DNA of 64,000 bases from Chrysaora quinquecirrha (lineage: Eukaryota; Cnidaria; Scyphozoa; Semaeostomeae; Pelagiidae), in contig JACTAT010000041.1 of assembly GCA_014526335.1 (NCBI GenBank), positions 398,420 to 462,419 on the forward strand, read 5' to 3'. Positions 1 through 64,000 of this stretch are shown in pieces; within the stretch, counting starts at the first letter, position 1; the number at the start of each line of letters is the position of its first letter. The notes beneath the pieces were generated by a model that was given only the letters and a program-made list of their open reading frames with translations, searched no databases and was not told where the DNA came from. Made by a program: the position numbers and the translations under genes.

Positions 1-703
1 ACGGGCGAAAATAAAACAGTTGCTGGCGATTTGTTTAAAAATAACTTGCACTCCTTTTATATATATATTATATATTATATAGAATACAAATAGTCAGCAC
101 TTTAGCAATTCAACTCAATGGTGGTAATGTGATGCCAATACAATTCAATTAAATGTTTTTTTATGTAAGGCATGCTATTTGCCTTTTCAATCCCTTCTGT
201 GGCTTACGACAGTTTGTTGTTTGTAAAAAAGAATCCAAAAAAGCTGTAGTTTTAACAGTTCTTCAGTTTTTAGAATTAATCTCTAAGGGGTGTTATCTTT
301 TTTTAGCAGTGCCAAATAAGACACTGTCTTAGTGTAGATTTAAACTAAGCCTAAATCTTTCCTTATCTGAACACAAAGCCTTTAGGTATAGCTCCCTTCT
401 GTAAAATTGAAATTTTTTGAAATCACAAATTATCGATTTTTCAATGTGAAAGCCAAAAATTGAAAGACCAATTAAAGCACCCAAAAATTTGTCTAGGTGC
501 AAATTTTTACCATCTCAGCATGTGTATTATCAATTTTAGAAGCATTCAAAGTTTACAATTTTATAGGGGCTTAGACCGAGTGGGGAAAAAATTTTTTCCT
601 AGAATAAGGTTTGGATGCTTTATAAGATTTTCACATCAAAAACTCAATATCTTGTGATTTTGAAAAATTTTAATGCTGTCAGCAGTCTATAGAAGTGATC
701 TAT
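1..703. other. AT-rich non-coding stretch
   Basis: No gene is recognised. It has a short TA-rich run near 60-80. A 65-codon open frame at 460-657 starts and ends in AT-rich, low-complexity sequence and resembles no family I know. Confidence 0.5.
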
Positions 704-1244
704 AGCAAGCAGATGTCACCATAGTCAAGAAAACCCATTTATTCTCAGATAAACTGGGTTTTTCTACTAAGAAACCCACTTTTTCTGGAAAACCCCACTT
801 TTTCTGGCAAAAATACCCACTTTTTCTGATAAAAAGTGGGTTTTTTAGATGAAGTGGGTTTCTTACAGAAAAAGTCAGTTTATCTAAGATAAAGTCTCAA
901 TGTTTTCATTTGGAGGTACACAAAGGCCTATCCGTTAGTGTAGCTTTATGGCCAGCACTTTCGATCTTGGGCTACGTTGACCATTCTTATTCTGCCGCAA
1001 CATTGGAAATTGCTTCCCCTAGGAAATTGTTGAAGCTTCCTTTGTAGTCCATGTTTAATGTCAGGAGAAAGGTTTTGAAAAAAGTAACACACTTTGTGTC
1101 AGAAAAAGTAGGTTTATATTTGAAAAGTGGGTTTTTTGCCAGAAAAAGTGGGTTTTTTCTCAGAAAAAGTGGGTTTCGCAGTTAAAAAATCCAGGTTATC
1201 TGAGAAAGAGTTGGTTTTTCTGACTATGATGACATCTGCTTGCC
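704..1244. mobile_element. Foldback/MITE-like element with long imperfect inverted repeats
   Basis: The left arm (about 706-785) begins GCAAGCAGATGTCA and runs into AAACCCACTTTTTCTG-type repeats. The right arm (about 1160-1242) is its imperfect reverse complement and ends TGACATCTGCTTGC. Several copies of AAACCCACTTTTTCTG and its complement lie at 765-870 and 1090-1175, so the whole unit can fold on itself. No open frame is supported. I could not define a target-site duplication, so this is a non-autonomous foldback repeat of unknown class. Confidence 0.6.
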
Positions 1245-1889
1245 ATAAAGGTCATGCCAGGAATATTGGCACTGCGGAGGAGACAGTGAGAAAAGTGAAC
1301 TGAGATTTAGACTCTTACTCTTGTGCAGGTCATGGATAATTAATGAGTTTTCTGAAGATTGTTTGTTTCTGCAAATGCTGAGGGGTGTGATAATAATTGT
1401 TAAGCAGTGAATGAAAGAATCAATATTTCTCAGGCAAATTTTACAAAAGATTTGATCCAAGGCCTTTTTATTACAGTCATGTGCATAAGTTTAAAAATTC
1501 GCCACCGATCACCACCCAGGCCCCGATAGAAAAAAGAAGAAGCAGGCCCCTTTTGAAAAATAAATGACATTGACCTTATATAAATGCTGGTGAAAGTCAA
1601 TGTTTGTTACATGTGATATCAGTTTCCAGATTTCTGGGCCCGAGAGAAGGAAAGGGATCTTGAATCTTGTTCACAAAAAAAATATGTTTGATTTGCTCAA
1701 AAACTGTGCTATCTTTATTAGCTTATTTTAACCAACCCATCAAAATCCAGGCAGTTTCGTTACTTTGCTGATTGCAAAGATGACTGAGTCTTCGAAAGAG
1801 TTCAATCTAAAGTTCAGTTTTGAAGCTGTTGCTTTCAAACGGATGCAGAGAAAAAAGGAAACAATGTTGACTGCGTTTGTTTTTCGTAA
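1245..1889. other. Non-coding, nothing recognised
   Basis: No coding similarity, RNA gene or repeat boundary was seen between the foldback element and the TIR element that starts at 1898. Confidence 0.4.
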
Positions 1890-1897
1890 TTTATAAA

Positions 1898-2113
1898 CAG
1901 TGAAACGACCTGAAATGAGCTTAAACCACCTGAAACGACCTGAAACGACCTGAAACGAGCCGTCAAATTTGGAATCGAGGCTGAAACGACCTGAGACGAC
2001 CTGCTATCTTAGCAACGAATTGTTAAGGTCAAGGGTTTTGTATTGTTCTTTACGCATTGTCGCATTCTTTTCTTATCACAATAGGAACACGTGTCAGTAT
2101 CAAAGCGGCCATC
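1898..2113 (+). repeat. Left terminal inverted repeat of the 4.5-kb element
   Basis: Reverse complement of about 6217-6423. The outer ~90 bases are runs of TGAAACGACC-like decamers; the inner part is unique sequence kept at high identity in the two arms. Confidence 0.85.
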
Positions 2114-2215
2114 CTTTCAACAGACACCTAATTTTCTGCGAAAGACAGTCTATCCAATCCATAAGGGTCATTGGGCATGAGGGGTTTAAAGATGCTTTTG
2201 GGTACTATGGGAGTC

Positions 2216-2300
2216 CCAATACCGCAATACCGGGCCAAAAATCGCCGAATCGCCGAATCCTGAATATCGCACGAAAAATTGCAAAATACCGCAAATTGCT
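2216..2300 (+). repeat. Cluster of AATACCGC short repeats
   Basis: Degenerate copies of AATACCGC and related octamers. The same motif is clustered again in the same orientation at 4146-4250, and both clusters lie near a GCATGAGGGGT-like sequence (about 2176, and inverted at about 4265). They may mark the edges of a further nested repeat inside the TIR element, but the boundaries are not clean. Confidence 0.45.
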
Positions 2301-2841
2301 GAAGACTAAAATATCAGTATTGTTAATGTGATTATGACACAGAACACCAGTGTATAAGAATTTGAATCCATCCTTAATACATTTGTCCCATTTCTCCCTC
2401 CAGATCCGTAGTTAGGTCATGTTAAGCTGGACTAGCGAGCAAAGAGAGCGAAATTTGGGGTCTGGGGTTAGCCACTAGAAAATTTTTGGGACCATGCCGG
2501 AAACGCCCTTTAGTGTGCCAGGAAACGCCCTATTTTGGATAAAATGAAAGAATATCCTCGTTTTGGCAGAGATGAAACAGTCAATGAGGAGGAAAGAACT
2601 TAATAAGAGCGTAATTATAAACTCAAGAACCCAGGGTAAAACTCAAGACACAACATTGAGAGCTCTGAAAATTTTAGACAATTTTGGTTAAAAACTGGTC
2701 CCGTGTATTGCTTAACTTGTTATTATATGTCTTCTTGTTGTTTGTCTTGGAATTTTACCTGGTTAGAGTAAAATTCGTTTCAGACAGAATCTTGCTCCCA
2801 TAGTATGCACCGACAACGCTTCCTAGTGGTAGCCTAGTTGC

Positions 2842-3349
2842 CAGGGGCGCACATTAGTGGGATGTGGGTGTGACACCCCCAAATATTTTGTCAGTCGGTC
2901 CAGAAATTTTACCTTATTGGCAACGTCAGTCTAAAATTTGATTAGCAATTAGTCCAAAACTTGGACAAATTTGAAAAGTTTGGACCAGGAAAGTTCTCAG
3001 AAATCTTTCTGTAAAGTTATGAGTGAAGAACTGATATATCTAACGATAACAATCGATCCAGGACAGTTAAAATTGAATTCGGTCCCATGAGAATTGGAAA
3101 ATAGTCAGTACGGGACCAACACAGCGTTTTAGACGAAAACGATGAACATAAATCACTATGGGAATGCGTAGAGCACTTTGAGACGCTTGCTTTTTTAAAT
3201 TGTTGCTCGCCTAATTACGTATACTGTCTTTCCTTTCGGGAAAAGTCATTGGCAATTGGACATCAAAAGAGGCCCAGACGGTTCCCAAAATCTTAGTCTG
3301 TCCCATCTACGTTTACGCCCCCAAAAAATATTCTAGATGTCCGCCCCTG
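2842..3349. mobile_element. 508-bp hAT-type MITE with CTAGTTGC target-site duplication
   Basis: Starts CAGGGGCGCACAT and ends with the complement of CAGGGGCGGACAT. It is flanked by perfect 8-bp direct repeats CTAGTTGC at 2834-2841 and 3350-3357. CAGGG ends plus an 8-bp TSD are typical of hAT elements. There is no transposase inside, so it is non-autonomous. It sits within the larger TIR element, so it inserted later. Confidence 0.85.
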
Positions 3350-3357
3350 CTAGTTGC

Positions 3358-3893
3358 TCAAGAAAAGACGCACATTCTTGCATTTTGGTAATAATTCTTA
3401 TTTAGTTAACTTGGAGATCGCAAATGTAGACAACACGAACAAGTTCAGTGCAATGCCAACTGGCTGCATGAACTCACAACACGATACAGGATTAGTAGCT
3501 AACATTTCATTCCTGGCCTTTTTTGATCAGTTAAAAGAACAACTTCTGTATGATCTCAAAGATTGCAAACGTCTTGTCATTAATAAAGTGCACACCGAAC
3601 AGGGTACATCTGCAGGGTTCATTCAAGTGACTTAAAATCAAGATGCGTACATTATTTGCAGGGCTCACCGGGTGCTGGCCTTAGATATTCCAACATCATG
3701 GGAAATATAAAGGAATCATCATTGAAGCATAAACTGTACACATCACTGCAAACAGTGTCAGTCAAAAACGTCACTCACTCTTTCACATTTCAAGCCTACT
3801 GCATCGATGTTAAGTCTTGGAACCAAAAAGCAAAATCGCGCAACGCAAATGTAAAATCGCGCAAAAAAAATTGTAAAATCAACTAACCAAACG
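3358..3893 (+). other. Weak open frames inside the TIR element
   Basis: Two short plus-strand frames (3354-3635 and 3656-3886) occur here. Their composition is compatible with coding sequence, but I recognise no family and neither has a good start. The first begins inside the MITE's target duplication, so the frame was interrupted or created by that insertion. They may be part of an old element gene. Confidence 0.25.
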
Positions 3894-4145
3894 CAACCAA
3901 AATGTATCGTCGTGGAACAGAAATGTAAAGTCATGAAGTAAACAGAAAAATATCACAAATTACTGTCGAAAAAAGTCATATCTTTGGCCGGTTCGGTGCG
4001 CCAAAACAATCATACTGGCTGAATTTCACAATTCAATACATTAATCTTCTCTTCATTTCGACTTACTTTCTTGTATTGATGTCTGGTAACTCTTAAGTTT
4101 TTTCTTTTGCTATGGCTCTTAGCTGTTCCTTTCAAGGTTCGTAAA

Positions 4146-4250
4146 ATACCGAATACCGCGCTGTGAAATTTCAATACCGCAATACCGCCAGGTTTTTCCT
4201 TCAATACCGAAATACCGCGCATATTTTACCCCCGATACCGCAATACCGCA
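4146..4250 (+). repeat. Second cluster of AATACCGC repeats
   Basis: At least eight degenerate copies of AATACCG/AATACCGC in the same orientation as the cluster at 2216-2300. Confidence 0.5.
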
Positions 4251-5039
4251 AACCCCGAAGTACCCCTCATGCTGACTTTCGTAGACAAATTGAGTCTAAA
4301 ATGTGGCAACATGCGAACGACATTACGCAAAGGAAGATATCTAATACACAGGTATTTATTGATTTTCATTTCAACGGAGATAAGCAAGCATTTAAAGCAA
4401 AAACGTAAGCCTGTAAGCGATCAGCCGCGGCGCGCACCTTTTTTCATTAGTTTTAGGCCTAGGCCTACTCCAGGCTACACTTGCTAAAAATTAAAACGTC
4501 CGTTTACTCTGATAAATAAATGTTTCATGTTTAAACGTTTATAATAATCTCAACTATCGGTAGGCAGCTCCTTTGGCCTTTTGCAGGCCATGGTTATATT
4601 TATTTATTGGGAAGTTTAACATTTTATAGGCCTATTATATAATAAATAGGCCTAATTGTTTTGAATAGGCCTACTGTGAAAAAGAGAATGTGCAGAGTAA
4701 AATTTTCCTGCAAATACTTAGGAACACAGCATATTGACAGCAATTCTCCTAAGTTGGTGGTGTGTAGCCAAGCCAGTACAGGACGATAACGGCCACTCTG
4801 CATATGTCCTACCATCATTGGTAATAATTGTTTAAAAATTTGCTTGAACATTTATTTTTTCTTATAGAGAAAGGACGCAAGACTCTCAGGTTTGGAGCAC
4901 TTCCAATCTACCCGAAAAATAGCACCAAAGAAAGGAGACAATTGAGCGCCACCCATTGACAGTTGTGAAGGATATACCAGATAAAGAGAACAAGCCAAAT
5001 TACAGAAACTTGAATGTTGTTTATATAAGGACCCAGAAC
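4251..5039. other. Non-coding interior of the TIR element
   Basis: AT-rich, with several TAGGCCTA-like short palindromes (about 4455-4675). No coding region is recognised. The 70-80 codon frames here show no family pattern. Confidence 0.4.
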
Positions 5040-5042
5040 TTT

Positions 5043-5832
5043 TTAGCTACTTGTCTCATTCCTTTTTTGCGTTTGTGCTTTTATTCCTTTCCGTAGCCCA
5101 GTGGCTTTTTTGCTTTCCAAAAGTGTTTTTGTTTTTGCCATAGAAAAGGCACAGACCCGGAGGTACAATTCAATCATCTTTTGAAGTATGTTCACTTTTG
5201 CTTCTTCATCAATACTGCACTCTGAGTTTTCGATAACATTGTTAAACAAGCTCACAACATTGACATCACTCATCAAATTTCTTGTGATTCTTTTTAAATC
5301 AATTAAAAGGGTGTGGCAATTTTCCAAGTTGCAAAATGTTCCTCAACTACTTTGAACATTTGTTGTAGCTCTGGTTTTACTCCCACAAACCACCTCTTGT
5401 CTGGCACTTCACCAAACGTTGAGAGTCAAGATTTGTGGACCTTGCTGAGTTTAATACTGTGAGCATATCTTGGGCTTCTTTAGTTTTGCAGTTTTTATGC
5501 TTATGAATTTTCTTAACTAAAGAATGGACAACATAACCAGCCAAATATTGCAGGCCATCAAATTCACACTGATTTATTTTCTTCATTGGCAGCAGCACAG
5601 TTATAGGTTTGTTGAAATGAGCAAGGACTTTGTCTGCAACAAGAGTAGCCAGCATAGTACAGACAGGCATCTTCAAAGGGTGGAAAAGAATTGAGGCATT
5701 GACAACAATTGTTCCATAAAATGAACTATAAAACTTCTCTGCATTTGAATTTTTGCACAGTGACTGATAAAGCTTACTTATCTCTTTCAACATTTCTGCA
5801 TTGTGTGTTTGAAAAACACATTGCTTTGCCAT
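5043..5832 (-). pseudogene. Transposase-like C-terminal region, frameshifted
   Basis: Read on the minus strand, the first part (5832 to 5377) contains a helix-rich stretch with LQYLAGYVVHSLVKKI and ends at RGGLW. The frame then shifts by one, and the continuation (about 5375 to 5043) contains a VNILQKMIELYLRVCAFSMAK-like helical tail. The LAGYV and RGGLW signatures are those I associate with the C-terminal part of P/hAT-like transposases common in invertebrate genomes. The frameshift and a further stop near 5300 mean it cannot be translated as one protein. It lies inside the element with 8-bp TSD at 1898-6423 and is probably its remnant transposase. The superfamily is not certain. Confidence 0.55.
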
Positions 5833-5874
5833 ACGCTGACTGTTTCCAAAATAATAATTATAAAATAACTACCT

Positions 5875-5992
5875 CATTTACTGTCGCTGTGGGGGGATTA
5901 TTGTCGCAATGTTCTTCGAGATCTCCATCTTCTATCCAGTCAAATAACAAATCGAATTCTTCTCCCGTTACAAAATCGCCGTGTTTGGACGC
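5875..5992 (-). pseudogene. Possible N-terminal exon of the same transposase-like gene
   Basis: A minus-strand frame with an ATG at 5992 encodes an acidic segment beginning MASKHGDFVTGEEFDLLFDW and running to a GT at about 5874. An AG just before the next frame (about 5842) would give an intron of only ~33 bases, unusually short for an animal. The alternative is that most of the gene was deleted here and the two ends lie side by side. Low certainty. Confidence 0.3.
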
Positions 5993-6216
5993 CATTGTTG
6001 ATAAAAACTTGCACCTACTTTGAGCACGTGACACTGAAAATCTGCTTTTCCAACATGAGAATCGCAAACAATAGAACCAAAGAAAACAGAACAATAGGCT
6101 TCTAGACCAGTCTTTTTCTATTGACTATGTTTTGATCAGGAAATCATATCAAGTCAATCAATTTCAGCTCCAATAGTGATTTTTTTCAACTGATCTCAAA
6201 CAATACCTTCCCGGAG

Positions 6217-6423
6217 GGATTGCTGCTTTGATACTGACACGTGTTCCTATTGTGATAAGAAAAGAATGCGACAATGCGTAAAGAACAATACAAATCCCTT
6301 GACCTTAACACTTCGTTGCTAAGATAGCAGGTCGTCTCAGGTCGTTTCAGCCTCGATTCCAAATTTGACGGCTCGTTTCAGGTGGTTTCAGCTGGTTTCA
6401 GGTCGTTTCAGGTCGTCTCACTG
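6217..6423 (-). repeat. Right terminal inverted repeat of the 4.5-kb element
   Basis: Reverse complement of 1898-2113, ending CACTG next to TTTATAAA (6424-6431). Confidence 0.85.
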
Positions 6424-6431
6424 TTTATAAA

Positions 6432-7480
6432 TTACGTTTGTTTTTCTACAATTTTCGAAAGACCAAAGTCCAAGACGTGCGCACACTAAGAAGAAACCAA
6501 CATCGTTGGAATTCACTAATGAAGCTGTCACTCCTAGATCTCTAATATTTAAATCAACTCATACAGTTTTTTCGAAAGATTAGGATATGTACCAATACTT
6601 AGCAATACCTACTTGAGCCTAGAAGTTGGAGTAGGGCCTATCTTAAGGAGATTTTCCAAGACCACAATTAGGGGGTTGCACAGCTCACCAGAGGTGTGCT
6701 TATCAAGGGGGGTCTTGGGGCATGCTCCCCCAGAAAATTTTCCAAAATACCACCTCCAGATTGTCTAAGACTGACTGTTTTTCTTATTAGATTCCGAAAA
6801 CTATTATCAGAAATAGCTTGAAACGTAACATACAATTTGCAAGCAGTTGGGATGGAAAATACAACATGTAAGGAAAATTTTTCGTTGTCCATCAAAAGAG
6901 CTTTTATGTTTTCGGAGAAAGAAAGACAGTAACACATGCAGAATGAACAGATGAACAGAATCATACCCCCCCCCCCAAAAAAAAAATCTTAGAACCCCAA
7001 AACAATAGCTAGTAGTCCAGAGGGTGAGTGGGGAGTATTACCACCTGAGCTGGGACTTTATGGGAAAGAACATTTTCTGGGTCCTTTTTTGACGTAGATT
7101 GCGAATCTGGATGTTGATCGGTGATTCTGGGGGCTTTTCGGAGATACAGGGGGGTTTTGGGAGAAATAGAGAGGGACTTATTTATTCATAATGATAGCAG
7201 TCCTTTTAGCAACAGGAGCCAGGGGGTATTCTTGGCCAACAAATTCAATCAAATCGTGGATGGATAAAGATTCTTATTAAAGGGGTTACCTTGGTGGTAT
7301 TGGTGGGTTAGTTTGGGGGGCTGTGGGTTTAGAGCGAAGCGTTCAATAGGAAGGCACGCACTTCTAGTCCGGTTTGAAAGCACAACAATCGTGCAAAATA
7401 TGATACCAGCATTAAAATTTCACAAAATATGCAATTTGAGTCGTAGAAAACGATGCAAAACAGACCCAAGCTGAAAAATG
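6432..7480. other. Non-coding, low-grade repeats
   Basis: Contains GGGGGTCTTGGGGCATGCTCCCC near 6700, resembling the ...GGGGAGCATGCCCC... sequences seen in old MITE copies elsewhere in the window (about 53345 and 58140). A C-run at 6966-6975 is followed by an A-run. No gene is recognised. Confidence 0.4.
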
Positions 7481-7489
7481 CCCCTATGA

Positions 7490-7925
7490 TCTATTTTGAG
7501 AACAGGGGGCTTAGTCCTCAGAATGATGAAATCGATTTTGGAGTCATTGGTTAATGGTATAACCATTAAATTTAGTATTCCTAAGTTAATTGACCTGTAC
7601 AATACCATGAAAATCAAATGAGGCCAATAAAGTACCATATTTTCTATATTTAGAACAGGGGGCTCCGTCCCAGTCCTCAAAACCGTAAAATTGATTTAGG
7701 AACATATATTGCCTGTATAACCATGAAATTTAGTATTCTTATGTAAATTGACATGTACAATATCATGAACATCAAATCAGGTCGATAAATTACCCTATTT
7801 TCTATATCTACAACAGGGAGCTCGATCCCAGTCCTCATAACCGTAAAATTGATTTAGGAGGTTATATTACCGGCGTAACGATGAAATTTAGTATTTCAGT
7901 TCCCTGCACGGCACCGGTCCCAGTC
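7490..7925 (+). repeat. About three tandem copies of a ~155-bp unit
   Basis: The block beginning AGAACAGGGGGCT... recurs at about 7499, 7650 and 7809 (as ACAACAGGGAGCT). Each is followed by CCGTAAAATTGATTTAGGA-like sequence, an ...AACCATGAAATTTAGTATT... stretch and TTTTCTATAT. The last unit is partial and ends near 7925. The copies are clearly diverged, so the array is old. Confidence 0.65.
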
Positions 7926-8015
7926 CACAGAGTGATTACCCAATTTCTAAGTTAACAGAACATATGATATACCAACCAAATAGTACAGATCGATTGGCGG
8001 TCTACTGATATTATC

Positions 8016-8240
8016 TCAGTCAAAACACTGGCCACTGCATTGACACAATTCCGTGCACTCTAATCCATAGCGCTTGCACTTGCACCTGGTTGTGCAACTC
8101 CGTTTGCAACCGCATTAACCAGTTCATGGCAGGCCTGTGACGCTTCGGATATCAGTGTCCAAATTGGAGTCATCATCCCTTCCTCTCCTTCTGTTCTGCG
8201 CCAACCGTAATCAACGATATCTGGAACATTTTGCCATCGG
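8016..8240 (-). pseudogene. CXC (tesmin/TSO1-like) domain tail, frameshifted relic
   Basis: On the minus strand, one frame from about 8240 reads a Tyr-Gly-Trp-Arg-Arg segment, then ...PIWTLISEASQACHELV. After a one-base shift near 8115 the sequence reads CGCKRSCTTRCKCKRYGLEC followed by TELCQC and a stop at 8016. The dense CxCxxxC...CxC pattern matches the CXC module at the end of the transposon gene at 50409-52691 (its residues 654-687), which also follows a GW segment and an acidic/proline linker. It is therefore probably the last part of a related but distinct gene. No other part is visible nearby. Confidence 0.65.
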
Positions 8241-8637
8241 TTAAGGGACTGACCCTAAATAATCCTACAAGCAAAAATGTGACAATTAATCACCTTAAAT
8301 TGTTAAGTAGTTTTTCGAACACTGAAATTACGGAGAAACGTTAACTACTCTTGATATGAGGCACCTTTTACAATACAGTTTAAAAGGCGTTTCACTTTGT
8401 AATTACGAACCATTACTCATTCCATACTAATTCAATCAACATGGTGCATGAAGCGACAACAACTTCATTGTCTAAAAAGGTATAAAGGTACCAAATACCT
8501 TTAATGCCGAAGAAAAAATTTTGGTTCTACTCTTTCTCGGAGAAGAGTTTGAGGCTGCACGCAGGCTAAGAATCTTGGCAAAGAGCGGCAATTTCAAAAC
8601 AGCTCTCAAAACAAATCGTCATTATTTTTATCATCCT
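8241..8637. other. Non-coding stretch
   Basis: Nothing recognised. A frame starting near 8521 runs into the microsatellite and is not supported. Confidence 0.4.
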
Positions 8638-8651
8638 CACCATGAAAATCG

Positions 8652-8653
8652 TC

Positions 8654-8695
<42 letters not shown>

Positions 8696-8712
8696 TAATA
8701 ATGATGATAATC
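8652..8712 (+). repeat. (AAT)n microsatellite
   Basis: Near-perfect AAT/TAA triplets, then GAT/CAT-type triplets to about 8760. Confidence 0.9.
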
Positions 8713-8785
8713 ACCTTTGTCATCATCAGCATCATCATGATTACCATCACCATCATTGATGGTGTGGCTGCGGCAAGATCTAAAG

Positions 8786-9250
8786 GAACGGCACCACCAC
8801 CACAATCACCCCTACAACCATCACCACCACCACCCCTATCACGACCACCATAACCACCCCTAAAACCATCACCACGATCACCCCTATCACAACAACCACC
8901 CCCTTATCACCACCACCACAACCACCCCTACAACCATCACCCCAACCACCCCTATCACAACCAACACCCCTTATCACCACCACCACAACCACCCTTACAA
9001 CCATCACCACGACTACCTTTATCACCACCACCACCCCCCTATCACCACCACCACAACCACCCTTACAACCATCACCACGATCACCCCTATCACAACCACC
9101 ACAAGCACCCCTACCATCAGCACCAAAACCACCTCTACCACCACCACCACACCCACCCTACCACCACAATCACCCCTACCAACAGCATCACAATCATCGT
9201 GGTCATCAACATCATCATCATAACCACCGCCATTATCATAATAATCATTA
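8786..9250 (+). repeat. Polypyrimidine/ACC-CATC compound microsatellite
   Basis: Long imperfect runs of CACCAC, ACAACCACC, CCTATCACC and ATCACC triplet and hexamer units. One strand is nearly free of G. The Val/Gly-rich frames on the minus strand are products of the repeat and are not genes. Confidence 0.9.
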
Positions 9251-9610
9251 TCGTCATCGTTGTGCATACCGATAAACATCTTTCATCATTTGACCGAAAT
9301 GGCTATATTCAACCAGAGTCGTTTTTCGAACATGCCCATAGGGCCCCTATATCTTCATGTATTACCAGTTGCTAGACACCTAAAATCCACTCATCGGACT
9401 TGTAAACGACGACATTTTCGAAAAAAAACTTGCTGAAACTGCGACTGAAACTCGAAAATCAATTGTGACTCGGTCGCTATCCAAAGACTTTTTTCAGTTC
9501 TCATTCGCGTCAGGAAAATGAGAGTAATGGAGGGGCTATTCCGGAATGCGGTAAGGAAGGCTAGTTCCATGGGCCAACAAATTTGGGTCGCTATTATCGA
9601 ACTGGTTATG

Positions 9611-9623
9611 AATGATGATGATG

Positions 9624-9655
<32 letters not shown>

Positions 9656-9782
9656 GGTGATGATGATGATGATGATGACGATGATGATTGTTATGATGAT
9701 GATGATGATGATTATGATGATGATGATGATGATGATGATGACTATGATGATTATGACGATGATGATGATGATGATGATGGTG

Positions 9783-9813
<31 letters not shown>

Positions 9814-9955
9814 TGACGTTGATGATGATGATAATGCTCACAAGAAAAGATGATATTGACGACTATGATGAGAATGACATAATGATGATTGTAGTGCAGA
9901 TGATGATTATGATGATGACGATAACGATTAAGATGATAATAAATTTTTTATGATT
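9611..9955 (+). repeat. (GAT)n microsatellite
   Basis: About 240 bases of nearly pure GAT triplets followed by a degenerate tail to about 9955. The Asp-rich, Met-rich and Ile-rich frames are repeat artefacts. Confidence 0.95.
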
Positions 9956-11050
9956 ATCATGATAATGATGACGATTATAGTCCTTGGGACATAGCGATAG
10001 CGTTTATATGTTCATAAAATCGATTGGCCTTTACTTTAGGCTATTACGTCATATTTTAATTTTTTCTTGTCTTTGTTAAGTCCTGTTGATCTGATTTAGG
10101 TAGTAAATATATTTCTCCACTGCATTTCTAGATACAATGTGGAGAAGAAACTTTTCTTCAGATTTAATAACATGTAGAACTCGTAAAAAAAGACCCGCTG
10201 GTAGACAGGTATGCATGACACTAATAAGTCTTTCGTTTTCTTTGGTAAAATACTGTCGGCCTTTTTTGTTAAAAACTGGGCTTTTTTCCAGGTTCACTGC
10301 TTTTATTCTAAAGCAACGATCTCCAATTTTCTGTACACTTTTATGGAAACATTGAATGCTATCGCCCATGGTCCATTCCTTCTATAAAATGTGTAGATGA
10401 CGACCCTGTCTGTTTTAAGTCTTCGCTCAATGCTAACAAATTGCCTTTTAATGTTGTTAAATCTTAGAGTCTTGTTGTAGTAGTCTTGCTATAGAGTCTT
10501 GTTACTTTGCTATGCAGTCCCAACTTGATAAGCTCGTCAGTATGGATAAAACAAAAATAACGGTTCATAGAAAAAAAAATAAAAAAATTTCGAATGACCA
10601 AATGATGGAATCTCGAGTTGGGTTTCAATTGAAATCTCCAAATGTGTATGGCATCCACGGCACTGATAATCCAACTATCATTGAAACAAAGGTTAGAAAA
10701 ATGTTTGAATCTGATGTTTTAAACAATTTGGGGACTCAGATCATTGAAGATATGAAATTGTATTCATGTATTCATTCTTTAAGTCTTCTTTTAAATATCA
10801 CCCCAGACATTCAAATTAGATCCGCTCTGGCGAATTACGACTTGGTTCCCAAAATATTGATATAGAAATATGAAGATTTAGAAGGAATAAAACACAAAGG
10901 AAGAGAGAATTTGTCCATACTCTAAATCGACTGGTCAAAACTGAATACTGTTCATGCTGTTCTCCGGGTTCGTGGTTCTGTGCAGCTATTACAATCGACT
11001 AGCTACAGAAGTTTTACAAACGGGGCTGCAAAAGTTGTCACTGACATTGG
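9956..11050. other. Anonymous stretch with two unassigned open frames
   Basis: A minus-strand frame at 10076-10369 (97 codons) and a plus-strand frame at 10512-10865 (117 codons, beginning MQSQLDKLVSMDKTKITVHR) have protein-like composition. Neither shows a motif I recognise. They are too short and isolated to call as genes; they could be exons or relics. Confidence 0.3.
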
Positions 11051-11054
11051 CTAC

Positions 11055-11197
11055 TGTAGAGTCCCCCTTAGTGCACCCCGTCTTTTTATGGTCATGTGAT
11101 TCTGTAGTATAAATACCTTGTTAGTTCTAAGATCATTATTCAGTTACAGTCGTTCGCAGTAAGGTAAACTTATCTTTCTTGAATATAGTAACTAACA
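11055..11197 (+). repeat. 5' LTR of the gypsy element
   Basis: 143 bp, TG...CA ends. GTATAAATA at about 11108 is a plausible TATA box for element transcription. Nearly identical to 16531-16673. Confidence 0.93.
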
Positions 11198-11220
11198 TTA
11201 CTGTAACCGAATAATCAAAC

Positions 11221-12114
11221 ATGGATACGAAAATAAAAGGCTTCGATGGGACTGGTGATGTGAACGTGTTTATTGCGAAGGTTGCATTGTATTCGTCACT
11301 GAAGGGATACGATGGGGAGAAAACTGCTCAGAATTTGGCAAGCAAACTAGAGGGTCGTGCCTTCGATGTTTATCTCAGATTATTTACAGTCGACAGAAAA
11401 GATGCCAGTAAGATAAAGTCTGAATAGCTGAAAGAGTTTGAAAGAGGGAATTTGGATAGAGAAGCTGCAATAGTGGAATTGAATAATCGGAGACGAAAGT
11501 CAGATGAATCAGGCACAAACCTTTGCTTTTAAAATAATCGAATTAGTCAAGCTTGCCTACCCTTCCTTCGACGACAGCGTACGCAAGACAATTGCAAAAG
11601 ATTATTTTTGAAAGGCGTTCATCCAAAGATGCAAATTGCCTTATAATCTCTGCCAAGTTTCATTGATGCCAATATTGACAAGCTGGCAACAGAGACAATG
11701 AGATTACAAATAGCCGGTATTGATTCATTTGCATCTAATAGAGCGCAGGAATGCATGACCATTGAAAGCCCATCAGTTGTTGACGCAATTGCTGAAAAAG
11801 TGATTGAAAAATTGAAAGGAATATCAATAGACATTCATGGGAGCAACGGGGGGGGGGGGGTATCCAAGAAACTGCAACCTCAAATTATGGTGGAAATCAA
11901 CGGCGTGGGAACCAAAGAAGAGGAAGACGAGGTAATTTTCCCAACAAATCTTATCAGCCTAGGGCCGGAAATCAGGGAAATAATCGCCCTTCGCAAAGAG
12001 GGAGAAAATGTCGCACCTGCGAAAGTTCAGAGCATTTTTTCCGGGAATGTCCACTTTGTTTTTGTCAAGCTTGCGGGAACACCGGAACATCCTGTCCCAA
12101 GTATCAATGACTAG
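11221..12114 (+). pseudogene. gag: gag-like region with CCHC zinc knuckle, frameshifted
   Basis: The ATG at 11221 follows the 5' LTR by 23 bases. The first frame stops at 11427. Coding sequence continues in other frames through 11698-12000 and then shifts once more. At 12009-12050 the frame reads a classical CCHC knuckle (C-x2-C-x4-H-x4-C, CRTCESSEHFFREC), followed by a second Cys-rich segment (CQACGNTGTSC). The knuckle binds element RNA in gag proteins. At least two frameshifts and one early stop separate the parts. A G-run at 11850-11858 is one likely site of the last shift. Confidence 0.8.
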
Positions 12115-12129
12115 CCGACGGCCACATAG

Positions 12130-12600
12130 AAACTTGTAATTTTGCTGATGAGTTTTCTGCTGTTCTTAACGTTAAGTTCGATAACAAGAACGTAAACGCT
12201 CTATTAGACACCGGAGCCAGTTGCTCTTTAATTGATCTCGGCAGCTTACAAACACTACGTTAAGACACAAATATTATCGCTAGTAATCATAACTTAGTCA
12301 ATGCATCTGGTCATGCGATGGATATAATCGGATCTGTGTTAGTGACAATAACCTTAGGCACTGTAAGCATGAAGCAAAACTTGAAAGTTCTCAATGCCAA
12401 AACGTACAAACATGTATTATTGGGCAGAGATTTCCTTTCAAATTTTGGGACAGTCAAGTTTGCATGATCGATAATAAGTAAAACTGGGTAAAGGTTTTTA
12501 TGTGTTTCTTCAAAAGGAAAAGAACCTGTCAGAGTACAAAACAATGTTTTTTGTCTCCACGTTCCGAAAGCATCGTTAATGTCAATGCAGTAACTCATTA
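12130..12600 (+). pseudogene. Retroviral-type aspartic protease region
   Basis: At about 12198-12230 the frame reads ALLDTGASCSLIDL. DTGAS (12207-12221) is the catalytic signature of the retropepsin family. A downstream segment near 12415 (VLLGRDFLSNFG-like) matches the second conserved region of these proteases. The frame is open only in pieces. Confidence 0.8.
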
Positions 12601-12603
12601 TCT

Positions 12604-13800
12604 TTGATAACTGCAGATTCTGAGACAAAGCCTATCATTGGAGTAATGGGTGTGTACGCTTCACGTTGTCGAGTAATCCCAGATTTAGATGGTGTTTTCC
12701 AGATTACCTTATTGAATGTTAACAATGACAATATAACAGTGCATTCCAGGAAATACGTTGGTAATTTAACCAAGGTGAGCGAAACTGTTTCCAAAGTCGA
12801 TTTAAATGAAACCAAGAATCCAACAAGTCTTCAGTCGAATGTATTTCACGGCAATGACATCTCTGCTAATGAAAAAGATCAGTTAATGGCATTAATTTCC
12901 AAATACGGAGATATTTTCGCTTCTAATCCAAGGAAACCGACACCCGTACGGAATATGACGCATCGTATAATCACAGAGGACGCTCAACCAGTGCGAATGA
13001 AGCCGTACCGTATTCCCCACGTTTGGGACAAAGAAGTAAGCAATCAAGTGCAACAAATGCTTGATAACGGCATCATTCGACCATCTGCATCGCCGTGGAA
13101 TGCCCCAGTTATCCTCGTAAAAAAGAAAGACGACTCTATGCGCTTTTTTGCGATTTTCGTGGGCTTAATAACGTCACCAAGAAGGATTCCTACCCGCTAC
13201 CACATATTCGTGACGTGATCGACAAAATGCATGGAGCAAAATTCTGGACAACTCTGGATGCTGCTTCTGCATATTGGTCGATGCCAGTAGCAGAAGAAGA
13301 CAAAGACAAAACTGCTTTTTCTGTGCCAAGAGGGAAATTTGAATTCAACGTCACGCCATATGGACTATGTAAAGCGGGAGCATCCTACCAACGGATGATG
13401 GATATCACTTTATCAGGACTTCCTTCAGATCGCGTCTTAGCTAACATGGACGACATTGTAATCTTAGTGGAAATTTCCAAGAACATCTCCATAATCTTGA
13501 ACAAGTGTTCCAACTATTGCAATCATCGGGGATATCGCTTAAGCTCTCAAAGTGTGTTTTCGCCAGCGACAAGGTTAATTTTCTAGGTTTTCAGCTTTCG
13601 AATCGAGGAATTAAGCCACAAACCCGTCTTACCGAAGCAATTGACAATTATAAACGCCCAGAAACTAGGAAGGAATTAAAAGGATTTCTAGGTTTAGCCG
13701 GATTTTACAGGTCGTTTATTCAGAATTTCGCCGATATTTGTCAACCTTTAAACAAGCTAACTAGCGAACTGTTCCCTTCCAATGGGACGATTCTTGTGAA
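12604..13800 (+). pseudogene. pol: Gypsy reverse transcriptase, frameshifted
   Basis: The first frame (12604 on) carries the N-terminal RT region (PYRIPH..., DNGIIRPSASPWNAPVILVKK). A shift in the T-run near 13145 moves the reading to the next frame, with DFRGLN, LDAASAYWSM and TPYGLCKAGASYQRMM. The catalytic box at about 13443-13454 reads NMDD, where a Tyr is usual in the first position. A further shift near 13500 leads into the FLGFQLSNRGI and RKELKGFLGLAGFYR segments, and another near 13780 into the RNase H. Several independent breaks make this copy unlikely to code for active enzyme. Confidence 0.88.
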
Positions 13801-15180
13801 GCTGCCTTCTCTGTTTTAAAACAGAAACTGTCATCCCAGCCAGTTTTAAGCTTCCCGCAATTAGGAAAACCGTTTATTCTCGAAGTTGATGCTAGCAACC
13901 ATGCAGTTGGCGGAGTTTTATCACAAGTTGGAAGCGATGATCGTATACATCCAATAGCGTACTTCTCTACAGCGTTACAATCTTCGCAAAAGAACTGGTC
14001 GGCAACCCACAAGGAAGCATTCGCTCTAGTGTAATCATATGAAACTAAATGAAGACAAGTGCCATTTGGTGATTTTTGGTCGGAAGGGTGATGAAGTCTC
14101 CATCAAAATAGGGGAGGCTAGCGTGAAGGAAAGCAATGAGGAGAAGCTTCTAGGGATACCGTTTGACCAAACGTTAAGCTTTAGGCAGCGTGTAAAAACT
14201 CTTTGCAAAAAAGCTAGCCAGAAGCTTCATGCACTTGCCAGAATATCCTGCTACATGGGCACGGAGAAGCTAAGTAAGGTGATGCAGGCATTTGTCTTGT
14301 CTCACTTTAGTTATTGCCCACTTGTCTTGATGTTCTATGACCGAACTTTAAATCGTCAAATTAATCATATCCATGAAAAAGCATTGCGTCTCGCATACAA
14401 TGACAATCAAACAGACTTTGAGTCCCTTCTGGAGCAACGGAATCTAGAGACCATCCATTTAAGGAACCTACAGCTGCTTATGACTGAAGTATATAAAACT
14501 AAGTCTGACCTGAACCCAGCATTTATGAAGGACATTTTCATGGATCGTAATACTGGTTACAACCTAAGACCAGGTAACAATTCACAGATTCCAAAATTAC
14601 ATACAACAACTTATGGAGTTGAAACTATATCCTTCCTTGGAAGCAAACTCTGGCGGAATTTGCCAATTGCGGTGAAAGAAGCCAGCTCACTTTCTGTTTT
14701 TAAAGCACAAATTAAATGCTGGAAAGGTCAGGATGGCAACTGTAGGTTATGTAAAACATATGTACCACAGGTTGGGTATCTAACATATGATCTAGACATT
14801 ATTTTTCCTTTTTATATTTTAGATATTTGTAGAATTCTAAATTAATACGTATTTTTTTAGTTAGTAGGCCTTAATTAGCTTAATCAGCTATTTTATTGTA
14901 ATTAAGCCTACTTTCAATAAATTGATGATGATGATGATGATGATGTGCGCAGTCAGACATTGGCACGTTTATCTTGCAGGCGCAAAGTTTGTTTTAAAGT
15001 CTGACCATAATCCTCTTACACATCTGCGTGAACAGAAGGATCCACGTGGTAAGTTCGCTCGTTGGCTATCTGAGTTAGAAAAGTTTGACTATTCCATCCA
15101 ATACATTCCGGGCAAACTCAATATCAAAGCCGATACCCTATCGAGAAATCAAGCGGCAAGTCAAGTTCAGCCATCAACCA
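13780..15180 (+). pseudogene. pol: Gypsy RNase H, split by a LINE insertion
   Basis: The 5' half (about 13780-14031) has FILEVDASNHAVGGVL, with the first catalytic Asp at 13888, and the NWSATHKEAFALV segment. The reading then stops at a foreign insert (14032-14945) and resumes at CAVRHWHVYLAGAKFVLKSD through DHNPL and IPGKLNIKADTLSRN. The gypsy codons meet exactly across the insert, so the insertion caused no other loss. Confidence 0.88.
14032..14945 (+). mobile_element. 5'-truncated LINE fragment nested in the gypsy element
   Basis: A 268-codon open frame (14039-14845) matches the C-terminal part of non-LTR reverse transcriptases. KLNEDKCHLVIFG is the thumb-proximal KT/KCH segment, followed by LGIPFDQTLSF and SHFSYCPLVLMFY, with an NLRPGN segment and conserved EKALRL. 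The insert ends in CAATAAATTGATGATGATGATG: a poly(A) signal-like AATAAA and a short (GAT)n tail, as in CR1/L2/RTE-type LINEs. Only ~910 bp of the 3' end was copied, typical 5' truncation. The open frame is intact, so the insertion is young. Confidence 0.88.
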
Positions 15181-15299
15181 ACTTTGAGGAAAAGGTATAT
15201 GCTCTGTTCGTTAATCAGGATAGTTTTCGCGTTCAGTTGAAAGAGGAACAATCGCGAGATCCCTTGATTTCAGATGCCACAAAATGTATCCTGAACGGA

Positions 15300-16484
15300 G
15301 AAAAAATTTCATCAGGCAAATTTTTTCAGTTGCAGCTGCGTGTCAGTGATGGTTTGCTTACAAAATCCGGCCACCCTGTCATTCTCCTTCCTTACGAAAA
15401 GTTATCGTCACAGAATACCACAATATTGCTCATTTTGGCACCGACAAAGTGTATTCGTTGTTAAAAGACCGTTATTATTGGCCAAGTATGTTCAATTGCA
15501 TCAAGTCGTTTTGTCAAGGCTGTGAAACCTGTCAGAAAACAAAGTGCGCGACATCTCCACCCAAAGCACTACTTACGAAAATGTTTATCCCGAATGCACC
15601 GATGCAATTTCTTTCTATCGATATCGTCTATTTGCCTAAAGATCACGATGGCTATCAATATATTTTGCTCATTGGCGATAATTTTTCGAAATTCGTCCAA
15701 GCTGTACCCTTAAAAGATCAAACAGCATCGAAAATAGTTGATGCCTTACTTAGACATTGGATTTATGTTCATGGCAGCCCTCTCTATCTCCTGTCAGATC
15801 AAGGCTCAAATGTCGACGGAGAAATCCAGCGAAAGCAAAGCAACCCACTGCGTTCCCTACAACGTGGTTTTCGGCAGATCCGTCATCTTACCTCAAGACA
15901 TTGCTTTCGACAATGCCACACCAGACCAGCACGACGAAATTCTGCCAGCAGACTTCCAATATGCAACCAGTTTGTTATTGAAAGATATCTTCTCTAATGT
16001 AGTAGATACTTTGGAGATTAGTAAGCGGAAGATGCAGCAACATTATAATCGAAATCTCCGTTTTATCGATTACACTGAGGCTCAGCAAGTTTGGCTGAAA
16101 GTAAAGCATTATAAGACAGGCGAAAACCGCAAATTGGCACCCCGCAGAGAAGGTCCATGGACGATCATAGCTAAGTTACCGAACGGTGTAAATTTTCAGA
16201 TCGAGAACTCTCGCAAGGAACGAAAGATAGTACACCACGATCGCCTTCTACCTGTTGTCGACAATGGATTTCAAAATAAACCCATCCCAAAGACAACATC
16301 CGATGAAGAATTGAATTCAAGTGAAAGTGAACTTTCAGACGGCAGCGATTATTCGTATTCAGATTCTGATTCCAGTGTAAACGATGAGGTTGAAAATGAT
16401 GGTTTCAACAGAGATCGACCAAGAAGACTGCGACAACATCGATATTTGCCAGACACTATTCCTTGGGGTGCACTTCGTGTCTAG
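15300..16484 (+). pseudogene. pol: Gypsy integrase with deleted core segment
   Basis: The HHCC zinc-binding region (about 15417-15540, with HNIAH and CETC) follows a frameshift near 15410. The catalytic core has the first Asp at 15620 (SIDIVYLP) and the second at 15797 (LLSDQGS). Directly after the second Asp (about 15815) the sequence jumps to a PYNVVFGRS segment in another frame, so the part with the catalytic Glu is missing. The C-terminal frame (15738-16484) has LAPRREGPWTI, the GPY/F module of gypsy integrases, and an acidic Ser-rich tail. No chromodomain is seen. Confidence 0.85.
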
Positions 16485-16530
16485 TTAAAGTTCATTGTAT
16501 TAGAACTTAGTTTATTTAGGAGGGGAGAAA

Positions 16531-16673
16531 TGTAGAGTCCCCCTTAGTGCACCCCGTCTTTTTATGGTCATGTGATTCTGTAGTATAAATACCTTGTTAG
16601 TTCTAAGATCATTATTCAGTTACAGTCGTTCGCAGTAAGCTAAACTTCTCTTTCTTGAATATAGTAACTAACA
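16531..16673 (+). repeat. 3' LTR of the gypsy element
   Basis: 143 bp, preceded by the polypurine tract at about 16518-16530 and followed by CTAC. Confidence 0.93.
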
Positions 16674-16780
16674 CTACGTGCCAGTATTAACTTCAAACGT
16701 AACCTATACCTCAAGGAAAGACAATCAATATCATAACCGATTGGCTGATTTCCTTGCGAAGATCTGTGGGTTCAACTGCA

Positions 16781-17080
16781 GTTTAGGGGTCCCTAGTTAC
16801 CAGCATTGTTAAGTTTATGTGGCCTAGTGAAAATTTGGGGCTGCTGCCCCAAACCCCCACTTTAGAAGTGTACGTTGCAAATTTACCCGGATCTTACCTG
16901 CATTCACGAAAACTGTTCATGAAAAGGATTTTTTCAAAAAAGAGTTCAAAAGAGTTAATTTTTCACCGGTCGCCATTTTTATTTTTCGTTCTTTTTCTTT
17001 CTGCTCGCGCTGTCTATATTTCGAACGTTATCAAATTACAATTCGATTACAATAATACTGGTAAATAAGGACCCCTAAAC
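16781..17080. mobile_element. 300-bp MITE with GTTTAGGGGTCC terminal inverted repeats
   Basis: The ends are inverted copies: GTTTAGGGGTCCCTAGTTACC on the left and the complement of GTTTAGGGGTCCTTATTTACC on the right. TGCA lies on both sides (16777-16780 and 17081-17084) and may be the target duplication; it is palindromic, so this is not decisive. No gene inside. If MRPL10 has an exon further upstream, this MITE is in its intron. Confidence 0.7.
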
Positions 17081-17408
17081 TGCATTCTTACCCGTTAAAG
17101 TATTTCATTAATTGTAAGCTTTCAAAAAGCTTTGGCTAAATCGATGACTTGGGCCAATCTTTTTTCCATCTTAATCAATTCTCTCTTTATTCTCTATAAG
17201 ACTTTGTCTATTATTCTTAATTTAATTCAAAAAGAATGTTTCCTGTTTTCTCATTTTTTTTCAAATTCTATGGTATTTTTTTTTGTTAGTATGTACATGG
17301 AGGGTCCCCTCTTAAAAATCGAAGAGGAAACGAAAATGATAGCAGAATTTCAATGCACACTACAATCTGATCAACGATCACATAATAAACATTATACTTT
17401 TACTTCAG

Positions 17409-17918
17409 ATCAACGAAAGAAAGGCAATGATTGGAGAGACGTTGAAAAGAGCATTGGAAAATAGCAAGTACTTTTTTGTTTTGCAATACAGTGATTTACG
17501 CAGTCAGGAGTGGAATAGCGTTCGCTACACATTACGAGAGCATGAAATCAATGTCAAAGTATTCCCAACAAAGTTAAGCAATAAAGTCCTGGAAGAAACC
17601 AAATTTCAAGGCCTTGGTAATCTTTTCAAAAGCTCTGTTGTAACATGTTATAGTGACAAAGAAAATGTTAAAGAATTTGTACAAACTGTTAAAGGTTTCC
17701 CTAAACTTGAACTACTTGGTGGTATCCTTGACAACAAGCTACTAAGTAAATCACAGATATTTAAACATTCCAATTTACCACCACTTACTGTTCTTAGAAT
17801 GGAACTACTTGCATACCTTGAGGAACCGAAGTACAAGTTTATCAATGTCATTGATTTGGCACACACAAACCTGGTCTCAAGTTTGGACCAGTTTGTTAAA
17901 TCTAAATGCCAGGATTAA
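17409..17918 (+). CDS. MRPL10: Mitochondrial ribosomal protein L10, terminal exon
   Basis: A host gene exon. The acceptor TTTTACTTCAG ends at 17408 and the frame is open to TAA at 17918. The protein has the uL10 fold signatures of animal MRPL10: a NSKYFFVLQYSDL strand, a REHEINVKVFPTKL segment, then LELLGGILDNKLLSKSQI and the LPPLTVLRMELLAYL helix. This corresponds to the central and C-terminal two thirds of the family (usual length about 260 residues). MRPL10 is part of the L7/L12 stalk base of the mitochondrial large subunit. The N-terminal exons were not found; they must lie upstream, possibly beyond the gypsy element. An ATG at 17427 is in frame, but the intron-like AG and the missing N-terminus argue for splicing. 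Confidence 0.8.
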   Translation: MNERKAMIGETLKRALENSKYFFVLQYSDLRSQEWNSVRYTLREHEINVKVFPTKLSNKVLEETKFQGLGNLFKSSVVTCYSDKENVKEFVQTVKGFPKLELLGGILDNKLLSKSQIFKHSNLPPLTVLRMELLAYLEEPKYKFINVIDLAHTNLVSSLDQFVKSKCQD

Positions 17919-18540
17919 TACATAACAAGAAAATTGGAATTTTGTTTTTTTCCTTTTTATCTCCTCTTTGAAGCTTTTCACATGTTTAATATACTAATTT
18001 GTTTCCAGAATAATCACTAGACTTGGTGTTTCTAGGTAATTCTAATTCAAAACTCATTTCTTATTTAAATGTTTATGACCGTTTTCCAATATACACTCCC
18101 CTTCGGCAGTTATCCCGACGATTTCTCAAATGGCCGCCAACAGCTGTCAAAAGCCCAGCAAGAGTCCCCAGGTCTTCTTGCGAATGAAGCTGGACATGAA
18201 AATCATCGCCAGTTAATCACCTTTCAACTTGAATAATAACTGAAAGTTTTTTCCTGAAAAGGTTATGAAAAACTTACAACCAGTGCCTCCTCAAAAAAGC
18301 ATATATGTTTTAGGAATCATTTCTAAATATTTCGACAAATCTTATAATCGTTTGAGCAGATGCAAAGGCAACATATGTGGATATACTTGATTTGCAAGCG
18401 TTTTGTAAATTGGAAGCCGTTGTTTATGTTCAAAGATACTGATGCAGCTGTCTCAATACTTAATGTATGTTGAAAGGTTAAAACAGCGTAATATTCTGAA
18501 CAGTGATTAAACTGTTTTCTTTATAAAAAGAGGCTAGAAA
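17919..18540. other. 3' flank of MRPL10
   Basis: T-rich 3' untranslated-like sequence without a clear AATAAA close to the stop. A slightly GC-richer patch at 18090-18215 has a short frame with ATGGCCGCC. No gene is supported. Confidence 0.35.
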
Positions 18541-20625
18541 TTAACATGTCATAAAATTGTCAATGAAATTAACTTGTACTGGAATCATTAATGCCCTACT
18601 CGACACAGAGGCAAGTTGTTCGCCTGAGGTGATATTTAAAAGAAGACTTGAATACACGTATTTTTTTATAAGGAAAACTAAAAATTGATCCAGTACTGAA
18701 GGTTTCTTAAGATTTTCAGATCTTGAGTACTGAAAGTTTCTTAAGAGTTTCTTGATTATCCATATTGGCAACATAGTTATTCTATCTGAATGATGTTCCA
18801 AACCCATTTATTTACCGTATTTGATGCATTTGGGTTTCCTGTTTGTCTTCTTGTCTGAACTGAAAGAGTACGACTACGTTGTTAATTATATTCTAGGTAG
18901 TAAATTAAATATAAAAGCAGGTGCTCTCAGGGCCGTCCCTACATTTGGGTGTCGGGGTGCGACACCTCCCCCCTAGAGAAAGGACCAGTCGGCAAATCGG
19001 TAATTTTAGTCGGCGAAATCGCTCTTTTGAATTCTCATTTGTATAAAGACTTACAGCTAAGGAAGAACAATGAGAAATGAAATAGTAGGAAGGGCCGACC
19101 AACCGAAGTTGATTCCGATGCTACAGATCAAAGTTATCAAATAAAGATTTTTCGGAATATGCCATTTTTTTCCATTTTCCAACATGGTCTGCAGTTTTGC
19201 AGGCCACGATACCCAGAGAAACAAATCTTGAGATCTATTCAATCATTGCATGTAATGCAATCTTCAACATTCTATAGCAACAATAACGTTAGTCGATCTT
19301 TTGGATTCATAAAGAATTCAGATTTTCAAAGATGTTTCGGCTTTTTACTAAAATTCTGAAGTTTTCTACCACTCAAGCACCGTAAAAATTCCGTTCGAAT
19401 TCCACGATAAAGTTTCAAGAAAACTGCATTTTAAGAGTTTCGAAAGGGCCATGAGAGCGATTCTAGTTTCAGTGTTTTTTTTGAAAATTTTTCAAGGGAG
19501 CATCCCCTGAACAATGCTAATGGCGTACATCGTCGGAGTACATACATTGCCCATGTTCACTCATGCCCGTCAAAAATTGGAGTGCTCCTATGCCTATTTG
19601 ATGAATCAGAAAGGTGTTTTTAGTTTGACTGTAGTCGGCAAATCGAGAAGGTCACCCCCCTCGAAAATTTCTGTCGGGACGGCCCTGGGTGCTCTTTTTC
19701 AAAAAGACCTGTCAAAATTTTCAGACTTTTCAAAATTCTGTTCTGTACAGCCTGTATCTACTTTTGAAGAGAAAATCTACGCTCCATTCACTGATGAAAC
19801 AGCTTCCACTTTCAGTTAAACAAAGAACAATTCAAGACCCAGTTATAACCAATGCATTAGAATGTGTGAAGAATTCGTGGCCGATACCGAATGGCAAATT
19901 AAAGCGAATTCAACTGCAGCTGAGACTTGTTGATGAACTGTTAACAAAATCATGTAGTCCTGTAATACCACCTAAATTGCGAAAGCTTATTGTTGGAAAA
20001 ATGCACAATTTTGCTCACTTCTCTACTGATAAAGTTTATGCATTGCTCAAAGATCGATACTATTGGCCTAGCATGTACACTAAATCAAATAATTTAGCCA
20101 AGGACGTTGTTGCTGGAGCTAATATTTGCGTTAAACGCCAGCGAGAGTTCGGCTTCGTGTTGTGTCCCTTACAACGTTGTATTTTGACGGTCTGCTATTT
20201 TGCCACATGACGTATCCTTCAGTGCTGTAGTTCCTGACATTAATGATAATATACTTCCAAAAAAATTTAGTCTGCGTCGAACTCCTTGTTGCAAAATGCA
20301 TTTGCGTGTGTCATCTAAAATCTTGAAATAAGTAAAACTCGAACGCAGCAGCAGTTTCACAAAAATATTGGTTTAGATTATTTAGAACCCGTCAAAACAT
20401 TTTGCTTATGGTCAAACATTATGGTATTCTTTAATTGGCGCCCCGCAGAAACGGATCTTGGGTCATACTTCGTAAGCTACCGAACGATGTCAGTTTTGAA
20501 ACCGAAATTAAAAAGAAAGAAGCTAACGTTGTGCACCACGACAGTCTTTCTTCTATTATTGACAATGGATTGAAGAAAGAACGCATAAAGATTTCGAACA
20601 AGGACTCGGACGTAACCACCCGGTG
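18541..20625 (+). mobile_element. Decayed second gypsy copy, split by a hAT-type element
   Basis: Pieces occur in gypsy order. The protease signature is at 18593-18622, with the Gly of DTGAS changed to Glu (DTEAS). A C-terminal RNase H piece at 18853-18925 (LSELKEYDYVVNYIL, KLNIKA) is followed, after the insert at 18928-19687, by a VSTFEEKIYAPF piece. The integrase zinc region is at 19990-20100 (HNFAHFSTDKVYALL, RYYWPS) and the GPY/F-like module at 20435-20590 (LAPRRNGSWVILRKLPN, VVHHDSL). Each has a counterpart in the copy at 11055-16673. RT and most of the integrase core are gone and no LTRs were found. The minisatellite starts where the tail and 3' LTR should be. Confidence 0.85.
18928..19687. 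mobile_element. 760-bp hAT-type non-autonomous element with GGTGCTCT target-site duplication
   Basis: The ends are CAGGGCCGTCCCTAC and the complement of CAGGGCCGTCCCGAC. Perfect 8-bp direct repeats GGTGCTCT flank it (18920-18927 and 19688-19695). It interrupts the gypsy relic between the RNase H tail and the integrase, and gypsy reading resumes right after it. There is no transposase. Sequence of the same family recurs at about 56838-58328 (itself interrupted) and as a 3' fragment at about 53311-53560. Confidence 0.92.
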
Positions 20626-20629
20626 TAAT

Positions 20630-22122
20630 GTCTGTGCAGTACAGTGGAGGCTGTGCAGTACAGTGGAGGCTGTGCAGTACAGTGGAGGCTGTGCAGTACA
20701 GTGGAGGCTGTGCAATACAGTGGAGGCTGTGCAGTACAGTGGAGGTTGTTCAATAAAGTGGAGGGATAACATCAGTACGGTGGGGGGATAACATTGAGTA
20801 CAGTGGAGGCTGTGCAGTACAGTGGAGGCTGTGCAGTACAGTGGGGGGATAACATCAGTACGGTGGGGGGATAACATTGAGTACAGTGGAGGCTGTGCAG
20901 TACAGTGGAGGCTGTGCAGTACAGTGGGGGGGATAAAATCAGTACGGTTGGGGGATAACATTGAGTACAGTGGAGGCTGTTCAGTACAACGGAGGGATAA
21001 CATTGAGCACAGTGGAGGCTATTCAGTGCTGTGGAGGGATAACATCAGTACAGTGGAGGGATAACATGATGCGTGTGGGGGGATAACATTGAGTACAGAG
21101 GAGGCTGTTCCGTACAGCGGAAGGATTACATGAGTACAGTGGAGGATGTTCAGTACTGTGGAGGGATAACATCAGTACAGTGGAGGGATAACATGATGCG
21201 TGTGGGGGGATAACATCAGTACAGTTGAGGGATAACATGATGCGTGGGGAGGGATAACATCAGTACAGTGGAGGGATAACAGGATGCGTGTGGAGGGATA
21301 ACATCAGTACAGTGGAGGGATAACATGATGCGTGTGGAGGGATAACATCAGTACAATTGAGGGATAACATGATGCGTGTGGGGGGGGGACAACATCAGTA
21401 CAGTGGAGGGATAACATGATGCGTGTGGGGGGATAGCATCAGTACAGTGGAGGGATAACATGATGCGTGTGGGGGGATAGCATCAGTACAGTGGGGGGAT
21501 AACATCAGTACGGTGGGGGGATAACATTGAGTACAGTGGAGGCTGTGCAGTACAGTGGAGGCTGTGCAGTACAGTGGGGGGGGGATAAAATCAGTACGGT
21601 TGGGGGATAACATTTAGTACAGTGGAGGCTGTTCAGTACAACGGAGGGATAACATTGAGCACAGTGGAGGCTATTCAGTGCTGTGGAGGGATAACATCAG
21701 TACAGTGGAGGGATAACATGATGCGTGTGGGGGGATTACATTGAGTACAGAGGAGGCTGTTCCGTACAGCGGAAGGATTACATGAGTACAGTGGAGGATG
21801 TTCAGTACTGTGGAGGGATAACATCAGTACAGTGGAGGGATAACATGATGCGTGTGGGGGGATAACATCAGTACAGTTGAGGGATAACATGATGCGTGTG
21901 GAGGGATAACATCAGTACAGTGGAGGGTTAGCATGATGCGTGCTGAGGGATAACATCAGTACAATTGAGGGATAACATGATGCGTGTGGGGGGACAACAT
22001 CAGTACAGTGGAGGGATAACATGATGCGTGTGGGGGGATAGCATCAGTACAGTGGAGGGATAACATGATGCGTGTGGGGGGACATCATTGAGTACAGTGG
22101 AGGCTGTGGAGTACAGCGGAGG
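20630..22122 (+). repeat. Minisatellite with ~650-bp higher-order repeat
   Basis: Built of two kinds of short unit: about 19 bp (TACAGTGGAGGCTGTGCAG) and GGGATAACATCAGTACAGTGGA or GGGATAACATGATGCGTGTGG blocks. A block of mixed units at about 20850-21250 reappears almost unchanged about 650 bp later at about 21498-21900, giving a higher-order repeat. Long minus-strand frames rich in Leu, His, Cys and Pro (for example 20431-21003) are translations of the repeat. The array starts inside the gypsy relic tail. Its edges resemble those of the array at 62.6 kb. Confidence 0.92.
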
Positions 22123-23340
22123 TATAATCATACTTTTAACAGAACCAGGGACTTGTGTAGACCGCGTGTAGACCTAGCCTATCATTTGTCAGTCTTTAGC
22201 ATCTCTTTACAATGTCGTGCTTGTCAAACATTGATAATTAATGCTTTTGTTGCACTTCTGGCAGAAAAGAGTGTCGTAGGTACAGTAGGTAGGTAGCTAT
22301 CTAGTAGGTAGATCTCTCTATACCTATGTTAGTGACATCGGATCCCCACATGATGTGCTCGTCCTTGGCACATAAAAACAAGGTTCTGAAGTCGGTCACC
22401 CTGAATCATACACAACGCTTTGTTCCCTGAAATCATCACGGAAATATTTCTTCATAAAAACCCTTACAAAAGCAATGAAATAACCCTTAAAGACGAAAGA
22501 CGGAACTCCTTTGCTTTTTGAGTTGAACTGCCTCTTGTTTTTTCGTCCCTTGTCTCTTCTTACGGTAGAGATGGGCCATCAACAGGTGGAAATAACTGTA
22601 TCGTTCAGTTGTTCCAATTGAGCAATGTATCCTTGTCCAATCATCATCGCAACTAGGGAATTTGAGCCTTGCCGTTTCTCACTAAAAATAGCAAATCCGG
22701 AAATGCATGCCTTTACATTGCTTGCTCAGCTGCATAATCCAATTAAAAAGATATCCATGCTTTGTAGCTAAAGATTTAGAACCTTTAACAACCCATTGTC
22801 AAGACAAAATCGAATTCTTTGTGGTAAGAAGAGGACCAATTGGTATCTACGAGCTTGAATATGGAGCTCTACCTTGGAATCTTGCTGCAAAAGCTTGGAG
22901 GATGAATATAACGTTAAATAATATGTTCGAGATGACTTAATCTTCTGGGAAGTTGAGAGTTAACCAGAATTCAAAGCAATACATTCATGTTATTGACGGG
23001 AGAATCATGATGGAGCCAGTGCTTCCGTGCTAATGATCAATGCTTATTTACAATCAAGTTGTAAACGATTGTTATTGTCTTGGTGAGGCTGCAGATCATC
23101 TATCTCCTGTGGCAGTCAATGGGGTTACGTAGCATCAATGGCAGTACACAAGAAAGCTTGTGCGTGGCGCAAGCAAATAATTGTGATTTAGTGAACTTGC
23201 TTACCTGCACGACTTTACGACTTTTCCTGCCTTGATTCTCCTTCAAGTCCCAGATTTAGGGAGGCAGGCAAGATTAATTCGTACCTTAATAAGTCAAGAT
23301 TGAAGATTCAAGAATTTGAGACAGAGCTGAACACTCTTTA
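22123..23340. other. Anonymous stretch next to the minisatellite
   Basis: A 77-codon plus-strand frame at 22707-22940 (with FFVVRRGPIGIYELEYGALP) has coding-like composition but matches no family known to me. The rest, toward 23340, would hold the 3' end of the BEL/Pao relic on the minus strand, but I cannot recognise it. Confidence 0.35.
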
Positions 23341-23348
23341 TCAGTCGT

Positions 23349-26300
23349 TCATAAAACCTCCCCACCATGGGGCCTTTGCGAGATTAAAATCTCCAACTTA
23401 TACGCTTGTGTTAAAGATATGATTGCTTTTCGTCGGATCTCAATAGTTTTAAAGTGTTTGGAAAACGATTTGAAAGTTTTTGCGTTATCTGATTTGACTA
23501 CAGACGGTACTCCTCTTCGACTTACGCATCGTCTAAAACAAAGCATGAATGTCTCAACTAACAAATCTGGAACTAACTCGATGTGAACAGCCCAAGATGT
23601 TCCACACGTAAACAATGCTATTTAAACTCTGTTCATTGCATTCCTGTCTGATTTGACTTACAGCAGTCTGGTCTGGCGAAATCTTTTCTGCCCGAGGTAA
23701 AATGATCTTCTCTTTTTACACGAAATTCGGGCAACTGCGCTGTTTTGGGGTTGCCGTAGTATTTTACGTTTGCAAAAAAAACGTTTGTAGATGTGACAAT
23801 TTCTTGTAATTTTCTTTACAAGTTGTCTTACCTTTACAATCAAGAACTTCGACCGTAGATTTGGAAGCGTTTCCTTGGCGCCATTGTGTAGCACAAGTTT
23901 ATGGCTGTTGAGTAATATCAAGTACGTCACATGGATATCTCTTGGCAATACAACAGGATTTCAAACTGTAGAGTTAAATCATCTGGTCGACCATGACATC
24001 TTATGAGTCCAACTTTATCCGTATAAGTACCAAGATGTAGACTTAATTTCCTTACTTTTGACGCAGTAAAAAATCGCTGGATTTTGCGAAGCCAGAGTTT
24101 TTGGCAGAATCTATTTCCGGACTTGTGAGATTGATGCTTAGATTATCTCGTCTGCCATTGCACCAAGATGTGTTACTTGACAACTTAGCTATATTTGATT
24201 TCCGGGTTGGCAAATCGGCAGGATTTTCCTTGCCTGAACAGTGTGACCACACGTCAACTGTAATCTCATACCCTAATGCAGAGATATGCTAATGAGCCAG
24301 ACGCCATTGTTCTTTGCCACAGTATTTTCGCCGAAACATGGCCCCGCGAGCTATAATAGAATGAAATCTACAAAGTCATTTCTCTCATCCCCTGTTTTCC
24401 TTCTCATTGCATATGTCTACATTATATGTGGGTGCGTTCGAAAACTCTGGGCCGCACATCCCCATTCACCAATAAGTCATGTACCCCCTCGGAAGAGCTT
24501 CTGAACTGACGTACAACTGAGGGGGAGGGTCTAAGAGCTTGATGGACTAAAGATTACTTTCCCTGGCATACAAGAGCATCGAAAAGAATAATCGATTCTT
24601 GCATACTAACCACTCAGAACACCAAGTGACCCATATGGACCAAGGGTACAGCAACTCTACGGAAGAACAACCGAGAACGGGGACCTAAGAACCAGTTGTA
24701 AATTATGGTCGAAGCATTTCTTTCCATTTCTAAGGGGCAACGTCTACACGGATACGTTTTAACAAAGCTCCGTTTTCAAAACATTCCACTCTTGAAACCG
24801 TTTTCAAAAATTTCGCTCTCAGTCGCCAATTTACCGGTGCCATGTTACCTCATTGTCACTAATCTCCCTTCCATACAAAGGTCTCTCAACGTGAAAAGTA
24901 GTATCGTTACGGTCACTAACAGTGCCTTTTACCTGCCATGTATAGAACGTAAACGGACTGCCCCCGTCCATGATTCACAGACACCAACGTCCTTCTCCAC
25001 TTAAAGCACTGTAAACGCTAACGCTTCTTTCCACTTCAAGACTAAGCATTTCGTGCAGACAGTCACTGAAGCTAAGTTAAGACTAACCAGTCTAAAAGCT
25101 TCAAACCGTTCATGCAATACCTCGGTGATAAAATACTTTCCCTAACCATTCTATACAATCAAACCATACTAATTTCCCGTGACTATGAAAATCTCATTCA
25201 CGTCACTGCCTATAACAGTGCAGCTTTCTTCTACGCTAAAGGCAACATAAGAGACCACTGAAACAGTTTTTCCTCATACTTTTCTAGCAGTGATCGGGTC
25301 CTCTTATGAAACTGATTTGTTATTTAGAATGACCCTCTTCATAAACAACCGTTCCAAGGCGGGGGTCCAAAGTGACCCGTGGAGCGCAAAAGCCCGTGCA
25401 GCGCGCCTCGGGGCCAGGGCTAGTTGAATTTCTAAACTTCTTGCACGAACGGTTTCCATTCCCTTGTAATACCATTTATCCAATATAATGCAGTATTAAA
25501 ATCTGTCCAGTAGCCTTCTATTCGAACTTGAAGTTTCTTTTACGGAGGTAATAAGTCTAGCAAAAATAAGGCAAGACAGAAGTTCAAGTCTAGGGATGGT
25601 CATCTGCAATGGAGCGACTCCTGTTTTCGATGTCATAAGAACCTTCTTCCCTGTTATTTGGGTATACTACAGCAGAATAGGCCTTTTCCGAACGGTCACA
25701 AAATTCAAATAGTTTCAGACTTGTCCCTTGTCGTTCACTTATGTACATTCTCGATGCAGGTACAACTACTTCCTTTACCTTTTTGAATTGAAGCATTAGA
25801 CTATCCCACTCGATCGCAAGGTTTGCTGGTAATGGTTCATCCGACTAAAACTTTTCTCTAAAAAGCTGCTGCATGAATAGCTTGAGTGTTGTAGTTATAG
25901 GAGTAATAAGGCCGAGAGGATTGAAAATTCTAGCCATGGTGCTTAGCACAACTCCCTTTGTTGTCAGCTGATCTTGCGATGAAAACATAAGCTCTAAGAG
26001 TTTCAACACAAGATTTCGTCATTTGTACTGTTCCAGTTTTAGCCGGGAATCTTATTTTCAGTGAGCTCGATCACGCTGCTTTTTGGGATGGTAGATTTAT
26101 CATTTGATTCATCATCTTCTGAAATACCCTTCTGATTTTTCACTACCACTTTTCTCTTTTCTTGATTTCTTCCATCACTTTGATAGAATTCGAATAACAT
26201 TTACGCAAGTTAAATCCACCACTTCACATTATGGATTTGGATTTTTTTATAAAGATTCAGAACTTAATCCACTGTATGTCCACCGCTAATCACATCATCA

Positions 26301-26604
26301 ACGTTTAAAGAATTTATGAGTTTATTTACAATTTCTGGATATTTGTTCACGTAACCCTCAATTTATTTTTTAGAGTCACGTTTAACAATAATGGGCTACA
26401 AGAGACCCCGAATACGACCCTAGCAAGTCTATAAATGTCAACTGAGAGTGGCTGCGCATTAAGATCGCTAACCCGGAGAAAGCGTAGAGCGTCTATGTCA
26501 GACTCTTGAACCGAAATCATGAGAATAGCCTTCTCGATATGAGAAGATAACGCGATTAGATTCATGCGAAAACGTGTCAGGATATCTGCGACTGTTTTTA
26601 ACAA
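23349..26604 (-). mobile_element. Degenerate BEL/Pao retrotransposon (minus strand), interrupted
   Basis: Reading from high to low coordinates: RT at 26604-26347 (ADILTRFRMNLIALSSHIEKA, then VVFGVSCSPLLLN); RNase H at 25796-25590 (FEFCDRSEKAYSAVVY) and 25590-25430 (IPRLELL, WTDFNTALYWINGI, EWKPFVQ); foreign DNA at about 24290-25425; end of RNase H at 24290-24052 (WSHCSGKENPADLPTR); integrase zinc region at 23948-23658 (LHNGAKETLPNLRSKF); integrase core at 23615-23349 (AVHIELVPDL, RRGVPSVVKSDNAKTF with the second catalytic Asp). This order and these motifs are BEL/Pao. It has many stops and frameshifts, and no LTRs were found. Confidence 0.85.
24290..25425. mobile_element. Unclassified insertion inside the BEL/Pao relic
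   Basis: BEL/Pao RNase H reading stops at about 25430 and resumes at about 24290, so ~1.1 kb of unrelated sequence lies between. It includes ACACGGATACGTTTT and repeated AAACCGTTTTCAAAA-like stretches, frequent in DNA-transposon-derived repeats. Terminal repeats and a target duplication were not clear. Confidence 0.5.
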
Positions 26605-27040
26605 TCAAGGTCCCGGATACAGACATGAATTGATTGGTATTCCTGAGTTAGCTTCGCTATTACCTTTTTATGTTTGAAGAATTCAAACATTATGCAGGGG
26701 TTTTCGGCAAACCGGAAGAAATACACCTAGATACCTTGGAATCAGGAATGTTGCGATGAAGAATTTTGTTTATGGATGCGCCAAATAAGTTTGTGTTTAT
26801 TCGAAACCTGATGTGGATAATGTCATCATAACGGGAAGGGTGAGTTTTTCAATGTTATATTATAGGACTCTAGATAAGCAATGCCACAAGACAAGGCCAA
26901 GCTACTTTTTTGTGGGACATCAGTCTTCCAGTATTAAGTGACCAGTTCTTTTTGTGAAAGCCTTCTTTTGTTTAGCAAGTTTCAAAGTTTTTCACTCATA
27001 AAGATTGTCAGAAACTTCAGCATCTCCATGGATAATTGCT
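26605..27040. other. Non-coding between BEL relic and SWIM/YqaJ relic
   Basis: Expected to hold upstream BEL/Pao coding sequence on the minus strand, but no motif is legible. Confidence 0.3.
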
Positions 27041-27044
27041 GATA

Positions 27045-27670
27045 AATCAGGGAGTATCTTGTATGTCTGCACATTGTAACTGTATGGCAGGTCTTGGGAA
27101 ATCATGTTCTGTACGACTAAAGGACAGCAAATCTGTAACAAAGAAAATGGCTCACTGTACCATACCAGGTGCGTTAAAAGGAATAGAATACAGTTAGATA
27201 GAGACCATTGACTTCGCTAGTCCCAAAAGAATGAAAAAGCGGTTGGAAAAAAATGTATGCAATTGGAGGAAAAAGAGCTTGCTGATAAATCTCGAGTTTC
27301 ATTAGTTCCTAGTGGTTAGGAGATGGTGGAACTATTCTCAGAGTTTAATAACTCTGGGACTAAATCATCAATATTGTCAATTGTGCCCCCATATTCGAAA
27401 CAATTTATAGCAAAAGCATTGCAAAATATTTATCCCAAGTTGCTTTCCGAAATCCGAACTATATGTTTGGCAAACATGGACATTAACTTTATCGAGCTTC
27501 TTAACATGGCAAAGACTGTTGACACCAAAGTCACACCTGCACAAGTTGCTGCCTTTGAAAAAGAAACACGAGAAGAAAGCTCCAGTAAGGTTTTGCTAGC
27601 TTTTTTGCCGTGTAGAACGGTTAGAACAGCAAAACACAGCACAGAAGTTGACCATCTCTTCAGTTTCTAA
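27045..27670 (+). pseudogene. SWIM zinc finger / YqaJ-nuclease-type protein, broken fragment
   Basis: At about 27065-27110 the plus strand reads a SWIM-like CxC...C segment (AHCNCMAGLGKSCS). A short piece (ETIDFASPKRMKKRLEK) follows after 27205, then an open frame at 27323-27670 with SSILSIVPPYSKQFI and VTPAQVAAFEKETREESSSK. In the invertebrate protein family I associate with this, a SWIM finger precedes a YqaJ-like (lambda-exonuclease-type) nuclease, and the TxxQxxAxExxTRxQSxS segment comes just before the nuclease core. The core itself is not present, so this is a truncated copy. Several stops separate the parts. Confidence 0.6.
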
Positions 27671-27779
27671 AAATGCAGTTTCACGAATGAGAGCGGTACT
27701 GGTGCAGAGAGCTCAGTCGTCCAGGTTGTCCTCCAAGATGGCGAAAACACAATAGACTATCACGCGTGACGTCACACGA

Positions 27780-27930
27780 AAACACCCTATTACCATAGTA
27801 AAAAAACAATCACGCTATAGTGCTAGGTGATGATGTCATCAATGAGTGTAAACGAAATTATGATGGTATAAAAAAGTCGTCGCGCTATAATTCTAGGTAA
27901 TAACGTCAATCATGACATCACTTGAGTAGG
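27780..27930 (+). repeat. Two diverged tandem copies of a ~70-bp unit
   Basis: AACAATCACGCTATAGTGCTAGGTGATGATG (from about 27807) and GTCGTCGCGCTATAATTCTAGGTAATAACG (from about 27876) are imperfect copies, each followed by a TCAT-rich TGACATCA-like stretch. Confidence 0.5.
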
Positions 27931-28075
27931 ACCCTGTGAAGTAGGACTCCCTTATTACATGCTACTATTGCTGAATCACCAGAATATAGAGTAACTTCTG
28001 GATTTGCATTCAAATGTGTAGTCCTCTGTATTTTAAAAATAGCAACGCTGTCGCAATGTCCGAAGGACAATAATC

Positions 28076-28135
28076 ACAATCATAATCGTCATCGTCATCA
28101 TGGAAATCGTTATCATCATCATAATCGATATCGTT

Positions 28136-28209
<74 letters not shown>

Positions 28210-28226
28210 TATCATCATCATTTACA
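28076..28226 (+). repeat. (CAT)n microsatellite
   Basis: Nearly pure CAT/ATC triplets at 28137-28210 with degenerate flanks. The Asp-rich minus-strand frame is a repeat artefact. Confidence 0.95.
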
Positions 28227-28960
28227 GCCATTAAGATAATAGCGACTCAAACATATTTTGCCCATGTAGCAGCCGCCCTAAACCGAAAATATTATTAGTA
28301 AATATTTTGAGGGCAACCGAGTCACGACTGATTTTACAAAATTTCATCAATAACTTAGTCTGATTTTCCCTCAGGATTTCACTAAAATATCTAATTATGC
28401 AAAAGGATGTTCAAGAATCTTCTCGACAACAACTGAGTCACATCTCAGAAAATATTATGCAGATGGTTAGAAAATTTTCTGATTGGACGATAAAATCTAA
28501 TTATCTAAATAAGAACTTCGAGACCTTCTGCCAAAAACTCGACCACAATGAATCATCAACTTGTTTACAAATTCCGTAAGAGTCAAATAGTTAATTTTCA
28601 TGATGACCAATTACGGCGACTTCAAAGTTTACTTCCTCTTATTTATGGCTTAGCTATTGTTACCAATTTGGCAGGAAAAAGCCTCTATACATGTATACAT
28701 ACCTACATACATGCGTTCCACGAACACCCTCTCATTATGTCCTTCGGACATAATTAAAGGTACCCATTAGCCATGTTTGAAGAATGAGATCAGCCCAGAT
28801 CAGCCTATTAGCTTGCAGCTTGCAACAAATAGAGTAGAAGAATCCCCATTTTGTTCCCACTTTTTCCCTGTGATCCTAGCTGTTTCAGGCTTTGTTCTTG
28901 CTCTCCACGCATGACTACTCTTTGAGTTGTACAAAACTTCAAAATTGCGATGAATAGCGG
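28227..28960. other. Non-coding, nothing recognised
   Basis: Short frames at 28397-28757 have no recognisable family. A GTCCTTCGGAC palindrome lies near 28740. Confidence 0.35.
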
Positions 28961-28964
28961 AATC

Positions 28965-30125
28965 ATTTTCGGGCATACTTAAAAGCTTTTTTCGTCTGAC
29001 ACTCCTCAGAGTATGAACGTCAGAAACAGACCGAAACAATAGACTAAGGCTGAATTTATACCCAGATGCGGCTCGAAATGCACCAATCAGAAAGAACGAA
29101 AAGCTGAATTGGCATTGTGTTTTAAACACCAATCAGCTGGTCGGATACAGCGGAGGACCAATGAATTATTTGAAGAGTCCAAGTGAGAAAACGAACTCTT
29201 TCTGTCTACACAGAACCGGCCTTTTGGTTTTGATGTAGACAGATTCCAAAACCCCTAAGTGAAACAAAGATCTTGCTTTGCCAATGATTCTGAAAAATCC
29301 TCGCTGTAATTTTCTGCACAAATCGGGTTATCGAGTAGATGTTGTCCTATGGCAGAATCATGTTTAAGACTAGGTTGTTGTTTAGACCCACGGGGTGGTT
29401 GCTCTCTTTGCCGAAAATTATGCAGACGAATGTTAGTAGGGACATGCTGCTTTATCCTATCACCTAATCTCTGGGAAGTACGACCTACGTACCTGGCATC
29501 ACACCGGCACGAGAATTCATAAATGACCAAACTTTTTGTGTGGTAGGTACGCAATCCTTTTGAATGGATGGTAGAACTTTCCGAGTGCCAAAAACTAACC
29601 GAGGGTTGGCAGCAGCGAAGCACTTAGTAATGGCCTTTTTAATTTGACTTTCGAATCGCAATGAGACGTTTCCTATCCAAGGCATTTTTAGGTAAACAGG
29701 GCACTTTTGCGGACCATACTTTTTATCAGCCGAAAAACTTGCGATCTTCTTGCGAAAACAATCCGAAATGACGTCCTCAGGGTAACCGTTTTCAATGAGA
29801 ATAGACCGTATTTTATCCAATTCCGAATCAAGCCGAGATTTAGAGCAAATCATAAGTGCCCGATGAACTAGCGTGTTGATGAGGTTAATTTTCCTCTGTT
29901 TTGGACTAAAGGAATCCCACCGTGTATAGAGGCCGCTAAAGGTTGGTTTCCTATATATACTGGTGAGAAATCCAGTAGCAGTGTTTTCAACAAAGACGTC
30001 GAGAAACGGCAAAGAGTTGTTTTGCTCCTTTTCAAAAGTAAATTTTAGAGACGGATGCATGGCGTTGAGTTTTTGGAGGAAAACGTTACAATCGGACTCT
30101 TTTTGAAAATGGCGAAAGTGCTCTT
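28965..30125 (-). mobile_element. Penelope-like retroelement, 5'-truncated, with GIY-YIG endonuclease
   Basis: From high to low coordinates: the end of the RT (about 30120-29640), with FLQKLNAMHPSLKFTFEKE, NNSLPFLDV and IYRKPTFSGLYTRW, signatures of Penelope-like RTs; a linker (NVSLRFESQIKKAI, NPRLVF); then a GIY-YIG domain at about 29530-29440 (VIYEFSCRCDARYVGRTSQR). The catalytic Tyr of the first motif and the YVGRT motif are visible. A frameshift in an A-run near 29540 separates RT from endonuclease. The 3' flank (28965-29255) is shared with a solo fragment at about 31220-31460. Confidence 0.88.
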
Positions 30126-30369
30126 TCCTTCTCCTGGAGTTTCTCCCTTTTCATAAAACAGGAAACAGAAACAGTTCAGACAATGCACAATTTTATGATG
30201 AGACTGACTTGCATATTGAAAATATCAGTAAATGCACATCAACCATTGTTGAGAAGCAGGCAGAAAGTAAATGCATTATTCCCAACCGTTTTGCTAATAT
30301 TAAACGGAAATCTTTGCTAAGAAGAAAATAAGAGGTGGTGGACATAATTCATGGGATTGGGAAAGTACA

Positions 30370-31115
30370 ATGCTCATGATAACATATTTTAGACTAGAAA
30401 ACATTGGTGAATGCTCTAAAGCCAATATTTGTAGTCAGCATTGGACAAACTGGTATCATTATAATTATAAACTTAAACAATCTCTTGATAATTACAGAGA
30501 TCAGTTGACAGTATACAAGAGGGAACTCAGTTTTCAGATTAATTCTATAAGTTGTGATTCTTCTTCCAATGACCATGATAATAACATGACAAGTTTGCTG
30601 CTCTCTGCAGACAGAAAAGTTTTAAACAGAGTGTTAAGTTTTCTAAGTTTCAGTGACATTAAGTCCCTTTCTCTTGCATGCAAAGCATTTAATGAAAAGG
30701 TGATATTGTATCTTATAGATGATTGTGCCTTGCAACGGTTATTGTTGAACCACTTTTTTATAGACAGAAAATTAAACGGGAAAACTTTTTTGAATCTTTT
30801 AAAGCTATTGATATGTATTGTTCACAAGGCAGAAATTTTCAATCTGACATCAGTTCCAGTCAATTCAAAATAACATCTGAATTGACAAGACAGCCCAGCA
30901 TTCTATTGCAAAATGACAACAGTCTTAATTTGCTTCTCAGAGCCTTTGGTCATAATAGAAAGCCCTCCTCAGTAGAAATGCTAGGTTATTTTGCTGCCAA
31001 ATGCTTGGCTCAGTATTTTTCTCGTTACAATCAGCTGCTGAAAAAACAGGTGGAAAGTGACCCTAGGAGCTCTACTAGCTGGAACTTTGTTTCCATTAAG
31101 GGTTGCCCATGCTAG
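30370..31115 (+). pseudogene. F-box-like protein (FBXO47-like?), frameshifted
   Basis: The frame from 30370 contains a plausible F-box: ADRKVLNRVLSFLSFSDIKS followed by LSLACKAFNEKVILYLID and a LQRLLLNHF helix. The spacing and RLLL segment resemble animal FBXO47. At a T-run (about 30786-30791) the useful reading shifts by one, and the next frame (30723-31115) continues with SSQFKITSELTRQPS and EMLGYFAAKCLAQYFSRYN. F-box proteins pair substrates with SKP1-CUL1 ubiquitin ligases. It could be an internal part of a host gene with a sequencing error, or a decayed copy. The FBXO47 assignment is tentative. Confidence 0.5.
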
Positions 31116-31219
31116 GAAGGTCCGATGGGTAGAGTTCAGACTAAGAACAGTTCTATACCTAAAGTAGATATTCTTTTAGTGGAACAAAACTGCAGGATTG
31201 CACAGAAAAGCAGAGACAT

Positions 31220-31460
31220 ATTTGGGCATACTTAAAAAAAGCTTTTTTATCTGACAATCCTGAATTCAGTCATCAGATAGAGCAGACTGAAACAAGTAAC
31301 TATAGCAGAGTATATATGAAGATGTAGATTGAAAGCAGCTGTCAGAAAGAATTAGTTGAAGAATCCAAGAGAAGAAAGTCTTTCTGCAGAAAACCAGCTT
31401 TTTTGGTTTTGAAATGGACAGATTCCAAAAGCCCCAAATGAAATAGAGTTCTTCCACTGG
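31220..31460 (-). repeat. Solo 3' fragment of the Penelope-like element family
   Basis: GGGCATACTTAAA...AAGCTTTTTT...TCTGACA and ...ATGGACAGATTCCAAAAGCCCC match 28970-29265 in order and orientation, with divergence. There is no coding part. Confidence 0.6.
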
Positions 31461-33330
31461 CACAGTCAGTTTATTGTGTTTGTGTTTTGAACACCATTTT
31501 CGACCATACAATCTCAGTGTCTAATAATACATAATACGTTCATCCCAGTGCGTTAATGTGCGTTCGATAGCATTTACATCAAGTAGGGTAATCGGCTTAA
31601 CAATAGCAGAGCCTGGCTTAGGCTTAGGCCATCCGGTCCGTCACACTCTTGTTTTCTTCTTTCAACCTTTCAATGTCATCTCACATCAATAATTCGCATT
31701 CATTTCAATTCAATAATTTATTTCGCAAGCATATCTTGAACTATTGATTAGGCCTATTTCAAAATAAACAGCTTAGAAACATAAAAACAACAGTGTTTGC
31801 GCCTTCAAAGCTGAGGTTGGACAAAAAATTTCCCTCCATTTTTTTGTTGACCACCTCGTTTGCCAAATAAATAAATGACACCCGGCTTACAAGTTTTGAC
31901 CGCAAATAGCTAGTACGCCTGCGCTTTAACCGCAAAAACGGGGGTACTAATATTTCCTCGGACTTACTGCTTCTCATCTCCCCAACAATGTAGGATTCCA
32001 AGCTGCTATACTTTTCAAATTATGTTTGGTCACGTGGCTTGGCGCAAACAGCAAGTAATTGGAGGAAAACTTGCTGATGATAAATCGTCCATCTTAAGAT
32101 TGTATGGATCCATTATACCTACTGCTTTTGATTTTTTTTAAATACCGCTGTATATTTTCACTGTTCAAGCTGTCTAAGTAACTTACCATCTGTTGGAATA
32201 TAACATGCGAAAGATGCTCAAAATATTAGAAACGATATAATCTGATTGGTTTATAGAAATAAATTCAAACGTCACATTCGAAAACTCGGAAATAACATGA
32301 ACTGTAGTCTCATTGGTTGAAATCACAGATCGGTTTAAACCGGTGTAAACCAGTTGAAAATTATAGTTGCAACTATATAGCATATCAACTATATAGCATG
32401 TGGCAGCAATTATAGCATAATTAGTCGCAACTATTCCATATTACTAGCGTAGGTTGGGTAGATTTTGGGTGCTCTGCAGTTATCGAATTTCACTTGTGCT
32501 TTTACGTTAGCATTGCAACCTTAGCATCACTTCCATACTCGTTTTTCAACCTCAGCAACTTCATAATTCTCAGATTTAAAGGAATGCCTTTAACTTCTGC
32601 AGTAGCTGTCCCTGTTAGATACCCTCTTAAATAGGAAAATCTCACAACATTGTCAAGTCTTTTTGAGATAATAGTGATATTGAATTGTGTCCGAAATTCT
32701 AACCACTTAGAAGGGTCCTTGTTATAATTTGCTATAGGCAGTTTGATCAGTTTTGCATGGTTTTCCCTTGAGGGTCAGGGTCCCCTTTCTTGTAAATTGT
32801 TTTTTACTCAAATGATTTAAGGGCTTTTCAAGTTCAACTTGCAAGTTTAGAAAAACTTTTACATAAAATACCATAGATGCGCTTTGCCCAGACAATTAGA
32901 TAATGAGTTACCTAAAGATCGTGACGAACACAACTTCTTTATGCATCCAGTGAAAACCAATGAACTCTGTATATCATCACTAAATATAGACACACAGTAT
33001 GCAGACGACTGTGGAAGTTTAATCATAAGCGAAAACAAAGTGTCAATTACCTGAAAGCTACTGTACCTGGAATTCTTAAACAATACATTCTTTTTTGTAA
33101 TGAACTTACGAATGAGGAACATGCAATAATTTATGAAAAAAGAAAAAAAAAGATTGTTGAGAAACTGTAAGTATTTAAGATATTTACTCGATAGTAACAG
33201 TGGCTTTTTACGAAGGAAAATCTTAGCTACAGAATCTTGCAAATCATTAAATGACATTTTTTTAAAGCTCTGTCACAATCAAAATTGCATGAGCACTGAG
33301 TTCACAACTCGTTTCCAGTCATTTCTGTCC
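31461..33330. other. AT-rich stretch without recognisable genes
   Basis: An 80-codon minus-strand frame (31759-32001) and a 132-codon one (32859-33257) occur but show no family motif. Short direct repeats CAACTATATAGCAT lie near 32365-32400. Confidence 0.4.
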
Positions 33331-33334
33331 TCAG

Positions 33335-34546
33335 TCAGTTGTAGCAACAAATCATATTTCCCTGGAACTTGTTCTCTAACGTCGATGTTCCATTTCGAAG
33401 GTCATTTTTTATAGTTTTTAACCATGTATGATTGGATCTTCCTTTTCTATTTTTACATTTTTTCAGTGTCTCCTTTAAGGCAATGGTTCTCACTTTCAGC
33501 TCTTCACTGATGATTTTAGAGTTGAAAATGTTTTTAAATTTTCTGTAGCCGTTGATTGTTTGACCCCTTCTTGAGCAGTTGTCTTTTGTGATGTCTAGGA
33601 AACTGACAAGCAGCTTGCAAGTTTTCCAGTCTGGTGAGTTATTCACTGGTGTAGGTGGAGTGTAGTTCACCAACCAGTCTCGCTCTGACCAGCAGATTTT
33701 GTCATTCTTGTGTGAGATGAGTTCCTCCTATGTTGGTTTTTGAGGAGAAGACGGTTGAGGTCAAAGTATTTCGAAGATTTCGGTTTTAGTGGTGTTGAAA
33801 TCGAGATCATTTCGCTTGAGTAGGGGTGATACTTGTTCCTGTACTAGCTTGTGTGTATCTGAGCTTGTTGTCAAGTATGTCACATCGTCTGCGTACTTTG
33901 GTTTCAGCAGGAAATCTTGCCCAGGGTCAATTAGTGTGTGTTCACCGACTAATGTTTCAGCAAGGTAGAAAATGAAGAGTATTGCACTAAGGCAATCACC
34001 CTATAGAATTCATAGGAGCGTTTTGAAAGATCTTCCTTTATTTCCATTTTCCCTCACGTGTATTAATGGTGTGTTTATTAGAAGATGGAGCAGATGCAGT
34101 TCATCAATGTTTAAGATTGATTCTAGATGGTGAAGAGTTCTTCTCTGTTAACTTTGTCAAAGGCTTTTGACATATCGCAAAGGTCTAAGTAGCTACACCT
34201 TGTATTCACTAGCATTTATTGCTTTTTCAAGGATAATTTTTACTGCCACCACTTGTTCAGTAGTGGATCGTCCTAGCTGGTAGGTGGATTGCTCTTTGGC
34301 GATTTTTTCTGATATCCTATCCCATATTCTATTTAACAGCATAATTGTGAGGATTTTTCGAAGTGTTGATAGAAGCATTACTGGTAATAGACTTAAACAT
34401 TGACCTTTGGGTTTGCCAGGTTTCTGCAATGGTATAAGTATTCCCCAGTTTATTTCTTTTTGGGCGTCGCCAGTTGCTGCCCTGCTCTTGTGGATACCTG
34501 CTATTTCATTGTGTACATAAAATAACATATGGAAAAGTAATTTCAC
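33335..34546 (-). mobile_element. LINE reverse-transcriptase relic
   Basis: Reading down: 34546-34193 has WGILIPLQKPGKPKG, LLSTLRKILTIMLLNRIWDR and YQLGRSTTEQV (RT motifs 1-2). A broken middle has the catalytic YADD box at 33884-33895 (KYADDVTYLTT), followed by a KTEI-like segment near 33790. The end (33673-33335) has WKTCKLLVSFLD and a terminal helical region. Several frameshifts. The plus-strand element at 34616 lies directly next to its upstream end. Confidence 0.85.
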
Positions 34547-34615
34547 AATCCTTGATGAAAAGAATATTTATGGACAATACATGTCTCTGGACAGTAAAAA
34601 AGAACCTAACAGAAC

Positions 34616-35102
34616 TAGACAGGTCAGTGAGCACAAAAATCTAAGCAAGTGGGTAACCTTTGTTTTGACACCAGATTATGATATTTGGAGGTATAACGAT
34701 CATTTTGAGCGGTCGTGCCATTTCGAAAAATGGGGGCAAGTCACGTGCCTGATGACGTCATTTTTGTGGGGTCATTTTCTCTAAAATGAGCTGTAACTCG
34801 CAAAATACTTGGCCGACTTGGTTAAAATTGTTTCAAACACCATGAAATTACATGCCCTTTCATTTGGTATACGGCGCGATATATTTTGGGAAATTCCGCA
34901 AATGTTTTTTCGAATTCAGCGACTTTTTGATGACGTCATAAATAAATCATGCTAAAAAGTTCACTTCTCGAAAAAATGCTTGATCGTTTCAGTCGCAAAT
35001 GGCTTCAAACAACGTAAGCCTTCAGTCTACATATGGCTCGTAATATATTTGATAACAGTTTAACACCCTCGCCAGTGGTTTTTCCGTCCATTCAACAATG
35101 CG
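34616..35102 (+). repeat. Left TIR of the 3.0-kb element
   Basis: Inverted copy of 37140-37617, including TGATGACGTCATTTTTGTGGGG and ACATATGGCTCGTAATATATTTG. Contains TGACGTCA palindromes. Confidence 0.88.
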
Positions 35103-37252
35103 TTGCTATGCTTAGTGGCCGCGTTGTGAGGGGATACTGAAAAGCTTCTTCCAGGTTGGTGGCTTTAGCTACGAGCATACCAAATGCTTGTTGATCTTCT
35201 TTCAGGGCTGTCACTGCTTTAGGCTGCTGTTTACTTTTTTCAAGGCCAGTTTTAAGCTTGACTTTTTTGATGTTGTCAAATAGTGACTTATCTCCCTTTA
35301 CGAGGCAATCAGCAACAAATTCCTTGAAAGACTTATCACCCGTTTCTTCTGCATTCAATAGACCATTTATGATATATTTGTCAATTTCTGTGCCAGTTGA
35401 CATGGATCTTGCTGGCCCATCACCAAATGGATCATTACCATATTCCCTGAGTTTCTTTCTAAGATTCATAACATGCGTATTATGCATTTTTTATTGCCTG
35501 GAGTTAATTCCTTATGGCCCGATGAAGTCTTAGCATGCAAATTTTCTTTTAATGTCGATCTCATTCTGCAGTGTATATGATATGTAGAAATCCATCTGTT
35601 TACTGCATCAGTATTTGTACTATACCCAGCTTGAACGGACCCGCAGTGCCTTTTGTTGCTCCATTAAAATGTTCTGTTACCAAATCACCATGTATACAGC
35701 TAAAGATGTCCCCACCTTCACTGGCTCCATGGCCTCTTAATGCCAAATCATTGTAAGCTTCTTGTCTGCTATCTTCTTACCTACGTAAGTAAACGTGTTG
35801 ATAAGTGTTGTATCTACCATAATGAATATGGTCGAAAGCGAAAACTGATTTTAGCATTTGCCTTTCTGCTTGGAGATGTCTTTCAAAATCTTTTTCTCAC
35901 ACTGCAGAAACAAGCGCAAGCATCAAGGATACGTCCATTAGACGGTCATCTTTGCCTGTGTTCCGCCTGTTGCATTATCTGGAGTTTCAATGCGTGAAAT
36001 GCTTTCAGTCCAAGTATCTTTTCTAGAGCTTGCGACGAAGGGTTTTTCCACAGTTCTACCAATCTTTGTTTCAGATTTTTGTCAATATTCACGTAGTTAG
36101 CCGTTACGTCTTCTACTCTGTTTTGGACCAGTGCATCGAACGCCTCCTTGTGCAAACGCATGCAGCGGTAATAGTGACGCCCCTTCTGTGCTTGCGATAA
36201 GAAGCCGGAGGCAATCGAGCCAGCATCAACAAACCAGTCACCATATCCCATACAAGAATGCCGCTTATAGAGAATCTTTTGCAGTACTCTGAGCTGATGA
36301 AACCCACCCATTACTGGAATAATGTTTTTATATGTTATTCCCCACACTTAAGTCTTAATCAAAGCATTGGTCAAGGATGAACTTATCATCTTTGTCTTCA
36401 AAAATTTCGAGCCGCTGCGGTCCTATTAGTTTTCCTATCCTGTAATCTTCAATGTTTTGTGACTTAGGATCTAGTATACTCAGTTTCGAAGTATCCGAAA
36501 GCTTCTCTTTCTCATGCACATCTGGTGTCTCACCTACATTAAAACATAACAGAAAATATATAAGCATGCAGAGATTTTTCTTAATTGCTATTACATACAG
36601 CACATAGAATGTGTTATAGCTACTTATCTGGTAGCAAAGGCTGGAAAAGCAGCCAATTGGTGTTGTGGGTTGTTCCTGCACCAGAGAAGTTTCCTGTCTC
36701 CCATCGTTGTTATCGAGACTCGCATGGGTAACGTTGACTCTTCAGACCATGAAATAGTTGCTTTGCAGGTGCAGCCGTACTAGACTATTTGTCATTTTGA
36801 TGTAAAACGTCCTCGTAAGATATTGCATGGCCTGCTTTGTGTAATATTTTGGATACTTTTTTGCTTGCAGTTAGCTGATGCACTGTCATGCCTAGCATTA
36901 TTTGATTTGATGATTTTTCTTTTGCTATAAGCGATTGCCAGTCCCCAGCTATTGACCATATCTTTTTTGCCATTTGTTGTGCTTTTGTAATGGCATACCC
37001 CTTTTCATTTAATCTGGCTGAAGGGTACAGTGTAAGAAAAATTGCATTGAATAATTCTGATTTCATAGACATCGCATCTGAAATACTCATTGGAAATTCT
37101 TTTTTCAATTCTGTCACATAATTGTCGACCTTCGCAGTCCTCGCATTGTTGAATGGACGGAAAAACCAGTTGCCTGTGGTCAAATATATTACGAGCCATA
37201 TGTAGACTGAAGGCTTACGTTGTTTGAAGCCATTTGCGATTGAAGCGATCAA
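35092..37252 (-). pseudogene. DDE-type transposase-like gene, broken (DNxD / GGFH family)
   Basis: Pieces run from high to low coordinates. 37252-36785: helical N-terminal part ending VSKILHKAGHAISYEDVLHQ. About 36730-36640: a DNND segment followed, after a one-base shift, by TTHNTNWLLFQ. 36681-36355: acidic linker. 36347-35946: VMGGFHQLRVLQKILYKRH, AGSIASGFLSQAQKGRHYYR, CMRLHKEAFDALV. 35487-35092: C-terminal part. The DNxD...THxTN and GGFH...GRHYYR...HKEA motifs parallel VADNVDHN...TFHGMG and GGLHVIM...GKAIARAIRGH in the transposon at 47725-53657. I infer a shared catalytic core. Stops and frameshifts make it inactive, and no nuclease-like or CXC part is seen. Confidence 0.6.
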
Positions 37253-37617
37253 GAATTTTTGCCAGAGATGAACTTTTTAGCATGATTTATTTATGACGTC
37301 ATTAAAAAGTCGCTCAATTCGGAAAAAAACAATTGCGGAATTTCCCAAAATATATCGCGTATACCAAATGAAAGGGCATTTAATTTCACGGTGTTTGAAA
37401 CAATTTTCAACCAAATCGGTCATGTATTATGCGAGTTACAGCTCATTTTAGAGAAAATGATCCCCACAAAAATGACGTCATCAGGCACGTGACTTGCCCC
37501 CATTTTTCGAAATGGCACGACCGCTCAAAATGATCGTTATACCACCAAATATCATAATCTGGTGTCAAAACAAAGGTTACCCACTTGCTTAGATTTTTGT
37601 GCTCACTGACCTGTCTA
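37140..37617 (-). repeat. Right TIR of the 3.0-kb element
   Basis: Inverted copy of 34616-35102, ending CTGACCTGTCTA. Confidence 0.88.
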
Positions 37618-37684
37618 AACCCAATAATTCATTCCAAAGAAAATTAATAAGAATCGCAATGAACGTATATTATTCCCAACAGTA

Positions 37685-37970
37685 GTGGACAACGAAAGGC
37701 TAATGGAATTGAACAATCAGACACCGTGGTCGGATTCAATCGCTGGACAAATATTAAGATGGTTTGGGCATCGTTTAAGGTTGCAAGATGACACCCAGCA
37801 AAACAAGCTGTACGAAAAAGCCACTAAAAAGTCTCAAGGAAAACCCATGGCAGCCTGGTTGGGCGTTATACGTAAACAAATCGTAGACAAAAATGTGAAT
37901 TACGAAAAAAGCTCGTGAACATACGCAAAACCAGAAAGAGTGGAGACAAATTATTAAAACTGTGAATTAA
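37685..37970 (+). mobile_element. LINE C-terminal tail relic
   Basis: The frame 37685-37918 contains QILRWFGHRLRLQDD, then KPMAAWLGVIRKQI. These are the RWxGHxxR and RPxxxWxxxIxxD motifs near the C-terminus of many LINE proteins. No RT core follows; only the tail remains. Confidence 0.7.
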
Positions 37971-38029
37971 CTAACTCTGTATTTTATTTTTAACATTTGT
38001 GCAATGTTTTGTCAATAACTTAAAAGCAC

Positions 38030-38400
38030 TTGATGAGTACAATCACCTGTTATCGTAAACTGTGTTTTCTGGGGATTGGTGCTCAGTTTATTTTCATCGA
38101 TTCAGCAATGTTAACAAACTTTTGTGCTAGCTGATGTAATGATGCAGTGTGTTCCATCTGAGAACATGCAAGCGCGGGAGAACTCTAAGCAGAGCCTTGA
38201 GATATGCCACGTTTGATTGCTAATGTGTTAGACGTGGCATTAATAAAGGAGCAAATTTGTTGTCAATCATTTAGGTAGGATTTACCATTCTATTTCTGTG
38301 CCTCTCAAACCATACGCTTGTAGCTTTTCAATAAGAATTTTTTGATTTACATGTCAAATGCTTTCTCTAGATCCAAGAAGTTAGTCATATTGCTACTTAA
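38030..38400 (-). mobile_element. LINE reverse-transcriptase relic
   Basis: On the minus strand, about 38395-38290 reads NFLDLEKAFDM, then ILIEKLQAYGLRGTEIEW (RT domain A/B). About 38165-38050 reads MFSDGTHCIITSAS and ENKLSTNPQKTQF, with the usual YADD box altered to FSDG. Stops interrupt it. It is separate from the relic at 33335-34546. Confidence 0.75.
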
Positions 38401-39610
38401 CTTATCGACGTTATGCAATAACTAACCCATTTTTTTATCAGTGAGGTGACTGTTGAGTAAAACTTCCGAAAAATTAATTGATTTTTGGGATAAACGTGTA
38501 TTTGCTCAAGACGCTCGGAAAGTTTATCATGTGTGATTTTTTCAAAAGTTTGAGAAAAATGCAGAGAAATGAGGTTGGTGTAGAATTGTTTCCATCATCT
38601 CCTCGCCTAAGGGGGGGGGGGCAAAAGCATTTCTTTGAGAGTAAAATTTCAACTACCCAAAGAATAAAATAACTCAAAATTCCAACCTAAGAAATAGAAT
38701 GACTTAGGAAGTCTTCATGAACGAGGCTAAGGCTGAAATCATTTGTCAAAGTCTGAATGAATATGAGAAACTACTATGATTTTTTTGTTCTGTATGATCT
38801 TTATTCAAACCGTTGAAGTATGCGATACGAAAATCAGAGGATCTAAAAAGTAGCAAGTGAATTGTTCAGATCCAGAAAAAAGTGGAAATTCCTCGAAACC
38901 CAAAAAATAGCTAAAAAATTTACTGAGCCAGAATAAACGGAGTTGGCAAAATTTTAAACTCAAAAAAATAAGACGAGCATCCCTGTCTAAATTTTGACAT
39001 GTGCCCTCCTGGGTCTCCTCGCTCCTGGTTTACAAATTCCATTTCCTAGAGAAGCGTTGAAGATCATTGATAGAGGAATAAAGCAATATGTCAGGAATCT
39101 TTGACAAGGATAGTATTTCATCTGCGCAACTCACTTTGCCAATTTTGAACTGCTTCATCAATATCAAAAACACGGTATATTCTTCTTTGAATGCGTTATC
39201 TGCTTGAATTCATCCATCTTTATCCACTATATTCAATAGTGCATAAAAATTGATGAACTCAAAACAGACCGTTCAAAGGAATTATTCTAAATAATTCCTT
39301 TGAGTCGTTATTCTGCTGTTTCTCATGATAACAATAATCGACAATGATCCCGCGACCATCGTGGTGTAACAGTGATGAAACTGCTACTTAAGTGGTGCAA
39401 GACGAGAGATGCGACTCGTGTAAAGAGTGAAAACTGACTAATTAGAATTAATTACATTACAGAGTTATATTCAAAGCGAAAGTACTAAATTAGTATAAAT
39501 TAGAATATGTTAGATTATAATACACAAACAAAGAGTAATCATGAGTCCTGTTACAGTTTCCATACCCAAGGACTAAATGAAACAAGAATTGATAGTAATA
39601 CGAAGGACGT
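38401..39610. other. Non-coding, nothing recognised
   Basis: A G-run at 38611-38620. AT-rich, with no coding similarity seen. Confidence 0.4.
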
Positions 39611-39618
39611 GGATGTTA

Positions 39619-39995
39619 AGGCCCCGCTAAACAACGCAACATTTTGTGCAACATCTGATTCGTAAATCCGCAGAGGTAAATTTACTCGGATGGCCAAACG
39701 CTGCAACATTTCAAATGCAACATTTGTATGCGTTATCAAAAAAGAACTGGAAACAGACACGTGATGTTATTTCCATAGTAACCTTGTTTGCGATACGCAT
39801 GCGTGCGTGTAACAAATGTTGCAAGACCCTGCCAAACGATGTGACGTCATGTTACGCGGTGCAACGTTTTTGGTTGTTTTCAAACTTCATGCAACATCGT
39901 GCAACCACTGCTGCACACTGCAACATGGGTGGCCAAATGACGCAGCATCGGATCAGCAACAAATGTTGCATCCAAATTTTGTGTCCTTTGGCCGG
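39619..39995. mobile_element. MITE-like repeat rich in GCAACATTTG motifs
   Basis: Many copies of GCAACAT or its complement ATGTTGC between 39637 and 39970. The ends are GGCCCCGC and the complement of a similar GCCCCGG sequence. The inverted ends are short and imperfect, and I see no certain target duplication. Likely a small non-autonomous element. Confidence 0.5.
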
Positions 39996-40940
39996 GGCTT
40001 TATAATTGATGATGATGGTTGCGATTTCAAAGACCAAAAATTAGAATTGGTTGGAATAAAGGTGGCCCCGTTGCGAGAAAAAGCTTCATCACGTTATGCT
40101 GGTATAGACCCCCCTCCCCCCAACTTCAGATAATAAAGAAGAAACTGCTTCAACCATGGCCAACTTTCTTTCCAACCATAATGCAAGTAACGGTTCTCCA
40201 ATTGCGATCTGAAAAGAACAAGCGAAGGACCACCGAAACAGCTAAAATCAATCTACAACGAGTTTCAATATCAACAGCAAAAAAATTAGTGCACCAGATT
40301 TCCTGCTGTTGTTAACAGGGATGGATTGACTAGAGTAACAAAAACTTTCTCGGAACCCGTTACCAGGAATCCGTGACCAATTTACCCAGACCTTGTATTG
40401 AAGATGTACTCTGGATCAGAAAAATGTGCTCAACAAAATTGGCTTGGGGACCCTCTCAAAAATTTGAGCGTTTTTGGCCATGGGGTAATGTCTGAAATGG
40501 TACAAATTTTCTCATGAAATCACCATAAGAATCGCTTCTGTGCTGTAATAGAGATGAAATTTATATCAAACAGACAAATTTACAGGCTAAGACCGACAAC
40601 GTGTCTGACCAAGCAAAAATATCCCTAAAATGACGTTTTTGGCACCATTGATGGGGTTGTCCGCTACCTCCTGCCTTTCAATTGTAATGGTCACAATAGA
40701 CAAGGAATTCTATATGAATGACTAAATTTCGACCTGACCTCAAATTTTAGCGCTAAATATGCTTCGCTAAATTCACATAAAATTCCTTGCCTAATGTGAA
40801 AGTAATAATTAAACTTTATTGAATTAAACTAAAGAAAAGTTATCTGTCTCTAGTTTCTTCGTCCTTGAACACAGATGGTTCCACTGGTACTTGGCCAAGT
40901 GAGAGCAGTATTGCTATATCTTGTGTCTTGCATCTAGCAA
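39996..40940. other. Non-coding, nothing recognised
   Basis: No coding similarity. It contains a CCCCCCTCCCCCC run near 40110. Confidence 0.4.
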
Positions 40941-40944
40941 AAGA

Positions 40945-41255
40945 CTGCATCAGTATGGAATCCCACAAGCGTCGTTTCTCTTTCCCTTACTATTCATCGT
41001 TTACACGAATGATTTTGAAAATGTTTGAAAAAATACACTCTCAACCTCTATGCTGATGCCACAAGCATTTCTCTTGCCTCCTCAGAGATGGATGAACTCT
41101 TGAACGACATCAAAGAAGGACTTAATCTTACTTCATCTTTGATGAGGCAAAGTAAACTTAGCTTAAAGTCAGAAAAAAGCGAGTTTATGTTGATAGATCA
41201 CCCAAGACAACCTAGCAAAACTGCCCTGATTGGTCAAATGCGAATTTCATTGTTT
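40945..41255 (+). mobile_element. LINE reverse-transcriptase relic
   Basis: Reads GIPQASFLFPLLFIVYTNDF (RT motif B, usually GVPQGS) at about 40958-41020. After a shift comes LNLYADATSISLASS (YADD box with the last Asp changed to Ala), then KLSLKSEKSEFMLI. Only domains B-D survive. Confidence 0.8.
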
Positions 41256-41329
41256 TAATAAAGTCGCGTAGACACGGCTGGTTAGCGTCATCGCGCGGTC
41301 GCTTTTTTTACCAAAGCAAAATGGCGAAA

Positions 41330-41756
41330 GTGGTTAACTGAAGATCTACCATATGAAAAGCGCTATTTTGATCAATTGAAGCCATGCCAAGAATGGAAGC
41401 AAGCCCGATTTTCCAAAGCAAGATGTCTATTTCTGGGCATTTCTACTCAGCTCTACTGTCTATTTCTACTCTTTACGAAAGAAGAGTTTGAAGCACGCAG
41501 GCTATCGAGTCTACACAAAATGAGTATCACTCCGAAGTCACTGTCAGAAATAAGGATGTCTGCCAAGTCATTAGTGCATGATTCATGCATCTATATATTT
41601 CGATTTAGTTATCATGTGCTACGAGTTGAAGTTGGCTGGAGAGAAAAGACGATAATACGTGGCTGTAAGAGACAGACTATATGCCTCGTGTGCAATGAGA
41701 ATCTCGTCGAAGACGAACGGCATTTCCTAATTTCCTGTCTTCCATATTCCTCCTAA
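41330..41756 (+). mobile_element. Probable LINE C-terminal zinc-knuckle relic
   Basis: The end of the frame reads YHVLRVEVGW, then CLVCNENLVEDERHFLISC. The CxxC...H...C pattern with VEDExHFL is common at the C-terminus of CR1/RTE-like LINE proteins and related endonuclease-RT proteins. The upstream part is unclear. Confidence 0.45.
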
Positions 41757-43079
41757 TGATCTGTATCAACAGATTGGAAAATCTGTGAAAAAATTCAGTC
41801 TCCTCCTATAAGAACAGAAATTTCTCTTTAAATGCCATGTGAAGATACTCAGATAAATAAAAGGTTGGCGTGATAATTAACAATGCGCTAGAAATCTGCT
41901 CAAATGTCACTTTACCCTGGTAAAAGTCTTATTTAATGCAAAATTTGTTTTACAACATGATAAAGCATTTTGTTTTTGCTTCTTATGTCTGACGGCCCTT
42001 CAACGGACCTCAATTTGAAATTTGCCCACGTCAAGAAGGCACCAAATTGCACCCAATGACAAAATGTTTTACCAGGATGACAAAATTTGACACTTTTTGG
42101 ATATCAACTTTTTTCGGATAACAAGAGCCTTCATTAATATGAAAACTTCGACTCCTTGCCTGATTACTTTCTCCCTTGCCACCCAAAATTCCACTGTCTT
42201 CAACATCACGCTTTTGGACACAGTGACAAGATGAACAAATTACTGTGGCTTACAGGTTTTTAATGCAGAAAAGCGTGGCTTACAGGTTTTTAATGCAGAA
42301 AAGCGAATCATTGGAGGATATTGATACTGTGTTACTTCACTAAGATCAAGGAGTGAAATAAAAGGTTTGAAATTTTTCTGTCACGGTTTCTTTCGAAAGT
42401 AAATAAGAGAAGTATTATTTTTTTACAGCTTCACGTCTTCGAACCCCTATTTTGCGTGCAGCTTGCTGGTTTCGCAATGCATTTTCTTCGGTTTGCAGCT
42501 TCATTATATATCACGCCTTGCATTTTTTGGTGTGCGTTGACATCGGTTTACGGCATTATGCATGCGGCTGCGGCTTTTAACCGAAAAAGAGCTACAGTTA
42601 CATTCCTAATTTCACAAGAACTTGGCGCGAAAAGGACCCTGACGCACTAGAAAAGAACTAGGAAAAGTAACCAAGCTATACAAAGCGAACAATAGACAGG
42701 ATTAATGTCAATTGACAAGTAATGTTAAACATCAACGAGTGCTAATAATCGGTTGCGGCAGGAAGATTTTTTATGACGGACTGTGGCATTGATCTGATTT
42801 TTCTCGGTTTCATGGCTTATGCACCGCCTATAATAGGCCCTCTAAATACAGTGATAAAACCTTTCAAAAAGCAGTTCTACACGTAGCACAATCAACAACA
42901 TAAGACCTTTTCATATTGTTTTCACTACTAATTTTTTGCAATCTACTGACAGTGACGATTTCTTGATTAAGAGATCTCTGTTAGCTAGTTATCCCAAAGT
43001 GTCAGTATCGTGAATATTTACAAATCTACATTTAAATTCAGTATAGAATAAATAAATGGTGCAATTTTTCATACAAATA
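41757..43079. other. Non-coding, one short tandem duplication
   Basis: A 29-bp unit (TGGCTTACAGGTTTTTAATGC...) is repeated twice at about 42247-42305. No gene is recognised; the 64-codon frame at 42456 has no family motif. Confidence 0.45.
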
Positions 43080-43625
43080 CAAGGTGTTCTAAAAAACAGG
43101 AACCCGCTTTATTTTTTGTTTGCAAACCATAGCTTCAGGGCTAGAAAAACTCTGCCATAATGCTTACTTGTATATACACTTTTTTGAGTGAAAGGATGAA
43201 TTTTCATATATCATCTTCACAAAATATGCTGTAGTGAATTTCGTTGATGAATAAAGCATGTGCACAAACCTAATGTGCACTTTCTATGATGGAGATTTTC
43301 AAATGCGGGGATACGTTACAGCAAGGGTTTATTGATATAACCATTGGTTAGCTCAGGGCAGGAGCTTTGAAAATGATTGACTTAAACGGACAAAATTGTT
43401 TAAAAAGTTCACATTTGACTGTTCTTTATGCTGACTAAAAAACTGTGTCAAAAGAATTTGTTCCTTCCTAGTATTATTCATGAACTAAAGCATTGTAAAG
43501 TGATGTCAGCATTATTCTAATTCTTTTTCTTTAAAAAACAAGTGTACCAAATTTTATGCTTACAACATTATCGTTTATTTTAGTACGACGGTTTCTTTAC
43601 CAGGTTCCCTTTTTGGAACACCCTG
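43080..43625. mobile_element. 546-bp Tc1/mariner-type MITE (TA target)
   Basis: The left end is CAAGGTGTTCTAAAAAACAG; the right end is the complement of CAGGGTGTTCCAAAAAGGGA. TA dinucleotides flank both ends (43078-43079 and 43626-43627). This end sequence and a TA target are typical of mariner-derived elements. No transposase inside. Confidence 0.8.
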
Positions 43626-43974
43626 TAATTATGACAAATGCACACTTGACCAAAATTAATCTACATAAAATCAACTTGACTACTGGATATCATATTGTTA
43701 AAAGTCGTAATTCGCACAACTATCTCGTGCGAATGAAAGCATATCCTTTTCATAAAATTCTTCATTAAATATGTTAGTAACACGTTATTATTTACATTGA
43801 AAAATACAATTATAAAATATTTAACTGAATGCAACGTAAGACTACCATTTCAATCAATACAAATTGTTGGAAGAATGCTATTTTTCAGCGGACTGCGGTG
43901 CTGGTAAGATTTCCTACGTTTACTAGAATAGCTTGAATCCGTAGCTTTTTAGGATGATTGTGACTAGAATAAAA

Positions 43975-44358
43975 TTATTTACAAGTATAAATTTTTCTTA
44001 TCTCGGTACACTGCTGACACTTAACACTACAGCACCAAACAAATTTGCACTTGCAAGATTTGGTGGTAGGCACTGCTTTGAAATCGTAGCCACGACGGCA
44101 GCACATGAGTTCACATCCATCCGCTCCTGAAGAAGTGATATTACATTCGCGTCCCTTAGTTCCAACTGATCCTATCAATGTGTTTGATCTGCAAAAGCTG
44201 GGTGACTTCTCAAAATATATCAAATCTTGTGCAGTTGGCTTGTCAAAATTTTTGCTTTTCGGTTTAAGTCGCCTGTATCTCTGCACAGTTCCTTTCTTCT
44301 TGTAAATGACTCTCATTTCGTGCGCACTGTCATACTTTTCTCTTAAAAAGGTTCCAAC
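43975..44358 (-). CDS. Wnt protein, terminal exon
   Basis: The exon starts after an acceptor (CATTCACAG, reading minus) at 44358 in phase 0 and ends at TAA at 43975. It encodes 127 residues: VGTFLREKYDSAHEM, a basic linker, QDLIYFEKSPSFC, then the Wnt C-terminal cysteine-knot domain with DGCELMCCRRGYD, CKCKFVWCCSVKC and a final CxxC...CK. Spacing and cysteines fit a full Wnt C-terminus. Wnts are secreted, lipid-modified ligands of Frizzled receptors. Wnt subfamilies differ little here; the preceding exon ([14 protein letters not shown]) looks most like Wnt3 to me. Confidence 0.93.
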   Translation of the reverse strand, partial: VGTFLREKYDSAHEMRVIYKKKGTVQRYRRLKPKSKNFDKPTAQDLIYFEKSPSFCRSNTLIGSVGTKGRECNITSSGADGCELMCCRRGYDFKAVPTTKSCKCKFVWCCSVKCQQCTEIRKIYTCK

Positions 44359-44653
44359 CTGTGAATGGAGCATTGTATCCTATGAACGCGTGATTATGAC
44401 TCATCAAAAGGGTAAGAAAAAAAACAGAAATTGACTGTTTAAACCATGTAGCTACACATGTTTTTGGGGAAACTCTTTCTTTCACGACTAGGATCACTAG
44501 AATCACAATGGAATAGGTAAAAGGCAGTATGTACCCCGCCTAATTGTCCCTGATTTGTGGACGCAGTATACAAAAGGAGAATTTCTTTAATTCAAAGATC
44601 ACATTGATCTCCCACCTTTTATTTCATTACAGCGAACGTTTTATTTTACTTTA

Positions 44654-45575
44654 CCCTATTCTTCCCGGGCTCTCAGGGTCAGGCCACTACCGGGGATTTA
44701 TCTCGAGAACAATAATACTAAGGGCAACATAACTTGGTCTATATGATAAGTGATCCTTCATTAGTAACAAAATGACAAATAGGTGCTAATTGATCACGTG
44801 ATCTGTTGCTAAGCAACCAAATTAGGAAGAGCAGTTAGTGTGGAAAATTCTCATATTTTGTCCAAAATGCAAAACTTTCATGGAAAAATCCATGTAATAC
44901 TTTGCTTTTAGGTGGAAAGTAGTGATATTTGTTGTATCTAAGAAATATCAATAAAAAATGCCAAATAAATATGAATATTTTCAGTTGATAATGAACACTA
45001 GATTTGATGCGAAAGTAAACAGGTTTTACAAAGTATGTTTGAGGTCTTAAGCAATTCCTAACATATCTTGCAACTATCTGACTAATATTAAGTGGAAAAT
45101 TTAAGAAATTTGCGTTTTTATAATCTATATAATTATATTATATAGATTATAAAAATTATATATTATATAATTATATAATATATTATATTATAATACATAA
45201 TATTATATTATAATATAATATATTATAGTATTTAATCATAAAGATGTATGACACCATACATCTCATTTTTCTGACGTCATCAAAAGAGGATATATTATAT
45301 ATCAAATGAAAGCACTGATCAAGACAAATCGATTGATGTACGACTCATTGCAATCTGAATTTTTTGAACGAACTTATGTGTGTTGGAAGTTTGTTTCTAT
45401 TGACATGCCTCCAAACATGGTCAACTGTAGGTCACGTAATAAAATATATGACAAGAAATGAAATAAAATATTAATCTCAATGAGTTTTTAGATAAAGTCA
45501 GGAGATTTTAGCACCTATTACCTTATACTTTCCGAGTTATTCTAGAAAGTTTGGTTGGGGCCGGGTAGAATAGGG
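44654..45575. mobile_element. TTAA-type MITE with CCCTATTC ends
   Basis: The left end is CCCTATTCTTCCCGGGC; the right end is the complement of CCCTATTCTACCCGGCC. TTAA follows on the right (45576-45579) and TTTA precedes on the left (44650-44653), probably a mutated TTAA. No gene is inside. A TA-rich palindromic stretch at 45121-45236 lies within it. It sits in the Wnt intron between exons at 46655 and 44358. Confidence 0.7.
45121..45236. repeat. TA-rich palindromic repeat
   Basis: Almost pure A/T with repeated ATATTATAT and ATAATTATAT units that can form hairpins. Confidence 0.85.
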
Positions 45576-45757
45576 TTAAACAACCTTGTGAGGGACAGAC
45601 AGACAGATCGCCTTCAAATCAATTGAGCACGTATTTTTTCTTTCCGTAACCTGTGAAAATCCCGTACACAAAGCCCTTCCTTTTAACTAGCTGAGGTTGT
45701 TTATGGTTACGTAATGACCCTGGCTATATGAAATATACAAATGCAAAAGAGAGTGAA

Positions 45758-46486
45758 ACTAAGACCCTTTCCACAAGAGAACGGGATCAGTTTGGTTCCG
45801 CTCTTTTTTGGAACTGATCTCATTATGCTCCCGTGCACACGGGATCGGTCTGAAAATATTTTGCGTACACACGAGACCCAAGTCCAAAAAGATCCGCTGT
45901 TTTGACATGCGCAGGAAGCATGTTCGAACAAAAGAGATAGCAGTTCACCGCCAATAATCAGAGATTTCTTTGTTGTCCATTCTAATTTTCATTGTCATCG
46001 GCCTACAGTAGCAAAACTCTCCAGAATTTTAAAAATTTGGCAATCAACTATGACAACTATTAAAACTGCAGTTAGCAAAAAATGTATTTTATTCAAGACA
46101 TCTGATGAGAGAGCATTGCCATAGAATTTGGAGCCTTGCTGAGGAAGGTTGCCCGAAGGTTGTTTGATTACAGAACAAGAAAGCTGAAAGAGAACTATAT
46201 TCGAAAGAAAATTGAGTTTTGATTACGAAAACAACCTCATATTAATAAAGAAACTTGCCTCGTTTTCTATCCGTACTAATTTGGATCGGATCCAGGTGTT
46301 CACACGAGAGAAAAATGGATCCGATCCAAAAAAGAACGGCTTTTTTATCCGATCCAAAAAGGTACGGATAGCGGAGCCAAACTAGATCGGATAGCCGCGT
46401 TCTCGTGTGCACAGAAGGCATATCCGTACCAGTTTAGGAACGGATCCAAATGGATCCGCTCGTGTGCACGGGTGCACGGGGTCTAA
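45758..46486. mobile_element. MITE-like element with GGATCC/GTGCACACG motifs
   Basis: The ends are short imperfect inverted copies (left AAGACCCTTTCCACAAGAG; right complement AGACCCCGTGCACCCGTGC). The interior repeats GATCGGATCC, CCGATCCAAAA and CGTGTGCACACG many times in both orientations. No gene. Lies in the same Wnt intron as the TTAA element. Confidence 0.55.
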
Positions 46487-46654
46487 AGAACAATAAATAG
46501 AAAGAGAAAAGTCAAAAACAGCTTTTTTGCATGTTGCATTCTCACTAAGAAAACTTTTCATCCTGCATTTTCAATACGAATTGGATCAGCATTTACAAAC
46601 AAAAGATATACGCGTATGCTTATCAATTGATTATTTTCCCAAGATACCACATAC

Positions 46655-46753
46655 CTTTCTAAACTTTGGCAAGTTTATCCAGCAAGTTTTTATTTCGCAT
46701 GATCCTGACAATCCATGGCATTTGCATTTGCGATAAAGATGACGTCTTATGGC
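46655..46753 (-). CDS. Wnt protein, third recognisable exon
   Basis: A 99-nt exon, 33 codons, phase 0 at both ends. It is bounded by TTCAAG (acceptor) at 46754 and GTATGT (donor) below 46655. It encodes AIRRHLYRK, then [16 protein letters not shown] and [16 protein letters not shown] holds the Ser that is acylated by Porcupine in Wnts, needed for secretion and Frizzled binding. It joins in frame to GRE of the exon at 47139-47410 and to VGTFL of the exon at 43975-44358. Confidence 0.9.
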
Positions 46754-47138
46754 CTTGAAGTTAAAAATGTAAACCATTTAATTAAACATTGTTAAACTCA
46801 GCAGTGAAATGAAATTTTATTGACCGTTAGATGATCGTTATAAATAATAAAAAATAAAACATCAGAGAAGACGCATGATGAAGAAGCTACATGATATTTG
46901 TTATCCACATTACCCCCGGAAGGGTATTTCTTTGGCTCACTTGAAGTTTGATGGGCGGCTCAGCCATTAAAACCACGATTGGACGTCAAAATTCCGTCAA
47001 ATCCCTATCGCAACGAATAGGCCCAAAATTCTCATAGCTCATATTTGTGCCAAAACGTTTGAAGGAACCTTTCTATCTATCTTGCTAACGCTTAATGTTT
47101 CCTAATAAAGAGTTTTTATCAAAGCTTTGAAATCTTAC
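46754..47138. other. Wnt intron
   Basis: Intron sequence between exons at 47139 and 46753; donor GTAAGA at 47138 (minus). Nothing else seen. Confidence 0.7.
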
Positions 47139-47410
47139 CTCTCTACCAGCACCATTATTGTGCCTATTCATGTCTCTTCTTGGGTTGCGTTTCCCTTTTT
47201 GGTTCTCATCCACAAAATTCTCGGAAAACTTGAGTCCAAATTTAAAGTCTCTGCTGCAACCTCCCCATCTCCATCCAACGTTACTTGGCGCACTGCGATA
47301 TGTATTATCACACGAACAATGGGTTGATTTTCCTTGTGCGCATGCTTCAGTTACCGCAGATGACAGTCCTGCTGCTGTTATGGCATGTATAAAGGCTGCT
47401 TCACGGGTTC
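47139..47410 (-). CDS. Wnt protein, second recognisable exon
   Basis: A 272-nt exon with acceptor TCATTTTCAG and donor GTAAGATTTC. It starts with the last two bases of a Gly codon begun in the exon at 54993-55246. It encodes GTREAAFIHAITAAG, then ACAQGKSTHCSCD, WRWGGCSRDFKFG, RRDMNRHNNGAGRE. TREAAF, WxWGGCSxD and MNxHNNxAGR are hallmark Wnt motifs. Exon phases and sequence are fully consistent with a working gene. Confidence 0.93.
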
Positions 47411-47724
47411 CTGAAAATGAAAGAGAATGGTATAGCCAAAATCCACTTTTCAAAAACTTAACCAATGAAGTCATGCTAAGAATTAGAATACTCAGATCCA
47501 ATCAGAGTATAGACGGAGACCAGAGGTTTTGATGTTTCCTCTCTATCCAATGACGTTGAAGCGTGAATATCGCTGCAAACTATCTTGCATAATCACCTAC
47601 AGTTTATCGATTTGTTTTTATTTGTAACGAGTACGAGTTCACCTATTTTAGTTACTTTGCCTTCTAGTTTTGATAAACGTTGTGCGTTGTATGAATTGGC
47701 GGCGGGGTTATTCTAGCTTTTTGT
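47411..47724. other. Wnt intron, 3' part
   Basis: Non-coding; CTTTTTGT at 47717-47724 is the left target duplication of the 5.9-kb transposon. Confidence 0.7.
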
Positions 47725-47820
47725 CAGGCCTTATTTTAAGGCTCAGTGATAACCAATTTGTGCAGTGATAAAGTAAAAAGGTGCAGTGATAAATGCAAAA
47801 ATGAGCAGTAATAAATTGAC
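47725..47820 (+). repeat. Left TIR and subterminal repeats of the 5.9-kb transposon
   Basis: 16-bp TIR followed by four CAGTGATAA/CAGTAATAA copies, candidate transposase-binding sites. Confidence 0.8.
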
Positions 47821-48237
47821 CTTGCAAAAAAAATTAAGCCATTACACTATACAAGAAAAAATTTCAGAAAGAAACTGATCAAGCAAATCCGAAAGAAGCA
47901 TGCAATGAGAGTGATTTGCGACTTGCTGTATAAAAAGCATTCTTAGCTGTTCTTTTGCATTCTTTTTTCTGGCTTTCTCTTATTAAAATTGGCCGACAAA
48001 GCCGTTCTAGCAATCTCAATTTTCAACATTTTCCAGGGGCTAATTTTCCTGGAAACCCCTAGAATAGTGCAGCATTACCTTACCTGTAAGTTACATTGTC
48101 GTTATCTTGCGGGGATGCGGCAACCCCTTGGTCTCAGGCCTGTCGGCAACTTGTCTCTAATGCGGGCGCTGTTTGCAACTGAGAAAATTTAGGTCCAAAA
48201 TATTTCTATCGCAACAATAACCTCATTTGAACTTCCT

Positions 48238-49649
48238 TGCATCGTGATAACTGATGAAACTGCTGCAGTTACACTAAGAGAAAAGGGCTGTATAGGTATT
48301 TTAAAAGCAAGTAAGGAAAGAGGTGAATGTTTTGATGTACAACCTGGCCAACATGCTCACGTTGAATGTCGTCGCATTTATTGTCACCCAAAGAAATTCA
48401 GAAAGCCGCCAAAAGAAATGACTTTTTAAACGGCGCTGATGATTGTAAGCCAAAGCTAAGATCTTCGGAGTCAAAGTTTAACTTTAGAGAGCATTGTTTA
48501 TTTTGTGGGAAACCTGCCAGCCTTGGTCAAAAATGCAACAAGAGAGGTTTTGATACCTATCCTGTGAGGACTAAGGATTTTGACGCCAGTATTAAATTTG
48601 TGTGTAAAAAAAGAGATGATCAGTGGTCGGAGGAGGTCATGGCAAGAATCATGTCTGCACCTGCTGATCTACATGCTTCTGATGCAATCTACCATCAAGT
48701 GTGCAGTGTTAACTTCAGGACTGGAAGAAACAGTCCAAACATTGACCAAACTGAAGGGAAAAAGGTTGGAAGGCCTGAATCTGATGTACAAAGTGAGGCA
48801 TTTTTGAAAGTAGTAGAGCATTTAACAAATAACGATGATGAACAAATCACAGTTTATGATTTGATCGATAAGATGGAGAATTTTCTTGAAGGTTCAGGAC
48901 ATAGTGCATACACATATAAGTGGATGAAAAGCAAGCTAGAGAAACATTTTGGCGACAAAATAACAATTACGGAGATTAATGGTAAAACAAATGTTGTCAC
49001 TTTTAAAAGAACTGCCGCAATAATATTACACGAATACCACATGCAGTCTACGCAAGATCCGGAAACAGAGAAAAATATTATTATTTCTACAGCTGCAGAG
49101 CTTATTAAGAGCGACATAAAATCAATATTACCAGACAATCAATATTATCCTGTTGACGATTTATGTTCATTAACTGCTATGTTGGATTACCTGCCAGACA
49201 GTTTAAAATCATTCTTAGGAATTTTGCTATGTGCAAAGAATGCCCAAGTAAAATCAGCATCATTGGGACAAGCCCTTATGCAAGCTGTAAGACCACGTAT
49301 TCTGACAGCTCCACTGCAAATTGGCTTAGGAGTGCAGCTTCATCACCATTTTGGTTCGAGATTTTTGATAGATACCTTACATAGTCTAGGCTTTTCAAGT
49401 TCTTATGCTGAGGTGCAAAGATTTGAGCGGAGTGCAGCAGTTTCAAATGGAGTAGACCTACCACTAGGGGTGGAAGGAGGCATGATACAACTTGTTGCAG
49501 ACAATGTTGACCATAACTTAGTAACACTTGACGGTAAAAATACTTTTCATGGAATGGGAATAATTGCCACCATAACACCAGAAGTAATATGTAAGAAGTA
49601 TGTTCCCAAAAAAGAATGTTACTGCTGCAGAAATTGCTGCTGTTGGTAA
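48238..49649 (+). pseudogene. Transposon gene, part 1: Cys-rich N-terminal modules and first DDE-like motif
   Basis: Reading starts near 48238 (CIVITDE, then REKGCIGI and HVECRRIYC: a Cys/His-rich module). Near 48405, in an A-run, it shifts by one into the frame 48366-49649, which has a second module (HCLFCGKPASLGQKC, then YHQVCSVNF), a helical region, and VADNVDHNLVTLDGKNTFHG at residues ~377-396 of that frame. The DNVD (first Asp at 49500) followed by TFHG is the candidate first catalytic motif of a DDE-type nuclease. The frame runs off at an A-run near 49607. No true start codon is certain. The family is widespread as an uncharacterised protein in invertebrates, from memory. Confidence 0.7.
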
Positions 49650-50403
49650 GATAGATATAAATTTTTACAAGAATAATGGGAAGAAGAATAGTTTAAAGTA
49701 TGAACTGATAAAAGATTTTATTGTCGAAGATGCCACATCACACATCGATCTCTTGTGGAAAATTACGTGGCCTTTGAAGTCCCCTCGACCTTTATGGTCG
49801 GGAATGATGCAGATGCTTCATGTTGGAAATCATCCCGGAAAATCTTCAGTAATTTTTCTTCCAATGATAGATATGGACCCCTCAGACCTTTCATGTGTCT
49901 ATTCCACATTGAAGTTTGCTTGTAAACTTGGAAATGAACATGGCTTTGTGCCCGTAATTACATTTGACCAGCCATTATGGTGGAAAGCTACATTAATTAA
50001 ATTGGAAAAAATTGATGATGGCGACTTAAAAGAAGTCATTTTGAGATTGGGTGGGCTGCACGTTATTATGAGCTTTCTGGGAAGCATCGGGCATATCATG
50101 TCCGATTCAGGATTGTACGAAGTACTAGAGCAAGTTTATGCTAGTAACGTTGTAGTTCACATGCTCTCAGGAAAAGCAATTGCAAGAGCGATACGTGGAC
50201 ATTTCCTTGTTGAAACGGCCCTGTTTGGGTTAATATGTGATGAAGTATTTCATGTGCCTTTGCCTGTACCTGGAGACACTGATGTTGAAAGTGGGTGCAC
50301 TAAAGGAGAAGAGTACAATGATCGCGAAATGATAGCCGGAGATAATCACCAGCTAAGCGAGATCGTTAGTTCAGAAAATGAAGGCAGTGCAGTTGAAAAA
50401 TAG
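49600..50403 (+). pseudogene. Transposon gene, part 2: second part of the DDE-like core
   Basis: This frame continues part 1 with KKNVTAAEIAAVGKI. It contains FVPVITFDQPLWWKA (Asp at 49966, residue 123, a candidate second catalytic residue), then GGLHVIMSFLGSIGHIM, LSGKAIARAIRGHFLVETAL (a candidate region for the acidic third residue) and an acidic tail. The GGLH...GKAxxRAxRGH pattern parallels GGFH...GRHYYRxMRLH in the 3.0-kb element at 34616-37617. The stop at 50403 arises at an A-run; useful reading continues one base over from 50409. Confidence 0.7.
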
Positions 50404-50408
50404 ACAGC

Positions 50409-52691
50409 GATTTGTTGAAAGCAGGAGACATATTTGATAAGCTGTTCACATCTGATATTGGAATCCAAGATATTTCCATATGTGAGGACTTAGAGAAAGT
50501 GTCGAATAAATTGGAGATTTTCAAAGAAAGGCAGGAAGGCAGAACTGCGAAGCTTTGGTTCATATACTTGTAAATGCTGGACATCCTACGTCGATTCATC
50601 AAAGCAGAAAGGACTGGAAATTGGCAGCTCCACCTCAGTTCAGGTTCAGAAATGTTGCCTTTTTTTGCTGCTTCAGGTCATAACCATTACACTAAGTCTG
50701 TGATGATATATTTGAAGATGATGCAATCACTTTCCAAGGATTCGCCTGGTGTTCATCAGCAGTTTTGCAGAGGTCTTCACGTTGTTAGAAGAAGTGAGCG
50801 ATATTGGGCTGGCCTCTCAACAGATCTAATAATTGAGCAAGTTCTCATGCGCAGTGTTAAAACAACAGGTGGTCTGACTCGCGGTAGAGGTATGACAGAG
50901 AATCAGCGTCTTGTGTGGCTCCTGTCTATGCCTGCATGCGCAGAAGTCAATAACTCCATGCAAGAACTGACTGAAACACGCTATGCAACAAGTATGCAAC
51001 ACAAAGATCTATCAAAAACAAGGCTCACTAGAGATGAAACGGATTCAAGAAATATTCTAAACTTCTTGGTGGACAGAAATCCATTTTCAAATGACACTAG
51101 TCTTCATAATATCGCGACCGGGATTATAGCCGATGGAAAAGTGAATGTTGATGAAGCAGAGTCGGTAGGCAACGCCATTCTAAAATCTATGTCAGGAAAG
51201 CAAATTGACGAGTACGTTCACAAGAGGAAAGAACAGGTTGTTACAATGGGTAAAAATACGCTTAAATGCGACAAAGAAGCGGTCCAAATTGACCCTCAAT
51301 TGCTATTTCAAAGATTGGTGACAGTTGCAAGAAGTGAAGTGGATGACCTAGAGCCCCTCATGAACTATGAGCTTTGCAGTTATCCACAAGCACTTTTTGA
51401 GGCACCAAATGTTCTTCGAAAAGCTAATAAGCCAGCTTTGACAGAAGTAATAATGAAAATGGTAACAGAAGAGGGTAGTTGTTGCCCTGATAGCCCAAAG
51501 TATGTTTTAGATGGAGGTGCATTAGTGCAAAGGGTTCCGTGGCAGAGAGGTGCTTCTTTTGGAGATATTTGCAAGAATTATGTCCACTTTGTTGTCCAAA
51601 GGTATGCTAATGCAACTGTTGTTTTTGATGGCTATGCAAATGGACCATCTACGAAAGATGTGACACACAATAGAAGAACACAAGGAAAAATCGGCCCATT
51701 TGTGAATTTTACAGCAAAGATGCCTCTTCGCAGTAAGAAAGAGGAATTCCTCAACAACAAATGCAACAAGCAAAACTTCATCAACATGCTAAGTGATGTT
51801 CTTAAAGAAAATGGCGTAATGACCATCCATGCTGACGGAGATGCTGACCTACGCATTGTTATGACTGCAGTAAATGCAGCTGAATGCCAAGAAACTGTCG
51901 TCATTGGTGAAGACACAGATTTATTAATGCTGTTACTTCATCACGCAAATACTGAAACCTATCCTGTGTTCCTTAAATCTGAGCCAAAGCAAAATTCTAC
52001 AAGTAAATCTAACGTATTCGACATTCATAAAATCAAAACGGTACTTGGAGACAGAATGTGTAGATTAATTTTGCCGATACATGCTTCCCTCGGTTGTGAT
52101 ACGACGTCGAGGATATTTGGAATTGGCAAAGGAGTCGCTTTCAAAAAGGCTCTTAAAGATACAGGATTTGGCGAAGCTCTATCTGTTTTCAATGATGAAA
52201 GAGCGAGTTCAGACGACATAATTTTAGCTGGAGAGACTTTGGTAGTGCAATTGTTTGGAGGAAAACCGCAAACTGACCTCAATGGTCTTCGCTACAAAAT
52301 TTTTTGCCAGAAAGTAGCAAGGTGTAATGCATTTGTGGAATCAAAGAGCCTCCCGCCTACAAAAGGTGCAATGAAGTATCACAGCTTTAGAGTATACTAT
52401 CAAGTTCAGGAATGGAAAGGAAACAAAGATCTTAATCCTACAGACTGGGGTTGGAAGAAAGATGGAGACTGTCTCTTGCCAAACACAACAGATTTGCCGC
52501 ATGCACCAAAAGATTTATTGGAAGTAATACGTTGCAATTGCCGAAAAGATTGCAACACTCTAAGATGCACATGCAAGAAAAATGGGCTGGAATGCTCAAC
52601 TGCATGTGGACACTGCCATGGAACAAACTGCATGAACTCTGTTAATACACTGATACACGATGAGGCATTTGAAGACGAAGAGCCAGAATAG
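50409..52691 (+). pseudogene. Transposon gene, part 3: FEN/XPG-like nuclease core and CXC zinc module
   Basis: Reading resumes at 50409, crosses one TAA (50571-50573) and is then open for 705 codons (50574-52691). N-terminal half: GHNHYTKS, then RSERYWAGLSTDLIIEQVLM and GGLTRGRGMTENQRLVWLLS. Nuclease-like half: VVFDGYANGPSTKD (Asp residue 352), HADGDADLRIV (421/423/425), VIGEDTDLL (447/449), HASLGCDTTSRIFGIGKG (Asp 509). The order Asp, acidic cluster, xEDTDxL, GCDxxxxIxGIGxG is that of FEN1/XPG-family 5' nucleases, with the last element like their helix-two-turn-helix. The C-terminal CXC module, residues 654-687, has CNCRKDC...RCTCKKNGLEC...CGHC. The FEN assignment is inference from motif order. 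Confidence 0.75.
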
Positions 52692-53310
52692 GGAGCATTT
52701 CAAAACCAAATCGAATGAACGGCGCCTCCGCAGGGTCTGATTTAGATATTGACAAGGCTTTTCGTATTAATTTTGTTGAAATAACTGTTTTATTGACTTT
52801 TGTTGACTTTTCATGACAATTCTTCACCAGGATATGTTATTTGGTTGATAATTAATGATAATTTAGCAAGATTTTTGTTGGTTTGCGCCTCCGCAGGGGA
52901 ATTACAATCGTATAAAAACAAATGACGCATTTTCTCGTTTTCTTTAAGGGAGATTTTGGGGGACTTTTGATATGTTGTTCAGCATGCTTTTCTGACTTGA
53001 AAAACACTTGAATTGTTTCTGTTGCAATTTGTCCGAGGTTTGGGCTTTTTTTTCCGTAATTTGACTAGACTAATAATTAGCACTATTGAGTATCATACAT
53101 TTACCACAGCCCTTACTTAATTACTGATTATTAACGACTGTCTACTGTATGTAAACCTCCAAATCTCCATTTCTTAATGGTCCTGTGGCTCTAAAGCTTA
53201 TGGGGCTGCAACATCCCGCAATCATTCTCATCAGCCATAGTCGTCCTTAGCATCGATCTCTATTGGATTGGCAAACTGGATAACGGCTCAGAAAATTGTA
53301 ATTTATAGGT
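52692..53310. other. 3' non-coding part of the transposon
   Basis: Two copies of GCGCCTCCGCAGGG (about 52721 and 52886) are the only notable repeat. No gene. Confidence 0.5.
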
Positions 53311-53560
53311 TCCGAAATGGTCATTAGAGCGATTCTAGATCAATATTTCTCAAAATTTTTCCGGGGAGCATGCCCCGGACCCCCTAGTCGAGTGATCCTT
53401 TTGTGAATATTTTTATTTTCAAGTTTCCCTGTTTTGTGCCCCTCCACTTTTAAAAGTGTTCCGATGTCGGGCCCATCGTAGCACGCAGATCACACCAATT
53501 TTTGTCGGCAAATTGAAATTCGGCAACTCCTCCTGCTTGAAAGTTCTAGCGACGGCCCTG
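53311..53560 (+). mobile_element. 3' fragment of the CAGGGCCGTCC hAT-type MITE family
   Basis: GTCATTAGAGCGATTCTAG, then GGGGAGCATGCCCC, GTCGGCAAATTGAA and the end GCGACGGCCCTG match in order the last ~260 bases of the element at 18928-19687. The 5' end is missing. It is nested within the 5.9-kb transposon and clearly diverged. Confidence 0.7.
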
Positions 53561-54116
53561 CGTGCAATTCACTGCATTTTGATTCAAACTCATTTTTGAT
53601 TCTGTACCTAATTTGTGCACAATGTGCAGTGATAAAATTTTCTTAAAATAGGGCCTGCTTTTTGTTCCTCGTTCTATCGTTCCTATAGTTTAGTACAGTA
53701 ATTTGAAATGTATAGTAGAATGTTACGGATGTATTGTAAAAAGTTATAGAAATAAGTTTTTAAGAAATCGAAGAAAGAGTTGTCAACAGAAATGTGGTGA
53801 TTGCCAATTGGAAAATTTGCTAAAACTACTAGCTACATCTATGTCAGAATTATGTTCCAAAAAATTTCTTTTAAAATTTGTAACAAATTTGCAGCAGTTT
53901 GGCATCTCTTGACTGTATTATAGTCAAAGGTCTGTCCCTGACCAGCAGCGTACACTAAGCAAAGTTGAAACCTTCCTCTCTTTTCTGGGCGTGGCAAATA
54001 TTTTCCTTTGTTCTTATTGACCTTTCTCTAGTGAATGACCGTTTGACCGTAACTTTTTCCAGGGTCTGTAAAGTTCTACTTCAATCTTCATCTTTTGAAT
54101 TCTGATCCTATTTTAA

Positions 54117-54937
54117 CCCTATTAGGTATGGGGGGGGGGCGTTTTTCGCCTCCTACTTTTGCTCGTGTATCATCTACATGAACTCCTTAGAAGCTTTGGT
54201 AAGGGTCTGACTTTTCGTAGAACTTATCAAGGAACATTTTGGTATGGGTTATGGTGTTGCGGACTTAGTCACGTGACCAGAAATCGGGTATATCTCTGTC
54301 AATAATAATCACATATGAAAGAAATATATATGGTTGGACTTCTCTTGGCGAGAGCTATCATTTGATATATCATTTGAATGTTTTTGGTATTGTTTGCAAA
54401 TTTTGTCACTTGTCACCTGATCAATTTAATTAATGTCTAATTAGCAACTTTTTTAAATTTTTGGATTGAGTCATGCATAACGCTGTGTAAACTATGCTTT
54501 TGAAGATTTTTACTGAAAATGAAGCTTGTTATATAAGTTTTCCAAAATGCAGAGAAAACAAAAAATTTTTTCCTCTTCATAAAGGCTTATAAAAGTTGAT
54601 AGGAAACAGCAATTAGCTGATAATTAGCTTAAATGATAGAGAAATTATACTTTTTACAGAGATTTTAACATCTATAAAGCCTTTTACCTATTTTAGTCCG
54701 ATTTAGCTTGATTTTCGGCAACGTAGATGAAATAGACATAATTTCACACTCTTCACGGTGGCTAGGCAACGTGTCACGTGACTAATTAGCAAACAATAGT
54801 ATTAATTAGTTACAATTGGGTACTTGCACATGTCTACCAAGTTTCGTCTCAATCAGACAAATAGCAGCTGAGATAACTAGGGGGCGAATAACCCCCCCAT
54901 ACCTAGAGAGACAAAAAATAGCCCATACCGAATAGGG
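54117..54937. mobile_element. 821-bp TTAA-type MITE with CCCTATTAGGTATGGGG ends
   Basis: The left end is CCCTATTAGGTATGGGGG and the right end the complement of CCCTATTCGGTATGGGC; inside the right end is a second CCCCCATACCTAG copy. TTAA flanks both sides (54113-54116 and 54938-54941). No gene is present. A TTAA target with these ends suggests a piggyBac- or Kolobok-like origin. It lies in the Wnt intron, ~55 bp from the exon at 54993. Confidence 0.85.
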
Positions 54938-54992
54938 TTAAGACAGAAATATCAATGAACATGAAACCTAATTATAAACAGCCAACATATAC

Positions 54993-55246
54993 CTTTCTCG
55001 AGTATTTTTCCAAATACAGATGTACCATCATTAATAACAGGGCAGTTCCATCGTGTGTCTTTGAACTGATATTTGCATTCTTCAATTGATATTTTCGCAC
55101 CCAATGCAACACTTTGCAGAAGATCAGGATACCTCTTGCACAGCTGCTTTTGCTTTTCAGATATATTTTGCAGTGAATTGCAAATAGACACTGTTTCAGT
55201 TATCTTAAGGTTTTGTACAGCATTCAAACCTTGCGTGCCCAAAGCC
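54993..55246 (-). CDS. Wnt protein, first recognisable exon
   Basis: The exon ends at donor GTATATGTTG (minus, below 54993). The likely acceptor is TACGTTAAG, giving 55246 as first base, but the frame stays open further so this end is uncertain. It encodes ALGTQGLN, SICNSLQNISEKQKQLCKRY, LGAKISIEECKYQFKDTRWNC, FGKILEKG. CxxIxxLxxxQxxLC and QFxxxRWNC are standard N-terminal Wnt motifs. The split Gly codon joins exactly to the exon at 47410. With the later exons it gives about 335 residues; the signal-peptide exon lies upstream and was not found. Typical Wnts are 350-400 residues. Confidence 0.9.
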
Positions 55247-56837
55247 CTTAACGTAACAATAATATACTTTTCAATCTTTATTCAAGTAAAATGAAAACAA
55301 TTTTAAATTTTTACACTGAAAGATAAGAATAAAAGCCTTATGCAATGGATTTTTTGCAAGTTTTGCCTCCATCATCATGTGTGCAGAAATGGCCACTTAG
55401 AAACCGGAATCCGGTGAAGTGCGAAAACGACCCATTTTTGTCTACACAGTAGTCAGAACCGGCCTACACCGAAAGAAACCAAACGAATCGAGACTTTTTC
55501 AACAAAAATATAACATCATTCGGGGAAAAAAACCAAACGGGCCTACGTTTCCAGGCTGTATGATAACAAATGTTTTACCTAGCACCTGCCTGACTACAAA
55601 CTTCAGTCTTACCAAATATCTAAACGCATGTGATATAAGATATTTAATTGGAAATTGTAAATATTAAAGTGAAGTATTATTTTTCTACACATTTAGAGGT
55701 TGGCCTCGGCTCAAGAATATCATAGCTACATATGAATCCTACGGAATGTTTCTATTTGTTCTCGCAAAAATTCAGCTTTTCGGAAAAGTTTCAAAACTTT
55801 CGGAACTTATTTAGTGGTCCAAACCGTCTGAAATGGCGAATTAAGCATTTTCATGAAGAAGAATAGTCAACAACTTACCACCAATAAGCATGGCTGTTTT
55901 CTATGACATCTATTAACAAAATAACTTTCACCAAAGTGATACTCCAATTTTGAAACTGCATAATGTCTATCTTTCTTCTACAAGAAATCCTTCCGTAAAT
56001 GCTCCTTCCTTGACTTCAGCCAATTAATTCAATCTGCGTTTATCAACTGTTTTGAATGATTTTATTCTTCTCCGATGGGACTTTTTTCTTGATTGCTCAC
56101 TTTGCGGTGCTCTCCTGGCATTTTAAAGGCAAACAAATCCATTATTTAATTCCTTTACGGTTTGAAAACGTGGAATAAACAAACTGTGTAAACACTAACA
56201 ATTGTTCATATCGATCGCGTCATTGTAGCAATTATTCACAATTTAATAATGACAATGCTCGATTATAAATGAGCAAATGCTGAAGACCACTTGCTTGTCG
56301 GCTGCTTATGATAAAAAGGTAATCCAAGCGTTTTTCTATTAATCTTTTGTCTCAATGGAAAAAACTTTCTGAGATAAGTCCCCTTGACTCTTGGCAAACA
56401 GAGCTTTTACAAAAGCTCAAGAACATTGCAAACGAAATCATTTTAGTCAAACGAATGCCGACTTTAAAAAGATTACCCGAGAGACTTAACATCTCAAACA
56501 AGAACAGCACTCATCACATCTCATCTCATAAACCGTCATAATTGCAAGAAAGTACAAAATCAGGTCATTTTTAAGGGGGTTTTGGGGGCAATTGCCCCAG
56601 TAGGCACTTCTTCGTGCCCCAGTAGTTAAGAAAAAAACAGCTTATTTGCCCCAAAACATGGGCCCCCTTTTGGACTGAAATGATCTTAAACACCAAAGAA
56701 TAAGTCTTTGTGGACCATGTGTTAACTGGGCGTTGAATATGTACTGACGATTTTGCTTTCTTGATGCTTGGTCGCTTATAACTCTATATGTGAAGAATAA
56801 GAAATAGCTATATACGAAGTATTCAGCAATTGTTTTC
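55247..56837. other. Probable Wnt 5' intron or flank, no exon found
   Basis: The Wnt signal-peptide exon should lie here or further up on the minus strand, but no hydrophobic start with a good donor was recognised. At 56560-56650 a GGGGGCAATTGCCCC palindrome and repeated GCCCCAGTAG units resemble an old MITE end. Confidence 0.4.
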
Positions 56838-58328
56838 CATGCTACAATTCGAAGTTATACAATAAACATTTTTGGGAGTATGGGAAAATGCCATATTTTC
56901 TCCATTTTCTGACAAGGTCTGACGTTTCCCCAGCCACGATTCCCCAGAGAAACAAATCATGAAATCTATTCATTGAATGCAATGCAGTCGCAAAACTGTT
57001 CAACAACTGGATTTGGAATTCACGCCAATCATTGTTCCAATTAGGTTCGGGAGGCACAACGAATGTGGATTCAACAGCTTGACAGTGTTCAGTTTTATTT
57101 ATCAGTGTTATGAATATTGCACATACCATTGAAAATTTATTAGCTGATGCGCTTATATGCCGTTTGAGAGCATCGCTCTTTTTGTGCTACAACGCTTTAA
57201 AGACAGAAAGACAGCGTTACACTGAATCGGATCCGCATCTAATCGGACCGGATCTGCAAAGAATGCATTTCGCAGAATGAGGTGAAAAATTTTCTAAGAT
57301 AAAATCTTTCCACTGCTTTAGTTTCTTAATTTTTCTTCCGTTCGAGACTTTTAATCTCTTATAAAGAGCTTCATAGGGAAAATGAATGTATGGTGGGCGA
57401 CCATTTATAGAAAGAATTCGCCCAAGAAAGTGCTGGAAATTTTGCTGCTGATTAGATTGTGAGTAGAGTATACTGCTTTCTAACTAGTGGCAAGAGTTAT
57501 CGTAGAATGTTTTATTAATACACGCAGTTTTCTTTTTAAGCAACCGCTTATCAGCAACTAAGATGCAGAAGGCCTAAAAGCTTAAGCAACGTATAGTACC
57601 AAAGGAAAACCTAAGCAACTTTTAAAAAAATTTTAATATTTGTAGTCAAAACTTGCAAATCAACCGAGTGTTTCTCGTTGAGTGAGGCATTTCATTGAGG
57701 GGTTTCCGTTTAAAATTCAATTTAAAGTCTCTAATGGTAGCAATATCAGCAGGGAGAAATTATTCCAGTCATTTTACGCGCAATGTTAGATTTTGCTGTT
57801 TTCTATCCTCTTTACTATTCTTAGGTCAAGATACAGTTAAAATTAAGCAACTAATCAAGCGAGCTGATTAGATTTTATAAATCATGAAATCTATTCATTG
57901 AATGCTGTGCAGTATCAATTAGACTCTTTAGCAAGCAATAACATTAGTCACTCGTTTGGATTCATAAAGAATTCAGATGTTCACAGATGTTTGGCTTTTT
58001 ATTACAATTTTGAAGTTTTGTACGACTCAAAGACCATAAGAATTCTGTACAAACACCACGATTAAGTTCCAAGAAAATAGCATTTTAAGAATTCCGAAAG
58101 TAATATTAGAGCGATTCTAGCTTCAGTGTTCTTCAAAATTTTTCGGGGAGCATGGGGTGCACCGTTGGTGCACGCTCTACTGAAGTGCCACCTTTCTACT
58201 TGTGTGAATCAAAATTTAAGTACCCTCCTACGCCCATTTGATGAATCAGAAAGATGTTTTTAGTTTGACTTTAGTCGGCAAATCGAGACGGCCACCCCCC
58301 TTCGACAATTTCTATTGGGACGGCCCTG
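56838..58328. mobile_element. Interrupted copy of the CAGGGCCGTCC hAT-type family
   Basis: 56838-56990 and 57879-58328 match, in order, about 19120-19687 of the 760-bp element, including the end ATTGGGACGGCCCTG at 58328. The two parts are separated by the 891-bp segment 56986-57876. A ~35-bp stretch beginning AAATCATGAAATCTATTCATTG occurs on both sides of the insert (from 56956 and 57880). The 5' terminus is not present. Confidence 0.75.
56986..57876. repeat. Copy A of a duplicated segment (also at 59173-60361)
   Basis: From CAGTCGCAAAACTG to GAGCTGATTAGATTTT this is almost identical to 59173-60361, except that copy B has ~305 extra bases (about 59363-59668) at a GAGAGCAT junction. It has no TIRs. 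A minus-strand frame in both copies begins MVCAIFITLINKTEHCQAVE, a hydrophobic start, and runs to the segment edge. Copy A is inserted in a hAT-type MITE. Class unknown: mobile element or segmental copy. Confidence 0.85.
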
Positions 58329-58376
58329 AAGCTATACAGGGAACAGGCCCTGAAGCTATACAGGGAACATTTTTTG
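58329..58376 (+). repeat. Short tandem duplication
   Basis: CCTGAAGCTATACAGGGAACA occurs twice in tandem (about 58325-58369), starting exactly at the MITE end. Confidence 0.7.
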
Positions 58377-59172
58377 AATACCGGAACTTTGGGCCCCTTT
58401 TCACAAGTTTGCCCCACTAGTTAACAATCCTTAAAAAATGCCCAGTACAAAATAGAGAGAATTCTCATTTCTAACAACTATTTTATCTATAGCTAATAAC
58501 AAACTTCTTAAGCATACCTTATTTTGCCGGGACTCAGTTGTTCTTAGAATTTATCGATCTTGGATTTGGAGAGAGACATAAGTAAAGCTTGAGTCGGAGT
58601 CTTGGATCATTCTTAAATAATTCTCAAATTTCAGCAATTTTGAGTCAAAAATTCTTTAAGACTGTACTATTATAAAACAAATGGTGTGATCTCAAAACAG
58701 AACAAATTTTGTAAGAATTTGAAAAACGATTTATTAATTGGCGACCCAAATGGAACTGTTTTACACATTTTGTATAACCATGAGCACTGACCAAGCGTAT
58801 ATTCATCAACCTTTTCGTCACACTTGTCGACCTAAACCATCTGGTCTGGGGAGGAATCACATGGATATCACAATTTGTTAAACAATAAGCTAAGATAACA
58901 GAGCCAAATACAGTCAGCACTAGCAGTTAATCGCTTCTTTAATATTTCAGAAAATGAGAAATACCCGTCATGATCTGGAAAATCCGAAACGAAAATCTTA
59001 TATTGGGTGTCATGCTCGAATCCAATACACCTTTTCAACCATTAGCCTCGTTTTCAAAAATTGTTCATAAGAAACTTTTTACCCCAGATTCAGATTAATT
59101 CTCACTTCTTCATTCGACTAGTGGGTCCCAAATAGCACTCTGTATAACACCCCCCTTGATCTCGGAAAAGCC
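58377..59172. other. Non-coding, nothing recognised
   Basis: A 91-codon minus-strand frame (58645-58920) has no family motif. Confidence 0.4.
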
Positions 59173-60361
59173 CAGTCGCAAAACTGTTCAACAACTGGAT
59201 TTGGAATTCACGCCAATCATTGTTCCAATTAGGTTCGGGAGGCACAACGAATGTGGATTCAACAGCTTGACAGTGTTCAGTTTTATTTATCAGTGTTATG
59301 AATATTGCACATACCATTGAAAATTTATTAGCTGATGCGCTTATATGCCGTTTGAGAGCATAGCTATGCATATTTGGACTTATGTGTTAAAGCGAACAAA
59401 GGAAAGATTGAAATATTCATGATTCAATTGCTTTTTGCTTAAATTACGCATTACTGAATTTGAAGCTTTTTAATTTCCGGAGACAAATCGAAGCATCTTG
59501 CCCCTCATTAATATTCATGCAAATTTTCATCACATTCGTTCATTCTTGAATATTTTCATAAGTATTGGTCTTGTAGCTAACTAGCTGTAGCTGTTTCTTG
59601 GAAATTGTTGACTTAAACAGGGATATGCAGTAACCGTAGCAGCAAGGTACTATGCTTGCACGCATGCGCTCTTTTTTGTGCTACAACGCTTTAAAGACAG
59701 AAAGACAGCGTTACACTGAATCGGATCCGCATCTAATCGGACCGGATCCGCAAAGAATGCATTTCGCAGAATGAGGTGAAAAATTTTCTAAGATAAAATC
59801 TTTCCACTGCTTTAGTTTCTTAATTTTTCCTCCGTTCGAGACTTTTAATCTCTTATAAAGAGGAAAATGAATGTATGGTGGGCGACCATTTATAGAAAGA
59901 ATTCGCCCAAGAAAGTGCTGGAAATTTTGCTGCTGATTAGATTGTGGGTAGAGTATACTGCTTTCTAACTAGTGGCAAGAGTTATCGTAGAATGTTTTAT
60001 TAATACACGCAGTTTTCTTTTTAAGCAACCGCTTATCAGCAACTAAGATGCAGAAGGCCTAAAAGCTTAAGCAACGTATAGTACCACAGGAAAACCTAAG
60101 CAACTTTTAAAAAATTTTTAATATTTGTAGTCAAAACTTGCAAATCAACCGAGTGTTTCTCGTTGAGTGAGGCATTTCATTGAGGGGTTTCCGTTTAAAA
60201 TTCAATTTAAAGTCTCTAATGGTAGCAATATCAGCAGGGAGAAATTATTCCAGTCATTTTACGCGCAATGTTAGATTTTGCTGTTTTCTATCCTCTTTAC
60301 TATTCTTAGGTCAAGATACAGTTAAAATTAAGCAACTAATCAAGCGAGCTGATTAGATTTT
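59173..60361. repeat. Copy B of the duplicated segment (longer form)
   Basis: 1,189 bp; matches 56986-57876 nearly base for base on both sides of an extra ~305-bp part (59363-59668). That part ends ACGCATGCGCTC, and GCAT occurs at both its edges, so copy A may have lost it by a short-homology deletion. The GGATCCGCATCTAATCGGACCGGATCC stretch is in both, with one base different. Confidence 0.85.
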
Positions 60362-61866
60362 GTCCATTACTATAAGAGTTAACAATGTGTGTATAAAATT
60401 GTAGGGAGTAACAATGAGATTTGGACGACAAGGTCCGCTGCCTATGAGAGGGATGGTATAAATATGCCGCCCCGGTTTATGGGAATTATTTCGTTGATTT
60501 ACCAGAAAGACAGAGCATCTGAGCATAGTGTTGTAGGTAAATGCTCCTTTTTTCAGTCATGGATCGAAAAGTGTGCATTTCCACGCCTTAGCAACAAAGA
60601 AAGTACTGTGAAACCATAAGTAAAACGACAAGCGGTACGATTGTATTCGATCTTTTTGCTTCGATATTGAGGAATATACTAATTTTCTTATATATTGAAT
60701 GGCAAATGTCACCGAGAGAACATTAGAAAAAGTAAACATGCCTTGAAAAAGAAAACCCGCTCAAAACACGAAAACAAATACAAATCCAAAAAGCCCGGAG
60801 AGGTATAGTACTGTTCTTGATATAATTTCGCTCCAGCTCTATGCCGCCCATATGGATTGGTTTTACCTCTGAATTCTCAAAACATGGGTGTATTTCTTTC
60901 CAAAATCCATATAAGAAGGTAGAAAATCGAAGATATTTAATAAAAATTTTATTCTTAGGTAAAAATAGCACCAATTTTCTACCTTTTTTTACCCAAGGTT
61001 GTTTTCATCAAGTCAGAAAAAATACCAAACTCGCTCAATGCCACAATGAGGGTAAAATTTGGAAAAAACGTCACGTCGTATCTACAACGCATTTTCTTAT
61101 GTTTTTTAAGACTTTGTTTTTGACAACGTTAGTTTTATTTATTCCAGAGCACTGTTACTTCGCATCGGAAGTTTGCGTTGTCTTAGGCCGTTCTCTGAGA
61201 ATTTGTAAAAATGAATTTTTATGTGAAATCTTTCAAAAAGTACAGAAAGTTGGACTTGCTATTGGGCGCATGTATTTGCGAATATAAACGAGCTTTAAAA
61301 ATATTTCCATCTTTTTCCTGGTAGCTACTTTTACTCCAGAACACCATGCGAATATCGAGGAGGAATAACTGTGGTCTCAACAAGTCGAAATTTTCATCCG
61401 CTAAAAGAATACTAATGGTGTGGCACAGAACCATGAAAATTACAATAAATTGTAGAAAAATTGACGAAAAATAAAATGGTTATTTTTGCTTAATTTTTCA
61501 AGAGGTTGATTAATGTCGAGGTATTTTGCTAATTCAGACACCAGTATCATTAACCCAGAACCGGGATCGACTCAGCGATTGAGCACTGCGGAAGAGCCGA
61601 GTTATTCTAAGGTAAAAAAAAACTGTGTTATAAAGTTCTAAAGAACTTTTTTTGATATTTCCGACATTAGCGATTTTGTTTAGCAAATGGACGTTGTAGT
61701 ACATTTACTTCACTTCACTGTTGTTACCATTGGTTTTACAGTATGGGTAGTGTTGCTAAGACGTTGCAATGCACACAATTACCGAGCAATAGGCGTCCAG
61801 GCCACGTGTTTATTCTATTGACTATGATTTGAGAGAGCTGAGAAACGCCCTAAATTTTGTATTTAA
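60362..61866. other. Anonymous stretch with one 148-codon frame
   Basis: The plus-strand frame 60841-61287 begins MPPIWIGFTSEFSKHG and is protein-like in places but matches nothing I know. No splice or promoter evidence. The rest is AT-rich non-coding. Confidence 0.3.
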
Positions 61867-62411
61867 CCCTAATCCTACCGGGAGCCCCTCAAGCTTTTCT
61901 TGTAACTGTTCTGTTGTATGGTGGATGTCAGCCTCCAAACGAGGCTGACTTTAAGCCATTATGTATAAGCTACAATTTGATACACAAAAGTCCCCATAAT
62001 TATAACAATAGGTCACGTGAAATTGCCTTATGTGGAAAGCGGTCATGCCAAATCACATATAAATGCCTATTTTTGCCAGTAAGTCTGATCGGAAATGACT
62101 AATTCTTTGCAAAGTTATAGAAAATAGTAACTAGCAACAAACTGTGAAGAAATTTCCGGATTTCTATTGATATTAAGGAAGGTTGATTTTTGACTGACAT
62201 CCAAAGCATGTTCTGATTATGATTTCACAATGACGTCATAATAGACGTGGGAGATGCCCAATTTACCAACATTACTCTTAATACATTGGCAAATGCCTGT
62301 GCCAAGTTTGAATGCTCTTGTTCTATTGGACAACAATTTATTGAAGGGGTGGAAAACACCCCCTCCCCCCTCTAGCTATGTTAGATCATAAAAGGGGCAG
62401 TAGGATTAGGG
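61867..62411. mobile_element. 545-bp TTAA-type MITE with CCCTAATCCTAC ends
   Basis: The left end is CCCTAATCCTACCGGGAGCCCC; the right end is the complement of CCCTAATCCTACTGCCCC. TTAA flanks both ends (61863-61866 and 62412-62415). No gene. It shares the CCCTAWT start and target with the elements at 44654 and 54117 but differs inside. Confidence 0.85.
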
Positions 62412-62618
62412 TTAAGAAGAATGTCCGCCTTTTTATGGGGCTATAATGTCAAAAACATGTCCTAATTATTACACCACTTGCTAGATTCTCCGACGCACAT
62501 GTATCCCTTGAAATGAGGATCAACGCTTGAAATGGAGAAAGGTTCGACGAATGTTGCTGAAGCAGAAATATTTAGCCCCCGTTTCTGATTTTCCATGATT
62601 TAGTTGATAAGATCATAC

Positions 62619-62870
62619 TTTACCCCCACCGTACTGAACATCTCCCACCGTACTCAAAGATATCCCCCCACCGTACTGAATATCCACCACGGCAATCATG
62701 ATGCCTCCCCACGGCAATCTTGGTATCCTCCCACAGGCATCATGGTATCCCCCCAACGTACTGAATATCCGCCACGGCAATCATGGTATCCCCCAACCGT
62801 ACTGAACATCCCCCAGCGTACTGAACATCCGCCACCGTACTGCACATCCCCCACTGTACTGCACAGACAT
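62619..62870 (-). repeat. Minisatellite related to the array at 20.6-22.1 kb
   Basis: Units such as CCCCCACCGTACTGAACATC and CCACGGCAATCATGGTATCC. Read on the minus strand it starts ATGTCTGTGCAGTACAGTGGGGG and ends GTACGGTGGGGGTAAAGTATGATC. The array at 20630-22122 starts ATGTCTGTGCAGTACAGTGGAGG and ends GTACAGCGGAGGTATAATCATAC. The shared edges point to a common carrier element. Confidence 0.8.
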
Positions 62871-64000
62871 CTCATGGGGTGATTTTTTACTTGAAAACAC
62901 CTCGCGAAATTCGATTGCCGTCTCGTTAAGTCGAAAGCTTTATTCGCTGAAAGTATAACAACGCACAACGCCATTCGAGTATGGAAATGAGACTTCTGCA
63001 TGGGAGTGAGGCTGCTGACGACAATTTCTTCTGTGCTCTTAAGTTAAAATTAAGCAACTACTAAGCAAAGTTTGCTTCTATAACAAGGCTGTCGGGAGGA
63101 ATCTAATATTGGGGGGGATGAACAACTGCAAATTATATGGTGAGGTTATTATTTATGACGTCATACTATTTTTTCAAAATAATTGAAGGGGAGAATAATT
63201 TGAACCCCCCGGTTCCTACGGCCCTGTAAGAGGTGCCCATAAAAGGTCCAAAGATAGGCAACTTTTTGAACAAGAACCGAGCGAAGTTGCTTATAAAAAA
63301 ACTGCGTGTATTTCATAATGTTTCATGTATAAAATTGTATCTGAGAAACTAGGGAAAGGAAAGACAACCTGCTTTTTATCTTGTTATCTTTGGGTAGTGG
63401 GAATCATTTTTAAAAAACTCATATTCTGAGACAAACAAAAATTGAACCCGGAACTTCCAATACTTCTAATTATTTTATGAATGAGTACAACTTTTAATGC
63501 CTTGAAGTTACAGAATAAGTATGAAAGACATTTTCATCTGACAGGGTCAAACACTAATATAGTATCTATGTATAGCTGTTTTCTTGCAGAAGAATTCGTC
63601 TCCTTGCCCCCAAAACTGAAACTAAAAAACCTTTCGTTGCTAGCTGCAGTTACCTTTTTCGAAAATTCCCGAGAAGCTTTGCTGCCATCAACTGGTATAG
63701 TGACACAGCTTTGGCGCTAGATTATTCAAAGGCACCATATGAAGGGTTCAATTAAAAGCGAGGGTAAAAGAAATGGCGTCAAACCAATAGGATTTTTAAT
63801 AGTATCAATAGGATCAATAGGATGCAGTTGTGGAAACTGGGGGGTTTTGGGTAACCATTCTTTAGGCATCTGTTGGAATACTTTTCTTTGTTGGCTTGAA
63901 GTACATGAATTTCCAGTTAGAAAAAATTTATCATTCATTATGAGAAGCTATAAAACCATTTCTGTTCCTCTTGCCCTCAAGGCAAAGCGCGCAACAATAT
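62871..64000. other. Non-coding end of the window
   Basis: Frames of 70-92 codons have no recognisable motif. A CCCATGAGATGTCTGTGCAG edge at about 62860-62880 belongs to the minisatellite carrier. Confidence 0.35.

Follow-up and report, generated by a model that had tools for sequence, protein, structure and literature searches.

A DNA transposon of 5,933 bp occupies positions 47725-53657 of the window, the 64,000-nucleotide stretch of the Chrysaora quinquecirrha genome that was analysed. It is probably an end-complete, frame-broken copy of a cut-and-paste family that would move by means of a P-element-like DDE transposase and a FEN/XPG nuclease, and that is kin to, but distinct from, a sister element in the same genome which makes 3-bp target site duplications (TSDs). 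The family has moved within this genome: its copies share terminal inverted repeats (TIRs), are flanked by 8-bp TSDs, and include deletion derivatives.

Structure of the element and its gene

Both ends of the element were read in the sequence. The TIRs are 16 bp long and identical at 15/16 positions, with CAGGCCTTATTTTAAG at 47725..47740 on the plus strand and CAGGCCCTATTTTAAG read on the minus strand at 53642..53657. On each flank stands CTTTTTGT, a perfect 8-bp TSD (47717..47724 and 53658..53665, for which strand does not apply). The left TIR is followed by a subterminal array on the plus strand (47741..47814), which is comprised of four 12-mers similar to GTGCAGTGATAA (at 47741, 47760, 47781, and 47803), two of them exact and two with 2 mismatches, while the right side has a single exact GTGCAGTGATAA at 53624..53635, on the same strand as the left array. 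With four 12-mers on the left against one on the right, all on the plus strand, the array is asymmetric. The perfect duplication, the TIRs, and the subterminal repeats bracketing the gene are thus as the earlier note had read them.

The gene lies at approximately 48238-52691 on the plus strand (from about base 514 to base 4967 of the element), in shifted frames. Since its coding sequence is split over overlapping frames (48247-48513, 48381-49616, 49597-50352, and 50340-52664), the gene of the window copy is not intact; the motif residues are nonetheless present. The element had been described as a complete transposon, which holds for its ends but not for its gene, which is frame-broken rather than a single intact reading frame.

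The first N-terminal Cys-rich module (CIVITDE..CRRIYC, 48238..48513) does not share its frame with the next module. ORF 1 (48366..49649) contains a second Cys-rich module (HCLFCG..YHQVCSVNF), the first proposed catalytic Asp, in the motif ADNVDHN (49497-49517), and a region with homology to that part of the model of homologue P0132 whose structural matches are winged-helix-like. ORF 2 (49600..50403) contains the second proposed catalytic Asp, in TFDQPLWW (49960-49983), and the GGLH motif (within 50047-50061). ORF 3 (50574..52691) carries the proposed catalytic Glu, in STDLIIEQVLMRS (50817-50855), the FEN/XPG-like nuclease core (51504..52133, with VLDGGALV, VVFDGYA, GDADLRIV, GEDTDLLM, and GCDTTSRIFGIGKG), and a Cys-rich CXC-like tail (52533..52616). 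The motifs, the FEN/XPG-like half, and the CXC tail that had been noticed earlier are therefore all in place.

Profile searches of the window copy returned little. A Pfam scan of the three ORFs gave no family at E <= 1, including DUF6589, THAP, and helicase families. One chance-level match (E 0.081) was the only result against PHROGs, and one match (E 0.67) the only result when ORF 3 was searched by sequence against solved structures. Nothing in the window reached the gathering score in an Rfam scan, and in viral contigs scanned with homologue P0121, no relative was confirmed.

Copies of the family in the genome

The left end (window 47720-47900) was used as a query against the genome (328 Mb in 740 contigs). 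At least 40 left-end matches, window included, were found, 40 of 86 candidates having been scored, and 37 of the 39 matches other than the window reach the TIR. These 39 loci were read at about 7.5 kb (20 loci) or 1.2 kb (19 loci, four of which were also read at about 7 kb). A second end was accepted when a TIR 16-mer with at most 3 mismatches was accompanied by a nearby 12-mer; by this rule it was identified in 25 of the 40 loci, and none was identified in the other 15.

A perfect 8-bp TSD flanks 18 of the 25 two-ended copies, and all 18 sequences differ. The remaining seven have 2-8 mismatches, and none of the 25 has exactly one. Base composition predicts 0.0006 perfect matches among 25 loci; the comparison is slightly biased toward a TSD match because the best end pair per locus was retained. 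When TSD lengths of 2-12 were compared, 12 copies matched at 8 bp and none of the 12 at 9 bp. Chance pairing of TIR and TSD had been considered as a candidate explanation and was ruled out by this recurrence. The genome search with the terminal sequence that the earlier note had proposed thus shows that the same ends and 8-bp TSDs are not unique to the window.

The 24 two-ended copies other than the window copy are 0.7-1.5 kb long and lack the gene. In the 20 loci read at about 7.5 kb, element bases 1-521 and 5348-5933 are kept, whole or partially, and the gene is absent. The best short copy shares 99% identity with the window copy across the first 386 bases, which suggests that movement was probably recent and that the family has probably been mobile until recently.

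Among the 39 other loci, no further window-type gene was detected by profile search, with 15 of them covered for 1.2 kb only. The window copy is therefore the one gene-bearing copy seen among the 40 left-end loci, and this would also fit a MITE-like family of ends into which an unrelated gene was inserted, or within which a host gene came to lie. Such an origin is very unlikely, given that the short copies lack just the gene-bearing part, that the homologues of the gene are DDE transposases by predicted fold, and that a homologous gene elsewhere in this genome sits within its own TIRs and TSD. The link between gene and ends is accordingly drawn from the window copy, the part deleted from the short copies, and the sister element.

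Predicted folds and active sites

By the predicted structures of homologues, the protein family combines a DDE transposase with a FEN/XPG-type nuclease; the Cys-rich CXC tail is read from the sequence. In the A3 alignment, D433 (DNVD), D589 (FDQP), G617 and H620 (GGFH), and E862 (IEQ) are invariant. In the predicted model m33615b125f2a, D433 lies in the strand 427-437, D589 directly past the strand 585-588, and E862 in the helix 857-876; between the strand 613-616 (beta5) and this catalytic helix, there are only helices. The nuclease half is assigned to the FEN/XPG type by the predicted fold of homologues, and its acidic active site is kept: D756, D795, D865, D867, D889, and D950 are invariant in the A2 alignment, and D891 nearly so. 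Together with the recurrence of the ends with 8-bp TSDs, these folds agree with the earlier suggestion that the protein family is the transposase of a mobile element.

For the N-terminal and DDE model, the P element transposase was the best structural match after re-ranking of Foldseek candidates by VIA-align, and the match extends across the helical insertion; Foldseek itself gave nothing at E <= 0.001, and P was absent from its best 50 matches. P had been named earlier only as one of several superfamilies to be compared, and is now the closest solved fold. P transposase is described as having D230 in beta1, D303 in beta4, [C/D](2)H directly past beta5, an insertion domain, and then E531 (PMC8230255, PMC7776569); its GTP-contact residues are also listed in PMC7776569. 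The window-family homologue, as predicted, shares with P and THAP9 the RNase H core, the D-D-E order on beta1, beta4, and alpha4, and the helical insertion between beta5 and alpha4. It differs from them in its D-to-D spacing (156 residues in the homologue model vs 73 in P), in having G617 and H620 directly past beta5 as G(2)H rather than [C/D](2)H, in giving no THAP match, and in the added nuclease and CXC-like tail.

The best fold match, together with a TSD equal in length to that of P (8 bp) and the similar ends described for zebrafish P-like elements (13-bp TIRs, 12-bp subterminal repeats, and 8-bp TSDs; PMC7776569), could be taken to mean that the family belongs to the P superfamily, its THAP domain having been lost and an XPG-type nuclease gained. 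This is unlikely, however, because no P or THAP family of Pfam is found, among the matches listed, for the window ORFs, the homologues, or the sister element, because sequence homology runs instead to the 3-bp-TSD sister and DUF6589, and because the motif past beta5 reads G(2)H where P has [C/D](2)H. The P-like fold provides a concrete, testable link of P elements to nuclease-bearing transposons. The predicted DDE domain with its helical insertion may also be compared with that of the hAT transposase Hermes, and hAT elements make 8-bp TSDs.

Homologues and the DUF6589 domain

Named homologues come from a sponge, sea spiders, molluscs, echinoderms, cnidarians, and fish, and most of them are annotated as 'hypothetical', 'uncharacterized', or 'Tesmin/TSO1-like CXC'. 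These large proteins would become readable as transposases. In five long homologues (P0121, P0123, P0131, P0221, and P0165), no helicase and no THAP family of Pfam was matched at E <= 0.1.

DUF6589 (PF20231), for which the Pfam entry gives no function, matches 6/7 homologues at E <= 0.1 and 4/7 at E <= 0.001, the best score among the seven being 26.4 bits, under the cut-off of 27. In another set, 6/20 homologues have a match to it, among the matches listed. The DDE part of the sister element scores 33.9 bits, over the cut-off, whereas the three window ORFs give no DUF6589 match at E <= 1. From the matches to the homologues and the sister, DUF6589 is likely a DDE transposase domain, and this Pfam family is thereby given a likely function. 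In the open-licence literature, DUF6589 was found only in an unrelated context, and a search for tesmin with transposase gave no title on such an element.

A quick tree was built from 44 proteins, i.e., 15 of at least 235 listed homologues, 27 of 60 others, ORF 3, and the sister. The window type stands alone on one side of a branch with an SH-aLRT value of 100, as obtained by a quick method with a long-branch warning from the program. An intermediate group of eight proteins (P0268-P0289) falls on the sister's side of the tree and outscores most of the sister group against the window-type profile; a Cys-rich tail was seen by eye in six of the eight.

Proposed mechanism of transposition

In the mechanism that we propose, the TIRs and subterminal repeats would be bound by the N-terminal Cys-rich and winged-helix-like domains. 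The P-element-like RNase H domain, with Asp on beta1, Asp on beta4, and Glu on alpha4 past the all-helical insertion, would make the 3′ cuts, and the 3′ ends would then be joined to target sites 8 bp apart; the spacing is observed, and the chemistry is suggested by the predicted fold and the invariant residues. The 5′ strands would most likely be handled by the FEN/Exo1/XPG-type nuclease, which might either cut the non-transferred strand at excision or trim 5′ flaps after strand transfer. The fused nuclease is hence a candidate enzyme for second-strand processing. The gene-less copies of 0.7-1.5 kb may have been moved in trans by gene-bearing copies.

A sister element with 3-bp target site duplications

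One locus with a short window-family copy (L014) also contains part of another transposon, the sister element, whose left end lies outside that locus. A second locus (L052, C2:8405000-8414500) contains a sister gene with the same two halves (DDE and XPG), whose homology to the window protein begins at the second Asp and reaches almost to the end. Against the A2 profile, the sister protein, as two frame pieces joined with X, scores 158 bits (E 2.6e-50 in a 3-sequence set), with the region of the first Asp unaligned, and its 651-aa second part gives a probability of 98.9 and an E of 2.6e-17 in hhalign.

At L052, the TIRs of the sister are about 300 bp long and start with TAGTTGGG, and the TSD is TTA (3 bp). 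This copy sits in an apparent Penelope-like reverse transcriptase (judged by eye), the frame of which is continuous across the joined flanks. A genome search with the sister TIR gave 18 matches, seven of which pair as the ends of three elements, while the other 11 are unpaired. The TSDs of the paired copies, read by eye from the flanks, are TTA, CAA, and TAT, i.e., 3 bp in 3/3. In one of the sister copies, about 1.4 kb separates two pieces of the right end.

Relationship to Academ elements and TSD length

The nuclease of AcademX elements is of the XPG type. In PMC10045372, AcademX is described as having a nuclease and 3-4-bp TSDs, AcademH as having a helicase and 9-10-bp TSDs, and the difference in TSD is suggested to relate to the encoded helper enzyme. 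Being nuclease-bearing with 3-bp TSDs, the sister fits AcademX as described there, and we call it AcademX-like, a name given by features only. The window family resembles AcademH, as described, in that a TSD of 9-10 bp is of a length class nearer to its own 8 bp, and differs from it in the helicase, none of which was matched in the window ORFs (E <= 1) or the five long homologues (E <= 0.1).

With AcademX, the window family shares the combination of transposase and nuclease in one element. Because of this described feature and the homology to the sister (158 bits and hhalign 98.9, starting at the second Asp, including the XPG half, and stopping shortly before the end), the chance is close to even that the element belongs to AcademX, in a lineage with an 8-bp TSD, and would then be no more than a new family within a known superfamily; that reading is compatible with the mechanism proposed above. 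Several features are nevertheless at odds with it. The TSD is 8 bp in 18/25 copies, in contrast to the 3-4 bp of the AcademX description; the TIRs are 16 bp long and accompanied by the subterminal 12-mer array, whereas those of the sister are about 300 bp; and the window type stands apart in the quick tree. The window lineage is thus distinct by TSD, TIR, and tree, yet kin to an AcademX-like element. Of the earlier proposal of a divergent or new lineage, divergence is borne out by TSD length, and a new variant is a better description than a wholly new lineage, given the homologous sister in the same genome.

The window lineage is perhaps of superfamily rank. That it represents a superfamily-level animal lineage whose members make 8-bp duplications and carry a FEN/XPG-type nuclease fused to a P-element-like DDE transposase is a tentative proposal, to which we give somewhat less than an even chance. 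If it is true, TSD length would depend on the lineage of the transposase and not on the helper enzyme, and second-strand processing, for which other transposases use a hairpin or extra cuts, would fall to the nuclease. The occurrence of two homologous nuclease-bearing families with 3-bp and 8-bp TSDs in one genome makes it less likely that the nuclease alone sets the length, and we argue that it is set by the transposase.

In the open-licence literature, nothing was found that joins Academ with XPG, and among the 20 titles listed by a wider search, which concern XPG or flap endonucleases, none is on transposons; Repbase or other papers may contain a prior description. A survey of bivalves includes 100 curated Academ elements, whose length averages 5,565 bp (PMC10294476), some of which may belong to the window lineage.

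Copies of the Sister Transposon

The catalytic part of DDE transposases of this kind appears to correspond to DUF6589 (Pfam PF20231), a family of unknown function. In the sister lineage, all three two-ended copies are flanked by 3-bp target site duplications (TSDs). One of them, at G000:C2:8405000-8414500 (L052) in the same genome, has terminal inverted repeats of ~300 bp together with the 3-bp TSD, and the host sequence at this locus looks like a Penelope-like reverse transcriptase. In the window itself, broken open reading frames (ORFs) on the minus strand (35092-37252) carry the motif VMGGFHQL and adjoining motifs and, judged by eye, look like a decayed gene of this 3-bp TSD lineage.

Unusual Database Entries among the Homologues

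A sister-type protein (P0264; 42% identity to the query, 47% of the query covered) was assigned in the database to a Nitrosopumilus metagenome-assembled genome, and its presence in an archaeal bin is probably due to contamination from an animal. The Nymphon striatum model annotated as 'ERO1-like protein beta' (P0074) contains an ERO1 domain and a window-type transposon protein in one, which is probably a gene-model fusion.

Other Repeats and Retroelements in the Window

Judged by eye, broken ORFs at 12604-16484 resemble a Gypsy-type LTR retrotransposon polyprotein, and minus-strand ORFs at 29485-30060 and 33338-34567 look like pieces of reverse transcriptases, Penelope-like and LINE. In addition, a minisatellite-like array (20758-22052) contains 18 GTGGAGGGATAA units, often spaced at 22 bp.
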